The notes under the pieces: generated by a model | Told to the model about the DNA's origin: nothing | Database searches by the model: none | What the model saw: only the letters and a program-made list of their open reading frames with translations | Position numbers and translations under genes: made by a program | Source: Methanospirillum lacunae | GTDB taxonomy: Archaea > Halobacteriota > Methanomicrobia > Methanomicrobiales > Methanospirillaceae | Length of the DNA: 64,000 bases | Direction of reading: 5' to 3' | Assembly: GCF_003173355.1 (NCBI RefSeq) | Contig: NZ_QGMY01000018.1 | Location: 1 to 64,000 of the forward strand | Part shown: piece after piece, positions 1-64,000 of the stretch | Numbering within the stretch: the first letter of the stretch is position 1 | Layout of the letters: each line of letters opens with the position of its first letter

Positions 1-1
1 C

Positions 2-550
2 CTGGCATACGACGACAACGATCTGCTCGTTGAGGTTACTTCATCCTCATTCAAGCCGACCGACAAGTCACAGAGCGGTGAGTTCAGCGGCGCAACCGGA
101 ACTGTCAAGGTCCAGCAGGGCACTGACGGTCTGAACAAGTGGAGCTTCAGCGTTGACGCATCCACCTTCAAGCCAGACGAGTACATCGTCCGTGTTTCCG
201 GTGTAACTGTTGATGCAGTTGAGACTTCACTGTTCAACGTTGTTGAGGCAGGCGGCGCTCCGGCAGCAGCAAAAGAGCCGGCAGCAAAGGTTACCCCAGC
301 AGCACCAGCAGTTAACGCAACCAAGAACGCAACTGCAGCAGCACCAGCAGCAAATGTTACTCAGCAGAACGCAACTCCAACCGAGAAGCCAACCACTGTA
401 GCAACAACTGCAGCAGCAACCGCAAAGCCAACCGAGAAGGCAACCACCGTTCCAACCCCTGAACCGACCAAGAAGTCACCAGGATTTGGCGCAATGGCAG
501 CACTCGCAGGCCTCGGAGCAGTAGCATTCTTTGCACTGCGCCGGAACTAA
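2..550 (+). CDS. C-terminal part of a PGF-CTERM surface (S-layer/sheath-type) protein, partial
   Basis: This is an open frame that enters from the left edge with no start in the window and leaves 182 codons before TAA. It has a beta-rich domain (about residues 1-82), then a low-complexity Ala/Thr/Pro/Lys stalk with many Asn-X-Thr glycosylation sequons (residues ~83-155), then the tail SPGFGAMAALAGLG followed by a hydrophobic stretch and RRN. That tail is the archaeal PGF-CTERM sorting signal, cut and lipid-anchored by archaeosortase in known cases. The domain before the stalk resembles the ends of Methanomicrobiales DUF3821-type surface proteins, which is a tentative match. Codon use is strongly biased (GCA, ACC, GTT, AAG) and the gene is clearly GC-richer than its neighbours, as expected of a very abundant protein. 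The role as cell-envelope protein is an inference. Confidence 0.85.
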   Translation: MAYDDNDLLVEVTSSSFKPTDKSQSGEFSGATGTVKVQQGTDGLNKWSFSVDASTFKPDEYIVRVSGVTVDAVETSLFNVVEAGGAPAAAKEPAAKVTPAAPAVNATKNATAAAPAANVTQQNATPTEKPTTVATTAAATAKPTEKATTVPTPEPTKKSPGFGAMAALAGLGAVAFFALRRN

Positions 551-585
551 GGTTGAAAACCTAAATACCCTTTTTTTCTTACCCA
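548..585 (+). terminator. Oligo-T terminator after the surface-protein gene
   Basis: Directly after the TAA lies AGGTT-gaa-AACCT, a short perfect inverted repeat, followed within a few bases by an uninterrupted run of eight T. Archaeal RNA polymerase stops at oligo-T, with or without a hairpin, so this is a good end for the upstream transcript. Confidence 0.7.
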
Positions 586-750
586 GAATTTAACACATTA
601 ATCCTGCTAACGTGTGAATCCGAATCGTCTTATCTTTATCAAATATTGGATCTATCCCAAAAATGAGATAGAAAACCCCTTCCATATCGCTTCGCTATTC
701 TATTATCGATAGTGGATCCATGGTCTGGATCGTCTGTATTATATGAAACA

Positions 751-768
751 ATAGCGACGCTATATAAG
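751..768 (+). promoter_or_regulatory. TATA-like box preceded by a short palindrome
   Basis: The stretch reads ATAGCGACGCTAT (a 6-bp inverted repeat around one base) running straight into TATATAAG, a good archaeal TATA box on the plus strand. No recognised gene follows on this strand; the next gene lies on the minus strand. It could drive a small RNA or the short reading frame at 868. The 581-1059 gap is otherwise AT-rich and without recognisable content. Confidence 0.3.
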
Positions 769-867
769 TCCATGATAATTGTCAATAATTGAAATCCGGA
801 CCCATATTGAAAGAATATTTAAAGGATTGGGGGGTGACACCATTCATAGTATCAATTAGGAGTTATA

Positions 868-954
868 TTGAAAAAAAGACGATTTATAAAGAGATTTTTT
901 TACCCGAATTTTACTGAAAACATATTCACAGACTTATCATCAAAATCCTCATAA
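868..954 (+). CDS. Possible 28-residue basic peptide
   Basis: A TTG start sits five bases after AGGAG and opens a frame of 28 codons, beginning MKKRRFIKRFF and ending in TAA. It lies about 100 bp downstream of the TATA-like box at 761. The peptide is strongly basic at its N-terminus and then polar. There is no homology I can name, and AT-rich DNA gives such frames by chance, so this is only a candidate. Confidence 0.18.
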   Translation: MKKRRFIKRFFYPNFTENIFTDLSSKSS

Positions 955-1059
955 TTCATGTGAATACTTTTGATAGATACCTCATTCAAGGAATAATCAA
1001 CGTATTAATTTGCTATAATAAATAAAAGAGTGAAATTAATAAAATGCCAAAATATTGAG

Positions 1060-2103
1060 TTATTGCTTTACTTCAGGCAATCCAGGACCTATAAAATGAG
1101 CTGCCCATCGAGTCTCAGGATAACTCTCTAATATCATCTTAAGGAGAACAGTAAGCGGAATTGCAACAATTACACCAGATCCTCCAAGAAAATATCCCCA
1201 GAATATCATAGAGATAAAGACTATTGCTGGTGAAAGTTCCAACCCACGACCTGCAAGTTCTGGAAAAATAATGTTTTCAGAGAATAAATTTACCAGTGAG
1301 GCTATGAGTATCACCAAACCAGCAGTAAGAGGACTGATGTCAATAAGTGCCAACACTGCCGGGGGAATTACTGCAATAAGAAATCCGATGTACGGAACAA
1401 AATTTAATATAAACATCATAACCCCCCATAACAGGGGATCCTGAACTCCAAGGAAGACAAGTGCAATACCAAACCCTGCACCGGTAACCAGATTGACCTT
1501 TGTCCTGATAATAACATAATCTACCACAATAGATCCGAATTCATGAATCCGGTCAGCAAGTTCCTGTTTATAGGATCCAAGCACGACATCTATTTTACGA
1601 GAAAATGATGACGCTTCCAGGAGAAGAAACAGTGTGGTAAAAAGAACGATAAATAATGTTGAAACCTGACCAATAATAGAATATACAGCATCAGAGGAAA
1701 AAGCTGAAAGTGATCCTGACATCTGTGTGACCGGAAGGATACTCCCCATATCTATACCAAATTGAGAGAGAGAAGACTGAAGAATATGCATATTTGAACT
1801 GATACCTTCAGATATCTTTGGCAGATGGCTTATAAGTGGCGAAACCGAAAATAAAATGATACCACCTACAATCATGAGACAGGCGACAAAGATACTAAAA
1901 GCGATATACCCTGAAGTGCGTACAGAAAATCCTTTTTTCTGAAACCATAAAGAGACAAACGAAAAGATGATCGCAGCAAAAACTGACATGAGGAGCGGCC
2001 CGATAAAGCCACCAGCCATTTTGAAACCAGTTAAAATAATAAAGCAACAGGCCCCTAAAAAAAGAAATCTGTCAATCTGCGGATAATCAGAAAAGGTAAG
2101 CAT
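1060..2103 (-). CDS. AI-2E family transporter (PerM/UPF0118 type)
   Basis: The 347-residue membrane protein has the layout of the AI-2E/PerM family. Two N-terminal helices come first, then a third helix near residue 70, then a soluble amphipathic stretch (about 90-145), and then a C-terminal block of about five helices with the conserved FILNFVPYIG segment (residues ~235-245). Length matches the family norm of ~340-370. Members export small molecules or act as sodium/proton antiporters; the AI-2 link holds for only one bacterial member and should not be assumed here. It is a single gene on the minus strand, with an intergenic gap of ~160 bp to the regulator upstream. The substrate cannot be told from sequence. 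Confidence 0.8.
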   Translation of the reverse strand: MLTFSDYPQIDRFLFLGACCFIILTGFKMAGGFIGPLLMSVFAAIIFSFVSLWFQKKGFSVRTSGYIAFSIFVACLMIVGGIILFSVSPLISHLPKISEGISSNMHILQSSLSQFGIDMGSILPVTQMSGSLSAFSSDAVYSIIGQVSTLFIVLFTTLFLLLEASSFSRKIDVVLGSYKQELADRIHEFGSIVVDYVIIRTKVNLVTGAGFGIALVFLGVQDPLLWGVMMFILNFVPYIGFLIAVIPPAVLALIDISPLTAGLVILIASLVNLFSENIIFPELAGRGLELSPAIVFISMIFWGYFLGGSGVIVAIPLTVLLKMILESYPETRWAAHFIGPGLPEVKQ

Positions 2104-2266
2104 ATAATAAATTTAGAGGGAAAGAAAAAATACCTGCGTCTACGCAGGCCGATTTATGCCCAATCAGGGATGTAAAGAATTTGTTCAGAATCCAATCCTG
2201 TTTATTGATGAAGAAAAACAGTTGTAAATTCCCGTTCAAAAACTTGAAACATTAAATTGAATAGAC

Positions 2267-2992
2267 TCAGGCCGGGATCATCCGTTGTATGATGGAAACC
2301 AAATCACTCATCAGATAATGCCTGGTGTACTTCCCCTCTTTTACAAGTCTTACACATTCTTCCTGTGCCAGCACCTGAACCATCCGAGTAACTGTAGAGC
2401 TTGCCACTCCCAGATAATCAGCAATCTCCCGGCGGGTTATGCCAGGTTTCTGATGAATTAATGATAGAATTTTTCCAGTCTGGCCTGAGGAATAGTAAGA
2501 TAAAAATTTCTGTTCCCTTAAAGAAAATGCATTATGATTTTCAAAGAAATGAAATGATTTTCCCGGGCTATATATTGTAATGTAATCTTTCTCCACTATC
2601 TGATCAATATGATAACGCAGAGTTCTTTCATTACAGTCTGAGAGGACGGCAAGTCTGGTCATGTCAATACCCGGATTTGAACAGATAATACTGAATATTT
2701 TTCTCCGGGTTTCATTTTCCAGAACATTATGTGCTGTAATTCTCCTGTATCCCCTGAATTGATGAAGAGTTCGGAGTGCCTGATCGATATCAGCAATTAA
2801 ATTTGATAATCGCCAATGTTCATTCATCCCGGTATGGGCCCAGGGAAATGATGAAGAGTGCTCCTGATCATCAGATTCGTTTTCCGGCTCATCCTCAAAT
2901 GAAATTCTATTCTCTGAAACAGAACAATCAAGAGGAAAACCAAGTGTAATGAGAAACAGACCACATGCAAAACCCAGATTGGTGTATTGCAT
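2267..2992 (-). CDS. Double winged-helix transcriptional regulator with hydrophobic N-terminus
   Basis: This 241-residue protein carries two winged-helix units. The first (residues ~88-150) reads like an ArsR/GntR-type dimer-helix unit around ERTLRYHIDQIVEKDYI. The second (~165-235) is MarR-like: PGITRREIADYLGVASSTVTRMVQVLAQEECVRLV is a textbook helix-turn-helix plus wing. The first ~25 residues (FACGLFLITLGFPL) are hydrophobic and could be a membrane anchor or leftover signal, followed by an acidic linker. Such two-HTH proteins are common one-component regulators in Methanomicrobia. The target is unknown. Neighbours are the AI-2E-type permease gene downstream on the same strand and htpX upstream, also on the same strand but ~300 bp away. 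Confidence 0.75.
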   Translation of the reverse strand: MQYTNLGFACGLFLITLGFPLDCSVSENRISFEDEPENESDDQEHSSSFPWAHTGMNEHWRLSNLIADIDQALRTLHQFRGYRRITAHNVLENETRRKIFSIICSNPGIDMTRLAVLSDCNERTLRYHIDQIVEKDYITIYSPGKSFHFFENHNAFSLREQKFLSYYSSGQTGKILSLIHQKPGITRREIADYLGVASSTVTRMVQVLAQEECVRLVKEGKYTRHYLMSDLVSIIQRMIPA

Positions 2993-3289
2993 AACTCTAT
3001 AGAATTACATGTACAAAAAGAAAACCTTTTCTTATTTTATTTATTATAGAGCATCGGTAGCTGATGAGACCAGAGTGAGTTTTTGTTACCACTACCTATT
3101 TATTAATGGACAGAGAGGATTCGCTATAAAATCGGAGGTGAACACCACATTTCAATAAAATCCTGATACCACACACGGGAGCCCATAGTCTGGTCTAATA
3201 CACCTATCTTCACAATATTCTGGTTCATCGTAAAAAAACGTAAACCATTTTTTATTTGTTTCAGATGAACAGTAAAATTAAAACGTGGA
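2993..3289. other. Intergenic stretch between htpX and the winged-helix regulator
   Basis: It should hold the promoter of the minus-strand regulator. On the minus strand a 34-codon frame opens with MNQNIVKIGVLDQ and ends in TAG near 3124, but it has no clear ribosome binding site or recognisable relatives, so I do not call it. Confidence 0.3.
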
Positions 3290-4165
3290 TTAATATCCAC
3301 GAATTTCCCTACGTACATTTTCAAGATTCTCAATCCGTTTTTCCAGTGCCGGATGAGTAGAGAATAAAGCAGCAAATGATTTTCCGGAAATTGCAGGAAT
3401 AATGTAAAATGCATTTGCTCCTTCAGCTGCTGCCCGGGTTTCAACAGGCACCCGTTCCATTTTTCCACTGATTTTTTTAAGTGCTGATATGAGTGCATCC
3501 GGATCTTCAGTGATAAAGGCTGCCCCGCGATCTGCGGCAAACTCACGATACCTGGACAAAGCCATCATGAGTATTGTTGAAAACACCCATACAATTGCTG
3601 CAACAATCCCTGCAATAATCCATGCTCCACCCTGTTCACGGTTAAATAATGAAGCAAACAGAAAGTTGTTCATAATCATTGAAGCAATCATAGCCACAAA
3701 ACCAGCAACTGTCATTGTCAGAATGTCCCGGTTTTTGATATGGGAGAGTTCATGTGCTAACACTGCTTCAAGTTCAGCCTTATTTAGTGTAACCATAATT
3801 GAATCGGTCACTGCCACGACTGCATGGTGAGGACTCCTGCCGGTTGCAAAGGCATTCGGCATTGGAGATTGCATAACTGCAATGCGAGGCTTTGGCAGAT
3901 CAGCTTCTGTACATAACTTTTCTATCATCAGGTGCAGATCAGGGTATTCATCCTGCTCAACAACCCGTGCGCCAGTAGTCATCATCACGAGTTTGTCTGA
4001 GAAGAAATACTGGACAAGACCCATTCCAACTGCAATTACTATGATAAACATGGAAGGAAGTCCAAGTGCCATAAGCACTCCCATGAAGATCAAATAAACA
4101 AGTAACAGCAGTATCCATGTGAGAAATATTCTTCCGGAAAGTCCGGTATCGCGTTGCCATTTCAT
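3290..4165 (-). CDS. htpX: HtpX-type M48 membrane zinc metalloprotease
   Basis: The protein has 291 residues, the usual length for HtpX. Two N-terminal membrane helices (~12-55) precede the catalytic motif AHELSHIKNRD with zinc ligands His138 and His142 and catalytic Glu139. A further helix pair (~155-205) follows, and RYREFAADRG supplies the third zinc ligand, Glu208. NAFATGR, conserved before the active site in this family, is present. HtpX degrades misfolded membrane proteins at the inner face of the membrane, usually under heat or envelope stress. The gene is divergent from the P-type ATPase, with only about 120 bp between the chosen starts, so they may share regulation. Family assignment is firm; the archaeal substrate is unknown. 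Confidence 0.92.
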   Translation of the reverse strand: MKWQRDTGLSGRIFLTWILLLLVYLIFMGVLMALGLPSMFIIVIAVGMGLVQYFFSDKLVMMTTGARVVEQDEYPDLHLMIEKLCTEADLPKPRIAVMQSPMPNAFATGRSPHHAVVAVTDSIMVTLNKAELEAVLAHELSHIKNRDILTMTVAGFVAMIASMIMNNFLFASLFNREQGGAWIIAGIVAAIVWVFSTILMMALSRYREFAADRGAAFITEDPDALISALKKISGKMERVPVETRAAAEGANAFYIIPAISGKSFAALFSTHPALEKRIENLENVRREIRGY

Positions 4166-4284
4166 GAATAATCACGGTTTTATTTGTATTCCAACCGGAA
4201 AAGGATCCATGATTCAATAAGCTACCGGTGATCCCCTTGTATTACCTGTTGTTTATCTTTCTGTACCAACAGGTAGCTCATCAT

Positions 4285-6894
4285 ATGAAAACTGCCGGAA
4301 TTGTGATGTTGCCATACATCATGATAATCATCATGATCTCCGTACCGGAACCTGGCCAGTATAACAAAGACGGCCTTTCCATTGAATCTGTTTTGGAATC
4401 CCGAGATACCTATGGTAAGAATGAAATGACTCCTCCAAAGCGGATTCCGGTATGGAAACAATATCTGGATAAATACCAGGATCCTATCATCAGGATTCTT
4501 CTCATTGCTGTAACTCTTTCAGCCATTGTTGCCATTTTAGAAGGTAACAGTCTCATTGATACCATAGGAATTGCACTTGCGGTTATTCTTTCTACCAGTA
4601 TTGCATTTATTACTGAATTTCGAAGTAACCGGGAATTTGACGCATTAAATGCGATGCGTGATGACACGGCAGTCAAGGTTATACGAGACAGGAAACCGAC
4701 CACCGTCCCGCTTCGGGACATTGTTGTCGGTGATATGATCCTGCTTGAAGCAGGAGATATGGTCCCGGCTGACGGATTCCTTATCCAGGCATCTGATGTT
4801 GAAACAGATGAATCAGCATTCACAGGTGAAAGTGAACCGGTCGGAAAAGTTGAGAACGATACAGTTCTGAAAGGATCCTATATCACAGCAGGGAGGGCTG
4901 TCCTTATTGCTACTGCTGTTGGAAACGCTACAAAAATGGGGGTTATTGCAGCATCCCTGATAGAAGGAACCAGACCAGATACTCCGCTGCAGGTCAAACT
5001 TAAGGCTCTCGCTCATCTCATAAGCAAATTCGGATATGTGATGGCAGGTCTGATTATCACTCTCGTCCTTGTTCAGGAGTTAATCCTGGGAGTGTCACCA
5101 GATTCGCCACTTGAACTCCTGAGAATTTTATTACAGGCCTGTATGTTCGCAGTAGTTATTATCGTTGTATCAGTGCCTGAAGGTCTTCCGGTGAGCGTAA
5201 CCGTTTCTCTAGCCCTCACCATGAGGAAAATGACCAGGGCAAAAAGCCTTGTCCGGCGGCTCATTGCCTGCGAAACTATCGGATCAGTCACGGTTGTTTG
5301 TACAGACAAGACAGGAACACTCACCATGAACCAGATGGAAGTTGCTGCTTCCTCTATCGAAGTTCCTGTAGACATGCGAGACATTCCTGAAAATTCAGCC
5401 GAATGGATCTCTCTGAACGCTGCAGTGAACAGTACTGCTGAACTTGATCACCATAACGGACGGATGATTACAGTAGGCAACTCAACAGAAGCGGCTCTTC
5501 TCAGGTGGCTTCACCGGGCGGGAATTAAATATCAGGAGATCAGAAAGGCATACCCGCTTATACATCAGGATTTTTTCAATTCCAGGAAAAAACAGATGTC
5601 AAGTACGTTTTCTTGTGGTCCCCGTACATTCATTCTTGTCAAAGGAGCTCCGGAGATCATTGCTGCACAATGCAGTCCGGTTCCTGATCTTTCCCATATT
5701 CGCGATCTGGCAGGCAGGGCTATGCGAACACTGGCATTTGCTCATGGAGAGATTTTATCACCAGGATCAGAACCGGCTTATCTCACCTGGGATGGGTACG
5801 TTGGCATTCGCGATGAAGTGCGACCTGATGTTCCTGATGCAGTTCAGACATGCAAAGATGCAGGAATCACTGTGAAAATGGTGACAGGGGATAGTGCTGA
5901 AACAGCTGCTGCTATTGCACGCGAGACTGGCATTTTAGGCTCCGGAAGAATTATAACCGGGCCTGAGTTTCGGGAATTAACAGATGAACAGCGAAAAGAT
6001 ATTGCTGGAGAAATCCAGGTTCTTGCCCGTTCTGAACCTCACGACAAACTTCTGCTGGTTAAAGCTCTTCAGTCAAGCGGAGAAGTTGTTGCAGTGACCG
6101 GGGACGGAACAAATGATGCACCGGCCCTCCGGAATGCAGATGTCGGGCTTGCTATGGGTATTGCAGGGACTGAGGTTGCAAGAGAAGCAAGTGATATTAT
6201 TCTTCTGGATGATTCATTCCCAACCATTAAGCAGGCGATCTGGTGGGGAAGAGCATTGTACGAGAACATTCAGAGGTTTTTGATCTTTCAGCTGACAATC
6301 AATATTGCTGCCGCATTACTGACATTTATCGCTCCACTTCTGGGATATGCTCCACCATTTACAATTATCCAGTTGCTCTGGATTAACATCGTTATGGATT
6401 CCCTTGCTGCTCTTGCTCTCTGTTCAGAAGCTCCTCATCCGGCACTCATGAACCGGCATCCAATCCCAAGATCGGCATCAGTAATTACCCCATATATGAC
6501 ACAATCAATTCTGATTACTGCTGGAATTTATATCATCGCAGGAATAGCAGCACTATTTTTTGGACTCCCCTTCATGAATACTCCAGAGGAACAGGCATCT
6601 GCTTTCTTTGCAGGGTTTGTAATCGCTCAGGTATGGAACGGAATAAACTGTAGGGGAATTAACGGAGTTATGCCTCCACTTTTCAAAGGGAATCCGGTAT
6701 TTTTCGGTGTAATGGGATTAATTGTTGTCATCCAGATCCTCATTATCCAGTTCGGTGGATCCATTTTTGGAACAGTTCCGCTCTCACTATTTCAGTGGAT
6801 AGTTATCGGATGTGGAACACTGCCAGTTCTCCTTATCTGGCCTGTGCTTCGCTTTTTGAACTGCATATTCAATCAGGAAAGGGCCTGTACCTGA
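4285..6894 (+). CDS. PMCA-type (P2B) calcium-translocating P-type ATPase
   Basis: From this ATG the protein is 869 residues. It has the actuator motif TGES, the M4 calcium-site motif VPEGLP, the phosphorylation loop DKTGTLT with Asp341, KGAPE in the nucleotide domain, TGDGTNDAPAL at the hinge, and M5/M6 segments FQLTINIAA and WINIVMDSLAALAL. The M4 Glu and the M6 Asn and Asp fit a single-site calcium exporter, and the FQLT-N motif is typical of plasma-membrane calcium pumps. It would expel Ca2+ from the cytoplasm at the cost of ATP. Start choice is uncertain: the frame is open from a GTG at 4228; 4285 has a weak AGGTAG in front; 4333 would begin closer to the conserved KDGLS segment. Sodium or another cation cannot be excluded. 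Confidence 0.9.
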   Translation: MKTAGIVMLPYIMIIIMISVPEPGQYNKDGLSIESVLESRDTYGKNEMTPPKRIPVWKQYLDKYQDPIIRILLIAVTLSAIVAILEGNSLIDTIGIALAVILSTSIAFITEFRSNREFDALNAMRDDTAVKVIRDRKPTTVPLRDIVVGDMILLEAGDMVPADGFLIQASDVETDESAFTGESEPVGKVENDTVLKGSYITAGRAVLIATAVGNATKMGVIAASLIEGTRPDTPLQVKLKALAHLISKFGYVMAGLIITLVLVQELILGVSPDSPLELLRILLQACMFAVVIIVVSVPEGLPVSVTVSLALTMRKMTRAKSLVRRLIACETIGSVTVVCTDKTGTLTMNQMEVAASSIEVPVDMRDIPENSAEWISLNAAVNSTAELDHHNGRMITVGNSTEAALLRWLHRAGIKYQEIRKAYPLIHQDFFNSRKKQMSSTFSCGPRTFILVKGAPEIIAAQCSPVPDLSHIRDLAGRAMRTLAFAHGEILSPGSEPAYLTWDGYVGIRDEVRPDVPDAVQTCKDAGITVKMVTGDSAETAAAIARETGILGSGRIITGPEFRELTDEQRKDIAGEIQVLARSEPHDKLLLVKALQSSGEVVAVTGDGTNDAPALRNADVGLAMGIAGTEVAREASDIILLDDSFPTIKQAIWWGRALYENIQRFLIFQLTINIAAALLTFIAPLLGYAPPFTIIQLLWINIVMDSLAALALCSEAPHPALMNRHPIPRSASVITPYMTQSILITAGIYIIAGIAALFFGLPFMNTPEEQASAFFAGFVIAQVWNGINCRGINGVMPPLFKGNPVFFGVMGLIVVIQILIIQFGGSIFGTVPLSLFQWIVIGCGTLPVLLIWPVLRFLNCIFNQERACT

Positions 6895-7100
6895 TTCATT
6901 CAGGTTTGAATTAAGAAGGTTTTTTTCCGGTTTCATGGAGGGAATGATCTGAACCATTTTTCAGACATTCATTTGATTTGTTTAAAAAAACTCCGGGTAA
7001 TAGATTCCCGTTCTTTGTTACAGTGATAATAAGAGGGATTTCTCCCATGTGTGGTATCCAATCAGGCTGATGTACGGCAATCGAACTCCTCGTAGATCAT

Positions 7101-7200
7101 ATCTCTTCTCGGTTTCACCTCCTGCGTCCGGGTATCACAGACGTGTATACGTATATTCATCTTTCGAGGGGTATTACATCAATCCTCATTTCATCAGGAT
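7101..7200 (-). repeat. Diverged ~100 bp element, copy A
   Basis: It shares with the copy at 7498-7596 the core TTCACCTCCTGC..CCGGGTA, then spaced matches TTCAT.TTTCGA, ATTACA, CCTCA and GGAT in the same order. By eye roughly two thirds of positions agree. Read on the minus strand the core is TACCCGG..GCAGGAGGTGAA, a strong ribosome-binding-site-like sequence, and 15 bases later this copy has an ATG that stops after 12 codons. It looks like the promoter/leader of a multicopy gene whose body is gone. Confidence 0.45.
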
Positions 7201-7497
7201 TTAAACCGAAATCCAAAATTCCAGAATAAAATGATCTGACTTTCATTACTCACACCTGTTCGATGCAGATCTTTTTCAGTGTATTATGGTAATTGGACTA
7301 TTTCATAATGCAAAGATCTGAATTATCGAGCACATAAACAAGGATCTGAAATATCTAGTTCAACATAGGAATCAAAAAGAAACTGCTATTCTGAAACAAA
7401 ACCGGGAAATATGAGGAGAGATTGTACGGAAATTTCTCGCTGATGAGTAGCGATATAGTTAATAGTGCATCGCGAGATTCTCTTGTTTAAATCCTGT

Positions 7498-7596
7498 ATC
7501 GTCTGTTAGGTTCACCTCCTGCACCGGGTAACCCGGTTTCATACACATAGATTCATATTTCGAATCGCATTACAAAGACCCTCACATTATACGGAT
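7498..7596 (-). repeat. Diverged ~100 bp element, copy B
   Basis: This is the second copy of the element described at 7101. It also contains GGGTAACCCGG, a short perfect inverted repeat, next to the GGAGGTGAA core. At the place where copy A has ATG this copy has ACA, so neither copy now opens a gene. The two lie ~395 bp apart in the same orientation. Confidence 0.45.
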
Positions 7597-7792
7597 ATTT
7601 TATAATTTCCAAATTTATCTTTGCTAAACGAAAAATTCGCATATCCATTACGATCCTTAACCTGTGCCCTGCGAATATTCTTTACAAATAATTCTGAGGA
7701 TTCAACAAAGTATCGTTGGCGCAATCAGTATAACTCGGGCAGAATAATTTCAAAGTTGCTTTTTTTTAAAACTGAACCGAGATGATCAACCT

Positions 7793-7803
7793 AAAATATA
7801 TAT
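7793..7803 (+). promoter_or_regulatory. TATA box of the feo operon
   Basis: AAAATATATAT lies 47 bp before the feoA start codon, which places transcription start near 7828 and leaves a short leader. The leader holds TTTAGATC and AATCTGAT in a loose inverted arrangement that could bind an iron regulator, but symmetry is poor. Confidence 0.5.
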
Positions 7804-7849
7804 GATCCCTTGAGTAAATTTAGATCAATCGAAATTAATCTGATGGCTT

Positions 7850-8092
7850 ATGAAAAATATTACTGTTGAAAACTTATCACCCGGATCAACTGCAATTATA
7901 ACTGGGATATCAGGAGATCCCATGATCAGACGTCGACTTATGGAAATGGGTGTTCTGCCTGGATCACCCCTGACTCTTATCCGCTGGGCTCCGATGGGTG
8001 ACCCGGCTGAATGCCAGATAAGAGGTTACAAACTCTCTATTCGAAGATCTGAGGCTGCATTGATAACGGTCTCTCAGGAAGGAGATGCATAA
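7850..8092 (+). CDS. feoA: FeoA domain protein (first copy)
   Basis: This 80-residue protein is a complete FeoA/SH3-like domain. It begins with ENLSPGSTAIITGI, then the family-defining RRRLMEMGVLPGSPLTLIRWAP, and ends with GYKLSIRRSEAALITV. FeoA is a small cytosolic partner of the ferrous iron permease FeoB and modulates its GTPase or assembly. It is the first gene of the operon feoA-feoA-feoB-membrane protein-feoC-like, with two bases to the next gene. Expression should respond to Fe2+, consistent with the DtxR-family remnant at the operon end. Confidence 0.93.
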   Translation: MKNITVENLSPGSTAIITGISGDPMIRRRLMEMGVLPGSPLTLIRWAPMGDPAECQIRGYKLSIRRSEAALITVSQEGDA

Positions 8093-8094
8093 CA

Positions 8095-8328
8095 TTGGTC
8101 CCGTTAAGTCTGAAACAAGAAGGAGACCGGGTCCAGGTTGAAAAAATTTTAGGAACAGGGTACCTTGCAAGTACTCTCAGTCAGCTTGGCATTATTGTCG
8201 GCGAGGAACTCATAGTTGTTCAGAAAGTGAATGAATCAGTGATTATCAGAATACGTGGAAGCAGATATGCCCTTGGAACCGGGGCAGCGTGCATGGTTAT
8301 GGTAAACCCATTACCAGGAGCAGCATGA
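8095..8328 (+). CDS. FeoA domain protein (second copy)
   Basis: This 77-residue FeoA-like protein starts at TTG with GGAG 10 bases in front. It has VPLSLKQEGDRVQVEKILG, then a divergent core LASTLSQLGIIVGEELIVVQ, and ends with ESVIIRIRGSRYALGTGAACMVMV. The second copy lacks the Arg-rich RRRLMEMG signature of the first, so the two paralogs are not redundant in sequence. It overlaps feoB by an ATGA, indicating translational coupling. Two FeoA proteins per feoB are common in Feo operons and may form a hetero-oligomer with the channel; the division of labour here is unknown. Confidence 0.9.
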   Translation: MVPLSLKQEGDRVQVEKILGTGYLASTLSQLGIIVGEELIVVQKVNESVIIRIRGSRYALGTGAACMVMVNPLPGAA

Positions 8329-10313
8329 CAGAAATTCGCATTCTTCTAACTGGAAATCCCAATGTTGGAAAAACAACCCTGTTTAATTCACTCTGTGGAG
8401 TGTATCAGCACACGGGAAATTATCCAGGAGTAACAGTTGAGATTAAAGAAGGCATAAGAAAATCAGATGGGCAGATATTTCGGATATCAGACCTACCCGG
8501 TACGTATAGCCTGAGTGCATTTACACCAGATGAACAGGTTGCACGCGATGCTCTCCTCACATCTCATCCAGATGTAATCGTACAGATTATTGATGCAACC
8601 AATATCGAACGTAATCTCTTCCTGACAACACAACTCGTGGAGATTGGTCTTCCGGTGATCATAGCCCTGAATATGGTAGATCTTGCAGAACAGACCGGAA
8701 TTGCCATTGATGCAGCATGTTTTTCAAAAAGTATCGGCCTCCCGGTTGTAAAAGTTGTAGCAAGCCAGGGAAAAGGAATAGAGGATCTGGTTCAGACAAT
8801 TATCCATATATCGCAGCAAAAGGAACAACAGAATCCGGCTCAGGCACAGTATTCCTCTACGATCACACAACGGCGGGAAGAAATCAGCTCCTTCCTTAAT
8901 CACCACACACAACATCTCAGTGGACTGACTCCGGAGTACACAGCAATCAGGCTTTTAGAAGGAGATCAGAAATTATCAGATAAACTTCACCATGAAGGCT
9001 TGACCATCCCGGTGATTGACACGCTTGAACCTGCAGCCATAGATGGATTTATCCAGGAAATCATGTTAGCCAGGTATGCGACTGCAGAGCAGATCACCGG
9101 ATGTTCTGTCTCATGTTCAATGGCCAGGATCATGCCAACTGATCTTCTTGACCATGTGCTGACTCACCGGTTTTTCGGGATACCTATCTTTCTCTCGTTC
9201 ATGTGGTTTGCCTTTCAGTTAACATTCAGTGCTTCCGCCCCTGTCGCATCAGTTCTTGAGATCATATTTGGAAGCATCAATGAATTTGTTGGTAATCTCG
9301 GACTTGGAGAGACTGTTACTTCGTTCATTTCAGATGGTATAATCGGTGGAGTTGGAACTGTACTCAGCTTTGTTCCAAGCATCTTTATCCTGTTCCTGCT
9401 GCTTTCTTTGCTGGAAGATTCAGGATATCTTGCACGGGCAGCATTCGTCATGGACAGGCTGATGCATTCCATCGGTCTACACGGGCGATCTTTTATTCCT
9501 CTCCTCATAGGATTCGGGTGCAACGTTCCAGCCATTATGGCAACCCGGACACTTCAAAGCAGAGCTGACAGGTTCATCACCATTATCTCAATTCCATTCA
9601 TGTCCTGCTCAGCAAGACTTCCGGTATATGTACTCCTTACAGGCGTATTTTTCGGAGCTCATGCAGGAACCGTGATATTTTTCCTGTATATTCTGGGCAT
9701 TTTAGCTGCAATCGGAACTGCACTTCTGTTCCGTAGATTGATATTCCACGATGATCCCTCTCCGTTTATCATGGAACTTCCCCCATACCGCAGCCCGACT
9801 CTCAAGGCTGCAGCCCTGCACATGTGGCAACGGGGAAAAGAGTACCTGCAGCGGGCAGGTATTGTAATCTTTGGCGGAGTTCTCGTTGTATGGGTTCTGG
9901 CAAGTCTGCCATTTGGCGTTGAATACGGATCTGCAGACAGTTTAGCAGGAGTTCTCGGACACCTGGCCGAACCCATCTTCGCCCCGCTTGGATTTACATG
10001 GCAACTCGTCGTCGCCCTGATATTTGGTTTCATCGCAAAAGAAGTGGTTGTTGGATCTCTTGGAACACTTTACGGTGGAGAAGATTCCCTTGCAGGTTCT
10101 CTTGCAGCAGATCCGTCACTCGGTCCGGTGGTTGCTCTTGCATACATGGTCTTTGTACTCCTCTATCTCCCCTGTGTTGCGACCCTTGGAGTTATTAAAC
10201 AGGAGATGGGCTCCTGGAAATGGACAGGAATCGCTTTGGGATGGGGAATTCTGGTTGCATTCATACTGGCATGGGTAACCCGGATTGTCGGATCACTCAT
10301 CATAGGAGCATAA
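8325..10313 (+). CDS. feoB: Ferrous iron transport protein B
   Basis: FeoB is 662 residues from the ATG at 8325, chosen because AGGAG precedes it, it overlaps the previous stop as ATGA, and the G1 motif GNPNVGKT then sits at residues 10-17 as usual. G3 is DLPGTYSL and G4 is NMVD. After the helical GDI-like region the permease part has the two Gate signatures, around IGFGCNVPAIMATRTL and, in the second Gate, GFIAKEVVVGSLGTLYG, plus CSARLPVYVLL. It imports Fe2+ through the cytoplasmic membrane under anoxia, with GTP hydrolysis regulating the channel. It is complete and without anomalies. Confidence 0.96.
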   Translation: MTEIRILLTGNPNVGKTTLFNSLCGVYQHTGNYPGVTVEIKEGIRKSDGQIFRISDLPGTYSLSAFTPDEQVARDALLTSHPDVIVQIIDATNIERNLFLTTQLVEIGLPVIIALNMVDLAEQTGIAIDAACFSKSIGLPVVKVVASQGKGIEDLVQTIIHISQQKEQQNPAQAQYSSTITQRREEISSFLNHHTQHLSGLTPEYTAIRLLEGDQKLSDKLHHEGLTIPVIDTLEPAAIDGFIQEIMLARYATAEQITGCSVSCSMARIMPTDLLDHVLTHRFFGIPIFLSFMWFAFQLTFSASAPVASVLEIIFGSINEFVGNLGLGETVTSFISDGIIGGVGTVLSFVPSIFILFLLLSLLEDSGYLARAAFVMDRLMHSIGLHGRSFIPLLIGFGCNVPAIMATRTLQSRADRFITIISIPFMSCSARLPVYVLLTGVFFGAHAGTVIFFLYILGILAAIGTALLFRRLIFHDDPSPFIMELPPYRSPTLKAAALHMWQRGKEYLQRAGIVIFGGVLVVWVLASLPFGVEYGSADSLAGVLGHLAEPIFAPLGFTWQLVVALIFGFIAKEVVVGSLGTLYGGEDSLAGSLAADPSLGPVVALAYMVFVLLYLPCVATLGVIKQEMGSWKWTGIALGWGILVAFILAWVTRIVGSLIIGA

Positions 10314-10314
10314 T

Positions 10315-10755
10315 ATGTCAATCAACAAACTTCCACACAAAAACCTGTATGCCTGGACTGTTGTTCTCACAGCGGTCACCATGATAGGGGGCATACTCTC
10401 AATTATTACAGGCATCGGAATAAAAACAGCAATTCCTGCAACACCGGATATCCCGGGGGGTATAATCCTTTTTCTTCTGGGTTTGCTTCTCGCAACCGGC
10501 CTATATGAAGGAAGACATGACCATGCCCGATGGGTGCAGTTTGGATACACAGGAATCATTCTCATCCTGATATTCGGAGTCTGCACTGTGATAATATCGG
10601 GAGCAAATCTTCTCTCACTAATACTGGAGGGTGAAAAAACAGACCCTGTATCAATCCTCTATTCCGGATATATATGGGCAGCAATTCTTGCCCTGCCAAT
10701 ATATCCGGGGTTAAAGAAACTTCTATTCGGGTGCTCACAAGGAGGCGCCTTTTAA
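10315..10755 (+). CDS. Four-helix membrane protein of the feo operon, unknown function
   Basis: This 146-residue hydrophobic protein has four predicted membrane helices: ~12-35, ~48-65, ~78-102 and ~120-138. A short loop contains EGRHDHARW, the only obvious cluster of possible metal ligands. It starts one base after the feoB stop and ends in a TAATG overlap with the FeoC-like gene, so it is clearly part of the operon. I do not recognise the family. Its position suggests an accessory role in iron uptake, perhaps as a partner of FeoB, but nothing in the sequence proves this. Confidence 0.8.
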   Translation: MSINKLPHKNLYAWTVVLTAVTMIGGILSIITGIGIKTAIPATPDIPGGIILFLLGLLLATGLYEGRHDHARWVQFGYTGIILILIFGVCTVIISGANLLSLILEGEKTDPVSILYSGYIWAAILALPIYPGLKKLLFGCSQGGAF

Positions 10756-11096
10756 TGAGCGAGGGACTCGAAGTTCTGGGATTCATTCACTCCCAGGGTG
10801 GTTGCATGCTCTCTGATATCTGCTCAGAGCTGAACCTTCCACTCAGTTCTGTTCATGGATGGATATCTCTGTTATGTAGCACTGGATATCTGAAACGTTG
10901 TGAAATAGAACATGGATCATGTCCATGTGAAAAGACCGGACGAAGATGTATCTCATGCAGTTGCTCATGTAAGGCATCCCAGGCAGGCCTCCCTGTCAGA
11001 ATTGAGGTCACAGAACGGGGATTGGACCTGTTCAGAAGGAATAGACATGAAACAGGTAAAACGGAAATTATCCCGGACAATGGAAGACTATCTTGA
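10755..11096 (+). CDS. feoC: FeoC-like winged-helix protein with cysteine cluster
   Basis: The chosen ATG overlaps the previous stop (TAATG) and follows GGAGG, giving 113 residues. Residues 1-55 form a small winged helix (GGCMLSDICSELNLPLSSVHGWISLL). It is followed by a cysteine-rich segment with CPCEKTGRRCISCSCSC, a plausible Fe-S or metal site, as in FeoC, and then a C-terminal extension (ITERG-like wing). FeoC in enterobacteria binds FeoB and an Fe-S cluster and protects the permease from proteolysis; archaeal versions may act as regulators. Its end overlaps the start of the broken dtxR-like gene by 50 bp in another frame. Confidence 0.75.
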   Translation: MSEGLEVLGFIHSQGGCMLSDICSELNLPLSSVHGWISLLCSTGYLKRCEIEHGSCPCEKTGRRCISCSCSCKASQAGLPVRIEVTERGLDLFRRNRHETGKTEIIPDNGRLS

Positions 11097-11310
11097 GGCA
11101 ATCTTTGTCTTAAGTCAAAGTCGTAGATACGCACGAACCAGCGAAATAGCAAAAGATCTTCATGTTTAACCTTCTTCTGTTGTTGAGATGATTGGCAGGA
11201 TCGCTGTCCTAAACGTATGGTGTGGAAACGGTATGAAGGGGTTTACCTGACTCCTGAAGGCCGGGTCCACGGGGAAATTATTCATAAACCCAGTCTCCTG
11301 TTTAAACCCA
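11047..11310 (+). pseudogene. Broken DtxR/MntR-family metal-dependent repressor
   Basis: An ATG preceded by AGAAGG opens a perfect DtxR N-terminus: RTMEDYLEAIFVLSQ, then TSEIAKDLHV, and then TAA at 11167 where the family continues with SPSSV. After the stop the same frame still reads PSSVVEMIGRIAVL, then a shift of frame gives WKRYEGVYLTPEGRVHGEII. So there is one nonsense change (TCA to TAA would explain it), one small deletion, and loss of the metal-binding C-terminal domain. In intact relatives this protein represses iron uptake in the presence of Fe2+ or Mn2+. Here the 40-residue product would lack a full DNA-binding domain. Sequencing error could explain a single fault but hardly all three. 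Confidence 0.8.
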
Positions 11311-11396
11311 CTTTCTCTTTCAATATACCACTTCTAACAGTTTTTCGCTGAATTTACCAGAAAGGATATAATGCCTTCATTCTAACGCTTTTTATC

Positions 11397-12155
11397 ATGG
11401 ATGTAGCACTTATTTCATCAATGTTTGAAGGATTACCAAGGCAGGGACCGGGCCTTGATGAAGCCACGGCTTTTGCCTGGGCGTTCATCCCGCCTGATCA
11501 CAAAAAGGGAAAACTCCTGGATATCGGGTGTGGATCCGGTATGCAGACCCTTATGTTGGCAAAAATCGGGCCTGATTGCCAGATCACAGCATCAGATCTT
11601 CATCAACCATTTCTGGATGATCTCACAAGCAGGGCAAAAAAAGCTGGTCTTAATGATAGAATTACTACACTCAAGGCTTCTATGGATAATCTTCCATTCC
11701 CGGAAAGTTCGTACGATGTTATCTGGGCAGAAGGTTCGACATTTATTATCGGTATTGAACCAGCTCTTCACTACTGGAAAAAATTTTTGAAACCTGATAG
11801 ATACTTAGTCTTCTCTGACCTTACCTGGTTTACAGATTCTCCATCAAAAGAATGCAAAGATTTTTTTGATGAAATATCACCGGGTATGCCAACTTCATCT
11901 GAAGTTGAAGACATTATCAGGGCAGAAGGATATTCACTTATAGGATCATTCAGACTCCCGGATTCTGGTTGGTGGAATCACTATTACTCTCCGTTATCAG
12001 ATCGGATTGATATGTTGAAGCAGAAATATCAGGGTAATCAGGATGCTGGATTAATTATACAGGAACTTGAAAAGGAGATGGATATTCACCGGAAATATTC
12101 AAAAGAATACGGATACACGTATTTTATTTTGAAATTATCACATAAGGAGGGATAA
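11397..12155 (+). CDS. Class I SAM-dependent methyltransferase
   Basis: This 252-residue enzyme has the SAM-binding motif LLDIGCGSG (residues 40-48), the acidic residue after strand 2 (ITASDLH), motif III region LPFPESSYDVIWAEGS, and a C-terminal helical cap with WWNHYYSPL and a long helix (ELEKEMDIHRKYSKEYGYTYFIL). The fold places a methyl group from SAM on an unknown small-molecule acceptor; UbiE/COG2226-like annotation would be usual. It is monocistronic, converging with rsgA on the other strand. No ribosome binding site is visible at this ATG; the next in-frame ATG is at 11421. Confidence 0.85.
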   Translation: MDVALISSMFEGLPRQGPGLDEATAFAWAFIPPDHKKGKLLDIGCGSGMQTLMLAKIGPDCQITASDLHQPFLDDLTSRAKKAGLNDRITTLKASMDNLPFPESSYDVIWAEGSTFIIGIEPALHYWKKFLKPDRYLVFSDLTWFTDSPSKECKDFFDEISPGMPTSSEVEDIIRAEGYSLIGSFRLPDSGWWNHYYSPLSDRIDMLKQKYQGNQDAGLIIQELEKEMDIHRKYSKEYGYTYFILKLSHKEG

Positions 12156-12226
12156 TAAGGTATTGGCCAAATGTTTTTGACAGAGGGATGTTTACTGAAA
12201 AACACCAGCCTCAATCCAATTTTTAC

Positions 12227-13321
12227 CTATGACCGGTATTTTCCTGTATTTCTGTCAAGAGTGATCTCTTTAGATAATTTACTGATCTCACGGAAGCGTT
12301 TCTTTTCAAATCTCTTCAATCCGATATCTGCTTTTTCGCGTTCAAATGATATTTCTTTGAGGATTTTCTGGTACCTTGTAAACCGGTCATGAGACAAAAC
12401 GCCATCCTCAATTGCTTTCCTGACAGCACAACCGGGCTCATTATTATGAGAACAGTCAGTAAACCTGCATCGCGTGGCATATTCTATGATATCATCAAAT
12501 GTCTCTGCTACACTTTCTCCGGCAGTCCATATCCTGATCTCACGAAGTCCGGGAGTATCAATCAAAGAACTTCCATCCGGAAGAGTAAGAAGATGCCGGA
12601 CTGTTGTAGTATGCCGGCCTTTTCCGTCATCCTCTCTGATTTCTCCTGTTGTCTGAAGCGTTTTTCCGGTTAGAGCATTAGTGAGGGTTGATTTTCCAAC
12701 CCCTGATGAGCCGATAAAAATGACCGTTTTACCGGAATCGAAATATGGATTTAAATGATCAAGACCGGTTTTCTCTGTAGCACTCACCGGGATAACAGGG
12801 ATGTCTCTGATTTCAGAGTTGATCATCTTAACCAGGGTCGGAATATCTGAACAGGTATCTGACTTATTTATGACTATCACAGGCTGGGCACCAGAACTTC
12901 TGGTTATGAGCAGGTAACGTTCCAATCGGGAAATACTCATATCAGATCCGGGTTCAGTGACGATAAAGACTGTATCAATATTTGCAGCCAGTTCCTGTTT
13001 TCCAGAATAATCACCAGCACCTCCACGGGAAAGAACGGTTCTCCTTGGCAGGATAGCAACGATCATACGGGTTGCTGATTCAGGCTGATTGAGAATCACG
13101 ACAAAATCTCCAACTACCGGATACATTTTTTGTGATTTCAACGCCCCAGACAATGGAACGGATATGGCATCACCTGGAATAATCACCTCAAACCGGGTCT
13201 TTTGAACAGTACAGATCCTCCCGGGGAGATAAGGCCCCTCATATTTGACAAATAGATCTTCCCAGTGTTGGTTCCATCCAGGTAGTTCAATTGATACCGT
13301 GTTAGAATTATTAAGACTCAT
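12227..13321 (-). CDS. rsgA: Ribosome small-subunit-dependent GTPase A (RsgA/YjeQ)
   Basis: This 364-residue protein has the circularly permuted GTPase order unique to this family. An N-terminal OB-fold (~25-95) is followed by G4 NKSD (152-155), G5 region VSATEKTG, G1 GSSGVGKST (204-212), and then G3 DTPGLREI (255-262). The C-terminal zinc knuckle has Cys285, Cys290, His292 and Cys298. RsgA helps late assembly of the bacterial 30S subunit. It is general in bacteria and rare in archaea, where ribosome assembly uses other factors, so horizontal acquisition is the simplest explanation. All motifs are intact. It converges with the methyltransferase gene and is followed upstream by the CcdA-like gene on the same strand. 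Confidence 0.93.
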   Translation of the reverse strand: MSLNNSNTVSIELPGWNQHWEDLFVKYEGPYLPGRICTVQKTRFEVIIPGDAISVPLSGALKSQKMYPVVGDFVVILNQPESATRMIVAILPRRTVLSRGGAGDYSGKQELAANIDTVFIVTEPGSDMSISRLERYLLITRSSGAQPVIVINKSDTCSDIPTLVKMINSEIRDIPVIPVSATEKTGLDHLNPYFDSGKTVIFIGSSGVGKSTLTNALTGKTLQTTGEIREDDGKGRHTTTVRHLLTLPDGSSLIDTPGLREIRIWTAGESVAETFDDIIEYATRCRFTDCSHNNEPGCAVRKAIEDGVLSHDRFTRYQKILKEISFEREKADIGLKRFEKKRFREISKLSKEITLDRNTGKYRS

Positions 13322-13428
13322 TTGAGAAAACAGATCTATCCCAGGGTATAACTGATTTATCTGTCATGAAATGGATTAATCTGGAGATTATAAAAAGGGA
13401 AGTTCTGGTGTATGCAGCCAATTATATA

Positions 13429-14640
13429 TTACAACCTTCCAAGAACACCAAAGAGAATGTAGACGGCGAATAATATCAGGACAATTCCAATAACTCCCCT
13501 CAGTGCCCGACGCTGTTCAATTCTCCATTCGTTTACTCGTTCAGGTGGTAGTCCAAACAGAACAAGGATGAGAATAACAAGTAACGGGATGATAAATGCG
13601 ATGTTGTAAACCAGAAGGTACACAAGAGAGTGGAAAAGATCAACGTGCAACGAAATCATCGAGATAATTGAAAGATATATCCCTCCGGTACATGGGAGTT
13701 CAAACATGCCAACCATTATTCCCAGGAGAAAAGCAGCAGGAAGGGTTGCAACGTTTATTATCTTATTGATTCTTCCTGCTTGAGATTCCGGAATTGCAAG
13801 TACCGGATGATCGGTTGGGATCAGAGCATCCTTGATCATCAAAAGTCCTGCAATAAGGGCAATAGATCCCGCAATTATTGAAAATAGTATTGCTGATCCG
13901 GTAGTTTGAATAACAGAGAAAATCCCGAGGCCAGACAGGAAATAGAACACAAATACTGCACTTGTATAGATAAGACCGGTGACCAGTATTGCCCGCCTGC
14001 TTTTTAGTGCCATCAAATTTATCAGCATAATTATGAGAACAGCAAAAGCACAGGGATTGATACCATCAAGAATTCCTGCCCCAATGATAAGGGAAAGAGG
14101 AATTTCGTCTTTATCCGAAAGAGAAAAAGATGGCAGAATAAACTCAAGTCCTCCTGAATGAATTTTTTCCTGCTGCCTAGTGAGAATCTCTTCTAAATGA
14201 TTTTGAATATCCCTGTTTCCTTCCAGAGTCAGATTACCGATCATTACAGATGGAGTTGACAGATAATCCAAGTGATATAACTGCTTATATGATAGAAATA
14301 TCGTCCTGTTAGCAGTATTATTAAAAAGATCGTATATCCTGATATTAATTTCAGGATGAGATCCAGAGATTTTATTTAGAAATTCGTCTGCTTCGTGGCA
14401 GGCCTCACATCGGGAGTTTGTAAAAAATATGACCTCTTTTGGAGGAAGATTTCCAGTTAAAAGAGATGAATCGTCATCGAGATATACTGAAAGTTGATCA
14501 GATAGGATTGAAGTTCCACTTGCAGAATATACTGTTGCCGTTCCCGGAACGACTAGACTAGAAAAGAGAAGAAGTATAAGTCCAATTACATTGACCATTT
14601 TTATTGTATGCATTTTTGTTGTTACCTCATAATGAGACAT
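13429..14640 (-). CDS. Secreted thioredoxin-like domain fused to a CcdA/DsbD-type electron transporter
   Basis: The protein has 403 residues. A signal or first membrane segment (~15-38) leads to an outward-facing thioredoxin-like domain with VIFFTNSRCEACHEAD, a CxxC redox pair at Cys78 and Cys81. A six-helix CcdA/DsbD membrane domain (~175-400) follows, with the two diagnostic cysteines in GINPCAFAV and FELPCTGGI. This arrangement carries reducing equivalents from cytosolic thioredoxin across the membrane to an extracytoplasmic thiol partner, in one chain. It is transcribed divergently from an HxlR-type regulator with two perfect palindromes in between. The reduced target is unknown; maintenance of cysteines in surface proteins or peroxide defence are possible. 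Confidence 0.88.
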   Translation of the reverse strand: MSHYEVTTKMHTIKMVNVIGLILLLFSSLVVPGTATVYSASGTSILSDQLSVYLDDDSSLLTGNLPPKEVIFFTNSRCEACHEADEFLNKISGSHPEINIRIYDLFNNTANRTIFLSYKQLYHLDYLSTPSVMIGNLTLEGNRDIQNHLEEILTRQQEKIHSGGLEFILPSFSLSDKDEIPLSLIIGAGILDGINPCAFAVLIIMLINLMALKSRRAILVTGLIYTSAVFVFYFLSGLGIFSVIQTTGSAILFSIIAGSIALIAGLLMIKDALIPTDHPVLAIPESQAGRINKIINVATLPAAFLLGIMVGMFELPCTGGIYLSIISMISLHVDLFHSLVYLLVYNIAFIIPLLVILILVLFGLPPERVNEWRIEQRRALRGVIGIVLILFAVYILFGVLGRL

Positions 14641-14743
14641 TGAAAATATTTTTTCTAAAAATCATTAAACTCACATTACTTTCTTTTTTTACGTGGGTGA
14701 ATTTTTTACTCTAATAATATATTTTAAACCTCAAGAATTTATA

Positions 14744-14768
14744 CAGTATACTGAAAGTGATATCACTT
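14744..14768. promoter_or_regulatory. Two adjacent perfect palindromes, likely HxlR operator
   Basis: CAGTATACTG (14744-14753) and AAGTGATATCACTT (14755-14768) are both perfect palindromes, one base apart, centred 13 bp from one another. They lie between the divergent thioredoxin-CcdA and HxlR genes, just downstream of an AT-rich TATA candidate near 14715-14725. They would overlap the expected start of the hxlR transcript. HxlR proteins bind as dimers to such sites; the assignment to this regulator is inference. Confidence 0.6.
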
Positions 14769-14789
14769 ACTTACATTGAGGTAACGGGA

Positions 14790-15134
14790 ATGTATGAAAA
14801 AAACGGCAAAATGTATAGTTGTCCGGTAGAGGCAACACTTGATGTTATTGGGGGAAAGTGGAAACCGCTCATACTCTGGAGAATCCGAAAAAAGATTATG
14901 CGGTTTTCTGAATTACAAAAGGAAATACCAGAAATAAATTCCAAAACCCTGACCAAACAACTGAGGGAACTCGAACATGACGGGGTTATTTCCCGAACAG
15001 TATATCCGGAAATACCACCCAGAGTTGAATATTCAATAACTGAATTTGGAGAGACTTTGGTCCCTATTATTCAGGCACTCTGTACATGGGGTGCAAAATA
15101 TCTTGGAACTGAGTGTCTCGCACAAAATGAATAA
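14790..15134 (+). CDS. HxlR-family winged-helix regulator
   Basis: I choose the ATG at 14790 (114 residues), with GAGGT seven bases upstream. An earlier GTG at 14757 would begin inside a palindromic operator. The protein shows the family signature SCPVEATLDVIGGKWKPLILWRI, then the recognition-helix region INSKTLTKQLRELEHDGVISR and the wing PPRVEYSITEFG. The single Cys ahead of the first helix is the redox-sensing cysteine of HypR/YodB-type members. Divergence from a thioredoxin-CcdA gene makes a thiol-stress circuit likely: oxidation of the Cys would change binding at the palindromes. This regulatory link is inferred from context. Confidence 0.87.
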   Translation: MYEKNGKMYSCPVEATLDVIGGKWKPLILWRIRKKIMRFSELQKEIPEINSKTLTKQLRELEHDGVISRTVYPEIPPRVEYSITEFGETLVPIIQALCTWGAKYLGTECLAQNE

Positions 15135-15226
15135 TCCTGAATATAACAAAATACATTTTTTTTTCAAACAGGAAAACCCATCTAGGATCGAGGCAAATCG
15201 TACCTCAAACAAAAGGTTCTGACAAC

Positions 15227-15490
15227 ATGATCTCTACAAAAATTACATTAGCCATTTTCATCAGCATTGTTCTGATGAGTTTGATTGGTATCTCGTATGC
15301 AGAAAACAAGACAATGAATGCAACCAACATATCTGATTCAAAAAACATCTCACAAAATTTGACAGAGCATGCAAATACGAATCAGACAAGTGTAAACAAA
15401 ACAAATACCACAAAAAATCTGGATAACTCTGAATCAACGGGTGGAATCAAAAATTTCATGAAGAATTTTAAATATCAGTCAAGCGTTTGA
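15227..15490 (+). CDS. Small secreted Asn/Thr-rich protein
   Basis: This 87-residue protein begins with a clear signal peptide (KITLAIFISIVLMSLIGISYA, residues ~5-25). The mature part is low-complexity and polar, with about nine Asn-X-Ser/Thr sequons, and ends GGIKNFMKNFKYQSSV. Dense sequons suggest heavy N-glycosylation by AglB outside the cell. I do not recognise a family, and no repeat or anchor is visible. It stands alone, 90 bp after hxlR on the same strand. Confidence 0.65.
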   Translation: MISTKITLAIFISIVLMSLIGISYAENKTMNATNISDSKNISQNLTEHANTNQTSVNKTNTTKNLDNSESTGGIKNFMKNFKYQSSV

Positions 15491-15743
15491 ACCTCCTTTC
15501 TGATTTCTATTACACCAGATACCAGGATTCAACTTTTTTCAGGCTCATTTCTGCGGGTTAAATTTTAGTTACTATCATTATTCATATTATAAAAGAATTC
15601 AAAATCGTATTCAATTTTTGAAAGAAGAGTAAATCATCAACATTTTCGGGTTCACTCCATTAGTCCCGAAAGTCAGAAACCATTAATGCAGGAATAAACC
15701 TGCGGATGGAAAAAAGACTCAACATAATGAATTAATTGACCAT

Positions 15744-15893
15744 GTGAAAGATGAACTATCACATGTCCATGCAGATATTGAACATGTGCAGCGTGATATT
15801 GAAGCCCACATTTGCCATCTGAAAAACCGGGATGAACATTTGCATCATCTCATGAATGAGGCAGATACAAAAACCGTCTCACCTTCATGCTAG
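15744..15893 (+). CDS. Candidate small His-rich helical protein
   Basis: From a GTG at 15744 the frame gives 49 residues with a strong heptad-like pattern and eight histidines (HVHADIEHV, HICHLKNRDEHLHHLM), ending in TAG. The open, coding-looking frame continues upstream of the GTG to about 15705 without a normal start, and an ATG in another frame at 15704 stops after nine codons. So the true gene may start with an unusual codon, or a frameshift may have separated its start. The pattern of charged and hydrophobic residues argues for real coding; metal binding is possible but unproven. The rest of 15491-16103 shows no gene. Confidence 0.35.
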   Translation: MKDELSHVHADIEHVQRDIEAHICHLKNRDEHLHHLMNEADTKTVSPSC

Positions 15894-15954
15894 GGCAATT
15901 TATAGTAAGAAAAATAACTTCATTGCCTGATGGCACTTTTAACTTACTATAAAT
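15894..15954. repeat. Nested inverted repeats after the His-rich frame
   Basis: ATTTATAGTAAG (15898-15909) is mirrored exactly by CTTACTATAAAT (15943-15954), a 12-bp perfect inverted repeat. Overlapping with the left arm, GGCAAT (15894-15899) pairs with ATTGCC (15932-15937). No T-run follows, so this is not an obvious terminator. It could be a regulatory hairpin with two alternative pairings, or the end of a lost mobile element. Confidence 0.45.
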
Positions 15955-16103
15955 CAATTATTTACTTAATTTATCTGATATTATTTGAATGAATTTAATA
16001 TTGGCATACATATATTTGAGGAGATATCAGTTTCCTTAATGTCTAAATTTACATATTTCATTAAATCCCATATGAATCAGAAAAGATCTAATGGAATTAT
16101 ATG

Positions 16104-16528
16104 TGTTACTATTCAGGCATAGGCCTTCTGTACATCTAAACCTTGGATTTCCATAGTTTCAGGGGTACGGATTTGGCCCGGCAACCATGGCTCTCCCATT
16201 GATGCCAAAATAAGTCCATCAATAATTGACACCCTTTGCTTTTTCATCGTAGTGATGTAACTTCGATGTTTGCAAAACGTATCTGTCCCTTTGTTACTTC
16301 TGAAAGCACCTGAGATTTTCATTTTAAGTTTGGCCATTCTGATATCCCGCTTTGCTTGATAATTGTCAAATGGAACCAAAGGATCATATAAAAACCGTAG
16401 AATATCATCCTGATGCTTATTTAATCGATCAAGAAGATTAAGTGCAGTAACCTGCTTTTTTTCTCCCTCGAGTCTTTTTTTCCGGTATAGGGAGAGGTGG
16501 ATTTTCTGCAAAACCCTCTGCAACTATT
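16104..16528 (-). pseudogene. IS66-family transposase (TnpC) C-terminal fragment
   Basis: On the minus strand about 136 codons match the end of the IS66 DDE transposase: RLNKHQDDILRFLYDPLVPFDN, then QAKRDIRMAKLKMKISGAFRS, then FCKHRSYITTMKKQRVSIIDGL. The catalytic glutamate of the NxAER motif is Lys here (DNYQAKRD), and everything N-terminal is missing. The same 420 bp, with many point differences, recur at 22994-23411; similarity begins at GTTACTATTC and ends at CTCTGCAACTA on both sides. It is an inert remnant. Confidence 0.8.
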
Positions 16529-16627
16529 ACTGTTACTAGTCATCAAATGTAGATTTCTACCCTTAAATCTGAAGATCCTTCAGTCCAATTTTCATAAGGA
16601 TAATCCCAGTAATTTTACGTTTATAGT

Positions 16628-16710
16628 TCCCCAAGGAGATTTCGTTCCGCCTTATTATTGGTACACTCTAGCGAGGGATTATTAACGAAAATATTGAGTT
16701 ATCTCGTTCA
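16628..16710 (-). pseudogene. Short remnant of a second IS66-like transposase type
   Basis: On the minus strand the frame reads NNPSLECTNNKAERNLL before a stop. The signature xNNxAERxL is the catalytic-Glu motif of IS66-type transposases, but the flanking residues (LE-TNN) belong to another branch than the neighbouring fragment. Only about 25 codons remain. The rest of 16529-16934 shows no gene. Confidence 0.4.
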
Positions 16711-16934
16711 TTGAGATTTTTTCGAACGAATTTTTACCATTTCATCCATTTAAAATTCCGGTTTAATGGGCCTGTTACATGTCGTTTATAGAATATATTG
16801 TCTGTCTGAATTATCGCAAAAAGAATGGCATATCACGGACTTTTTTCAGATTTAGATCTGCGTGTAACAGCCACTTACCTTCCTTCAGATTCGGCTAGGA
16901 TGAAGTACCGGATTTTTAATTAAATCTCTTCTCA

Positions 16935-17453
16935 TTAGTTCACCATCCAATATGCTTTGGGAAGTAGGGAAGTATTAGTATCAGAAATAGGAATGGATGA
17001 ATCATATTCCTGAGCCTTTGAACATACCACCTCCATATACCCATTAAAACACTGGTTAAGATTTTCAACTGATATTTTTCCCCAGGCATGATATATCAGA
17101 GTCCTTCTGATTATTGCCAGTAAACTCTTTTCATCAACTGGCTTTGTCAGATATCCACACGGCACATAGTTCGCTTTTTTAACTAGTGCTTCATCAGAAT
17201 ATGGAGTCATTAAAATAATGGGAAGATACACCCGGGATAGGATTTTTCTTGTCGCAGTAATTCCATCCATATATCCCTTCAGCCAGATATCCATCAGGAT
17301 GAGATCTGGATGCTTTTTTTCGGTCATAGAGATAGCATTCATGCCTGTTGATGCAATTCCGGCAACTGTGTAACCAGATGAGGTGAGAATTTTCTTCAGG
17401 GAATATGCGACGTAATCATTATTCTCAACAATTAGGATTTTTTCGCGTGACAT
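16935..17453 (-). CDS. Response regulator with receiver domain and short C-terminal tail
   Basis: The ATG at 17453 is chosen because ACGGAGGT lies seven bases before it, giving 172 residues. Upstream in-frame codons to 17552 are not needed for the fold. The receiver domain has the acidic pair NND (residues 11-13, Glu10 also near), the phospho-acceptor Asp55 in LILMDIWL, Thr83 and Lys104 in YLTKPV. A C-terminal tail of ~50 residues (NQCFNGYMEVVCSKAQ) has no known output domain. Single-domain regulators like this relay signals between kinases in Methanomicrobia. A TATA-like AAAATATATATA lies at ~17648. No kinase is adjacent. Confidence 0.85.
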   Translation of the reverse strand: MSREKILIVENNDYVAYSLKKILTSSGYTVAGIASTGMNAISMTEKKHPDLILMDIWLKGYMDGITATRKILSRVYLPIILMTPYSDEALVKKANYVPCGYLTKPVDEKSLLAIIRRTLIYHAWGKISVENLNQCFNGYMEVVCSKAQEYDSSIPISDTNTSLLPKAYWMVN

Positions 17454-17752
17454 TTCTTTTACCTCCGTAGATGAATATTCCATACAATGAACTATCCTGC
17501 CGTTATTCTCCCGAATTTTTAAATTTGTCCCTTTCGGAAACGAATATTCCATTCACTCTCCTGAATTAAATCGTAACATTAAATTCTTCTGATTGTTTTC
17601 TACTTGCGTACTGAGCGAATATTTTCGATGAAAATAGATCTAAAATAAAAATATATATATTATTGTTCGAATCTCAAAATTTGAAACAAAAAAGGAGATG
17701 AGAAAAACCGAATATTTGATGCAGGTATTGTAACGAACTAATCACACCAAAC

Positions 17753-18940
17753 CTATTGGAAGCCTGCCAGAACCTCTATCCCCGGAAGTGTCTTTCCAGA
17801 AAGGAACTGGAGGGAGGCTCCCCCACCGGTAGACACATGCGTCATATGATCCGTAAGACCGAACTGGGTTACGGCCTCTGCTGTTGATCCTCCACCAATT
17901 ACGGTTGTAGCATCGAGGTCTGCAAGGACCGTAGCAATGGATTTTGTCCCGTTGGAAAACTGAGGAATCTCGAATACCCCCATTGGTCCATTCCAAGCCA
18001 CTGTTTTACATTTTTTAAGTTCATTTGTGAACTCCTTAATAGTTAGGGGTCCGATATCCACGATCATTTGATTACCAGGGATATCATCTACGCTCACCAC
18101 CTGGACAGTCGCACTGCTCTCTAGTTTTTCGGCTACAATCAAGTCTTTGGGAAGAAAGATTTTCACATCAAGGGTTTCTGCTTTTTGTTGAATCTTCTTG
18201 ACCATTTCCATCTTGTTCCTTTCTACCGGAGAGACTCCAACGCCATAGCCCTCTCCTTCCAAAAATGTAGCACCCATTCCTCCCCCAATAAGGACAATAT
18301 CAACTTTTGATATGATATTTTCCAGAATCCCAATTTTGTCCGCCACCTTTGCTCCCCCCATAATAGCAGCAAAAGGCCGTAAAGGATTCTCAAACAGACT
18401 GCTCAATTGCTCGATCTCCTTTTCCATGAGGAGACCGGCTACACAGGGAAGATACTCTGCCAGTCCTACTATCGATGCATGAGCCCGGTGGCTTGCTCCA
18501 AAAGCATCGTTGACATAGATATCAGCGAGAAGAGATAGATCATGGGAAAAACCTGGATCGTTCGTCTCTTCACCCGGATAGAACCTCAGGTTCTCCAAGA
18601 GAACAATCTCCCCATTCTGCATTTCAGAGACGATGTGCTCAACCCCAGCTCCTATTGATTCCATAAGTGGTTTGACCTGCTTATGTAGGATCTCAGATAA
18701 TCGCCGGGCTACCGGTTTCAGTCGCAAATGTTCATCCACCTTTCCATGAGGTCTGCCTAGATGGGAGCAGAGGATGACTCTGGCTTTGTGTTGAATAAGG
18801 TACATGATCGTAGGAAGACAGGCCCGGATTCTGGTATCGTCTTCGATAACCCCGTTTAGATCCATGGGCACATTGAAATCAACCCTCACCAGTACTCGTT
18901 TTCCGCTTACCTCTTCATCCCGGATTGTCTTTTTCTGCAT
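17753..18940 (-). CDS. pgk: Phosphoglycerate kinase
   Basis: Phosphoglycerate kinase of 395 residues, normal length. Family motifs are complete: RVDFNVPMDLNGVIEDDTRI near residue 20, SHLGRPHG, AHASIVGLAEYLP, GGAKVADKIGILENI, the hinge and ATP site WNGPMGVFE, and GGGSTAEAV in the C-domain. It transfers phosphate between 1,3-bisphosphoglycerate and ADP, in gluconeogenic direction for most methanogens. It is divergent from the phosphofructokinase gene, the two starts being 270 bp apart, which groups it with that sugar-phosphate block. Codon use is a little GC-richer than the surrounding DNA. Nothing is broken. Confidence 0.95.
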   Translation of the reverse strand: MQKKTIRDEEVSGKRVLVRVDFNVPMDLNGVIEDDTRIRACLPTIMYLIQHKARVILCSHLGRPHGKVDEHLRLKPVARRLSEILHKQVKPLMESIGAGVEHIVSEMQNGEIVLLENLRFYPGEETNDPGFSHDLSLLADIYVNDAFGASHRAHASIVGLAEYLPCVAGLLMEKEIEQLSSLFENPLRPFAAIMGGAKVADKIGILENIISKVDIVLIGGGMGATFLEGEGYGVGVSPVERNKMEMVKKIQQKAETLDVKIFLPKDLIVAEKLESSATVQVVSVDDIPGNQMIVDIGPLTIKEFTNELKKCKTVAWNGPMGVFEIPQFSNGTKSIATVLADLDATTVIGGGSTAEAVTQFGLTDHMTHVSTGGGASLQFLSGKTLPGIEVLAGFQ

Positions 18941-19082
18941 GGTTCCTCTCTTTTTCCACCTGGATTCTTTGGTGAAACATGCTGCTTTCTTGGAAAAAAC
19001 TACCTTATTATTTCAAAAAATAGAATTCAACACGGTTATATTACGACATCAGGTACCACGTCCCTTAAGATTTACCCAGTAT

Positions 19083-19214
19083 ATGAAAATGAAAATGCAG
19101 GAGATGTTCATGAAAAAACAAACGCCCTCAAAATCATGTATAAAGTTCCTTTCGATCATTCTGTCACGATATCGAAACAAGGATCTATTCAATTCGGGAG
19201 TTGTCATCAGATGA
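19083..19214 (+). CDS. Possible 43-residue leader frame overlapping pfkA
   Basis: An ATG at 19083 opens 43 codons (MKMKMQEMFMKKQTPSK...) and its TGA overlaps the pfkA ATG as ATGA, the hallmark of translational coupling. There is no clear ribosome binding site in front and no known relative. It could be a regulatory leader peptide or a chance frame. Confidence 0.2.
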   Translation: MKMKMQEMFMKKQTPSKSCIKFLSIILSRYRNKDLFNSGVVIR

Positions 19215-20248
19215 AAACCATTGGAGTCTTGACCGGAGGAGGAGATTGTCCCGGGATGAATGCAGTTATCCGGGCAGTGCTACGAGGGGGAATAAAATAT
19301 GACTTTGAAACTCTCGGGATCCGAAATGGATGGCAGGGCCTTATCGATTGGGATATCCAGCCACTTGATGATTCTTCGGTAGCTGGGATTCTATCCAAGG
19401 GCGGAACGATCCTTGGCACATCCCGCACAAACCCGTTGAAAAATACCTCTGATTTTGAGAAGATAAAAACGAACATAAAAAAATACGAACTTTTTGCGTT
19501 GATTGTCGTTGGTGGTAACGGGACTCTTTCAGCTGCCCGTGATGTAGCGAAGCAGGGAATTCCTCTGGTAGGCGTTCCCAAAACTATCGATAATGACATT
19601 TGTGGAACTGATGTGACATTTGGCTTTGATACTGCAATAACGACTATCACTGATGCAATCGACCATCTCCGCACCACCGCTGAGTCACACCATCGAATCA
19701 TGGTTGTTGAGATAATGGGTCGAAACGCCGGATGGCTTGCGGTCATGGCAGGTATGGCCGGGGGAGCTGACGAGATTCTGATCCCTGAAGTGCATTTTAC
19801 CCTCGATGAGGTCTGTACAAAATTACAGAACAGATACGAGGCCGGAAAAAGATTTTCTCTGGTGGTGATTTCAGAAGGTGTTCATCTGCAGGATCTCGGT
19901 TTGTTATCTGCCCCTATTGAGCGTGATGATAATGATCACGAAAAATTCGTAGGAGTGGGGAATATTTTAGGGAAAGAACTGGAATCCCGTCTGGGTATCG
20001 AGACAAGAGTAACGATACTTGGGTATGTTCAGCGGGGTGGATCGCCAACAGCAAATGATCGGATTCTTGCTACGCGATTTGGTGTTGGGGCTGTTGAACT
20101 GGTACATGCTGAAGACTTCGGGAAGATGGTTGCGCTGCAGGGAAACCATATCATCAACATCCCTCTGGAAAAAGCAGTGAACCAACTGAAAACCGTGGAC
20201 AATGATACCTATAACCTGGCTATGACAGTAATCGATGGGAGGAACTAA
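19211..20248 (+). CDS. pfkA: 6-phosphofructokinase, bacterial PfkA type
   Basis: From the ATG at 19211 (GGGAG ten bases before) the enzyme has 345 residues and keeps the Escherichia coli numbering. GGGDCPGMN is the nucleotide loop (9-17), GGNGT has Gly104, and PKTIDND has Lys124 and catalytic Asp127. MGRNAGWLA and the C-terminal GYVQRGGSPTANDR are the substrate-binding motifs. Gly104 points to ATP rather than pyrophosphate as donor, while Lys124 is typical of the PPi and actinobacterial branches, so it belongs to the mixed ATP-type group. It phosphorylates fructose-6-phosphate. Euryarchaeota generally use an ADP-dependent enzyme, so a bacterial origin is likely. Confidence 0.92.
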   Translation: MKTIGVLTGGGDCPGMNAVIRAVLRGGIKYDFETLGIRNGWQGLIDWDIQPLDDSSVAGILSKGGTILGTSRTNPLKNTSDFEKIKTNIKKYELFALIVVGGNGTLSAARDVAKQGIPLVGVPKTIDNDICGTDVTFGFDTAITTITDAIDHLRTTAESHHRIMVVEIMGRNAGWLAVMAGMAGGADEILIPEVHFTLDEVCTKLQNRYEAGKRFSLVVISEGVHLQDLGLLSAPIERDDNDHEKFVGVGNILGKELESRLGIETRVTILGYVQRGGSPTANDRILATRFGVGAVELVHAEDFGKMVALQGNHIINIPLEKAVNQLKTVDNDTYNLAMTVIDGRN

Positions 20249-20359
20249 TAAGAGGAATGTAATTTTAAAAGAGGTTTGGAATGTGCATAAAAAACACGTA
20301 TACTCGATTTGCATGATTATCAAACCTGAAACGTCGGAATATTGTATATAGGAAGCATC

Positions 20360-22510
20360 ATGAATAATTGTCCGGGCAGCATGGCGAAAGAACATAATCT
20401 TTTTCCGCAAATTCCAGAACAGATTGGAGGGATAGGAGAACTTGCCTATAATCTCTGGTGGGGTTGGCATCCTTCTGCAAGGATGCTGTACAAAACACTC
20501 AGCCGACCTGAATGGAAAGAAAGTGTACATAATCCGGTAAAATTGCTCAGGGAACTTCCTGTGGAGGTTTTCCTGGCAGCCGCAAACGATCCGGAGTATA
20601 CCAGTCACTATTCAGCCATAATGGACCGGTTTCGATCTGATATGGAAGAGAATGGGGGATGGTTCTCTACACAGTACACTAGTTCCTGTTGCCTCCCGAT
20701 TGCTTTTTTTTCAGCAGAATATGGGTTACATCGGTCTTTACCATTCTATGCAGGCGGGCTCGGATTCTTGGCAGGTGATTACCTCAAAGAATGCAGCGAT
20801 CTCAATATCCCGCTGGTCGGAGTTGGATTCATGTACCCGGAAGGTTACATCCTCCAGAGGATCCGCGAGGACGGATGGCAACTGAATTTCGATGATATTC
20901 TCGACCGGGATAGTGCTCCGATCACCAGGGTCCTTGACAAAGATGGGAAGCAACTGATCATTGAAGTACCGTTCATCCAACCTCCGATCCATGTAGCAGT
21001 CTGGAAGGTGATGGTCGGTCGTATTCCACTCTACCTGATGGACACTGATATCAGTGAGAATGACCCATGGAACCGGTCAATATCATCCCACCTCTATTCC
21101 GGGGACAGTGAACAACGACTGCGACAGGAGATTGTGCTGGGAATCGGTGGAACTGCAATGTTGAATGTTCTCGGAATCCGGTACTCAATCGCTCACCTCA
21201 ATGAAGGTCACCCTGCCTTTGTCCTTCTGGAACGAATCCGGGAAAAAGTTGCAGAAAATATGAGTTATTCTGAAGCATCTGAGTATGTCAGGAACACAAC
21301 GATATTTACAACCCATACACCAGTACCGGCAGGTACAGATATCTTTTCCTATCCACTAATGGAGAAATACTTTAATGGGTATTATTCTCTTCTCGGCCTT
21401 GACCGTGAAACCTTTTTCAAACTCGGAATCCATCCGGAAAAGCCTGAATCAGGCTTTAACATGACAGCCTTTGCACTCAGACTTTCCCGATATCACAATG
21501 CCGTCAGCAAACGCCATGGTGAGGTCTCCCGCCACATGTGGAAGAGCCTCTGGCCAGATACTCCTGAAACAGAAGTTCCAATCAGGTACATCACTAATGG
21601 TATCCATGTCCCTACCTGGATAGAACCGAAGATGGAACAATTGCTTGACCGGTACCTGGGTAAGGACTGGAAGATGCATCACGATGAACCATCCCGGTGG
21701 GATCTCATTGACACGATCCCAGATGAGGTACTCTGGCAGACCCATTACTGGCTAAAAGTGAAGCTTCTCAACAGGATCTGCGAAAATGTTCGTACAGAAT
21801 GGGCAAATCGTGAGATTAGTTCATCTGTGGTTATGGCAGAAGGCATACTACTTGACCCGTCATATTTAACTCTCGGATTTTCTCGCAGATTTGCCTCTTA
21901 CAAACGTGCAGATCTCATTTTTACTAATCTTGAGCGTCTGAAAGATCTCATTAATGATCGCTGGAAGCCAATTCAGATCATATTTGCCGGCAAAGCACAC
22001 CCTAATGATGACCAAGGGAAACAAATCCTGCAAAGGGTTTTTAATTATGCCAGAAATTCCGATATGGGGGGAAGAATTGCCTTTGTTGAAAATTATGATG
22101 AACAACTTGCCCAGTACCTTGTACATGGAGTTGATGTATGGCTGAACAATCCTCTTCCTCCCATGGAGGCCTGTGGGACGAGCGGAATGAAGGCATCATT
22201 AAACGGTGTTCCTCATATGAGCATCCCGGATGGTTGGTGGATCGAAGGATATAACGGCAAGAATGGATGGACATTTGGAAAGGAGGTCGGGGAAAACCGG
22301 GACAAAGCCGATGCTGAGGCAATGTATGATCTCCTGAAAAACACTATCGTCCCCCTCTATTACGAAGTTGATGGCCAAGGTATTCCTCACGGGTGGGTAC
22401 ACGTCATGAAAGAGGCCATGAAGAGCGTCGGGCCGGTTTTCTCCAGTCGCAGGATGGTGAAAGAATATGTACAAAAATTTTATCTGGAAGCCTTAAATCA
22501 TGTTCATTAA
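20360..22510 (+). CDS. glgP: Alpha-glucan (glycogen/maltodextrin) phosphorylase, GT35
   Basis: The ATG at 20360 follows AGGAAG by six bases and gives 716 residues. The N-terminal ~100 residues are the DUF3417 segment typical of archaeal and Thermotoga-type phosphorylases (NLWWGWHPSARMLY). The core carries SAEYGLHRSLPFYAGGLGFLAGDYLKE, HLNEGHPAFVLLE, FTTHTPVPAGTD and, near the C-terminus, EACGTSGMKASLNG, whose Lys binds pyridoxal phosphate. It releases glucose-1-phosphate from storage glucan or maltodextrin with phosphate. Placed 111 bp after pfkA on the same strand, it feeds that enzyme after conversion to fructose-6-phosphate, suggesting use of stored glycogen. It is complete. Confidence 0.93.
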   Translation: MNNCPGSMAKEHNLFPQIPEQIGGIGELAYNLWWGWHPSARMLYKTLSRPEWKESVHNPVKLLRELPVEVFLAAANDPEYTSHYSAIMDRFRSDMEENGGWFSTQYTSSCCLPIAFFSAEYGLHRSLPFYAGGLGFLAGDYLKECSDLNIPLVGVGFMYPEGYILQRIREDGWQLNFDDILDRDSAPITRVLDKDGKQLIIEVPFIQPPIHVAVWKVMVGRIPLYLMDTDISENDPWNRSISSHLYSGDSEQRLRQEIVLGIGGTAMLNVLGIRYSIAHLNEGHPAFVLLERIREKVAENMSYSEASEYVRNTTIFTTHTPVPAGTDIFSYPLMEKYFNGYYSLLGLDRETFFKLGIHPEKPESGFNMTAFALRLSRYHNAVSKRHGEVSRHMWKSLWPDTPETEVPIRYITNGIHVPTWIEPKMEQLLDRYLGKDWKMHHDEPSRWDLIDTIPDEVLWQTHYWLKVKLLNRICENVRTEWANREISSSVVMAEGILLDPSYLTLGFSRRFASYKRADLIFTNLERLKDLINDRWKPIQIIFAGKAHPNDDQGKQILQRVFNYARNSDMGGRIAFVENYDEQLAQYLVHGVDVWLNNPLPPMEACGTSGMKASLNGVPHMSIPDGWWIEGYNGKNGWTFGKEVGENRDKADAEAMYDLLKNTIVPLYYEVDGQGIPHGWVHVMKEAMKSVGPVFSSRRMVKEYVQKFYLEALNHVH

Positions 22511-22993
22511 CCAGATGGTTCCATCAATAGGAATCCAAAATTACCAGTCCCAGATGATGGTAAAAGACAGGAACAGTTTGAATAAAAAACTCATAAATGA
22601 GGATACGGAGGATAAAAACACCCATGAGGCGCTGTCTCAGGCTTGACCCCTGAAATGATGCTCAGATCGGAGCATTCATGCGACACCTCAACAGGATTAT
22701 CGATGTGATCAATGTTTCTGATATTCCTAATACTAAATCGGTCGAGTAAGAACTCTGATGTTTCAATAACAGCCGATCTGGAGTTATCAAAAATTTTCCT
22801 CATGGATTTATAAATGAGGGGACTCAACGACGGCTACACTGGATGTGGGGGTATCAGCAAACTATGGAAATAAAAAATGATCAGGGCACTATTATGATCG
22901 CCATCCCGATCCTGAAGATTCAGTTCCCCGGCTTTTCCCATCTGGAATATTCTGATCTTAAAAAAAGAGATTGTCGCAGAGTGCTTTAAAAAA
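22511..22993. other. Gene-free stretch, possibly decayed
   Basis: There are 483 bp between the phosphorylase gene and the IS66 remnant. A plus-strand frame from about 22760 to 22989 runs open without a start (reads ...RLHWMWGYQQTMEIKND...), and a 78-codon minus-strand frame covers 22591-22827. Neither has a recognisable motif or ribosome binding site. I take it as eroded DNA beside a transposon scar. Confidence 0.4.
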
Positions 22994-23411
22994 TGTTACT
23001 ATTCGTCATAGGCCTTCTGTACATCTAAACCTTGGGTTTCCAAAGTTTCAGGGGTAAGGATTTGACCCGGCAACCATGGCTCTCCCATTGATGCCAAAAT
23101 AAGTCCATCAATAATTGACACCTTTTGCTTTTTCATCGTAGAGATGTACCTTCGAAGTTTGCAAAACGTATCTGTCCCTTTGTTACTTCTGAAAGCATCA
23201 GATATTTTCATTTTTAAGTTTGGCCATTCCGATATCCCGCTCGGCTTGATTATTATCAAATGAACCAAAGGATCATATAAAATCCGTAGAATATCATTCT
23301 GATGTTTATTTAATCGTTTAAGAAAATTTAGTGCAATAACCTGCTTTTTTCTCCCAGTCTTTTTTCCGGTATAGGGGGAGGTGGCTTTTCTGCAAAACCC
23401 TCTGCAACTAG
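22994..23411 (-). pseudogene. IS66-family transposase C-terminal remnant, second copy
   Basis: This is the same 420-bp tail as at 16104-16528, with independent mutations: KMKISDAFRSNKGTDTFCKLRRYISTMKKQKVSIIDGL is readable, but the reading frame breaks around DPLVHLIIIKPSG where the catalytic-Glu motif should be. It lies on the same strand as the N-terminal piece at 23561-24058, with the middle of the gene missing or unrecognisable between them. Confidence 0.75.
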
Positions 23412-23560
23412 TTTCAGATAGGATTGACGCTATTTTTGAGTTTTTTATCTGGTACTACTAAGTCATCCTGTGATAAAACTCGGCGGCTTTCTTAGGATTC
23501 ACAAGAAGTGACCTAAGTTTTACGGCCCATTGTTGACCGGTTTATATGCAACAAATGCAG

Positions 23561-24058
23561 TCAATCTGAACCCATATTGGATTTTCTGTGTGATATAAGG
23601 GGGAAACTCTCCTTTATTGAGATTATTACACCGAGGGCAAGTACAGGCATATATCCGATGCGCAATGTTTGAACTTGTATTTCAGGGATTTCCACATCCT
23701 GCCGTTCTTCTATAAAAAATTGATCATTCGTTGATAGAATAGAACTGCAGTGTGAGCAGAAATCAGATGTATAATCGATCACATCATCTGGCTCATTTTT
23801 CGAGACCAAAGTTTTCCCTGGATGACCAGGTTGCCCTCCGGGTGGTTTTCCTGTCTTTTCACGAGAATTATGGTTTCTTTTGACCTTTTTATTTAATGGA
23901 TTTTTTGAAGGAGGGATACTACTATTTGAACTGTTGAGGCTTAGACGGTTTTCGAGTTCTTGTACCCGGTGTTGTAAATCAAGGTTGTTTGAAGTAAAGA
24001 TTGATGATTTCGATAAGGCGAGGATGAGAATCTTCAATAATTCTTTTATCGTCCTCAC
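23561..24058 (-). pseudogene. IS66-family transposase N-terminal part
   Basis: The 165-codon frame has the typical TnpC start: a leucine-zipper-like segment (LDLQHRVQELENRLSLN), the linker SSNSSIPPSKNP, then KTGKPPGGQPGHPGKTL and a zinc-finger-like CSHCSSIL with a preceding Cys-poor stretch. It runs into RQDVEIPEIQVQ and then loses similarity at IISIKESFPL. With the tail at 22994 it represents one element with an internal deletion of the catalytic core, about 1.07 kb left of a normal ~1.5 kb transposase gene. No terminal inverted repeats are evident. Confidence 0.8.
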
Positions 24059-24191
24059 TTAATTCCATAATTAGATCGTAAATAATACATTATCATTCAT
24101 ATTAATTAGATCTAACGGTAATTATGCCATAATTTTATAAAATGTAGGCCCAAAAAAAGAGAATAATATGGATAGCGTTGAGTAGTTACAT

Positions 24192-24671
24192 TTATGTCAT
24201 AACTTTCTGAAACACAAACATGGCATCAGGACTTTTAGGATCATCTTTTCTGATAATGTTAAAACCACATTTATTCACATAAAAGTGTACATTTCTCACT
24301 AAACATGGTGGTGTTACTGTTGTCCAGGTTTTGGTATGCGGATATTTTTTTTCGATCTCAAGCCAGGCCTTATAGCCGATTCCTTTGTCCAGGCAATTTA
24401 AATCAATAAATAACAGGTCTAAAATGTTGTTATTATCATCATTTATAATTACAACTGCACCCCCAATCATCCTCTCCCCCTGATAAAAAACTAAGGGAGT
24501 TGCATCTGGTTTTTCTAATATTCCATCTATTGAAGGAATATTTCCGTCATCATCTGCAACGCCAAAATCTTCAGGTAAATCAGGGACAGATGCAGTAAAT
24601 GTTTCTTCCATGATTCTTTTCGCTTCTTCGAAATTATCAGAGTTCATTGGCAATATAGTTAAATTCTGCAA
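24192..24671 (-). CDS. GNAT-family N-acetyltransferase-like protein
   Basis: This 159-residue protein is of GNAT fold. An N-terminal ILPMNSDNFEEAKRIMEETF helix is followed by a strand pair LVFYQGERMIGGAVVIINDD, the strand LDLLFIDLNCLDKGIGYKAWLEIEKKYP containing the acetyl-CoA loop (DKGIGYKAW in place of the usual Q/RxxGxG/A), and NVHFYVNKCGF near the end, the common substrate-side motif. It likely transfers an acetyl group from acetyl-CoA to an amine; the acceptor is unknown. It stands alone, next to the IS66 remnant. Confidence 0.75.
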   Translation of the reverse strand: MQNLTILPMNSDNFEEAKRIMEETFTASVPDLPEDFGVADDDGNIPSIDGILEKPDATPLVFYQGERMIGGAVVIINDDNNNILDLLFIDLNCLDKGIGYKAWLEIEKKYPHTKTWTTVTPPCLVRNVHFYVNKCGFNIIRKDDPKSPDAMFVFQKVMT

Positions 24672-24859
24672 AATATCTCAAAAACTATATATTTTCGAAG
24701 ATAAGGCTTTTCTCTCATAAAAAGGAAATCAATTAAAAATTCCATATTATTTCTAAATCAACACACGAAACACCGGACAAAATGAATAAAATGTTAAAGA
24801 TCATCTGGAAAATGAACCTTAAGCCTGATGACCAGATACAAAAAAAACAAAAAACAATT

Positions 24860-27343
24860 CTACGAAATTATGAATTTTTTCAGCTCTCCAGCAATACTCT
24901 GAATGGAAAGAGTAGATTCATGAATTGCCATCACAATTTTATTCAGACTTGCATTGATCTCTTCTGTTGCGCCAGATGATCCTGCTGCTTCTTTTGCAGT
25001 CTCTTTTGCCATCTTTTCAACTTCCATGACATGATTAATAATCCGGCCAACCGATTCTGCCTGCTCCTCAGTGGCCTTTGCCACTAGTACAAGATTCGTA
25101 TTTGCACTTGTGATGACCCCGGTTATCTCTTTGAATATTCCAAGCATTTCATGAACAGAGACATTACCGGATTGGACCTCTTTAGAAGAAACATCAACAG
25201 AATCAGATACAACTAAGGATTTTTCCTGCAATCTTCCGATTATTGTGGTAATATTTTCTGCTGATTTCTGTGACTCAACTGCAAGTGACTTAACCTCTTC
25301 AGCAACAACTGCAAAGCCTCTCCCATATTCACCAGCTCTGGCTGCTTCTATCGCTGCATTAAGAGCAAGAAGGTTGGTCTGCTCTGAAATATCTGTAATT
25401 AATTCAACAATACTTCCAATCTCATCCATCTGACTGGTAATATCTTTGATAATGCTCGTAGTTGTATCAAATGATTGGATAATTCCCTCCATACCCTTTT
25501 CTGCATTTTGTGCGAACGAAACACCTTTTTCAGAAAGGGTAACTGCCTGGTTTGTGTATAAACTGGCCTGATGAGCTTTTCCATCTACATCCCCTACTGT
25601 ATGAGACAGATCATTCATCACAGCCAAAATTTCAACTATCCCGTTCCCACTAAACTCAGCACATGAACTTACAGATGATGAACTTTCAGCAAGAGAATTC
25701 ATGGATCTGGCAATCTCATCAACCCGTTTATTACTTTTTTCCATCTGGCTTTCAAGTTTTTCAACTTCGTCCTGAATCCCACCAATGGCCTCAGAGCCTC
25801 TCATCCCGATCTGGTTTAAAGTCTCTTTAAAGAGGATAAAATCTCCTTTAACAGGAACATGCTCATCCATCCTGACAGAGTAATGACCCTCTGCATAATG
25901 ATTTGCAACCCGCATTGCTTCATGTACCGGATTAATAACAGATTCTAAGGATTTATTCAGGTCATGAACAATTATTTTGAAATCTCCAACAAATTTCCCG
26001 TCATCTCCCCTGACCGACAGATCACCATCAGATGAACGGATTGCAAGGTCATGAATAACTGATGTCAGATCTTTTATTGTCGTCTGCATATGAACAAGAG
26101 ACTGACCGAGGACATCTTTCTCTGATGAGGCATGATACGTAAAATTCAGATCACCTGCAGATATTTTTTCTACAATGGCAGATTTTTGTTGGAGACTAGA
26201 TTGAAGTTCACGAAATGCATCTGCCAGTTTACCGGTCTCATCCCTGGAAGTATGCTGTATCGGTACAGTAAGATCTCCTTCTGCCAGCCTTCTAGAGAGA
26301 TCTGTCATAGCAACGATTGGATATGATATCTTCCGGGATTTATAATACAGCAGAATAAGACCGATAATGATCAGGATAATACCGATAATTACCTGATTTC
26401 GCATTGCTGTGTATGCCTCATTATACAAAACACCGGACGGAGCAGAGATTATAATATACCAGGGAGTGTCAGTATTTCCAACAATCACCGGATTTATTAG
26501 ATGAATCTGATCACCAACAATGGTTAACCCTGATCCTGATTTGATCTCTTTCAACATTGCATCTGAAGCATTTTTACCGATCAGTTCAGGATGATTTGTG
26601 CTTCCGGTTACAATCCCCTGGTTACTCACAATGGTCATCGTTTGATTCAGGGGATCTCCTTTAAATTGATCTGCAAGGCTTTGCATATAATCAATGGGTG
26701 TATCGGCAGTCACAATACCGACAAATTTTCCCTCAACGACAATAGGGGAGACTACTGTTGTCATAAAAACGTCCTTGCCCTGGACAGGGTAGACATACGG
26801 TTCAGTCAGGGTGTTATTGTGTGTATTTTTTGGAACCAGGTAATAATCGCCTGCACCCGGGGTATCATAGTCCACCAGAGGTTCAAGAGCAATATTGCCT
26901 GTCTGACCCTTACTCCAGTATGGAATAAATCTCCCGGTTCCATCATGGCCGGTTTTATTGACAAAGTCGCGATCAGCTCCATCAAAAGCGTTTGGTTCCC
27001 ATCCGGTTGACATGCCAATGACCTTGTCACTGGAGCTCAGAGACTGTCGTAGCATAGAATTGACAAGATCCCTGCTCACCGAGAGGTTCTGATTCTTGAT
27101 ACCGGTGAGTGCATTGGCCAGATTTGTAACCATTTGCAGGTTTTTATCAAGAGAATCTGACACCTTGAGTGCATATGACTCTGAAGAGTCCATGAGTTCA
27201 TGTGTTGACTCTTGGAGGACAAGTTGATAGATACTAAATGAAGACAGACAGATAAGGACTCCGGCTACGAGTAAGAGAGAAATAGCACCCCAGATGAGAA
27301 TTTGTCCCTGAATAGTATGTGAACGTTCTATAAGTGAATTCAT
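24860..27343 (-). CDS. Methyl-accepting chemotaxis protein with dCache sensor
   Basis: I start at the ATG at 27343 (827 residues), preceded by AGGGAAATC; the frame stays open to 27412. The protein has a first membrane helix (~17-40), a large extracellular double-Cache domain (~45-315, with [15 protein letters not shown] and [16 protein letters not shown]), a second helix (~320-340), and HAMP units (~340-500). The cytoplasmic signalling hairpin has [20 protein letters not shown] near its tip and flanking methylation helices. It passes ligand information to CheA/CheW and thence to the archaellum. dCache domains bind amino acids, organic acids or amines; the ligand here is unknown. It is a single gene. 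Confidence 0.93.
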
Positions 27344-27412
27344 GATTTCCCTTTTTTTAAGAAGATATCCAAACCAGTAATCAGTCGATTTTCTCTGAGC
27401 CTTAACTCCCAT

Positions 27413-27785
27413 CCTCTAAAGAAACCGGGGATCACTGTTATCGATATAATTAATAAATTACTTTATTCTAAATACTATGACTAAGAATTTCTATGTAATA
27501 TTTATAATAATTATCGATACGAATTTATTGTAGAATATTGAGAATATTGATTTACAATAGCACTGACTTTTTGAAGCGAGTCCCATGAATTTATAAACCA
27601 AAACTGATGATTCAGTTACATGACAAAATGATTCTGCATTGTTCTTTAAGAATAAAATTACTCAAATCAAAGATCTAATAGGATATCTCGGTCAAAATAT
27701 AACAATAAAAAAATATACCAATAATCACAGTCTCATTGAGAGGTACTGCACAACTTGTTAGTCTCCATAATTCCCAATAATAGAT
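27413..27785. other. Intergenic region upstream of the MCP and secreted-protein genes
   Basis: The stretch is AT-rich and must hold both divergent promoters. It contains a perfect 6-bp hairpin AACTGA-tgat-TCAGTT (27602-27617) about in the middle. I see no gene. Confidence 0.4.
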
Positions 27786-28373
27786 ATGCAGATCCCTGAT
27801 ATCCTATGTAAAAACCAAATGTTTCTGGCAGTAAATATTCTCATTTTCTCTATCCTTTTCTTGTGTCCTTCAACAACCGCTGTTACAAATTCAGGATGGC
27901 AACCGGTTAATGTGACATCATGGGCCCAGGTTGATATCCCCCCTGGATGGACTTACGGAGATATTACCACTGATCCATTTGATTCTGATAAAACAACTCT
28001 TGAGGCAAAATCCCCGGATGGATCAGCAACTCTCCAATATCTTTTTGATCACGATACTAACCAGGCATCTCCCGGAGATCTCAGCAGAACCCAGGATAAG
28101 TACATGAATCAGCAGGGTTTCTGTCTCTGCCAGGAAAGACCGTCATTTACCGAAACTAATGGAAACACAGCAATGAAACAGACATATATCAAAGGCACTG
28201 ACGACGGAGCTGTTGTCTGTTCTGGAGCATACCCGGGTTGGGGAAGGTACCAGTATGCACTCCTCATGAATGGACGAAGTGCAGTCAGTACCTATTACGA
28301 TGATCTCCCTGATGATGTTGCAGACCATATCAGACAGATCAAAGTTGAAACCAATTCTACAAAAGAATCATAA
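27786..28373 (+). CDS. Secreted protein of unknown function, paralog of 29019-29609
   Basis: The protein has 195 residues with a signal peptide (FLAVNILIFSILFLCPSTTAV, to about residue 38). The mature domain begins WQPVNVTSWAQVDIPPGW and goes through AKSPDGSATLQYLFDH, DKYMNQQGFCLCQE, QTYIKGTDDGAVVCSGAYPGWG and AVSTYYDDLPDDVADHIRQI. The same order of motifs appears in the convergent gene at 29019-29609, so they are clear paralogs with the block WxxxxxxSWxQxDxPxGW conserved. The two-Cys motif (FCLC) is CxC here and a single Cys in the paralog. No known family is recognised; a fold like PsbP/DUF1795-type small outward proteins is conceivable. It is probably extracytoplasmic. Confidence 0.8.
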   Translation: MQIPDILCKNQMFLAVNILIFSILFLCPSTTAVTNSGWQPVNVTSWAQVDIPPGWTYGDITTDPFDSDKTTLEAKSPDGSATLQYLFDHDTNQASPGDLSRTQDKYMNQQGFCLCQERPSFTETNGNTAMKQTYIKGTDDGAVVCSGAYPGWGRYQYALLMNGRSAVSTYYDDLPDDVADHIRQIKVETNSTKES

Positions 28374-28393
28374 TCAGGAATTATCCACCTGAT

Positions 28394-28699
28394 TTATTTA
28401 TTAAACGTTGATCGCTCAAACGAGCCAAAATCAATAGAAGTAAAAAACAATGGAGGATCAGTCCATTGTGGAAATATTTGCAGAGGGAGTGAATCAGTCA
28501 GGCCGGACAGGATTGAGGGGTTATACGGCACGGATGTAGGAGGACATTGTGGGGTATTACTCAGGAGGTTTCCTGTCAGGGTTAGACAGGCAGGGTGTTT
28601 GGGTTTGTCCGTAGCCCGCATGTTCTCCCTATGACATACATACGTTGTCTGAAACACCGTATAAAGGATTACGAGGAAACGAATATAACATAGTTTCAT
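28394..28699 (-). other. Structured DNA with a doubtful 101-codon frame
   Basis: A 101-codon frame reads MKLCYIRFLVILYTVF and then Pro-, Thr- and Leu-rich sequence without periodicity. The same DNA contains an 8-bp perfect hairpin, ACAATGGA-loop-TCCATTGT (28447-28469), another hairpin CCTGTC-loop-GACAGG (28572-28590), and is G-rich on the plus strand, unlike its surroundings. Protein or structured RNA cannot be decided from sequence; I favour RNA or decayed repeat. Confidence 0.3.
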
Positions 28700-28866
28700 T
28701 GAAAATTACCATCACATCACTCACAAAAATATTTCCAATACTAAATGAGAGGCTGAATAAATTTTTTGACATGGACTACTCGTTGCATCTGGTTTCAGGC
28801 ACTAAAATTTTGAAACATGTTCATCATATTTTGCAACTCAATAAATGAAAGAAGACCTGATTTATT

Positions 28867-28884
28867 GTTGCAACCGGTTGCAAC
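28867..28884. repeat. Perfect 18-bp palindrome
   Basis: GTTGCAACCGGTTGCAAC reads the same on both strands, without spacer. It lies between two convergent secreted-protein genes, in the region 28700-29018 where I see no gene. Candidate roles are a dimeric protein binding site or a bidirectional terminator stem, although no T-run follows. Confidence 0.6.
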
Positions 28885-29018
28885 GAACTTTTTCCAATGG
28901 CTGACAAGACCTCTTGCTATTCAAAAAAAAATGAGACAGAATTCAAACGCGGCACATCAAAAATAATATCTGACTACCTGTCTCGAATCTGATAACCAGA
29001 ACCCCGACCTCCTACAGG

Positions 29019-29609
29019 TCAGGCGGGTAAACTGGTATTCACCGGTTTTATATGCCCGATAATTTGTGGAGGGATAGATTCATAATATTGTTTGACTGCT
29101 TCAGGACCTTCCATGACCAGAATATAATGTCCAACCCCCCATCCAGGATATGTTATCGTTCCAATCACGGCTGCATCATCACTACCCCGGACGTATGTTT
29201 GGCGATATGCGGTGTGATCCAGACTTTCTTCCCTTACAGGTTCTTTGGTTTGACAGATGCGAAATCCAAGTTGACTCATATACCTATTTTGAAATTGCTG
29301 GATTTCGTTGATACTCATAGGATCTGGACTATGCGTCAGAATATAGGTAAGCCGGGAATTCATATCAGGAGAGATAGCCTTGATGGTTACATCATCTGGT
29401 TTCACTGTCTCATTTGAATCCACAGAAACACTCCAACCTGCAGGCATATCTGCCTGAACCCATGATCTTGCCTCTGAAGGCTGCCACATTTCAGCGATTG
29501 AACTACAGGGGATGAATCCCAATAATATTACCATAAACAGGAGAATACCCTTGATATTACAAAATCGTAGAATACCAGCAATTTTTTCGGGAAAAACCCT
29601 GAACCGCAT
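29019..29609 (-). CDS. Secreted protein of unknown function, paralog of 27786-28373
   Basis: The protein has 196 residues with a signal peptide (NIKGILLFMVILLGFIPCSSIAE, to about residue 40). Its mature part matches the paralog block by block: WQPSEARSWVQADMPAGW, AISPDMNSRLTYILTH, NRYMSQLGFRICQ, QTYVRGSDDAAVIGTITYPGWG and AVKQYYESIPPQIIGHIKPV. Identity looks to be around one third. The pair face each other with ~645 bp between, flanked by an MCP and CheC. A role in extracytoplasmic sensing of chemoeffectors is a guess from location only. Confidence 0.8.
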   Translation of the reverse strand: MRFRVFPEKIAGILRFCNIKGILLFMVILLGFIPCSSIAEMWQPSEARSWVQADMPAGWSVSVDSNETVKPDDVTIKAISPDMNSRLTYILTHSPDPMSINEIQQFQNRYMSQLGFRICQTKEPVREESLDHTAYRQTYVRGSDDAAVIGTITYPGWGVGHYILVMEGPEAVKQYYESIPPQIIGHIKPVNTSLPA

Positions 29610-30014
29610 AAATCATTTTTGTCACCGTGGGGTATACTCCTTGTGTCCATACAGAGCTCAAGGCATAAAGAAAAGTTTTCAATTATGTATATAGAATGTA
29701 TCTCATCCGGGATCGTATATGCTTCCTGAATTAATTTCTGACTATCACAACGAAACAATGTAATAAAGATAAAATTTTACTGCAGGTGGATCATTTCCCT
29801 CAATAGGATTTTTGAAAACTATATCGAAATATCAGTAATCCGGGATCATTTTTCAACATTGATCAGATTTAATTATTCAGTTCAACAATTAAAATAATTG
29901 AAACCGGAAAACCTTTTCCTGGAACACTACATTCTCTCTGACACTCAACAGAACAGATACGAACTTCACAGAATAGAACATAGGTAGTTTGGATATATAG
30001 AGACAGGAATACAT
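29610..30014. other. Intergenic region upstream of cheC
   Basis: AT-rich, no gene. It holds the divergent promoters of the secreted protein and cheC, and a perfect inverted repeat CAATTA-aaa-TAATTG at 29886-29900. GGATATATAG at 29991-30000 is too close to the cheC start codon to serve as its TATA box unless the mRNA is leaderless. Confidence 0.4.
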
Positions 30015-30668
30015 ATGACCTCAGAAGTATCAACTGACGGAACTATCCTTCTTTCAAAAGACCAATCAGAAGAGATCTGGGAACTTGGGAATGCAGGAGC
30101 ACAGAATGCTGCTGCAGTGCTCTCAACCCTCCTTAACCAGAAGGTTACCATCAGTCTTCCTTCAATTTCGGTGGTGAACTTAAGCAATCTTCAGGAGCAT
30201 ATTGACGACACCCTTGCAGCGATGGTAATCTTTCAGATAAAAGGACAGGTAACAAGTGGAGGATCACTTGTTTTGCATGTCCCAAAACCTTCAATTCTCA
30301 GACTCTCCCATATCATGCTTGGACAGCCTGAAAACGACAGGGAAATCGACGAGATGGATAAAAGCATGCTTCACGAGGTTGGCAACATCATGATGTCATC
30401 ATATCTGGATGCCTGTGCCACTCTTCTCTCTATTATTCTCCTCCCGTCACCACCATCCATGACTATCGATATGGCACATGCTATCCTAGAATCTATCATC
30501 GCAACTCATGAGGTGGATGACAATGCAGACCAGGTTCTCTTCTTCAAAACCGAGATGAGTTGTGCAGATGAGGAGATAGATGCCGAATTATTTCTGCTTC
30601 CTAGCCATGCCCTTCTAAAAGAACTCCTCGAACGATTCAGAAAAGTCAGATCTGAAAATAAAGGATAA
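30015..30668 (+). CDS. cheC: CheC-type chemotaxis phosphatase
   Basis: This 217-residue protein has the pseudo-twofold CheC fold. The first active-site helix reads EEIWELGNAGAQNAAAVLS, with the Glu and Asn of the E-x2-N motif. The second, DKSMLHEVGNIMMSSYLDA, has the full S-x3-E-x2-N. CheC removes phosphate from CheY-P and interacts with CheD; the two active sites here suggest a functional phosphatase, the second looking more canonical. AGGA precedes the start. It belongs to the system that controls archaellum rotation, but CheA, CheY and CheD are not in this window. Confidence 0.9.
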   Translation: MTSEVSTDGTILLSKDQSEEIWELGNAGAQNAAAVLSTLLNQKVTISLPSISVVNLSNLQEHIDDTLAAMVIFQIKGQVTSGGSLVLHVPKPSILRLSHIMLGQPENDREIDEMDKSMLHEVGNIMMSSYLDACATLLSIILLPSPPSMTIDMAHAILESIIATHEVDDNADQVLFFKTEMSCADEEIDAELFLLPSHALLKELLERFRKVRSENKG

Positions 30669-30695
30669 CAGATATACAGATTATCAGAAAGCCAA

Positions 30696-31001
30696 TCAGC
30701 TCTGACCCAGTCGGCCACATGAGGGATACCCTGACCGCGAACAGGCTTTCTGACATCCTAGTTTCTGTCCCTGACAACCAACTGATCCACCTAATTGACA
30801 TCTGGCAGAGATCTGATCATCATTTTTACAGCACTTTGATTCTCCAAACGCCTTTCCACTTGAGGTATACTTTTTCTGGATTTTTTCTGTATCAACCGCT
30901 TTTACTGGAATAAGAGAACTGGCAATGATCCAGCCGACGACTGCAACTACAAGGAGTAGACCGACAATAATGAGAATCCGGTCGGTTTTATGTTGTTCCA
31001 T
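30696..31001 (-). CDS. Small membrane-anchored Cys-rich protein
   Basis: The 101 residues have one N-terminal membrane helix (ILIIVGLLLVVAVVGWIIASSLI, ~9-31) and a hydrophilic outer part with eight cysteines, among them SKCCKND, GCQGQKLGCQKAC and SCGRLGQS. It could bind a metal or form disulfides outside the membrane. I do not recognise a family. The stop lies close to the end of convergent cheC. The cysteine-rich half could also be read as a frame shifted from another protein, so the C-terminus is less certain than the N-terminus. Confidence 0.5.
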   Translation of the reverse strand: MEQHKTDRILIIVGLLLVVAVVGWIIASSLIPVKAVDTEKIQKKYTSSGKAFGESKCCKNDDQISARCQLGGSVGCQGQKLGCQKACSRSGYPSCGRLGQS

Positions 31002-31160
31002 AGTATTAATCTATGAAAGGCTATGCAAAAGCATTTGTCGTAGACTGAGCTACACATTGAATGTCTGCATAACACCCGGATTCCTGTTCGATTAGCCACA
31101 GAACACTTACCCGGGGGAGACTACAAACATTCTCTTTTATCCAGGACAATAAAAAAAGGG

Positions 31161-31841
31161 TTACTGGTTACCACTCTCATACACGAGAGCCAGGTACCGT
31201 GCTTCAAAGATGGTGAATACAACCGAAACAAAGAACATGATAATAAATCCAAGATATGGAATTTCCGTAACGAGATTAAAGAAAATGCCTACTACAAAAC
31301 TTATTACCCACAGAACAACTGAAGCAAGAAGATATGAACCCCACCCAATCTCACGAATAGTTTGCAGAATTGCTGAGAAATTGAATGCTTCCATGAAAGA
31401 TTCTGTTCGTGCCATTCGTATAATCCCAATGGATGAGATGAGGACGGTAATAATTCCCAGGATGAATATGAGAAGGCTACTACCAATTATTGGGAATATG
31501 TAGGGTGCAAGATCATGTAAATTAAAATGAAATTCACCGCCGGCGGCAATCTTGGAGAAGATACTCATGCCAATGGCCATGAAAGAAACTACTGTGACAA
31601 TGAGGACCGGAATAAAGTACACACAGATTGCTACGAGGTACTTCAGACCATTCACAAAGAGTTTTCCAAAGTTCTCTACCTCTGGTGGAGGAGTCTTTCC
31701 CCGGTAAATCTCTAGTGTATATCCCATCATGAGAGGGAAGATGATCGACATAATGGTAAGAAGAATCCACCGTTTCCACTGCTGCCATACCGACTCTTTC
31801 GTATAATCGATTGAGTCCCGAATTGCTGATCCAATATCCAT
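31161..31841 (-). CDS. DUF4013-family membrane protein
   Basis: The 226-residue protein has about six membrane helices. The N-terminal signature AIRDSIDYTKESVWQQWKRWILLTIMSII, followed by a glycine-poor helix and YTLEIYRG, and the later NFSAILQTIREIGWGSYLLASVVLW are typical of DUF4013 proteins, which are frequent in methanogens. Function is unknown; their topology suggests a membrane organising or transport role. It is monocistronic and divergent from the PadR operon starting at 32078, with about 235 bp between. Confidence 0.8.
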   Translation of the reverse strand: MDIGSAIRDSIDYTKESVWQQWKRWILLTIMSIIFPLMMGYTLEIYRGKTPPPEVENFGKLFVNGLKYLVAICVYFIPVLIVTVVSFMAIGMSIFSKIAAGGEFHFNLHDLAPYIFPIIGSSLLIFILGIITVLISSIGIIRMARTESFMEAFNFSAILQTIREIGWGSYLLASVVLWVISFVVGIFFNLVTEIPYLGFIIMFFVSVVFTIFEARYLALVYESGNQ

Positions 31842-32077
31842 AATGCTCTACCATCCGAAGTTTTGTATGACTGACATTTAATGATATTCTATCAGGAACA
31901 GGATAATTCGGAAGAAGATACCGAAATTAAGCCCACAAATCATTTAATATCAGTAAGTACAAGGATTATTCACTATCTTTCAATGCAAGATACTACTAAA
32001 ATGATGGAACCTGTCACTAATCAGAATTATGAAACAAAAAAGCCGTTCTTCGGGGATGCGCATGAAGGGAGAAACCG

Positions 32078-32404
32078 ATGAACGCGCAATTTAAGAAAGG
32101 CGTTCTGGAGATGTGTGTGCTGGTGTTACTTGGCGAAAAAGATCGGTATGGATATGAACTGGTCCAGGATATCTCACATCGGTTCGAGATATCAGAAGGG
32201 AGTATTTATCCACTGCTTAGGCGCCTTCGAGATGAGGGGAATGTTGTTACATACCTTCAGGAATCTGCAGAAGGTCCGGCACGAAAGTATTACTCTCTCA
32301 CGGCAAAGGGCGGGATAATCAGAGATGAACTTGTTGCTGAATGGCAGGAGTTCATTGTTGCAGTTAACGGCCTGCTGGAAGGGGTGAGTCATGCAGAAGG
32401 ATGA
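32078..32404 (+). CDS. PadR-family transcriptional regulator
   Basis: This 108-residue protein is a full-length short Pad[30 protein letters not shown] is the first part of the winged helix, [24 protein letters not shown] the recognition helix and start of wing, and [24 protein letters not shown] the wing end and dimer helix. It is the first gene of an operon with a 14-bp overlap to the next one. PadR paired with a DUF1700 gene is a standard bacterial layout in which PadR represses its own operon. GGGAGAAACCG just before ATG can serve as ribosome binding site. Confidence 0.9.
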
Positions 32405-32972
32405 GTACTTATCGCAACTCAGGCAGGCGATACGAGCCCTCCCCGAGGATGAACAGGAAGAGATCCTTGCAGATTATGATGAACACTTCAGGATGGGGAT
32501 CACGGAAGGGAGAACCGAAGTAGAGATAGCATCGGCACTCGGGGATCCCAGATCAATTGGAAAAGAGTACGCAGCAGTCTCTCTTGTAAACCGTGCCGAA
32601 GAGAGCCCTTCTGCCAGAGGCATTGGCAGGGCTGTTCTTGCAACTGTTGGTCTCGGGCTGTTCAACCTGTTTGTAGTCTTTCTCCCGTTCCTGATCCTGG
32701 TACTTATGATCGTCCTTATCCTGATCATTGGATTCTCAATCGCATGTGCCGGCCCATTTCTGGCTGGATATGCTGTGCTGATCCTTATCGGGGTTCTGCC
32801 TATGCAACTGGATACACCTCCTCTGGCAGCAGTATTCTTTGGGATTGGACTTACTTCAGCAGGCCTTCTCATGATCGCACTCGATTATTGGTTAACAAGG
32901 ATCTGCTACCGCCAAACAATCAGATACCTTCGGTGGAATATTGAAGTAATTTCAGGGAAGGAGACGTTATGA
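32391..32972 (+). CDS. DUF1700 (HAAS)-type membrane protein
   Basis: The 193-residue protein starts with the HAAS signature [55 protein letters not shown], here paraphrased by its start and the LGDP motif at residues ~52-55, followed by a helical hairpin region of four membrane helices (~80-165). In bacteria such proteins are co-encoded with PadR and sense or relay envelope signals. Overlaps with both neighbours (14 bp before, ATGA after) show tight coupling. Function beyond association with PadR is not established. Confidence 0.82.
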
Positions 32973-33739
32973 ACACTGGAATCAGATTCCCACCCCTCAG
33001 GCAGATTATCATCTGGCTACTCATCATAACAGTAGTATCCTTCGCCATCGGAGCGATTATCGCAGGCATTGAAGGAAATTCTTACAGATCAAAATACCAA
33101 TCCAACGTCACTCCGGTTGAAATTGAATCAGGAACGATCAATCATGCAATCGTAGCCTTGGAGATGGACTCCGGGAGTATCAACCTCTCTGAAGATCAAT
33201 TTACCAGTCTCATATCAGGTAACATATCAGGAGTGCATGCCCAGAAAGGACCTGATATCTCGTACAAAATCACGGATGAGATCGGCCATATGAACATGAA
33301 ACAGGAGTCATCCATGTGGCTTGATCCCATATCAAAAGAGGATCAGTGGAATCTTACCCTTGGGCAGAAAGTACCGACTTCACTCTCGATCATGATGAAT
33401 ACCGGTGATCTTCGAATAAAGCCAGGAAATGCGAATCTGACCGACCTTTCGATCAAACAGAGTACCGGGGATCTCACCCTCGATCTCTCTGAATGGAAAG
33501 GGACCCACCTTATGGGATCCATTGACGAAGGGATAGGAAGCATGACAATTATTCTTCCTGCATATGCCTCAATTGCAACTCATGTTGAGAATGGCATCGG
33601 GAGCAGAAGCATATTAGGGCTTGACGGAGAGAAAGGCACGTATTACCATACCGTTCAGGATCGTCAGGCACCGGTGATCTCACTATCTGTAAACCAGGGA
33701 ATCGGAGATCTCACCATGAAGGTAGTACATGAATCCTGA
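32969..33739 (+). CDS. Membrane-anchored DUF4097/toast-rack-like beta-solenoid protein
   Basis: The 256-residue protein has an N-terminal membrane helix (IIWLLIITVVSFAIGAIIAG, ~13-32) and an outer domain with repeated strands: MDSGSINLSED, MMNTGDLRIKPGN, KQSTGDLTLDLSEW, DEGIGSMTIILP, ENGIGSRSI, NQGIGDLTMKV. The spaced SGS/TGD/GIG motifs are the signature of the DUF4097/toast-rack right-handed solenoid found in LiaF- and PspC-related envelope-stress proteins. It overlaps the previous gene as ATGA. The role in envelope sensing is inferred from family and operon. Confidence 0.72.
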   Translation: MNTGIRFPPLRQIIIWLLIITVVSFAIGAIIAGIEGNSYRSKYQSNVTPVEIESGTINHAIVALEMDSGSINLSEDQFTSLISGNISGVHAQKGPDISYKITDEIGHMNMKQESSMWLDPISKEDQWNLTLGQKVPTSLSIMMNTGDLRIKPGNANLTDLSIKQSTGDLTLDLSEWKGTHLMGSIDEGIGSMTIILPAYASIATHVENGIGSRSILGLDGEKGTYYHTVQDRQAPVISLSVNQGIGDLTMKVVHES

Positions 33740-33784
33740 ATATCTGGAGGATATTCTCCTCAAAAAACTCACGATGGAGAATAT

Positions 33785-34090
33785 ATGACCGATCCGGTAG
33801 TCAAAGCAGGAGTCCTGATAATCCTACTCATACTCCTGACCTTTGTCTGGACGTATCCCCTGTACAGGGCCGAAATCAAGAGGGACATACGGTTCCTCTC
33901 ATTCAAGGCGTTTGTACATATCACCACCGCACTAGTGCTGTTCGGGCTTGCAGTTGCTAACTGGAATCTTGACGCCTCTCATGTGCTGAATATGATATGC
34001 GGCGTTTTCCTCCTGCACGAAGGTGTTGTAACGATATTGAACATGTACGAAGATATGAAAAGATTACCAATCCGGGAGAAAGGCATGTAG
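33785..34090 (+). CDS. Small three-helix membrane protein of the PadR operon
   Basis: The 101-residue protein begins eight bases after GGAGAATAT and has three hydrophobic helices (~8-25, ~43-60, ~70-85), with a basic loop YRAEIKRDIRFLSF and a final charged tail EDMKRLPIREKGM. There is no known motif. Co-direction and a 45-bp gap from the solenoid gene make it part of the operon. Function is unknown; it may be an accessory of the downstream ABC system. Confidence 0.7.
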   Translation: MTDPVVKAGVLIILLILLTFVWTYPLYRAEIKRDIRFLSFKAFVHITTALVLFGLAVANWNLDASHVLNMICGVFLLHEGVVTILNMYEDMKRLPIREKGM

Positions 34091-34160
34091 TCATGCTGTA
34101 TCATCCACCCTTTAAGAAACGACAATTGACCATCACAATTCAAACATCTATCAAAGATCT

Positions 34161-35426
34161 ATGATCAGAAAGAATTCAAATCGCTGCACTATATCATGGA
34201 AATTCGCCTTGTTTATCCTGTGTGGGCTGATACTAATCAATCTACCCGCTTCAGCCGCAGGTGACACACCCCAGGTACCATCGGTGATCATCCAAGATTA
34301 CAAAGTTACGCCTACAGTTCTTACACCGGGAGAGAAAGGAACACTTACAGTTACATTAAAATCAGTAACTTCAGGAACAAAAACAAGTTCAGTCACATCA
34401 GGGAGTGATACAACTTCACTCAGTTCACCGGTGATTCCTTACATCGATTCTGTCACATTCAAAAGTAAGGATATTGACCTCCTCAGTACAGACTCTAAAT
34501 TTGAAGGAAACATCGGACCTGATCAGGCGATACCGGTAACATTCTACATTCAGGCACCCCAGAAAACCGGTTTGTATTTCCCTGAGATCTGGATTCGGGT
34601 ACGGGACGGGCAGAGCCTTAAATATCCGGTTCCAGTCAACGTCGGCACCCAACTCTCTGTCCTTCGAACACCCACTCTCTCACTGGAAAACTCATTCCCA
34701 TCCATGGTCAAACCGGGAACAAAGATCGACGGCAATATCACAATAAAAAATGAAGGTTCAAGTCAGGCTGACAACATTCAGGTAATGATAAACGGAACCC
34801 CTCCATCTGTTATTGCATCAGGAATCAGTTCATTCCAGATAGAACAACTCGCAGCTGGCCAGTCAGTTACCCGTGATCTCTCTCTGCTCGTGGACAAAAA
34901 TATTCAGGCAGGACTTGTGGAAGTCCCTGTCAGAATGAAATATGCCCAGATTGATGGCTCATCTGTAGAACAACTTGGCAGCATAGGTATCGACGTCAGG
35001 GGAAATGCTGAACTCGGAATCACTGCAGTTGAGACCACCCCAAGCAGAGTCTCACAGAAACAGGCATTCGATCTGATGATACGGGTGCAGAACACCGGAA
35101 CTGGTGATGCAAAGGCTGTCTCGGCAAAGATCGATCTGCCGATTGTCGGAACTAAAGAGGCATTTGTCGGAAAGATAAAACCTGGAAACGATGCTCCGGC
35201 AACCTTTATCCTTGAAGGAGCACCGGCTGGGGATTACAAGTACAAGGCTATAATAACCTGGACCGATGACTGGGGAGAGCACTCATTCACCCGTGAACTT
35301 TCACAAGGCATTCCGGGATCTGATGATTCAGGCTCAACAATACTAGGTGTTATCATTCTGGTCGTTATCGGTGCTGGAGTTTTCTGGTACTGGCGCAGGA
35401 AGAATAACCCGGATGAGATGGAATGA
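34161..35426 (+). CDS. CARDB/COG1361-type extracytoplasmic protein with C-terminal anchor
   Basis: The 421-residue protein has a signal peptide (FALFILCGLILINLPASAA, to about residue 32), then several Ig-like/CARDB domains. One carries PSVIIQDYKVTPTVLTPGEKGTLTVTL, the next LSLENSFPSMVKPGTKIDGNITIKN, and a third LGITAVETTPSRVSQKQAFDLMIRVQNTGTGDAKAVS; a C-terminal helix (ILGVIILVVIGAGVFWYW) and a basic stop-transfer RRK follow. COG1361 proteins of this sort sit next to MacB-like ABC exporters in methanogens and act as envelope partner or substrate-facing subunit. It overlaps the permease gene as ATGAG, a coupled pair. Asn-rich sequons suggest glycosylation. Confidence 0.8.
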   Translation: MIRKNSNRCTISWKFALFILCGLILINLPASAAGDTPQVPSVIIQDYKVTPTVLTPGEKGTLTVTLKSVTSGTKTSSVTSGSDTTSLSSPVIPYIDSVTFKSKDIDLLSTDSKFEGNIGPDQAIPVTFYIQAPQKTGLYFPEIWIRVRDGQSLKYPVPVNVGTQLSVLRTPTLSLENSFPSMVKPGTKIDGNITIKNEGSSQADNIQVMINGTPPSVIASGISSFQIEQLAAGQSVTRDLSLLVDKNIQAGLVEVPVRMKYAQIDGSSVEQLGSIGIDVRGNAELGITAVETTPSRVSQKQAFDLMIRVQNTGTGDAKAVSAKIDLPIVGTKEAFVGKIKPGNDAPATFILEGAPAGDYKYKAIITWTDDWGEHSFTRELSQGIPGSDDSGSTILGVIILVVIGAGVFWYWRRKNNPDEME

Positions 35427-36631
35427 GTCTGCAGCACCTGAAAGTATCATTCTTCCTCGCTATCCGGGGATTATCACGGGGAAGCAGAGGAAGTCTCTAC
35501 CTCTCCATCCTCATCATCGCGATGGTCTTTACAAACATGATCTTCATGTCCTCTATCATCATGGGGGTCATCAAGAATTCTGAGCGATCGATCATAGAGT
35601 ACCAGACCGGCAACATTCTTGTCGAAACTAAAGATAATGAGCAGTACATCGAGGACGTGAGTAGTCTTTTAGATAAACTAAACAGGATTCCCGGAGTCAT
35701 CAGGGCATCAGCCCATTATTCGATGGGAGCTACACTAAAAAATGAGGGAAACCGGATAGGAGGAACTGTCACTGCGATTCGTCCTGATGACGAGCGTATG
35801 GTTACCGGGACCTGGAAAAAGATGAAAGAAGGAGAATACCTCTCTGATGGTGAGACAGGTGAGGTAATCATTGGTATCCAGACAGCCGGTCACAAAGACA
35901 AGAATGAGGATATGGGTTCCTCACTTGGATATGTCAGAACCGGAGACCCGGTCACCATCGAATATACAAACGGGGTAACCCGTGAATATCGAGTAAAAGG
36001 GATCTTTGAGACCCGTTCTTATCAGGCAGATATGGATGTCTTTGTCACCTGGAACGAGATGGAGAGTGTACTTGGCCATCCGATTGACAGATCTACCGGC
36101 CTCATCATAAAAACCTCGCCTGATCTTCCTGAAGCACAGGTTAAGCAGACAATCTTACGGTTTGGAGTCCAGGAGAAGGTAAAGACATGGCAGGATCTTC
36201 TTGAAGAAGCATTTGGCAGGGCAATTCAGAGTTTTTCAATTATCAACAGTGTTACCGTTATCGTCAGCCTGGTCATCGCTATCGTAGTTCTCTTTATCGT
36301 CATCATGATCAAGACCTTGAACAGTCGTCGCCAGATCGGTGTTCTCAAGGCAATCGGTGTTGAAAAGAGTATCATCATCAACAACTACCTTTTCCAGGTT
36401 CTCCTGCTCACGACTGCCGGTACCATCCTTGGAGTCTGCATTGTTGAGGGAATGGTCGGACTGCTCACTTTATACCCAATCAAATTCCCTGACGGCGATG
36501 TCACCCCCTATGCCAGCGCTTCAGATCTCATCACAAACACAATCCTACTCTACATTGCGGCAGCCATTGCCGGGTATATACCAGCATGGCGTGTGGCAAG
36601 TGAGGACATAATGACTGCAATGCGGGCCTGA
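35423..36631 (+). CDS. MacB/FtsX-type ABC transporter permease
   Basis: The 402-residue protein has an N-terminal helix (LYLSILIIAMVFTNMIFMSSIIMG, ~20-45), a large outer MacB core domain (~50-270, with GVIRASAHYSMGATL), and three C-terminal helices including VIVSLVIAIVVLFIVIMIKTLNSRRQIGVLKAIGV, the FtsX coupling segment. This architecture is mechanotransmission rather than membrane transit: ATP hydrolysis inside moves the outer domain. It is coupled to the CARDB protein before and the ATPase two bases after. Its partner ligand is unknown. Confidence 0.88.
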   Translation: MSLQHLKVSFFLAIRGLSRGSRGSLYLSILIIAMVFTNMIFMSSIIMGVIKNSERSIIEYQTGNILVETKDNEQYIEDVSSLLDKLNRIPGVIRASAHYSMGATLKNEGNRIGGTVTAIRPDDERMVTGTWKKMKEGEYLSDGETGEVIIGIQTAGHKDKNEDMGSSLGYVRTGDPVTIEYTNGVTREYRVKGIFETRSYQADMDVFVTWNEMESVLGHPIDRSTGLIIKTSPDLPEAQVKQTILRFGVQEKVKTWQDLLEEAFGRAIQSFSIINSVTVIVSLVIAIVVLFIVIMIKTLNSRRQIGVLKAIGVEKSIIINNYLFQVLLLTTAGTILGVCIVEGMVGLLTLYPIKFPDGDVTPYASASDLITNTILLYIAAAIAGYIPAWRVASEDIMTAMRA

Positions 36632-36633
36632 TT

Positions 36634-37344
36634 ATGATCGAGATAACGGACCTCTCAAAAGTATATGAAATGGGAAAAGTGACTGTTGACGCTCTCAAGA
36701 ACGTAACCCTCTCTATCAAAAAGGGTGAATTTGTCGGGATCATGGGTGCATCAGGATCAGGCAAATCAACACTTCTTCACATGATTGGCCTTCTCGATAC
36801 ACCAACAAGTGGGAAGATCCTTATCGGTGGCATAGATGTATCAACTCTTACAGAGCAACAGAAATCCAGATTCAGGTTGAAGAGACTCGGGTATGTTTTT
36901 CAGGATTATGCCCTGATGCCTGAACTAACCGTGGAGGAGAATGTCTACCTCACATCTATGGTAAGGGGTACCAGCGAGAAAGAGTACCTGTCCCAGACAA
37001 AGGAGATTTTAACGCGTGTCGGACTTTGGCATCGCCACAATGCCCTGCAGAGTGAACTATCAGGCGGTCAGCAGCAAAGGGTTTCTATCGCTCGTGCTGT
37101 TGTAAACAGACCTGAAATCCTGTTTGCTGATGAACCCTGTGCAAACCTGGATACAGAAAGCTCCAGAAACGTGCTTGATCTCTTTAGACAGATCAATCAT
37201 GAGCTCCAACAGACAATCGTGATGGTCTCTCATGAAGAGTGGCACATGGAATACTTCGACCGGGTGATCATCCTGCGTGACGGGAAAATAATTTCTGATG
37301 GTCCGCCAGTACTCCATGAACGGACAAGTACCCTTCAATCTTGA
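36634..37344 (+). CDS. MacB/LolD-type ABC transporter ATPase
   Basis: The 236-residue ATPase has Walker A GASGSGKST (residues 38-46), Q-loop in FQDYALMPELTVEENV, signature LSGGQQQRVSIARA, Walker B ILFADEPCANLD and the switch His in VSHEEWH. It belongs to the MacB/LolD/FtsE branch that powers MacB-like permeases. Cysteine in the D-loop neighbourhood (EPCANLD in place of EPTGNLD) is a small deviation. It starts two bases after the permease stop and is the last member of the PadR-to-ABC operon; the IPT protein follows after 124 bp. Confidence 0.9.
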   Translation: MIEITDLSKVYEMGKVTVDALKNVTLSIKKGEFVGIMGASGSGKSTLLHMIGLLDTPTSGKILIGGIDVSTLTEQQKSRFRLKRLGYVFQDYALMPELTVEENVYLTSMVRGTSEKEYLSQTKEILTRVGLWHRHNALQSELSGGQQQRVSIARAVVNRPEILFADEPCANLDTESSRNVLDLFRQINHELQQTIVMVSHEEWHMEYFDRVIILRDGKIISDGPPVLHERTSTLQS

Positions 37345-37468
37345 AACGCGGGATATTGAGCATACCCACTTTTTTCATTCATATACTAAAATAAAGAAAG
37401 CATCGCAATTTTACATCGATTTGATAATAATCATATTAAAGGGACAGATGCAACATGAAGTGGTTATT

Positions 37469-37981
37469 ATGGATCGTAAAATGTTCATTATTGCAGCAGT
37501 ATTATCCTGCTGTCTCATCTTCTCAGTAGTGTCGGCAACAACCACCACCCCGGCAGGTAACGCAACCAATGTTACCAAGGTTGTAAAAACCACCACACCG
37601 ACCACTACATCTACCGGAAACGTCACCAGCACTGCAAAGATTGCACAACCAACCCAGCCAGCCAACACAACAACTGTTGCAAAAATCCTGACCGCACCAA
37701 AGGTAATCTCAATTACACCAAGTTCAGGAACTCTCGGAAACAAGGTCGCATTCAACGTGACAGGTTCAGATTTTGACAAGACTGCCAAGGTATACCTTGA
37801 GACAGAAGTCAAAAACAAGACCAAGACCATTGAAGCTGCAAAGAATACTGTAGTATCCAATTCACTCATCAGTGGAAACTTCAAGATGCCAACCAATGTG
37901 CCAGCAGGTGACTGGAACGTAGTTGTCAAGCAGAATGGAAAGGAAAGCTCAACACCAGTGAAATTTACAATTAAAGAATAA
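37469..37981 (+). CDS. Secreted IPT/TIG-domain protein
   Basis: Starting at ATG 37469 gives 170 residues with signal peptide KMFIIAAVLSCCLIFSVVSA; a start at 37448 (GGGACAG in front) adds seven residues. A Thr/Pro/Asn stalk with sequons (~25-75) is followed by one IPT/TIG Ig-like domain: KVISITPSSGTLGNKVAFNVTGSDFDKTAKVYLE, ending with SGNFKMPTNVPAGDWNVVVKQNGKESSTPVKFTI. Its codon use resembles the highly expressed surface gene at the left edge (GCA, ACC, AAG). No membrane anchor is seen. It may be a cell-surface substrate of the preceding ABC system or simply its neighbour. Confidence 0.8.
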   Translation: MDRKMFIIAAVLSCCLIFSVVSATTTTPAGNATNVTKVVKTTTPTTTSTGNVTSTAKIAQPTQPANTTTVAKILTAPKVISITPSSGTLGNKVAFNVTGSDFDKTAKVYLETEVKNKTKTIEAAKNTVVSNSLISGNFKMPTNVPAGDWNVVVKQNGKESSTPVKFTIKE

Positions 37982-38064
37982 TAAGAACCCCAATATCCGG
38001 GATCCTATACTTTTTTTCTGCGATTGTGCAAATCCCATTTCAATTATAAGGAAGCAATGCCATC

Positions 38065-38637
38065 TTACAATGTCACAGGGTAATGCGGATAATCCATCTG
38101 TTTCTGGATCGTCTCTCTCACCTGCCGACCAGCAATCAGTTCTGTGATATATAGACCAAGATCTATTGCAGCAGTTACTCCTCCTGCAGTGATAATCTTT
38201 CCATCAGGAACTATTCGATCTTCCAGGACATCCCGGGCAAAGTGCCTTAAAACAGGCTGCATTGCAGGATGTGTTGTAACTTTGCGATCACGAAGAAGAC
38301 CTGCAGCTCCAAGGAGAAGAACTCCGCCACAGACTGCGGCAATGGTTGTATCCTGACCAACTGTAGAGATCCATTGGAGGAATTCAGAATTCTTCATGAG
38401 ATCCTTCACTCCGTCGCCTCCGGGTATGACTACATAGTCATATAAAGTGAAATCTGTACAGATATCATCTGGTATCATGACAAGCCCTTCTGAGGATCTG
38501 ATCTGGTCTGTATGGGAAGAAACCACATATTCTAAATCAGGGCAAAATCCCATGGTTTTAAGACGAGAGATCGGATCATAGAGTCCGGCAAAATCAAGGA
38601 GTGTAACGTTATCGTAAAGAACAAATGCGATCTTCAT
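38065..38637 (-). CDS. DJ-1/PfpI-family protein (class I glutamine-amidotransferase-like)
   Basis: The 190-residue protein is of DJ-1/PfpI type. KIAFVLYDNVTLLDFAGLYDP is the N-terminal strand and helix, DYVVIPGGDGVKDL the central loop, and AAVCGGVLLLGAAGLL the nucleophile elbow with Cys103; ITAGGVTAAIDLGLYI is the typical C-terminal segment of the transcription-factor-associated branch. There is no DNA-binding domain here. Members act as proteases, isocyanide hydratases or chaperones, so the reaction is open. It stands alone between the IPT gene and tspO, which is divergent. Confidence 0.87.
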   Translation of the reverse strand: MKIAFVLYDNVTLLDFAGLYDPISRLKTMGFCPDLEYVVSSHTDQIRSSEGLVMIPDDICTDFTLYDYVVIPGGDGVKDLMKNSEFLQWISTVGQDTTIAAVCGGVLLLGAAGLLRDRKVTTHPAMQPVLRHFARDVLEDRIVPDGKIITAGGVTAAIDLGLYITELIAGRQVRETIQKQMDYPHYPVTL

Positions 38638-38737
38638 ACTTCAAACCTGACATTTTAGAGGTTGGATGCTCAAAGCAAAGTACATACCTCACAAACTGGA
38701 ACCAAAGATAATGTAGCATCACCACCAATTAAGAATC

Positions 38738-39226
38738 ATGAAGATCCCATCACTTCATTCACTTCTCCTTCTGATTGGCTGCATCGTCCTACCACTTTTA
38801 ATCGGAGCTTTAGGATCAGTTATTACAACATCTTCAATCCCAATCTGGTACAACACACTCACAAAACCCTGGTTCACCCCTCCAAACTGGGTATTTGCAC
38901 CGATATGGACAATACTCTACTGTATGATGGGCGTTTCCCTGTGGCTTATCATCAAAGACGGATTTAAGAATAATGAGGTCAAAAGAGGCGTAATTTGTTT
39001 TGGAGCACAATTACTACTCAATTTTCTTTGGACTATTGCTTTCTTTGGGATGAGATCCCCGGCAATGGGGTTAGTCGTAATTATCGCACTCCTATACCTT
39101 ATCGGCCTTACAATTCAGATATTTAAAAATATTTCAAGTCCTGCAGCATATCTTTTCATCCCTTATTTCTGCTGGACATGTTGTGCAACCGTACTCAATG
39201 CAGCAGTATTTCTCCTGAATATGTAA
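38738..39226 (+). CDS. tspO: TspO/MBR-family membrane protein
   Basis: The 162-residue five-helix protein shows the diagnostic segment WYNTLTKPWFTPPNWVFAPIWTILYCMMGVSLWLI, followed by a middle pair and LNFLWTIAFFGMRSPAMGLVVI and the final helices. TspO binds tetrapyrroles and is linked to porphyrin and stress signalling in bacteria and mitochondria. Several methanogens carry it, where it may handle cobalamin or F430 precursors; that is an inference. It is a single gene. Confidence 0.93.
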   Translation: MKIPSLHSLLLLIGCIVLPLLIGALGSVITTSSIPIWYNTLTKPWFTPPNWVFAPIWTILYCMMGVSLWLIIKDGFKNNEVKRGVICFGAQLLLNFLWTIAFFGMRSPAMGLVVIIALLYLIGLTIQIFKNISSPAAYLFIPYFCWTCCATVLNAAVFLLNM

Positions 39227-39337
39227 AAACATACTAAAATACGAAAATCGCAATACCTAAAACTTCAGGGGAATAATTAGTATAGAAATGGTTTATTCAT
39301 ATAATGATTTAACAAAAGGAAATCATAAACATAACAC

Positions 39338-40510
39338 TTGGATGACAATTCCCATTTGTACGATACAGTAATGCCAGGGAATTTATCATCAGGCAACGAT
39401 ATTGTTTCATATTCCAATTTACGGCGAAACAATATCATTGCTGCATTAATAACGTGCTTTCTTATCTTTTTCTTCACCAGTCATGGAACCGGATCAATAA
39501 CCTCAATAATTACAAGCGGAATCTTGGCAATTTTTGGAGGAACAATCACCTACTCCATACTTACTACTAGAATAATTTCACGGTTCAGACTGGGAATCTA
39601 TGTATTAATGGGTATTTTATTCACAATTTCATTTTCAATTGAACATATTGTGTCCAGGGGTAGTATCTTATTAAGCCAGTCAGTAATTACTGCAGGGACC
39701 ACCCCAATTTGTCCAATAACCATCCCGTTTGTTTCGATTCCACTTGTTTTGACAGGAAAGATGATCTTTCCCTCCACCGTTGCAGCACTAATAAGTATCC
39801 TTCTTCTCTGGCTTGCAATGATCATTCTACTTGGAAGAGGATGGTGCTCATGGATATGTTTCTTCGGATGGATCAGTCAGTTTTTTGCTGCACTTCCCAA
39901 GAAACCTTTAATCAGACTTGATACTGTTCCAAAATGGGCAAAAATGCTCCCATATGCCCTCATGCTATTTTTTATTCTCATTGCATTGGTAACGTTTTCA
40001 CCGGTCTTCTGTTCATGGGTATGCCCACTCAGAATTGTATATGATCCACCAATGGTGACTTCTTCAATTGAATGGATTCAGGCACTTATCTTTGTTATTG
40101 GAGGGTTTGTTTTATTAATTGCAGGACCATTCCTCACAAAAAAACGGCTCTATTGTAGTCTTGTATGTCCCCTTCTTCCAGCAAATGCACTTGTGGGAAT
40201 TGTCAGTCCATTCAGGGTGAAAGTAGATCATGAAAAATGCATCAACTGTGGCCTCTGCGTAAAGACCTGCGATGTCTTTGCTATTACTACAGAAAAGTCA
40301 GAAAAACCTGAACCAACAATCGAATGTGTCAGGTGTGGTCATTGTATGGATAAATGCCCAAAAGGAGCAATCGACTACACTCTTACTGGAACAACTACTC
40401 AGGCTCGTACATTGTTCATTATCCTGGCGGTTACATTCTGTATCATGATGGCATACACATTTGCCATGGCCATTGAGGTCTTTCTCCTCACTGGGGGGAT
40501 TTCATCATGA
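39338..40510 (+). CDS. NapH/CcoG-like polyferredoxin membrane protein
   Basis: The 390-residue protein begins at TTG 39338 or ATG 39371; neither has a good ribosome binding site. About five membrane helices carry the cysteine pairs GRGWCSWICFFGW, FSPVFCSWVCPLRI and YCSLVCPLLPAN, typical of NapH, NosR and CcoG. A cytoplasmic region follows with two [4Fe-4S] ferredoxin motifs, CINCGLCVKTC and CVRCGHCMDKCP, and a final membrane helix. It should move electrons from cytoplasmic donors across or into the membrane. It overlaps a 35-codon gene as ATGA, forming an operon with a DsbD_2-like protein. The electron acceptor is unknown. Confidence 0.87.
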   Translation: MDDNSHLYDTVMPGNLSSGNDIVSYSNLRRNNIIAALITCFLIFFFTSHGTGSITSIITSGILAIFGGTITYSILTTRIISRFRLGIYVLMGILFTISFSIEHIVSRGSILLSQSVITAGTTPICPITIPFVSIPLVLTGKMIFPSTVAALISILLLWLAMIILLGRGWCSWICFFGWISQFFAALPKKPLIRLDTVPKWAKMLPYALMLFFILIALVTFSPVFCSWVCPLRIVYDPPMVTSSIEWIQALIFVIGGFVLLIAGPFLTKKRLYCSLVCPLLPANALVGIVSPFRVKVDHEKCINCGLCVKTCDVFAITTEKSEKPEPTIECVRCGHCMDKCPKGAIDYTLTGTTTQARTLFIILAVTFCIMMAYTFAMAIEVFLLTGGISS

Positions 40511-40614
40511 TCACGTTTTCAAACAAGGAAACAGTGAGGAGAATTCTTGCATATATTTACCTGATTGTAATTTTTATAATAACAGTCACCATGCTTATGA
40601 AAATACATTCATGA
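40507..40614 (+). CDS. 35-residue single-helix membrane peptide
   Basis: The ATG overlaps the polyferredoxin stop as ATGA and the 35 codons end in TGA, which itself overlaps ATGAGGAG, the ribosome binding site of the next gene. The peptide reads MITFSNKETVRRILAYIYL, then a hydrophobic helix VIFIITVTMLM and KIHS. Such short membrane proteins (compare CcoS, CydX) often support assembly of membrane redox complexes. Overlaps on both sides make it very likely a real gene; the role is inference. Confidence 0.75.
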   Translation: MITFSNKETVRRILAYIYLIVIFIITVTMLMKIHS

Positions 40615-40624
40615 GGAGATACTG

Positions 40625-41233
40625 ATGATTGAGACCATCGCATCAGGTATCCTTCTCGGATTATCCACGGGCCTCTTCTGTCTTGCATCCTGTGCTCCAA
40701 TCATGGTACCATTCATGCTTGGAGAGAAAAGAAACCTTAAAAAAATAGTGTCCACGACAATAAATCTATCAATAGGCAGACTTTGTGCATATATCCTAAT
40801 CGGAACTGCAGTAGGAATATTCGCGGCTAACCTGGAAGAAAACCTATTCCACAAAATTGGAGGAGCTGCATTAGTGCTGGTTTCAGTACTACTATTGCTA
40901 TACACATTCAGCCTAATCCCAATCCACCCACGTTTTTGCGGCTGCAACCCAAAAATCCAATCAAATATTCCAGTGTTATTCGGATTCCTAACCGGGATAA
41001 ATATATGTCCTCCATTCCTTCTTGCGATAAGTTATGCCATCTCACTCGGAAATCTGCTAGGTAGTATACTTTTATTTCTTGGATTTTTTATTGGGACATC
41101 CATTTATCTTGTGCTTCTCATCCCTGTTGGATACGTAGGAAAGTATGAAAATTTCAGAGTTGTAGGAAGAATCACGGCAATACTTTCTTCAATCGTATTC
41201 TTCTTTGTCGGAATAGGCTATATCGTTGGATAA
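40625..41233 (+). CDS. DsbD_2/TauE-like (COG2836) cysteine membrane transporter
   Basis: The 202-residue protein starts seven bases after GAGGAG and has six helices with the two half-repeats of the CcdA fold. The first half contains STGLFCLASCAPIMVPFM, the second GINICPPFLLAISYA; both Cys-Pro pairs are those of DsbD_2/UreH-like members (COG2836, often labelled sulfite exporter TauE/SafE). A CGC in the middle loop is an unusual extra. Like CcdA it could pass electrons or metal across the membrane, paired here with a polyferredoxin and a small peptide. Function is open. Confidence 0.82.
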   Translation: MIETIASGILLGLSTGLFCLASCAPIMVPFMLGEKRNLKKIVSTTINLSIGRLCAYILIGTAVGIFAANLEENLFHKIGGAALVLVSVLLLLYTFSLIPIHPRFCGCNPKIQSNIPVLFGFLTGINICPPFLLAISYAISLGNLLGSILLFLGFFIGTSIYLVLLIPVGYVGKYENFRVVGRITAILSSIVFFFVGIGYIVG

Positions 41234-41304
41234 ACCTATTTTGCAACCCTAAAAACCATTCCCTATAAAAGACTAACCAGGGCAATAAAACTAGAATAAA
41301 AAAT

Positions 41305-43536
41305 TTATTTGTTGAGTCTTGACATAGACTCATCAATGCGGGTTGCAATAATAGACAAATCGTTGATTATTGTTGACATCTGATTAAGAGCCGATGCAGA
41401 CTCTTCAGAAGCAGAAGCCGAACTGATTGCTTCTTTTGCTGTCTCTACCGACATAGTTTTTACTTCAGATACACTGGAGGTAATTTCCTGAACAGTAGCT
41501 GACTCCTCTTCTGATAAACTTGCAACTTCAGTCATATTCTTTGAAATTTCTTCTACCTGAATTGCAATTTCATTAAAGAACTTGATTGTGTCAGTAATCG
41601 CTTGTGATCCTTTTGAAACTTCAGTATTGGCCTGGTTCATTGCATCAGCAGCACGATTTGACTGATGCTGCAGAGAACTGATAATTTTTGCAATATTTTC
41701 TGCTGAACCCTGGGATTCCTGAGCAAGTGTTTTCACTTCATTAGCGACAACTGCAAATCCCATACCTGCATCTCCTGCCCGTGCCGCTTCTATTGCTGCG
41801 TTTAGTGCAAGCAGGTTTGTCTGATCTGCAATACTGCTGATAATATCAACAATTTTTCCTATTTCAATCATCTGATCTCTAATTTCGGTAATAATTGACC
41901 CGACATCAGAGACAGCACCATTAATAGCTTTAATGCCTCCTTCAGCTACTGCAGCCTGTTCCACTCCTTTTACAGAGGTAGTATTGGCATCAAGAGTGAG
42001 ATTGCTTACAGATTCCACCTTTGTTGCGACTGTTGCAACAGAATGGTTTAAATCCTCCATAGCTGTAAGAACCTGCTCAATGGCATGGACACTGTTTTCT
42101 GCATTTGTACTTACTACAGATGAACTCTGTGCTATAGATGAAGCACCCGCAGTTATCTCTTCAATACTTGCTGCAGCTTCTTCTGATGACGCAGTGAGGG
42201 AATTAACCTGTTCAGAAACATCCTTGATAGCAATTGAGAGTTCAATACCAATCGTGTTGAGTCCATTCTTCAGGGAAATCAGATCTCCTTTTGTAATAAC
42301 AGTTTCATCAAACCGGGCAGAAAATTTGGCTTGTGCAAACTGTTCTGAAACACGAAGTGCCTCATTGAGAGGAGTGGTTATGGCATCAAGCATGTTATTG
42401 ATACCAATGATGATATCCTTGTATGCTCCGATGAACTTTGAAGAATTACCACGTTTAGCAAGTTCTCCATTTTCTGCATCCTGAATCAATCCTTTGATCT
42501 CACCAGTAATACCAGATATTGACTCAACTAACTGAATAAGAGCATGTGAGATCTCATCTTGCTCATCCTTGGGTACGACATTAATCGAAAGATCACCAGA
42601 TGCAATCTTTTTGAGGGCAGATACAACAGTATTTTGGAGGTTATCAGAAAATGCATCCATTTCCCTCCCCAAAATTCCTATCTCATCATCCCGGTCAAGT
42701 TTGAGCCTCTCTGAAAGATGACCTTTCCCCATCTCACTGATCATTCGTGCAGTTTTTTCAATGGGTGTAGTGGTTTGTCGGGCAAAGGCAATCCCAATGA
42801 ACATAACAGCAATGATAGTGAGGATAGCAATTATGAAGATGAGAAGTATGGCCTGCCGTGTTGAATTGGCCAGTTCATTTACAAGATTATCGTTTTCAGT
42901 TTGTAACTTCTCTCCAAGAACCTTAGTAGGCTTCAGGAATTCATCGATATACACAGCAATGCCGACAACCATATGGACTCCATCCTTGGATGTCAGATTT
43001 ACCGGATAATAACTGATAAATTTATCCCGGTATGATCCATCAGTCTCTTTTGACTTGTAATATCCTGTTGCCGGAGATCCATTTTTAATCCGGTTCACTA
43101 TTTCGTAAAGTTCAGGTTGATCAACCTTGTAATCCTCATAGGACATACCTTCTTTAGCTTTTGAAGAATGCATGAGGTTTTTAAATCCTATTGGATCTCC
43201 AATAAGACTGGAACCCTGTGAACCAACCGGTTGTACAGCAATTGCCCTGAAAGCAGGATCTTTCGAAAGATCAGACCAGGTTTTATCAGGATGATCTGCC
43301 AGGTATATCTCTAATTCTTTGGCGATAGATTTTGTACTGTCAACCGCATTATCTTCAGCAAGTTTTTGTAATGCACCGGTTGAAGAGGTAATGGATTCAT
43401 TTCCAATCTCATTTACCTTGATGTCAATCGTATTACTGACTGAAAATAAACTAAATATACCAATTGACCCAATAATCAGCAATGGAATTACTGAAATTCC
43501 AAGCATCATAAGAATTAAACGACGTTTAAACTGCAT
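41305..43536 (-). CDS. Methyl-accepting chemotaxis protein with single Cache-like sensor
   Basis: The 743-residue protein has a first helix ([24 protein letters not shown], ~6-30) and an extracellular Cache domain (~55-215, with [20 protein letters not shown] and [22 protein letters not shown]), then a second helix ([21 protein letters not shown]). HAMP repeats (~255-430) and the signalling hairpin [20 protein letters not shown] with its methylation helices follow. It is a paralog of the MCP at 24860-27343 from HAMP on, but the sensor is different in size and sequence. It feeds the CheA/CheY pathway of the archaellum. It is a single gene on the minus strand. Confidence 0.93.
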
Positions 43537-44151
43537 TTTCCCCCCACTGTAAACATTTACTCACTTTAGATCTGGTTTTGCACCTGATGATCGATCATTA
43601 TAGAATATATAAACATCAGGCTGGATCCAGCACTTTTTGTACACTTCCTGAAGTTGAAGACATTTTTTTAAATTAATGTCTAAAACAATTAGTGAGACCG
43701 TAAACTAATTAAGGAAGGCCATAATGGCGCCATCGACACAAAATATAAATGATATGAATGAGAACCCTGTATTTTGAGAGAGAATAATGAATAAACATAC
43801 ATTATCCTCCGATTTTGAGGTTTTTTAGGAGGGTGCCATAGCATACACAAAGTCAATATCGGCTTATTCATCTGATCCGAGATATTAAGGCGAATAGGGA
43901 AAATAAAGACAAGAACAACCATTTAATTAAATCTGCATTTTTTAAAAAACAGATGCATCATCAGGAACTTTAATAATTATGATAGAACCATCAGTTCTCC
44001 GAGGGTTCGTACACACCGGGAGTCATTCTTTCTAAATTTTTTTTATAACCCTATATTCTCCTCTCATGGTACACAAAAGTATTTGTTAATTTGTAGGAAT
44101 TTATGGAAACGGAATATTGGAAACTCACACAAACGAAAACAATCTTGTAAA
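43537..44151. other. Intergenic region with a hairpin
   Basis: There are about 615 bp without a convincing gene. A 7-bp perfect stem AATTAGT-loop-ACTAATT lies at 43687-43710, and ATGGCGCCAT (43724-43733) is a short palindrome. Minus-strand frames of up to 77 codons lack a recognisable fold and ribosome binding site. The MCP promoter should be at the left end. Confidence 0.45.
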
Positions 44152-45504
44152 CTATTTCTCTCTGTTTCCCGCGATATCTATATCTTCAGACAGGGTAATT
44201 CCTGCAATAATATATCCTCCATCATTTGTCTGCAGGATACTTTCTCCAGAATCATACATGCTCCCTCCCAGACTTTTTTCCCATTTCAGGCCCCCATCAG
44301 GGCCAAGTTTTACTATCCAGTAATCAGAATCTCCGTGGTTCCCGGTGACATCACCATCATCGGATGCTGATCCCCCTGCCACTATATATCCACCATCACG
44401 GGTCTGTCTGATACTTTTTGCTTCATCAATGCCTTTTCCACCCAAACATCTCTGCCATGCAAGATCCCCTCCTGGAGAAAGTTTGACTATCCAATAATCG
44501 AGCTCACCGTGATTACCGGATACATCACCATCATCGGATGCTGAAGCTCCGGCAATAATATATCCGCCATCAGAAAGTTGCTGAATAAAATATGGTATAT
44601 CGTTTTGTGATCCTCCAAAACACTTCTGCCAGGTGATTTCAACCCCGGGGGTAAGTTTGACTATCCAATAATCGAGATCACCGTGATTACCGGATACATC
44701 ACCATCATGGGAGGCCGATGCTCCTGCCATGATATAGCCACCATCTATTGTCTGACGTATACTGTATCCCAGATCATCTTTTGTTCCTCCAAAGGTTTTT
44801 TTCCAGATGAGATCTCCGGAAGAGGTCAGTTTTGCAATCCAAATATCGCGATCACTGCGGCTTGGGGTGTGCAATCCATCTGGAAACCTGATACTTCCTG
44901 ATACGATATAACCACTATCACGGGTCTGCTGGATACTATGGATCTCTTCATGATTTGGAGTGTCAAGACTTTTTTCCCATGAAATCAGGCCTTCTCGTGT
45001 AAGTTTAATGATCCAGGAGGTATTCATACTCTGGTTTATAGTGGCATTCTTTTCACCGGGTCCAAATTTTCCTCCATAAGCATACCCGCATGATTCTGTC
45101 TGACTCAGGATATCAGGAGATTGCCAACCCGATCCACGGTAACTCTTCTGCCATACTATCTCACCACCAGGACTCTGTTTCACAATCCAGTAACCAGGAT
45201 TCTGCCTGGAGTCAGTACCATTCTCTCCAGAAGAATCAGGCCTTCCGATCAAAAGATATCCCCCGTCACTGGTCTGCTGGATAATATATGATGAATCAGT
45301 AATTGGTCCGTTCAGGCATTTTTGCCAGTATATTTCAGGGGTTATAATGTCTGGGTACTCAATATCAATGGTATGATATGAAGATTCCAAAGAATCAGAT
45401 CCTGCAACAGAAACAGGTAATGCCAGGAACAAAAGCATCAGCAGTACTCCTGGAATCATGAAGACAGCCTGATGAACAATATGCGAACAAACCATTGATG
45501 TCAT
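44152..45504 (-). CDS. Secreted repeat protein, likely seven-bladed beta-propeller
   Basis: The 450-residue protein has a signal peptide (FMIPGVLLMLLFLALPVSVAGS, to about residue 36). It then has seven repeats of a ~55-60-residue unit built on W-x-K-x-(L/F)-G-G..SI-x-QT-x-DGGYI-x-AG. The later units carry GDVSGNHGDLDYWIVKLTPGG with little variation, and the DNA of those units is nearly repeated too. The chain begins and ends inside the unit: the seventh repeat stops at DIAGNREK without the next YWIVKL strand. This resembles outer-surface propeller proteins of methanogens. Binding partner and function are unknown. Confidence 0.8.
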   Translation of the reverse strand: MTSMVCSHIVHQAVFMIPGVLLMLLFLALPVSVAGSDSLESSYHTIDIEYPDIITPEIYWQKCLNGPITDSSYIIQQTSDGGYLLIGRPDSSGENGTDSRQNPGYWIVKQSPGGEIVWQKSYRGSGWQSPDILSQTESCGYAYGGKFGPGEKNATINQSMNTSWIIKLTREGLISWEKSLDTPNHEEIHSIQQTRDSGYIVSGSIRFPDGLHTPSRSDRDIWIAKLTSSGDLIWKKTFGGTKDDLGYSIRQTIDGGYIMAGASASHDGDVSGNHGDLDYWIVKLTPGVEITWQKCFGGSQNDIPYFIQQLSDGGYIIAGASASDDGDVSGNHGELDYWIVKLSPGGDLAWQRCLGGKGIDEAKSIRQTRDGGYIVAGGSASDDGDVTGNHGDSDYWIVKLGPDGGLKWEKSLGGSMYDSGESILQTNDGGYIIAGITLSEDIDIAGNREK

Positions 45505-45870
45505 TATTTTTTTGTCGAAGAAGATCAGGAGGTATTACTCTTTACTCGAACACGAGAGATGATAAAGGTTATTTCCGATACTTGAAACAGAATATCTCAA
45601 ACCCGGTTGTTCCAGGTAAAAATGCGCAGATGCACAGGGATAAGATATTTGATGAGAATCAGAGTTCCCAGATTCGTGGGACCAAAACTATAGAACTTCC
45701 ATTAATAACCAATCAGAGAAGAAATTTCGTATACATACATTAAAGAATATAACGGTGTAATCACCGTCACATTACACTTCTCCAGGAAGTGAAATGGTAG
45801 TGCAAGTAATAGGATCGTATCATAATATCAATGTTAAAGAGAGATACAGTGGCAGAAGAGGAGATTCAGC
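45505..45870. other. Intergenic region ahead of aglB
   Basis: An 82-codon frame (45495-45743) has no ribosome binding site or recognisable residues and I do not call it. GAGGAG before the aglB start is its ribosome binding site. Nothing else is recognised. Confidence 0.5.
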
Positions 45871-48423
45871 ATGCAATGTAATATTACCAGGAAAAATGTA
45901 ATTATTGGAATAATACTTCTAATTTTAACAATTCTTGCGTTTTATCTCAGAATGTGGCCAGGATTTGAGGCCAATCTTAATGTTATTTCTAATGTAGCCA
46001 TGGATGATCCCATGTATAACCTGCGAATGGTTGAACAGACCGTGGCTAATTTCCCGCACTATGCATGGTTTGACCCGATGACATATTACCCACAGGGCCA
46101 ACCACAGCATTGGGGACCACTTTTTACGTTGATATCAGCAGCCGCATGTATTCTGGTTGGAGCAACCACACGGGTTGATATCGCTTCGGTATGTCTTTTC
46201 ATCCCAGGGATTATGGCTGCACTTATGATCCCAATCACATATGCAACAGTCAAACTGGTGTCAGACTGGAAGAGTGCGATTGCAACTGCAGCATTCATGA
46301 CAATAGTGCCGGGTCAGTATTTTTTCAGGTCATACTACGGGTATTTTGACCATCATATCGGGGAAGTTTTATTCAGCACGCTGTTTTGTCTGTGTTACCT
46401 ATATGCCTTGGTTTACTGTAGGAAAAATCCGGTCCAGATAGAAGACAAAAACACCTGGAAGATCCCAATCCTGCTCGGGCTTCTCTGTGGATTTACGTAT
46501 GTCCTTGGTCTGGCCATAATGCCGACAATGCTAGTTTTTGCACTTATTGTTGCAATAATTACGCCGATATGGTTTATGATCCAGCGTTATAATCACCACC
46601 TCGGAGCTTCAGCCCTGGTCATAAATACAACCACCTTCATCATAGCAATTATCGGGTTTTTTTCAATTGGTGTTAATACATCCCAGCTTGGAATGGACTT
46701 TTATTCAACCGGACATCCGATTGCATATGGCCTTATCATTCTGGGAACCTGGATACTCTTTGGATTCTCATATTACCTGCGTAAGAAATCTCTCATCTCC
46801 TTTGTGCTTGCAATAATAGGGGTAACAATTCTTGGTATAGTCCTGTTTGCACTGCTCTTCCCTTCGATGTTTTCATATTTCCTTCAAAATGCCAATGCAT
46901 TCTTTGGACAAGATATACACTGGAAAACAATTCAGGAGGCCAGGCAATGGACAATCTTTGATGCATGGCGAACATTTAACTACAGCCTGTTCCTATTCGC
47001 TGGTGGAATTCTCGTTTTACTCAGGAAATTCAGGCGAGAAATTAATCCATCCTACATTTTTCTGCTAATCTGGACAGGGCTGATTTTGTACGCAACATGC
47101 GAACATATCAGGTACGAATATTACATGGCTGTTCCAATTGCCATGCTATCAGGTATTGCGGTCGGATCTGCAATTGATCTGGCCCTCCCACACAAAAAGC
47201 AGGAACAAAAAGCAACAGAACAAGATCAAAAAAGACCTGCACATTCCAAGTCAGGATCCAGGAAAGTGCAAGGGACTGTTCATCATCAATCAAGATTCAC
47301 CAGGGGAGTAGGAATTATTGTTCTGATCATCGTAGCAATTTTAAGCATTCTCTTTACGATGAATGCCATCGCTGATGACAAGTCACTTGGTATTTTTCAA
47401 TTGAACACTGACTGGTGGGAAGCATGTTCATGGCTTGAAAACAATACTCCGGATACCGGACTTGATTTCTACAAAATATATAATGAAAACTCTTTCCATC
47501 AGCCTCCTGAATCATACGGTATAATGTCATGGTGGGATTATGGGCACATTATCCTGGAACTCGGAGACAGACTACCAAATGCAAATCCATTCCAGTTTGG
47601 AGTTGATGGAGAAAATGGTGCAGCACGGTTCTTTGTCACAACCAATGAATCCGTAGCTTCAGGAATTATGGACAAACTTCATACCAAGTACGTAATGACC
47701 GATTACGAAATGGATACTGACAAATTCTGGGCAATGGCAACATGGGATAACCCTGAAATTGGTGCATATCCATATCAGCGTTCGTTTATTCTTCCAGACC
47801 CGGATAATCCAAATACCGGTCAGAACATTCCATTCTTTGTGGAACCCTATTACAGGACTATGGTCTCCCGGCTCCACAATTTTGATGGATCAATGCAGGA
47901 ACCAAACAAAGTCCATTACATACAGTACATGGATCCGAGTTCCTCGCATACAAGTAGTCCATTAATCGTAAATGGCTCAGAAGTTCCATATCAGGTTGCA
48001 GAGCAATTAGTAAAGAATGATCAGAACAGCCTGGGTTCAAAATTTAATTCCACTCTCGTGAACTATGTATATACCTCTCCACTTTCAACAGTTCCGGCAT
48101 TAAATCACTTCCGGCTGGTTTATGAATCATCTACCCGGGCATCACCTGATGAACTGCCTGATGTAAGATACGTAAAGGTCTTCGAGTACGTTCCCGGGGC
48201 CCATCTGACAGGAGAGGGAATTCTTGAGATCCCGATAATAACCAACACAGGAAGAACATTTACCTATAGGCAGGAGAGTGTCAATGGATCGTTCACCCTT
48301 CCATACCCGACAAGTGCAAAGGTAGGAGATATTCAAACGCTTGGACCATATAAGAACGAACAGACAGGAAAAGAATACACAGTTACCGAGGAACAGGTTC
48401 AGAAAGAAGAAAATATCCTCTGA
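45871..48423 (+). CDS. aglB: Oligosaccharyltransferase AglB/STT3
   Basis: The 850-residue protein is the single-subunit oligosaccharyltransferase. About 13 N-terminal membrane helices (residues ~8-510) include the first-loop acidic motif NVAMDDPMYN with Asp45 and Asp46. The outer C-terminal domain carries the acceptor-binding WWDYGHII (Trp554-Gly558) and the DK-type helix EMDTDKFWAM. It transfers a lipid-linked glycan to Asn of N-x-S/T sequons of secreted proteins, which fits the many sequons in neighbouring surface proteins of this window. GAGGAG precedes ATG. It is a single gene, not beside glycan-building genes here. Confidence 0.95.
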   Translation: MQCNITRKNVIIGIILLILTILAFYLRMWPGFEANLNVISNVAMDDPMYNLRMVEQTVANFPHYAWFDPMTYYPQGQPQHWGPLFTLISAAACILVGATTRVDIASVCLFIPGIMAALMIPITYATVKLVSDWKSAIATAAFMTIVPGQYFFRSYYGYFDHHIGEVLFSTLFCLCYLYALVYCRKNPVQIEDKNTWKIPILLGLLCGFTYVLGLAIMPTMLVFALIVAIITPIWFMIQRYNHHLGASALVINTTTFIIAIIGFFSIGVNTSQLGMDFYSTGHPIAYGLIILGTWILFGFSYYLRKKSLISFVLAIIGVTILGIVLFALLFPSMFSYFLQNANAFFGQDIHWKTIQEARQWTIFDAWRTFNYSLFLFAGGILVLLRKFRREINPSYIFLLIWTGLILYATCEHIRYEYYMAVPIAMLSGIAVGSAIDLALPHKKQEQKATEQDQKRPAHSKSGSRKVQGTVHHQSRFTRGVGIIVLIIVAILSILFTMNAIADDKSLGIFQLNTDWWEACSWLENNTPDTGLDFYKIYNENSFHQPPESYGIMSWWDYGHIILELGDRLPNANPFQFGVDGENGAARFFVTTNESVASGIMDKLHTKYVMTDYEMDTDKFWAMATWDNPEIGAYPYQRSFILPDPDNPNTGQNIPFFVEPYYRTMVSRLHNFDGSMQEPNKVHYIQYMDPSSSHTSSPLIVNGSEVPYQVAEQLVKNDQNSLGSKFNSTLVNYVYTSPLSTVPALNHFRLVYESSTRASPDELPDVRYVKVFEYVPGAHLTGEGILEIPIITNTGRTFTYRQESVNGSFTLPYPTSAKVGDIQTLGPYKNEQTGKEYTVTEEQVQKEENIL

Positions 48424-48440
48424 CTTTTTTTCAGATAATT
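48424..48440 (+). terminator. Oligo-T terminator after aglB
   Basis: The TGA is followed within two bases by a run of seven T, a sufficient stop signal for archaeal polymerase. There is no hairpin. Confidence 0.5.
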
Positions 48441-48564
48441 TGATAGATTAAATTTACAAATTATTTTTGTAAATTAATTAAAATCGTTTTTCTTTTATAT
48501 TTCTAGTATGCTATTAATTTATCTATTTCATGGTAAAAAGACTTATACCGATATTCAAAAAACA

Positions 48565-51500
48565 TTATTCTACATTAAACCGATATCCACCAGACGGTAT
48601 TTCAATCTCAAATCTGGCTCCATGTTTAGGTGATCCTGTTTCGTGTATAGTCATACCGGTTATTGCAAGGATTTCCTGAGTTAAAAATAGTCCAAACCCG
48701 GTATTTTGCCCATATCCTCTTTTAAAGATGTTTACTTTCTCAGAGATATCAATGCCATTACCATTGTCTTGAAATATAAGAATACCATTATCAGGGGAAT
48801 TATTAAACGAAATTTCCATTTTCGTAACAGAACCACCATGACGAACAGCATTTTCCATTAAATTATAACAGACTTTGGAAAACATTGGATCAGCATAGAT
48901 TTCTAGATCACCAATCCTGATTTCTACTGAAATATCAGAGAAAATTTTATTCCTTTTTTCTTTAACAACAATATCTTTTACAGAAATCCACTCAGGGCTT
49001 TTTATGCCCATATCCTGATAATCACGGGTAAACAGGATCTGACGATGTATTGTATCTATAGACTTGCGTAATTTCTCAAGTTCTGAACTTACCGGGACTT
49101 CGGTAGGAATTTTTCTCCTGAATAACCCCTCAAGCAAAATCAGGTTTTGGATCTGATTAAGAATATCATGACGTGTTATTGAAGAGAGGAGGTTTAACTT
49201 ATTATTAGCAGTCAGGAGAGAGTCATTTAATCGCATAATTTCAGTTATATCATTGAATACTACCAATAATGCCTCAGTATCGTGAATCAGAATAACATCT
49301 GCAGAAAACATTCCGGTAATTATTCTATTATCCTTGGTTTTTATGTTAATACGAAGATTTCTAACACTGCCTTTTTCACGAGTTATCTGTATTATTTCTT
49401 TACGTATATCCTGATCAATAAACATTCCCAGGTCTAATGAACTTTTTCCAATTACTTCCGGACGTGTATACCCAATGGTTTCAATAAATGCCTTATTAAC
49501 ATCAATAAATATTCCCTCATTCAAAGTAGATAATGACATAATCGATCCGCTGGACTGAAATGCTTTTGAGAATTTTTCCTCTGATAATTTCAAAGCGGAA
49601 ATATCTTTAGATACAACAAATAGTGAAGGAAGACCATTCCAATATCCGGATAATATTCGGGTCTCCACGGGAATCTGATTTCTCTCCTTTGTGACTATTG
49701 TTCTTACACAACAATTGGTTTCATCATCAATATGAGGATTATATTTACATAATACTTCATCAATACTGGATTCAGGGTTTAATATCTCTACAGACTGATC
49801 GATTAACTCAACTTCAGAGTAGCCAAGTCTTTTTACAACCGTATCATTCACCTTTTTGATGATTCCTTCCGGATTTAAAACAAAAAGAAAGTCCTGGATC
49901 GTATTAAAAAACGTTGAAAAATTATTTTCACTTATTCGTAACTCTTCATCCACCCTGTATCGTCCAAAAGAGGCGCCAAGTAATCCGGCTGCTGCTTTTA
50001 GGGCTTCGATTTCTTCTGAACTCCAGTAGTGTTCTTTATTGTAATCATCAAACCCAATAACTCCAAAAAAGGTATCAAAAGAGAAGATCGGAATAAGTGC
50101 AATGGTTTTGATCTTTTTTTCAAGCAGGATACTTTGATCTTCCGGTTGGAAATCAGACACATTTCCAGATATTATTTTTCCGGTTTTTAATATTGCATTC
50201 CATCGATTATATTGTGACTCATTACATTGAAAAATATTGTTTGATCTATTCTGTTCTTCGAAACAATCTCCTACTGTCCATACATAGGTTTGAGTTGTAA
50301 GAGGTGAATTGACAAAATGATTTTTATTAATATAAATGTATGAACGGGATATTTGAACAGCTTCTCCAATTCGTGCCAATAAATCATAAATTACAGAATC
50401 ATTTATTGCAATCATCAATTGGGTAGCGACATAGCCTACCGCTTCTAATATCGTACGAACCCGGTATAATGTATCTTCGGTCTTTTTCTGGTCTGAAATA
50501 TCAGTATGTGTCCCTATCATTCTGACAGGATTTCCCATTGAATCCCATTCTGTGACTTTTCCCCTATCATGAACATAGACCCAGTTACCATCTTTATGTT
50601 TCATCCGGATAATAATGTCATAATAAGGTTCATCTTTTGAGAGATGATGATAGATTATTTTTTTTGCCAACTCAAGATCATCGGGATGTGTCAAATCCTC
50701 CCAGGTTTTGATTGTTGTTGGGGATAACTCATCTAATGTGTATCCTACCATCTCAGCCCATCGCTCATTGAAAGTTGTTTCTCCGGATTGCACATACCAA
50801 TCCCACAGACCAATTCTTGAACCATCAAGGGCAAGACTCAGTTGTTCAGAGGTTTTCAAAAGATTATGCTCAATTGTATGTTCTTTTGTAAGATCGATAA
50901 TCTGGACATAATAGTTAGAGATTCTCCCAGTAGACAGGATATGAGGAATAATTGTGATATCAACATAGATACTATTTTTACCATTTGAAGATGGGAGATG
51001 AATTCTTTGTAACTCATCCTGGGTAAAAAATTTCTTTCTATTTACTATTTTGCCAGATTTCAAACTTTGAATAAGGGTCGGATAGTATTGCGATAAAGAA
51101 AATCCCTTGATATCAGAGACTGAATGCAATCCAAATAATGTCAGAGCTGCTGAATTGATATCTTCTAAAAATCCATCTGCATCAAATATTAATATCGCAA
51201 TAGAAGATTGTTCAAATAGTTCGCGATATTTTATCTCATTTTCTACTAATGCTTCATTTGCCCTTTTTTTCTCGATACCTAACTGTATCAGGTGGTTAAG
51301 TTTGGCAAATAGAATAACAGGATCTTCACCTTTTTGCAGGTAAAAATCGACACCACTATTGATAGCTTCAATAATTACATCCTCTCTACCTATTCCAGTA
51401 AAGAGAATAAAAGGAATGTTGGAGAATGATCTGATCTTTTTTAATAATTCAATTCCATCCATCAGTGGCATGGTATAATCAGATACTATCACATCATACC

Positions 51501-51642
51501 GGTTTTTAGAGATTTTTTCAAGGGCTTCAAAAGGAGATAAAGCATAATCAAAGTCATATTCAGTAGTTAAGGCTAAGTAATCCATAACAGCCTCAATAAA
51601 CGATAGTTCATCGTCTATCAGGAGAACCAAAGCCTTTTCCAT
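48565..51642 (-). CDS. Receiver-PAS-PAS-GAF-PAS-PAS histidine kinase
   Basis: The 1025-residue cytoplasmic protein has a receiver domain (1-120; Asp10/Asp11, phospho-acceptor Asp55, Thr82, Lys104), two PAS domains (~135-250 and ~270-385), a GAF domain (~395-550), two further PAS domains (~565-675 and ~690-805), and a histidine kinase core. The core has the phospho-His in SITRHDILNQI (His825) and ATP-binding motifs NAVRHG, DNGNGID and GFGLFLTQ. The H-box RHDxxNQ is the variant common in methanogens. There are no membrane helices, so it senses redox, ligands or partner phosphorylation inside. It is divergent from the kinase at 51886, ~240 bp away. Confidence 0.9.
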   Translation of the reverse strand: MEKALVLLIDDELSFIEAVMDYLALTTEYDFDYALSPFEALEKISKNRYDVIVSDYTMPLMDGIELLKKIRSFSNIPFILFTGIGREDVIIEAINSGVDFYLQKGEDPVILFAKLNHLIQLGIEKKRANEALVENEIKYRELFEQSSIAILIFDADGFLEDINSAALTLFGLHSVSDIKGFSLSQYYPTLIQSLKSGKIVNRKKFFTQDELQRIHLPSSNGKNSIYVDITIIPHILSTGRISNYYVQIIDLTKEHTIEHNLLKTSEQLSLALDGSRIGLWDWYVQSGETTFNERWAEMVGYTLDELSPTTIKTWEDLTHPDDLELAKKIIYHHLSKDEPYYDIIIRMKHKDGNWVYVHDRGKVTEWDSMGNPVRMIGTHTDISDQKKTEDTLYRVRTILEAVGYVATQLMIAINDSVIYDLLARIGEAVQISRSYIYINKNHFVNSPLTTQTYVWTVGDCFEEQNRSNNIFQCNESQYNRWNAILKTGKIISGNVSDFQPEDQSILLEKKIKTIALIPIFSFDTFFGVIGFDDYNKEHYWSSEEIEALKAAAGLLGASFGRYRVDEELRISENNFSTFFNTIQDFLFVLNPEGIIKKVNDTVVKRLGYSEVELIDQSVEILNPESSIDEVLCKYNPHIDDETNCCVRTIVTKERNQIPVETRILSGYWNGLPSLFVVSKDISALKLSEEKFSKAFQSSGSIMSLSTLNEGIFIDVNKAFIETIGYTRPEVIGKSSLDLGMFIDQDIRKEIIQITREKGSVRNLRINIKTKDNRIITGMFSADVILIHDTEALLVVFNDITEIMRLNDSLLTANNKLNLLSSITRHDILNQIQNLILLEGLFRRKIPTEVPVSSELEKLRKSIDTIHRQILFTRDYQDMGIKSPEWISVKDIVVKEKRNKIFSDISVEIRIGDLEIYADPMFSKVCYNLMENAVRHGGSVTKMEISFNNSPDNGILIFQDNGNGIDISEKVNIFKRGYGQNTGFGLFLTQEILAITGMTIHETGSPKHGARFEIEIPSGGYRFNVE

Positions 51643-51885
51643 TATAACTCTGTAACTTGATTGGTTATTGTCGCTACTAACACATGAGTATTTCCCTAAT
51701 TACATTGAGTACATTTTATTCGATTCTACAGAAGAACTATCAATTTTTCTAAATAAAATTCCGATTTTCCAGAATATTTTCCGGTTTTTATCAAGAATAC
51801 AATTAAATATATATTGATAGAATTGATATCATTCATATTCGGATTATTGGCTGATTTTGGTCGTTGAAACAATGTGGAACAATAG

Positions 51886-54645
51886 ATGGAAAAACAAAGG
51901 GATTCAAAAAAAGATTCACGGTTTGACATCTTCCATGGGATAAAAATTAGTCTGATCTCTCAGTCAATTGCTGCCAAATTAATAATTATCATCCTGACTG
52001 TATCGATTCTTCCATATCTGATTGTAAGTCTTAACTCACTCTACTCAGTCCAGACTGTTTCAACAATATCTTCCACAACAAATCTGGAGATAGCAAATAC
52101 ATCTGCTGAAGATACTACCCGGGCTCTTGAGACTGAACTAATACGAATCCTTTACATTCAGACAACTGCACTGGGAAATGAAATTAACCAAAAACTTCAT
52201 CAGGTTACTACTGAAACAACGACAATGAGGGATTATGCTTCCTTCATTTATGAATACCCGGATAACTTTAACAATTATCCAAATGCTAGCATGTATAGCC
52301 GCAAAAATGGCTCAAATTATGGTAGTATATACCCGGATAACAATTCCTGGTTACTTGTCTCAAATCTGGCAGAGAATTCAGAGGGTATAATTCCTGATAC
52401 CATCTTAAAAGAAGTCAGGTTCACAGAGTGGATGGACATAATATTTCGTTCCATTGCATCAAATGATCCAAATGCTATTCAACTCTATATAAATACTAAA
52501 AGCCAGATTACACGGGGAATGCCTTTTGTAAATGGCACTTACCAATGGGTCGATGCAACAAAGCAATTTCATTCTGACATAAATCTCCCAATGTATGACT
52601 TTTTTTATCTTGCTAATGAAACCAATAACCCCGCCAAAAAAACCGTCTGGACTACATTGTATTATGATCCTGCGGGTCTCGGATGGATGATATCCTCAAT
52701 CTCTCCGGTTTATTTAAAAGAGGAACTGAAAGCAGTTGTCGGAACAGATATTACACTGCATCGAATTACAGATTCAATTCTAAATGTAACAATCGAAAAG
52801 AGTGGATTTGCCTTTTTAATGGCTAATAATGGGAATTTAATAGCATTCCCTGAACGAGCAGGACCTTTTTTGGGATTTAACGGGACACTTGCGGGAACAT
52901 TTCAAGGAGATGAGCAACTCCAATACAATCTCCTGAATAGTTCTGATCTAAACCTCAGAGATATTGCAGTCAATATGTCGAAAGGAAATCAAAATGTCAT
53001 CAGATATGTGAGCCCCCATGATAACCATGAATACTTTGTCTCTTACACGCCTATTAGTGAAACCGGATGGAGTGTAGCAGTAGTAGTCCCGGTCGATGAA
53101 GTAACAGCACCAGCTCTCACAATGAATAATCAAATTCAGGACCAGATAAAAATTTCATCTCAACATATCTCTGATAATGTTAACCAATTAAAAGTAAATA
53201 CAACTCTCCTGATAATGCTGATTCTTGTTGCCATGATTCCAACTGCTTTTATTTTGTCTAATATGATTTCACAGCCTATTCGCACACTAATTGCAGGGTC
53301 AAGACAGATTGGATCAGGGGATCTGGATCATCGAATCAAGATATCAACACATGATGAACTTGAAGATTTGGCAATAAATTTCAATAATATGGCTGATGAA
53401 TTGAGTAAACAGTTAAAAGAACTTGAAAAAGCCAACCAGGATCTCCGCCAGATGGACACAATAAAATCTCAGTTCATATCTATTGCATCTCATGAAATCA
53501 AAACTCCCCTCATAGCAATAAAGGGATATGTTGACCTGCTTCTTACAGATAAAAGGGATCAAACTAATTCAGATCAGAAGAGAATGCTTGAAATAATCTC
53601 CCGCAATACATCAAGACTTGGAAGAATTATCAACGAAATGCTGGATATTTCAGTTATTGAGCAGAACAAACTCGTCCTTTTACAGGACTGGTTCTCAATT
53701 CCAGATGTAATTCATGATGTTACCGAAGAATTATCCAGTTCTTTTGAAAAACGCGGCCACACCCTCTTACTTGAGATCGATGATAACATTCCACAAGTTT
53801 TTGGCGATAAGGACAGATTAGCCCAGGTTTTTATTAATTTACTTGGAAACTCAATAAAATATACACCGGATCATGGAGTCATCACAGTTCGTGCCAGATC
53901 AGAAGGCACGAATATAATATGTGAAGTTGAGGATAACGGAATCGGCATTTCAGAGGAGAATATTCCCCGTATTTTTACCAGGTTTTATCAGGTAAACTCT
54001 ATCACGACACACAAAACTGGAAAAGAGGAGTTTTTAGCCGGAGGAACAGGTCTAGGACTTTCAATAGTAAAAGGAATTATCGATGCACACCAGGGATCAA
54101 TCTCTGTGAGAAGCTCAGAAGGAAAAGGAACAACATTTCAAATAATACTCCCGGTAAAAGAAGTTGCTTTACAGGTAAGTACACCCCAAAAAAACCATTT
54201 TATCACAAGAGAGAAAAAACCAATTGATGATGTCCAAACAAATTCAAAGAACCGAAAATCAGAGAAACAGACGATATTGATTATTGATGATGAAGCAGAT
54301 ACAGTCCAGTTATTTGAGGATATTCTGTCTGGTACATACGATGTTCTTACAGCCAACACCGGGGCAACGGGAATAAAAATTGCACTATCCAACCTTCCAA
54401 GTCTGATTCTCCTTGATGCATGGATGCCTGGAATAACCGGATATGATGTCTGCAAAACCCTGAAAAAGAACTCAAAAACCCAGACAATTCCAATCATTAT
54501 TGTCACGGCGGCAGTAGGATCTGATGATCAGATCAAGGCCCATACCTGTGGAGCTGATTATTATCTCAAGAAACCTTTTGAGAACACTGAACTTTTATCT
54601 CTATTAGATAAGTTTTTAGGATTTATAGGGGAGAACCATGATTAA
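51886..54645 (+). CDS. dCache-HAMP-histidine kinase-receiver hybrid
   Basis: The 919-residue protein has a first membrane helix (LIIIILTVSILPYLIVSLNSLYSV, ~26-50), an extracellular double Cache (~75-410, with VWTTLYYDPAGLGWMISSISPVY), a second helix (~440-462), HAMP (~462-512), HisKA with SHEIKTPL and phospho-His536, and HATPase with NLLGNSIKYTP, DNGIGI and GGTGLGLSIVKG. A C-terminal receiver follows, with Asp844 in LLDAWMPG. Phosphate would pass from His536 to Asp844 and onward. The last codons overlap the next kinase gene by eight bases, so expression is coupled. It is a sensor of an unknown external ligand. Confidence 0.92.
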   Translation: MEKQRDSKKDSRFDIFHGIKISLISQSIAAKLIIIILTVSILPYLIVSLNSLYSVQTVSTISSTTNLEIANTSAEDTTRALETELIRILYIQTTALGNEINQKLHQVTTETTTMRDYASFIYEYPDNFNNYPNASMYSRKNGSNYGSIYPDNNSWLLVSNLAENSEGIIPDTILKEVRFTEWMDIIFRSIASNDPNAIQLYINTKSQITRGMPFVNGTYQWVDATKQFHSDINLPMYDFFYLANETNNPAKKTVWTTLYYDPAGLGWMISSISPVYLKEELKAVVGTDITLHRITDSILNVTIEKSGFAFLMANNGNLIAFPERAGPFLGFNGTLAGTFQGDEQLQYNLLNSSDLNLRDIAVNMSKGNQNVIRYVSPHDNHEYFVSYTPISETGWSVAVVVPVDEVTAPALTMNNQIQDQIKISSQHISDNVNQLKVNTTLLIMLILVAMIPTAFILSNMISQPIRTLIAGSRQIGSGDLDHRIKISTHDELEDLAINFNNMADELSKQLKELEKANQDLRQMDTIKSQFISIASHEIKTPLIAIKGYVDLLLTDKRDQTNSDQKRMLEIISRNTSRLGRIINEMLDISVIEQNKLVLLQDWFSIPDVIHDVTEELSSSFEKRGHTLLLEIDDNIPQVFGDKDRLAQVFINLLGNSIKYTPDHGVITVRARSEGTNIICEVEDNGIGISEENIPRIFTRFYQVNSITTHKTGKEEFLAGGTGLGLSIVKGIIDAHQGSISVRSSEGKGTTFQIILPVKEVALQVSTPQKNHFITREKKPIDDVQTNSKNRKSEKQTILIIDDEADTVQLFEDILSGTYDVLTANTGATGIKIALSNLPSLILLDAWMPGITGYDVCKTLKKNSKTQTIPIIIVTAAVGSDDQIKAHTCGADYYLKKPFENTELLSLLDKFLGFIGENHD

Positions 54646-57600
54646 TCACAACACGATTCTGGCAGTGGATGATGAACCAGATATTCTCGGTTTAATTAAA
54701 TACACCCTCATGGATGAGGGATACAATGTAGAGATCGCAGAATCAGGAGAAGACGCCCTGATATTGCTTGAAAAAAATATATCAATCGATCTCATTCTTC
54801 TCGATATTTCAATGCCAGGACTGAGTGGAATAGATGTACTTGAGATCATCAAAAATAATCCTAAAACATCAGATATTCCGGTGATCATGGTCACTGCATT
54901 GGATCAGATGATCTACAAAAAGCAGGCATATTCGCTTGGTGCCAATGATTTTCTTGCTAAACCCTATGAGATTGAAGAACTGCTCCTTCGAGTTTCCAAC
55001 CACATACATCTGTTTGAACTCATGAAAAAGGAAAAGGAACAAAACATTCAACTGAACTCAAGTAATGCAGAATTAAAATCCCTTATTTCCGCAATGCCAA
55101 TTATGGTCTCTGTAAAAGGACCTGACCAGCGGTATTTAATGGTTAATTCAACATTCTGTGAAAAGAGTGGAAAACTGGAAGATGAAATAATAGGACATAC
55201 AGATCAGGAATTATTTCCTATTGAGATTTCTTCACAATATAATTCATCAGAAGACCTGATTGTTAGTCAGCAAAAAACCTCAATGAATACAATATACAAA
55301 CTAAATAACGAAGACGGTAAAGAAACCTGGATTTTTAACTCATCTGCATCGATACGTGATGATGCTGGGAATATTCTAAAAATTGTCAATACCGGTATTG
55401 AGATCACTGATCAGATTATTTTTGAAAAAAAATTAAAAGCAAGTGAAATTATTTTAAACTCCATTATTCAGGGATTGCCAATCCCTATGCTTGTCATCGA
55501 CAATGAGCACAATATAATTAACTGGAATCTTTCCCTGGAGCGGATGAGCGGGTTTAAATATGAGGAAGTGATAGGGACTCGTCTGCAGTGGAAACCGTTT
55601 TATAAACAGGAGAGACCAATTTTGGTTGATATCCTTGTCGATGGGAAATTAGAAAAGATTCCGCTCCTTTACCCTGGAAAATACACAATTTCAAATCTGA
55701 TTCCTGATTCATACGAGGTTACTAATTTTTTCCCATCTCTCGGTGCAAATGGTAAATGGTTATCATTTACTGCATCCCTGATTCGGGATGGACAAAATAA
55801 CATCATCGGAGGTATTGAAACTCTAATTGACGTTACTGATAGAGTCAAATTATCTGAAGAATTAATCTGGAGGGAAGCAATACTAAAATCTGTTAATTTA
55901 ATTTCAGCCTTATTTTTGAAGCAGACTAACTGGATCGATTCTATAGACTCTGCTCTTAAATACATAGGTGAATCAATCGGCATAAATCAGATCACATTAC
56001 ACCAGATTACTGATAAGGGGTCTAATACATTCAACCTGAAATTAATAGGGATGTGGAAATCTCCGGACCTTGAAAATCCACTTGAAATCATTACTAAATT
56101 TGATGATCTGATTGAATGTAATACCTCCTGTATCTGGAAAAATGATGATACAGAACCAATTTTTAGTACTGATTTCAGAAGATATCTTGAGGAGAACGGA
56201 GTGCATTCATTAATAATACTACCTATTAATGTCCAATCCAAACGATGGGGTTTCCTTTCATTTGTAGACTATTCAATGAATCGCCAGTTCTCTGAAATCG
56301 AGATTAACTCGTTGATTATTGCTACAGACATAATCGGATCTGCAATTTACCGCAGTGAACTCGAAGAGGTATTTCGTCGTCCAATTGAGCATTCACTCAC
56401 GGGCGTATTTGTCATACAAAATGACAAATTTAAATTTGTAAACCCTCGACTGTCTGAAATGCTTGGATATTCGGAGCAGGAATTACTCAACCTTTCTTCC
56501 TGTTATTCCATTTTTCATCCCGAAGACAGGAAAAAATTACATGATATCATAAGCACGATACTAAATAATGAAAATAGTGATGTAACACTCGAAATAAGGA
56601 GTATTTCAAGCACCAATATTATAATAATCTTCACCCTGTTTATTGGAAAAGTCCACTTTGAACAGGAACGGGCAGTAATCTGCACTGCTATAGATGTAAC
56701 AGATCGGAGAAAAGCAGAAAAAGCACTCACCATTTCTGAAAATAGATTCAAAGAGATATTTAATAATGTAAATGATGCAATCTACCTGATAGAGACCAAA
56801 AACAATTCATTCGGGCAGATAATCGATGTTAATGAGAAAGCTACCCTCATGCTGAAGTACTCAAAAGAAGAGTTGATAGGCAAAAATTTTGTTGATATTG
56901 ATGCTAATCCAGACAAAGAGGCTTATACTCAGATATTTACACGGTTAAAAGTCGTCGGGTATGATACTTTTGAGAAAGAGCATAGATGTAGAGACTTTAC
57001 ATTAATACCAATAGAAATTAGTGCACACCTCTTTTCCCTTAATGGAAAACCCGTTATTCTGGCTGTATCAAGAAATATTACAGAACGAAAAAATGCAGAG
57101 AACATTGTCAGAGAGATAGAAGAACAAAATAAACAACAAATTATTGCATCATTAAAAGAAAAAGAAATTCTCCTGAAAGAGATTCACCACCGGGTAAAAA
57201 ATAATCTCCAGATAATCTCAAGTATACTAAAATTACAGGAATATAGTTCCACTGATCCGGAAATAAATGCGATACTTCGAGAAAGTAGAACCCGGATTAT
57301 TTCTATGGCTATGCTGCATGAGAAATTATACAGGACAGACAATCTTGCAGAAATTCCATTAAGAGATTATCTTGATCAACTGGCTAACCAGGTGGTTAAA
57401 GAATTTGAATCTGATGAAAGGCATGCTACCGTGAGTGTTGCCTGCTTAGATGACTATGTTGTTGATATTGATGTCGGGATTCCGATTGGATTAATAATAA
57501 ATGAATTGGTAACAAATTCAATGAAATATGCATTTAGTCCAACTATTCAGGGGCATATTGAGATCTCGGTTACTCCGTCACAAGATGGAAGTTATACACT

Positions 57601-57784
57601 GACATATCATGATAATGGAAAAGGACTTCCATCTAATTTCAATATTGAAGAACTGGAGAGTCTGGGGATGACACTTGTTCAAAACCTGGTGATGCAGAAC
57701 CGTGCCAAACTTAAAGTAGATGGATCATCCGGGGCTACGTTCAAAATTATCTTTCCACAAGGAAAAATAAGAACACGAAACTAG
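54638..57784 (+). CDS. Receiver-PAS-type HisKA_2 histidine kinase
   Basis: The 1048-residue protein has a receiver (1-125; Asp11/Asp12, acceptor Asp56 in LILLDISMPG), several PAS domains (~145-265, ~280-395, ~590-700, ~705-825) with a GAF-like stretch between (~410-565), and a HisKA_2 domain EIHHRVKNNLQII with His850/His851. Its ATPase follows, with IGLIINELVTNSMKYAF, HDNGKGLP and GMTLVQNLV. HisKA_2 kinases of this kind usually act in light, stress or ligand relays. It takes its place between the hybrid kinase and a receiver-PAS protein in one operon, so a multi-step phosphorelay can be proposed. Confidence 0.9.
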   Translation: MINHNTILAVDDEPDILGLIKYTLMDEGYNVEIAESGEDALILLEKNISIDLILLDISMPGLSGIDVLEIIKNNPKTSDIPVIMVTALDQMIYKKQAYSLGANDFLAKPYEIEELLLRVSNHIHLFELMKKEKEQNIQLNSSNAELKSLISAMPIMVSVKGPDQRYLMVNSTFCEKSGKLEDEIIGHTDQELFPIEISSQYNSSEDLIVSQQKTSMNTIYKLNNEDGKETWIFNSSASIRDDAGNILKIVNTGIEITDQIIFEKKLKASEIILNSIIQGLPIPMLVIDNEHNIINWNLSLERMSGFKYEEVIGTRLQWKPFYKQERPILVDILVDGKLEKIPLLYPGKYTISNLIPDSYEVTNFFPSLGANGKWLSFTASLIRDGQNNIIGGIETLIDVTDRVKLSEELIWREAILKSVNLISALFLKQTNWIDSIDSALKYIGESIGINQITLHQITDKGSNTFNLKLIGMWKSPDLENPLEIITKFDDLIECNTSCIWKNDDTEPIFSTDFRRYLEENGVHSLIILPINVQSKRWGFLSFVDYSMNRQFSEIEINSLIIATDIIGSAIYRSELEEVFRRPIEHSLTGVFVIQNDKFKFVNPRLSEMLGYSEQELLNLSSCYSIFHPEDRKKLHDIISTILNNENSDVTLEIRSISSTNIIIIFTLFIGKVHFEQERAVICTAIDVTDRRKAEKALTISENRFKEIFNNVNDAIYLIETKNNSFGQIIDVNEKATLMLKYSKEELIGKNFVDIDANPDKEAYTQIFTRLKVVGYDTFEKEHRCRDFTLIPIEISAHLFSLNGKPVILAVSRNITERKNAENIVREIEEQNKQQIIASLKEKEILLKEIHHRVKNNLQIISSILKLQEYSSTDPEINAILRESRTRIISMAMLHEKLYRTDNLAEIPLRDYLDQLANQVVKEFESDERHATVSVACLDDYVVDIDVGIPIGLIINELVTNSMKYAFSPTIQGHIEISVTPSQDGSYTLTYHDNGKGLPSNFNIEELESLGMTLVQNLVMQNRAKLKVDGSSGATFKIIFPQGKIRTRN

Positions 57785-57793
57785 AGAGAAAAA

Positions 57794-59185
57794 ATGACTG
57801 GATCAAGAATAATTATTGTTGAAGATGAATTGATCATTTCATTAGAGATAAAAGAGACTTTACGGCGTCTTGGATATGAAGTCGTGGCACGTGTTATATC
57901 AGGAGAGGATGCCATTGAAAAAGCAGGTGAATTAAAACCTGATCTTATATTAATGGATATCAGACTGGAAGGTGAAATGGACGGGATTACCGCTGCAAAG
58001 CGGATTATAGATCTGTATGATATCCCCATTATTTTTCTCACCGGTCAATCTGATGAAGCCACATTAAAAAGGGCTATTGAGATATCACCTTCAGGATATC
58101 TTGTTAAACCATTTAATGATCGTGAACTTTTCAGCAACATCGAGATGAGCATTCACAAGCATAAGGTCAGAAAAAAACTTGAGCCTGATTTTACTAATAA
58201 AACAGAAGTAATGGACAATTTTTTAAGAGAAAGTCCAACACCGATTCTATATCTTGATACATCTTTGGAAATTACTGCTGGAAACAAGGCAGTCGAGCAG
58301 TTACTTGGAATCCCATTCAGTCAAATTCAAAATAAATCAATCACTTCGGTTATTACGTCTCTTTCTGATAAAAAAGGAGCACCTTCGGATGTAGATCCTG
58401 AAAAGTTTCTTCTCCTCCCTGATCAAATTGGGATTAATCAAAAAGATGGCAAGAAAGTGCCAATACAGATGCAACTTGGATTTATCCTAAATCGGGAGGG
58501 GTTTTTACAGTCAATCATAACCTCGCTAAATAATACTACCAGTATTCGACCCCAATTATCAAGTGGACTCGTTCAGGCATATGAACAATTTATTCAAAAT
58601 CTTGACATCCCAGTTTACATTATTAACCGGGAAAAAGTCGTAGTCGCATATAATCAGGCCTTTTTCTCATTATGCCAGCAGATCGGAATAAGTCAGTACC
58701 AATTGCAGCGTCCGATTTTTGAAACTAAAAATATGATCCTGTTTGGTGAATCACAACAATATGATGAAGTTTTCAAATCAGGCATCATACAAAAAGAAGG
58801 CAGAAAGTATCGAAAAAATGGGAAAAACTACTTTATCAGAGTTAATCGGTTTCCAATTTTAGAAGGAAATACTGTAAGCCATATTTTAACAATTAATTTT
58901 GACATAACGTCTGAGATATATGCCAAGGAAGACGCCAAAAAGACAAGAACACTCTTTTTCGATATGATGAATACTATCGATGAACTCGTAAATCAGATTA
59001 AGACATTAAAACCGGCAATTACCGATCTCATTCACAATTATGAGAACACACCAGGTTTAAAAAATTCCATCGACAAGATGCAGATAGAAAACATAACTAC
59101 ATTATTACAAAACATCGATATGTCATGGATACAATATTCAGAAATTAAAGAAGATCTTCAGGTAAAGCATGCTTTCAAAAAATAA
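57794..59185 (+). CDS. Receiver-PAS response regulator
   Basis: The 463-residue protein has a receiver domain (1-125; Asp11, acceptor Asp55 in LILMDIRLEG, Thr83, Lys105) followed by two PAS domains (~140-255, with LESPTPILYLDTSLEITAGN-like start, and ~275-385) and a C-terminal helical tail (~390-460). No kinase, HTH or GGDEF output is visible. It lies nine bases after the HisKA_2 kinase, so it is its likely phosphate acceptor; output may be by protein interaction. The C-terminal coil LVNQIKTLKPAITDLIHNYE is unusual for a terminal output. Confidence 0.85.
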   Translation: MTGSRIIIVEDELIISLEIKETLRRLGYEVVARVISGEDAIEKAGELKPDLILMDIRLEGEMDGITAAKRIIDLYDIPIIFLTGQSDEATLKRAIEISPSGYLVKPFNDRELFSNIEMSIHKHKVRKKLEPDFTNKTEVMDNFLRESPTPILYLDTSLEITAGNKAVEQLLGIPFSQIQNKSITSVITSLSDKKGAPSDVDPEKFLLLPDQIGINQKDGKKVPIQMQLGFILNREGFLQSIITSLNNTTSIRPQLSSGLVQAYEQFIQNLDIPVYIINREKVVVAYNQAFFSLCQQIGISQYQLQRPIFETKNMILFGESQQYDEVFKSGIIQKEGRKYRKNGKNYFIRVNRFPILEGNTVSHILTINFDITSEIYAKEDAKKTRTLFFDMMNTIDELVNQIKTLKPAITDLIHNYENTPGLKNSIDKMQIENITTLLQNIDMSWIQYSEIKEDLQVKHAFKK

Positions 59186-59198
59186 TCAATATACTCAA

Positions 59199-59445
59199 CT
59201 ATTGATCCTTTCTAAACTGTAATCTTTTCATCTCATCATTTATTGTATCAGTTGTAGTTGAAATATCATCAAACACCATCATGATCTGATCAATAATTGC
59301 CAGGACCTTTTCACCAGCTGACGAGGATCTGAGAAACCATGGAAGTAGATTTAACCTGTTCTTCCATTCCTGATATATGAGAATAGATCACATGAAAAGC
59401 ATCAGACTCTTTTTATATTGAATCCTGATTTTTTGTATTACTCAT
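59199..59445 (-). pseudogene. Decayed coiled-coil gene
   Basis: On the minus strand MSNTKNQDSI is followed by TAA, then the same frame reads KESDAFHVIYSHISGMEEQVKSTSMVSQ, and after a one-base shift SSAGEKVLAIIDQIMMVFDDIS runs on to TTTDTINDEMKRLQFRKDQ and a TAG at 59201. So there is one nonsense change and one frameshift in about 82 codons. The amphipathic pattern suggests a coiled-coil such as the end of a chemoreceptor or a signalling adaptor. It lies beyond the end of the receiver-PAS gene in convergent orientation. Confidence 0.6.
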
Positions 59446-59460
59446 TTTATGATCAGAGAC

Positions 59461-59771
59461 GAGGGCGGCAGGGCGGGAAGATTTGAGTTTGGGCGGCGAC
59501 CTGCCACATCATTAAATCCACCTGATGACTAAACAGAGCCCCATATACACCGGGTTGCATTTCAGGGCGGCAGAGCGGAAAACACAGACACAGATAGACA
59601 ACCGACAGGGGAGTGGCAGATGAACTGTGCACCTGGATTTTGCCGCCCTAATTTTTTAAATCTATTAATTATTTTTATTTTATAGTTTAAAGGGTGAAAT
59701 ACCGGCGAAAGTTGGGCGGAGCCTTCCCGCCCTAACCCCTAATTTCGCTCCGACTTCCCGCTCTCCCGCCC
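59461..59771. other. GC-rich island with eight GGGCGG/CCGCCC motifs
   Basis: Within 311 bp GGGCGG occurs at 59463, 59472, 59491, 59565 and 59714, and CCGCCC at 59643, 59727 and 59766. The outer parts pair: GGGCGGCAGGGCGGGAAG (59463-59480) fits CTTCCCGCTCTCCCGCCC (59754-59771) with two mismatches, and GGGCGG-loop-CCGCCC (59714-59732) is a perfect local hairpin. CCGCCC at 59643 is followed by an AT-rich block with T6. No reading frame fits. In AT-rich archaea such islands often are structured RNA genes. The family is unknown; 7S RNA and RNase P RNA motifs are not seen. Confidence 0.5.
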
Positions 59772-59853
59772 AAAGGATCAGGATCAGAGAATGTGACTGA
59801 TATCAACACTGACAGTATTTCACAACAACCCAGGCAGGAGTGGACGGTTTATT

Positions 59854-60687
59854 TCACCGCCATTCTACATTCAGAGGTTTTCGTTCTGGGATTTTCCCGG
59901 GTTTGTATCTCGGATATCCGGCCATGAGAGCGTAGACAAGTTCTCTCTCTTCAGGAAGGTCAAGAAAACACCGGAGGGGATCATACTCAACTGCAGCCAT
60001 GGCAACAAGTCCGGCCCAGCATGTTCCGACTCCAAAGGCCTGGGCAGCAATATCGACATGAGTTAATGCGATAATTCCATCGATAAAGGCCATCGGCTTT
60101 CCTTTTGGAAAGTGGTATCCACTAGGAATATGTGCCATAATGAGATGGGGAGCATTACGGCAAATACCATCGATACCACGATCCCACTGTGCCAGGAACT
60201 TCGGGAATAATGCTTTAAGAGGATGATCAGAACTTTGAATACTTCTCATCCAGTCAATACTCAGTTCAGAGATTTTTCTGATCGTTTCTAGGTCACGTAT
60301 AATCAACCATTCAACGGGCTGACCATTTCCCCCGGTTGGAGCATACCTGGCAATCTCAAGGATATGCAACAAAATTTCCGGTGGAACCGATTCACTTCTA
60401 AACATGCGGATAGAGCGGCGGTTCATGAGATAGGAAGTTAATAATTCTGGGGTGAGTGATTTAATCTCCGGAGACGGGGGTAATCCGGCTTGGTGATCAC
60501 GGGTGAGTGCCTTTGTAGGGCAGAACACCTCACAATGACCACAATCGATGCACCGGATCAATTTTTCAGGTGGGATCTCTGGTACAGATGAGGGTGTGGG
60601 AAGGGAGATGAGTTCACCCGGACAGAGAGAGGAACAGACACCACACCTTGTGCAGAGGGTTTCATCAATATGAATTCCAGTTACCAT
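59854..60687 (-). CDS. Ferredoxin-nitroreductase fusion
   Basis: The 277-residue protein starts with two [4Fe-4S] motifs, CTRCGVCSSLCPG and CIDCGHCEVFCPT (~10-55), followed by a nitroreductase FMN domain. That domain has RRSIRMFRSESVPPEILLHILEIARYAPTGGNGQPVEWL, the FMN/dimer segment, and AAQAFGVGTCWAGLVAM near the end. Electrons from reduced ferredoxin could pass through its clusters to FMN and reduce an unknown acceptor. Such fusions are common in methanogens and clostridia. The start overlaps the end of the 69-residue gene before it, indicating coupling. Confidence 0.9.
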   Translation of the reverse strand: MVTGIHIDETLCTRCGVCSSLCPGELISLPTPSSVPEIPPEKLIRCIDCGHCEVFCPTKALTRDHQAGLPPSPEIKSLTPELLTSYLMNRRSIRMFRSESVPPEILLHILEIARYAPTGGNGQPVEWLIIRDLETIRKISELSIDWMRSIQSSDHPLKALFPKFLAQWDRGIDGICRNAPHLIMAHIPSGYHFPKGKPMAFIDGIIALTHVDIAAQAFGVGTCWAGLVAMAAVEYDPLRCFLDLPEERELVYALMAGYPRYKPGKIPERKPLNVEWR

Positions 60688-60890
60688 GCATCTCCCTTGA
60701 TTTCAGAAACCCTGAATTGAGCACTTTTTTCAAATCCGGTTTTGTGGATCGTGTGCTGGATAAGATATCTGGCGATATCAGGGGTAAGAGATGCCATAGG
60801 GATATGTACATCATCCCAGGCTCCGGGAGTTGTTACAATATCATTTGTAAGTGTATCGAAAAAGTAAATGTATTCAGATGTAATATCCAT
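60681..60890 (-). CDS. Small 69-residue partner gene of the nitroreductase
   Basis: The frame begins MDITSEYIYFFDTLTND, goes through TTPGAWDDVHIPMASLTPDIARYLIQHTIH and ends in SEIKGDAW, with its stop overlapping the nitroreductase start by a few bases. It has no membrane helix or Cys motif and resembles no family I know. The overlap and the length without interruption make it a likely gene, of unknown function. It probably shares the promoter with the repeat-bearing region upstream. Confidence 0.6.
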   Translation of the reverse strand: MDITSEYIYFFDTLTNDIVTTPGAWDDVHIPMASLTPDIARYLIQHTIHKTGFEKSAQFRVSEIKGDAW

Positions 60891-60904
60891 ACAGGTACTA
60901 TTGA

Positions 60905-60994
60905 CCTATAGTATATTAGAGGAATCAGAATCCCTATAGTAACACAATTTCCTGATAGTAAGTAATGTAAAATTTTCGTTTTAAAGTAATGTAA
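60905..60994. promoter_or_regulatory. Direct repeats upstream of the nitroreductase operon
   Basis: CCTATAGT occurs at 60905 and 60933 (28-bp pitch), with TACTAT-tgacct-ATAGTA as a perfect inverted repeat at 60897-60914. Further upstream AGTAATGTAA occurs at 60961 and 60985 (24-bp pitch). Minus-strand TATA-like CTAATATACTATA falls near 60910-60922. These are likely binding sites of an activator or repressor of the operon; the protein is unknown. Confidence 0.4.
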
Positions 60995-61009
60995 TATGAG
61001 GAAACGAGC

Positions 61010-61034
61010 CTTTTTATCTGAAAAAAATCAGATA
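61010..61034 (-). terminator. Hairpin terminator of the ABC-2 permease gene
   Basis: TATCTGA-aaaaaa-TCAGATA is a perfect 7-bp stem (61015-61034) overlapping the permease stop codon. On the minus strand its loop is a T-run. It can end the ABC operon transcript. Confidence 0.6.
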
Positions 61035-61777
61035 GAGATTTTTCTGAAGAGGTATGTTCCGATAACCGTCATGACACAGGCAAATCCACCGATGACAAGG
61101 AGACTCAATATTGGACTTACCTGACTTGTCCCGGTAAGACCGTATCTAATCCCTTCGACCCCATAGGTGAGCGGATCAAACATGGTAATAGGGCCGAGCC
61201 AGGATGGAAGTGAACTTATCGGAAACAGTGCCCCGGAAAGACCGAAGATCGGGAATATTACAAAGTTCATGATGAGTTGAAACCCGGTCATGTCCTCCAT
61301 TCTTGATGCTATTGCAATCCCAAACGCGGTAAAGGATATTCCGATAAGCACCATGAAACCAAGGGCTATGAGAAATCCTAGAATACTCTGAACTTTCAGT
61401 CCCAGAAAGAGTGAGATTACCATGATCATAATACCCTGAAGGACCGCGGTTGTTGCACCACCAAAGGTTTGACCAAGCATGATCTCAAGTCTCGTTACCG
61501 GAGCAACCAGTGTCTCTTTCAAAAAACCGAACTGTTTATCCCAGATGATCTGAATCCCTGAAAACACCGAGGTGAAGAGTACACTCATTGCGACCATTCC
61601 AGGAATAAGGAACTGGATGTAATTCTCACCTAATCCAGGGATATTAACTACTGAATTCAGACCAAATCCCAGGAACAGCAGGAAGAACAGGGGCATACTG
61701 ATGCTTCCAATTATCCGGCTCTTGGATCGAATATACCGGATCATGCTCCGGAGCCAGATCGTATAGATGATATCCAT
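61028..61777 (-). CDS. ABC-2 type transporter permease
   Basis: The 249-residue protein has six membrane helices and the ABC-2 signature in the middle: PGMVAMSVLFTSVFSGIQIIWDKQFGFLKETLVAPVTRLEIMLGQ. It pairs with the ATPase encoded immediately upstream (adjacent, no gap). Such pairs (DrrB type) export drugs, lipids or glycans. Together with the PadR gene they form a regulated exporter; PadR-ABC operons commonly confer resistance to a small toxic compound. Substrate is unknown. Confidence 0.88.
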   Translation of the reverse strand: MDIIYTIWLRSMIRYIRSKSRIIGSISMPLFFLLFLGFGLNSVVNIPGLGENYIQFLIPGMVAMSVLFTSVFSGIQIIWDKQFGFLKETLVAPVTRLEIMLGQTFGGATTAVLQGIMIMVISLFLGLKVQSILGFLIALGFMVLIGISFTAFGIAIASRMEDMTGFQLIMNFVIFPIFGLSGALFPISSLPSWLGPITMFDPLTYGVEGIRYGLTGTSQVSPILSLLVIGGFACVMTVIGTYLFRKISI

Positions 61778-62764
61778 TTAATGCCTCACCATCCGGTGAT
61801 GCACCCGCATCGTCTCTTTCTTGTCGGTTTCTTCATCCCTTATTTTCTTCCCGGTGTACGAGAGAAAAACATCTTCGAGAGTTGGTTTATGAATGGATAC
61901 AGAAGTAACCGGGATCTGATACTGGTTTAAAGCAGTAATGACTTCACTGATATGCTGCTCTGCGTTCTGCAGGCTAATCCTGACTTCGTCGTTGTAAATC
62001 TCAAGGTTGGTTATCCAGGGTTCAGTAAGAATTTTCGAGGCCTTTTCGAACTCAGGTGTTGATATCGTTATAATATCTCCACCTATCCCATTTTTCAGAT
62101 TCTCTGGGGTATCAAGTGCTATGATCGTCCCATGGTCGATGATGGCTATCCGGTCACAGAGCCGGTCAGCCTCTTCCATGTAATGAGTTGTAAGAATGAT
62201 GGAAATATTCTTTTCTTTGCTTAACGTCGCGATATACTGCCAAAGATGGTTTCTTGTTTGGGGATCAAGACCTAGTGTTGGTTCATCGAGGAACAGGACA
62301 GAGGGATGATGAAGAAGACCACGGGCTATCTCAAGTCTTCGCCTCATACCCCCGGAAAAAGTCTTTACAATATCATTTTTTCGTTCATGTAACTCAACCA
62401 GCCGAAGCAGTTCGTCTATCCGTTGTTTACGGATTTCAGTTGGAATCCGGTAGAGTCGCCCATGGAAGTCCATGTTCTCTCCGGCGGTAAGTTCTTCATC
62501 AAGGCTTTGATCCTGAAACACAATACCTATCGCTTTTCTAACACCATCTTCATCTTTTTCGACATTTTTTCCCTGAATTGTCGCTAATCCTGATGTTGGT
62601 TTCTGCATGGTTGCAAGCATAGAGAGGGTTGTAGTTTTTCCGGCCCCATTCGGGCCAAGAAGACCGAATATTTCTCCCTGTTCTATCTCAAAGGATATGT
62701 GGTTTACCGCAACAAGATCGTTGAATTTTTTTGTAAGGTCTTTTACCAAAATCGCGGTTGTCAT
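61778..62764 (-). CDS. DrrA-type ABC transporter ATPase
   Basis: The 328-residue ATPase has Walker A GPNGAGKTT (37-45), Q-loop FQDQSLDEELTAGENM, signature FSGGMRRRLEIARGL, Walker B VLFLDEPTLGLD and the switch His in TTHYMEEADRL. The C-terminal domain (~220-310) with TLEDVFLSYTGKKIRDEE is the DrrA/NodI-type extension. It energises the adjacent ABC-2 permease. A gap of 136 bp separates it from the PadR gene, which lies upstream on the same strand. Confidence 0.92.
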   Translation of the reverse strand: MTTAILVKDLTKKFNDLVAVNHISFEIEQGEIFGLLGPNGAGKTTTLSMLATMQKPTSGLATIQGKNVEKDEDGVRKAIGIVFQDQSLDEELTAGENMDFHGRLYRIPTEIRKQRIDELLRLVELHERKNDIVKTFSGGMRRRLEIARGLLHHPSVLFLDEPTLGLDPQTRNHLWQYIATLSKEKNISIILTTHYMEEADRLCDRIAIIDHGTIIALDTPENLKNGIGGDIITISTPEFEKASKILTEPWITNLEIYNDEVRISLQNAEQHISEVITALNQYQIPVTSVSIHKPTLEDVFLSYTGKKIRDEETDKKETMRVHHRMVRH

Positions 62765-62900
62765 TATTTATTTCCCATGTATCGAGATGGTTGTTGCTTC
62801 TGAATCAATTTTTAAGCCTTAGTCAGACTGCCAGAAGTACTCTCTGATACATGATGTAAAAGAGAGCGAGCTGAGAGTAAGATCACCTCTACCCCTGGTA

Positions 62901-63380
62901 TCAAGATTCTTTTCCCGTAGAATTAACTGCCTCATTGATCCTGTTAATTTTTTGACTGATATTTTTTAGCAGCCCTGAGTGAGGTGCCAGTTTATCATCT
63001 GAAAGATCTTCAAGATATGACAGATTATTGTCTATTTCACTCAGAATTCCTTCAATAGAATCGGGGTGGCTCATGCCTCCGGTTTTAAACATACTAATTT
63101 CCTCAAGTCCTGCATCGGTAAGTTCGTACTTGCGATCTTCTCTTTTGATAAGCAAATTTTCTTCAACTGCTTTACTGAGTAACGGGTAGATAGATCCAGG
63201 AGATGGTTTCCAGTGCCCATGACTCATCACATCAATAGCATCCATGATCTCAGCTCCGTTCTTTGGGTCTTCACTCAGAATGTGGAGCACCAGAATTTTG
63301 AGGCCTCCATATCCCCTCAAATGCCCAATCCCGTGAAACCTTCTCATGAATGATCTCATTAATTCACGATTATCTCTCAT
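62901..63380 (-). CDS. PadR-family regulator of the ABC operon
   Basis: From ATG 63380 the protein has 159 residues; a GTG at 63389 adds three. Both lack a ribosome binding site. The winged helix GGLKILVLHILSEDPKNGAEIMDAIDVMS continues into the recognition part PSPGSIYPLLSKAVEENLLIKREDRKYELTDAGLEEI, and a C-terminal dimer helix region (~105-155) follows. It is the first gene of the PadR-ATPase-permease operon. The operator-like repeats at 63396-63434 overlap its promoter, so it probably represses its own operon until a ligand binds. Confidence 0.9.
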   Translation of the reverse strand: MRDNRELMRSFMRRFHGIGHLRGYGGLKILVLHILSEDPKNGAEIMDAIDVMSHGHWKPSPGSIYPLLSKAVEENLLIKREDRKYELTDAGLEEISMFKTGGMSHPDSIEGILSEIDNNLSYLEDLSDDKLAPHSGLLKNISQKINRINEAVNSTGKES

Positions 63381-63395
63381 GTTGATCACACGACA

Positions 63396-63434
63396 ATTCG
63401 ATATCGAATACTCGATATCGACAATACGATATTT
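63396..63434. promoter_or_regulatory. Triple operator-like repeat on a 14-bp pitch
   Basis: ATTCGATATCGAAT (63396-63409) is a perfect 14-bp palindrome, TCGATATCGA (63412-63421) a perfect 10-bp one, and CGATATTT (63427-63434) a half-degenerate third. Their centres lie at 63402/3, 63416/7 and 63430/1, exactly 14 bp apart. They are followed by TTTAATATAAAA (63440-63451), the likely minus-strand TATA region of the padR gene. The set is where a PadR dimer would block transcription start. Confidence 0.7.
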
Positions 63435-63568
63435 GGTGCTTTAATATAAAAAGTTATTCTTCTTTCAGTTTAACGAAGATTAACGTGATTTAAACGAATA
63501 AAATTTTGGAACAGATTTCCAGAGGAGAATGTTACGATTATATCATGGACAACATACCATGATCTCAT

Positions 63569-64000
63569 ATGAGTGTACCGGTTGACCGGTATTCACTGAT
63601 TCTTGAATATCTTCAAAAACGCTACCCGGTAGCAGTCTCAACCTCACAAATAGCCAGAGACTTGATGATGAACCGGGGCTCTGTCGCCAAATACCTGGAA
63701 GTACTTCTCACCCAGGGTCACGTGGTAATGAAACCATTTGGGAAAGCCAAGCAATATTCCTCATCACAAAAAATTCCGTTTGATGACCTTTTTGACTATC
63801 TTTCAGAGGCAATTGTAATCCTTGACATGGATCTCAAGATCCTGATGGTCAACAAAAGTTTCATCACAACATTCGATATCCGGACCGGAAAGAATGTTAT
63901 AGGAACCCCGCTAACCAGGCTTAATCTTGCCCTCCTGAATGATACTACGGTTCAGGGAAATATTTCCCGCATCCTTGAGTCAAAGACGTACATTAATGAG
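63569..64000 (+). CDS. HTH-PAS regulator or sensor, N-terminal part
   Basis: The ATG at 63569 opens a frame running past the right edge (144 codons seen). The first ~65 residues form a winged helix (SLILEYLQKRYPVAVSTSQIARDLMMNRGSVAKYLEVLLTQGHVVMKP, paraphrased here by its ends), and from about residue 75 a PAS domain begins (YLSEAIVILDMDLKILMVNKSF). This HTH-first, PAS-following layout is characteristic of Methanomicrobiales signal proteins, often ending in a kinase. The gene is divergent from padR, sharing the intergenic region with the triple operator. No ribosome binding site is visible. Confidence 0.75.
   Translation, partial: MSVPVDRYSLILEYLQKRYPVAVSTSQIARDLMMNRGSVAKYLEVLLTQGHVVMKPFGKAKQYSSSQKIPFDDLFDYLSEAIVILDMDLKILMVNKSFITTFDIRTGKNVIGTPLTRLNLALLNDTTVQGNISRILESKTYINE

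Follow-up and report, generated by a model that had tools for sequence, protein, structure and literature searches.

The locus described here lies near the end of a 64,000-nucleotide stretch of a Methanospirillum lacunae contig (the window), where a padR gene and two genes of a DrrAB-type ABC exporter share one strand and a gene for an HTH-PAS protein diverges from them. Its features are the following:

61028 to 61777, minus strand: DrrB-type ABC-2 permease (PF01061; TIGR01247 at 220 bits, just below the cut-off of 223)
61778 to 62764, minus strand: DrrA-type ABC exporter ATPase (TIGR01188, 367 bits against a cut-off of 312)
62901 to 63380, minus strand: padR, PF03551 wHTH regulator of 159 aa, with its ATG at 63378-63380
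63399 to 63406, no strand: box 1, CGATATCG, padR-proximal, made up of the right half of site B and an outer CG
63401 to 63418, minus strand: predicted PadR site B, ATATCGAGTATTCGATAT, dyad at 63409/63410, exact match, overlapping site A by ATAT
63413 to 63420, no strand: box 2, CGATATCG, the junction common to sites A and B
63415 to 63432, minus strand: predicted PadR site A, ATATCGTATTGTCGATAT, TATA-proximal, dyad at 63423/63424, exact ATATCG-N6-CGATAT
63427 to 63434, no strand: box 3, the "degenerate" CGATATTT, amounting to no more than the left half of site A
63440 to 63452, minus strand: TATA box of padR, TTTTTATATTAAA, a TATA-like element found at the same place in orthologs
63569 to 64000, plus strand: divergent HTH-PAS gene, truncated where the window ends, with weak winged-helix and PAS matches

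The gene order padR-DrrA-DrrB fits an LmrR-type autorepressor of an ABC exporter. The ATPase gene lies 3′ of padR in 7/7 Methanospirillum loci as well as in genomes G218 and G220, and not in G047; in one genome (L009) there is no such gene closer to padR than 1.5 kb, which counts against the exporter-operon reading.

The ATG start of padR is conserved in orthologs, and a GTG at 63389 lies upstream of the point where conservation sets in. The encoded protein belongs to PF03551, scoring 49 bits against a gathering cut-off of 27. Helices are predicted at residues 25-35, 42-52 and 61-73, wing strands at 77-79 and 85-87, and C-terminal helices at 109-125 and 128-156, so that the structure model (pLDDT 79, pTM 0.51) combines a wHTH with two C-terminal helices, as in the PadR fold. 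Its best fold matches are LmrR, PadR and VanR (E ~1e-4), and at the sequence level it matches 4esb at 1e-9 and 5x11 at 6e-5. The tyrosine Y65 (IYPLL) presumably corresponds to Y42 of Bacillus subtilis PadR (BsPadR), while the SGYDI tyrosine, Y20, we take to be replaced by NGAEI in clade 1, the group of PadRs delimited below, leaving one of the pair. Both residues constitute the signature of BsPadR (PMC6457526), and the missing one weakens the assignment to the BsPadR subgroup and leaves membership of PF03551 untouched.

A first-pass annotation of this DNA had described three boxes, two perfect and one degenerate, with centres 14 bp apart, located between the TATA region and padR. Direct reading of the sequence agrees with this description: the centres are exactly 14 bp apart, and the order along the transcript is TATA box, box 3, box 2, box 1 and ATG. 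The operator proper spans 63399-63434, the range originally given (63396-63451) including the TATA box. Lone CGATATCG boxes are not rare, as there are three in the 64-kb window where 0.6-0.8 would be expected. A pair of them at 14 bp, with an expectation of ~1e-5 per 64 kb, occurs a single time in the 3.74-Mb genome, and the complete pattern ATATCG-N6-CGATATCG-N6-CGATAT is expected ~5e-6 times per 3.74-Mb genome under a base-composition model. The exact form ATATCG-N6-CGATAT has two matches genome-wide, which are the overlapping sites at the padR promoter. Single-site genome scans allowing 1-2 mismatches gave 218 loose matches and no interpretable regulon, the reversed-pattern control being compositionally unequal.

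The arrangement is not particular to this genome. In eight orthologous padR promoters, one of them from another family, AATATCGTATTGTCGATATCGnnTAnnCGATAT is kept with little change and at about equal distance from the TATA-like element; invariant columns amount to 24/32 in the array, against 2/40 upstream and 3/28 downstream of it. When 82 PadR upstream regions were searched for TATCG-Nk-CGATA, the element with k=6 was found in all 13 clade-1 promoters (25 sites) and in none of the 69 promoters of more distant PadRs; within clade 1 there is essentially no other k, save k=20, a harmonic of the array. Clade 1 forms a single group in the tree, with support of 100/100 and 12 of the 13 members included. 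Conservation in 13/13 promoters, together with the low chance expectation of the 14-bp pair, bears out the earlier view of a padR-linked operator array. Furthermore, the search for arrays elsewhere that had been suggested was productive: ATATCG-N6-CGATATCG-N6-CGATAT, with up to two mismatches, matched in 12 of the 232 genomes of the class (reversed control, 0) and in 7 of 393 genomes of a phylum-wide sample, three of these being new. All strict two-site matches, from 15 archaeal genomes and with distant families included, adjoin a clade-1 padR. The boxes are thus most likely a strongly conserved, putative self-control switch placed before the drug-pump repressor gene of methanogenic archaea.

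The divergent gene would enter this picture in two ways. Binding of the array by a regulator other than PadR, for instance the HTH-PAS protein, would be favoured by the divergent position of its gene here and in G007; the gene is nonetheless missing beside the array elsewhere, and the array tracks clade-1 padR throughout the 15 genomes, distant families included, which makes this reading very improbable indeed. It had also been proposed that the array controls the HTH-PAS gene in addition to padR, since both genes have the intergenic region in common. This is hardly likely: among the eight orthologous loci the HTH-PAS gene adjoins the array only in G000 (the present genome) and G007, the array persists without it, and the gene has a TATA-like element of its own (~63540), ~105 bp from the array, and a start ~135 bp from it. 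Because the neighbourhood is not conserved, we reject the HTH-PAS gene as the target.

Most arrays contain two overlapping sites, and those of G047, G014, G248 and G266 contain three. Scans for direct and inverted repeats, compared with shuffles, reveal a lag of 14 bp in clade 1 and of 15 bp in other PadRs. Two loci have peculiarities of their own. In G014 (L068/L010), the clade-1 PadR has 25 extra residues inserted ahead of the recognition helix, a methyltransferase-like gene stands 3′ of padR in place of the ABC exporter, and the three-site array is accompanied by further sites in the leader. In G035 (L067/L019), the array is flanked by the gene of a small PadR (106 aa) on one side and by a divergent small ORF containing cysteines on the other, with a lone N6 site closer to padR.

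The question is then which element a PadR dimer would recognise. The first-pass annotation assigned one dimer to each CGATATCG box. The conserved unit, which also occurs alone, is most likely the 18-bp palindrome ATATCG-N6-CGATAT, the boxes being the junctions at which consecutive palindromes overlap by 4 bp (ATAT), so that the window most likely holds two putative dimer sites (63401-63418 and 63415-63432) and not three. Several observations argue for this unit: lone N6 sites exist (L019, L162, L160); in L098 both N6 sites are intact although the step between them is 13 bp instead of 14; and arrays mostly end with the inner half only. Indeed, CG is present at 76/84 inner half-site ends and at 12/42 outer array ends, a comparison biased by the fact that inner CGs help to define a site and by the non-independence of orthologs. 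Three dimers centred on the boxes at 14-bp spacing would agree with two of the boxes being perfect 8-bp palindromes, and with the padR-side outer CG, which is kept in most Methanospirillum orthologs (10/21 downstream array ends overall) and may mark a third, weak dimer. Box 3, for its part, never has an outer half in orthologs (the outer CG is missing in 8/8), and sites that stand alone take the form of N6 pairs and not of boxes. According to PMC5050560, the recognition helices of PadR are ~34 A apart, which makes an 8-bp palindrome with half-sites ~4 bp apart too short for one dimer.

The strongest line of evidence comes from a second operator group, TAGTnC-N6-GAACnG, which has the same N6 gap, different half-sites and a 15-bp step. 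Were dimers to bind at the junction, half-site spacing would differ between the two groups, whereas it would be equal if they bound at the N6 palindrome. The gap is in fact kept: GTNC-N6-GAAC accounts for 45 sites in 32 promoters, with at most four at any other gap below 20, and the junction changes from the even 8-bp palindrome of clade 1 to an odd 9-bp one, GAACnGTTC. Altogether, the reading with one dimer per box seems improbable, and the 18-bp palindrome is retained as the unit.

A regular tandem operator had been considered less usual for PadR. In this order an analogous N6 site is present in 33 of 69 more distant PadRs, mostly with 15-bp steps, and overlapping tandem operators, as far as sequence can tell, are common among its PadRs rather than exceptional. 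In a scan with the second pattern, 2/19 genomes (L181, L183) had matches away from any padR, which are taken as chance. Loci L103-L143 of other Methanomicrobiales (e.g., L114, L125, L143) present tandem overlapping TAGTnC-N6-GAACnGTTC-N6-GAAC in 15-bp steps, several of them directly after a TATA-like element. The recognition-helix region, WKPSPGSIYPLL in clade 1, reads WVPSKGTLYPML in PadRs of the second operator group, a difference that offers itself as the possible origin of the half-site change. A further, distant PadR-like gene lies in the window at 32090-32311 (plus strand, a frame of 112 aa), with ACTATCTTTCAATGCAAGATACT in its promoter; its homologs in other genera (relatives L146-L158) have near-perfect palindromes around CTTGCAATGCAAG, e.g., GTACCTTGCAATGCAAGATAC, which represent a third type of PadR operator.

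The geometry of the 18-bp unit is that of PadR operators. Known PadR half-sites lie 8-10 bp apart (PMC5428041, PMC3506622); the inverted repeat TATC-N8-GATA inside each site falls within this range, with a single gap peak in clade 1, and its half-site spacing equals that of the PadR consensus ATGT-N8-ACAT (PMC5428041). The half-sites ATGT/ACAT themselves are absent here, being ATATCG/CGATAT.

Directly observed are the sequence code with its conservation, the invariable gap of N6, and the fact that the code goes together with a single PadR clade. Building on these observations, we consider it quite probable that the array is an autorepressor operator covering the transcription start of an operon made up of padR and a DrrAB-type ABC exporter, with PadR dimers on two overlapping N6 sites. 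From the TATA box and the usual archaeal TATA-to-start spacing, padR transcription is predicted to start at ~63420, a position that site A would be expected to overlap. PadR dimers would recognise the 18-bp palindrome and could sit side by side with the central box in common. The dyads are 14 bp, i.e., ~1.3 turns, apart, which corresponds to ~120 degrees around the helix, and the two dimers would therefore lie on different faces. Covering the start just 3′ of the TATA box, they would block recruitment of RNA polymerase and shut off padR and, through co-transcription, the DrrAB-type exporter as well, until a ligand, perhaps an exported toxic compound, released PadR.

Simultaneous occupancy of sites that overlap by 4 bp could, nevertheless, be sterically impossible. 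The two sites might then compete, with never more than one dimer on the DNA, and the additional site would raise occupancy or set a second affinity step. Besides the 4 bp common to both, the sites are unequally conserved (the spacer of site A, TATTGT, is nearly invariant in eight orthologs, whereas site B keeps its half-sites and its spacer differs among species), and their roles may consequently differ. We regard competition as rather unlikely, given that the fixed 14- or 15-bp phase in two groups suggests a geometric constraint, as for cooperative neighbours, and that two-dimer occupancy is known for LmrR (PMC5428041) and FadRSa (PMC6449355). Going beyond joint occupancy of both sites, a more tentative idea, plausible without being the likelier outcome, is that the PadRs of archaea assemble cooperatively on DNA in runs of dimers, neighbours sharing half a junction in a constant phase (14 or 15 bp by group), in which operator length (two or three overlapping sites) would set the steepness of autoregulation. 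If so, the operator would be modular.

PadR operators for autoregulation next to ABC exporter genes have been described before. The fixed-step overlapping tandem layout in two half-site groups was not found in the open-access papers searched, and subscription journals may contain an earlier account; nor did the open-access literature searched yield operator studies of PadRs from methanogenic archaea or a description of cooperative dimer-run assembly for PadR. For two groups of PadRs in methanogenic archaea, the data yield a DNA code open to testing, and they illustrate that what looks like the repeating unit of an array can be the place where neighbouring sites overlap and not the site itself. 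Moreover, two groups with equal gap, different half-sites and different steps (14 and 15 bp) constitute a natural experiment on the packing of wHTH dimers on DNA.

The closest parallel is lmrR-lmrCD of Lactococcus lactis, where a PadR-type autorepressor beside a multidrug ABC exporter acts on an inverted-repeat operator (PMC5428041, PMC4534193). LmrR places two dimers on one operator (PMC5428041) and multiple dimers on its own promoter (PMC5428041, PMC4534193). Unlike the protein considered here, it is bacterial and of ~110 aa, with half-sites ATGT/ACAT at 8-10 bp, and the available portions of both articles do not describe a regular 14-bp overlapping array. Bacillus subtilis PadR (PadR-1 subfamily; PDB 5X11, PMC6457526) likewise has a PF03551 wHTH with a C-terminal helical domain, and its ATGT-N8-ACAT spacing equals that of TATC-N8-GATA, but its half-sites and target gene are others, and its signature Y20 is missing here. 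In Clostridium difficile, cdPadR1 occupies two or more inverted repeats in the promoter of its own gene, giving several shifted complexes; its repeats are, however, TACT-N11/12-AGTA, and a fixed-phase overlapping array is not described in the available text (PMC5050560). Outside the family, PMC5428041 reports two dimers per operator, as proposed here, for QacR and DtxR, and PMC6449355 does so for archaeal FadRSa; these are TetR- and DtxR-family proteins without multi-step arrays. Finally, Ss-LrpB of Sulfolobus (PMC2995911) belongs to the Lrp family and has separate dimer sites, with DNA wrapped around three interacting dimers, but it resembles our proposal in being an archaeal autoregulator with three cooperatively bound sites in its own control region.
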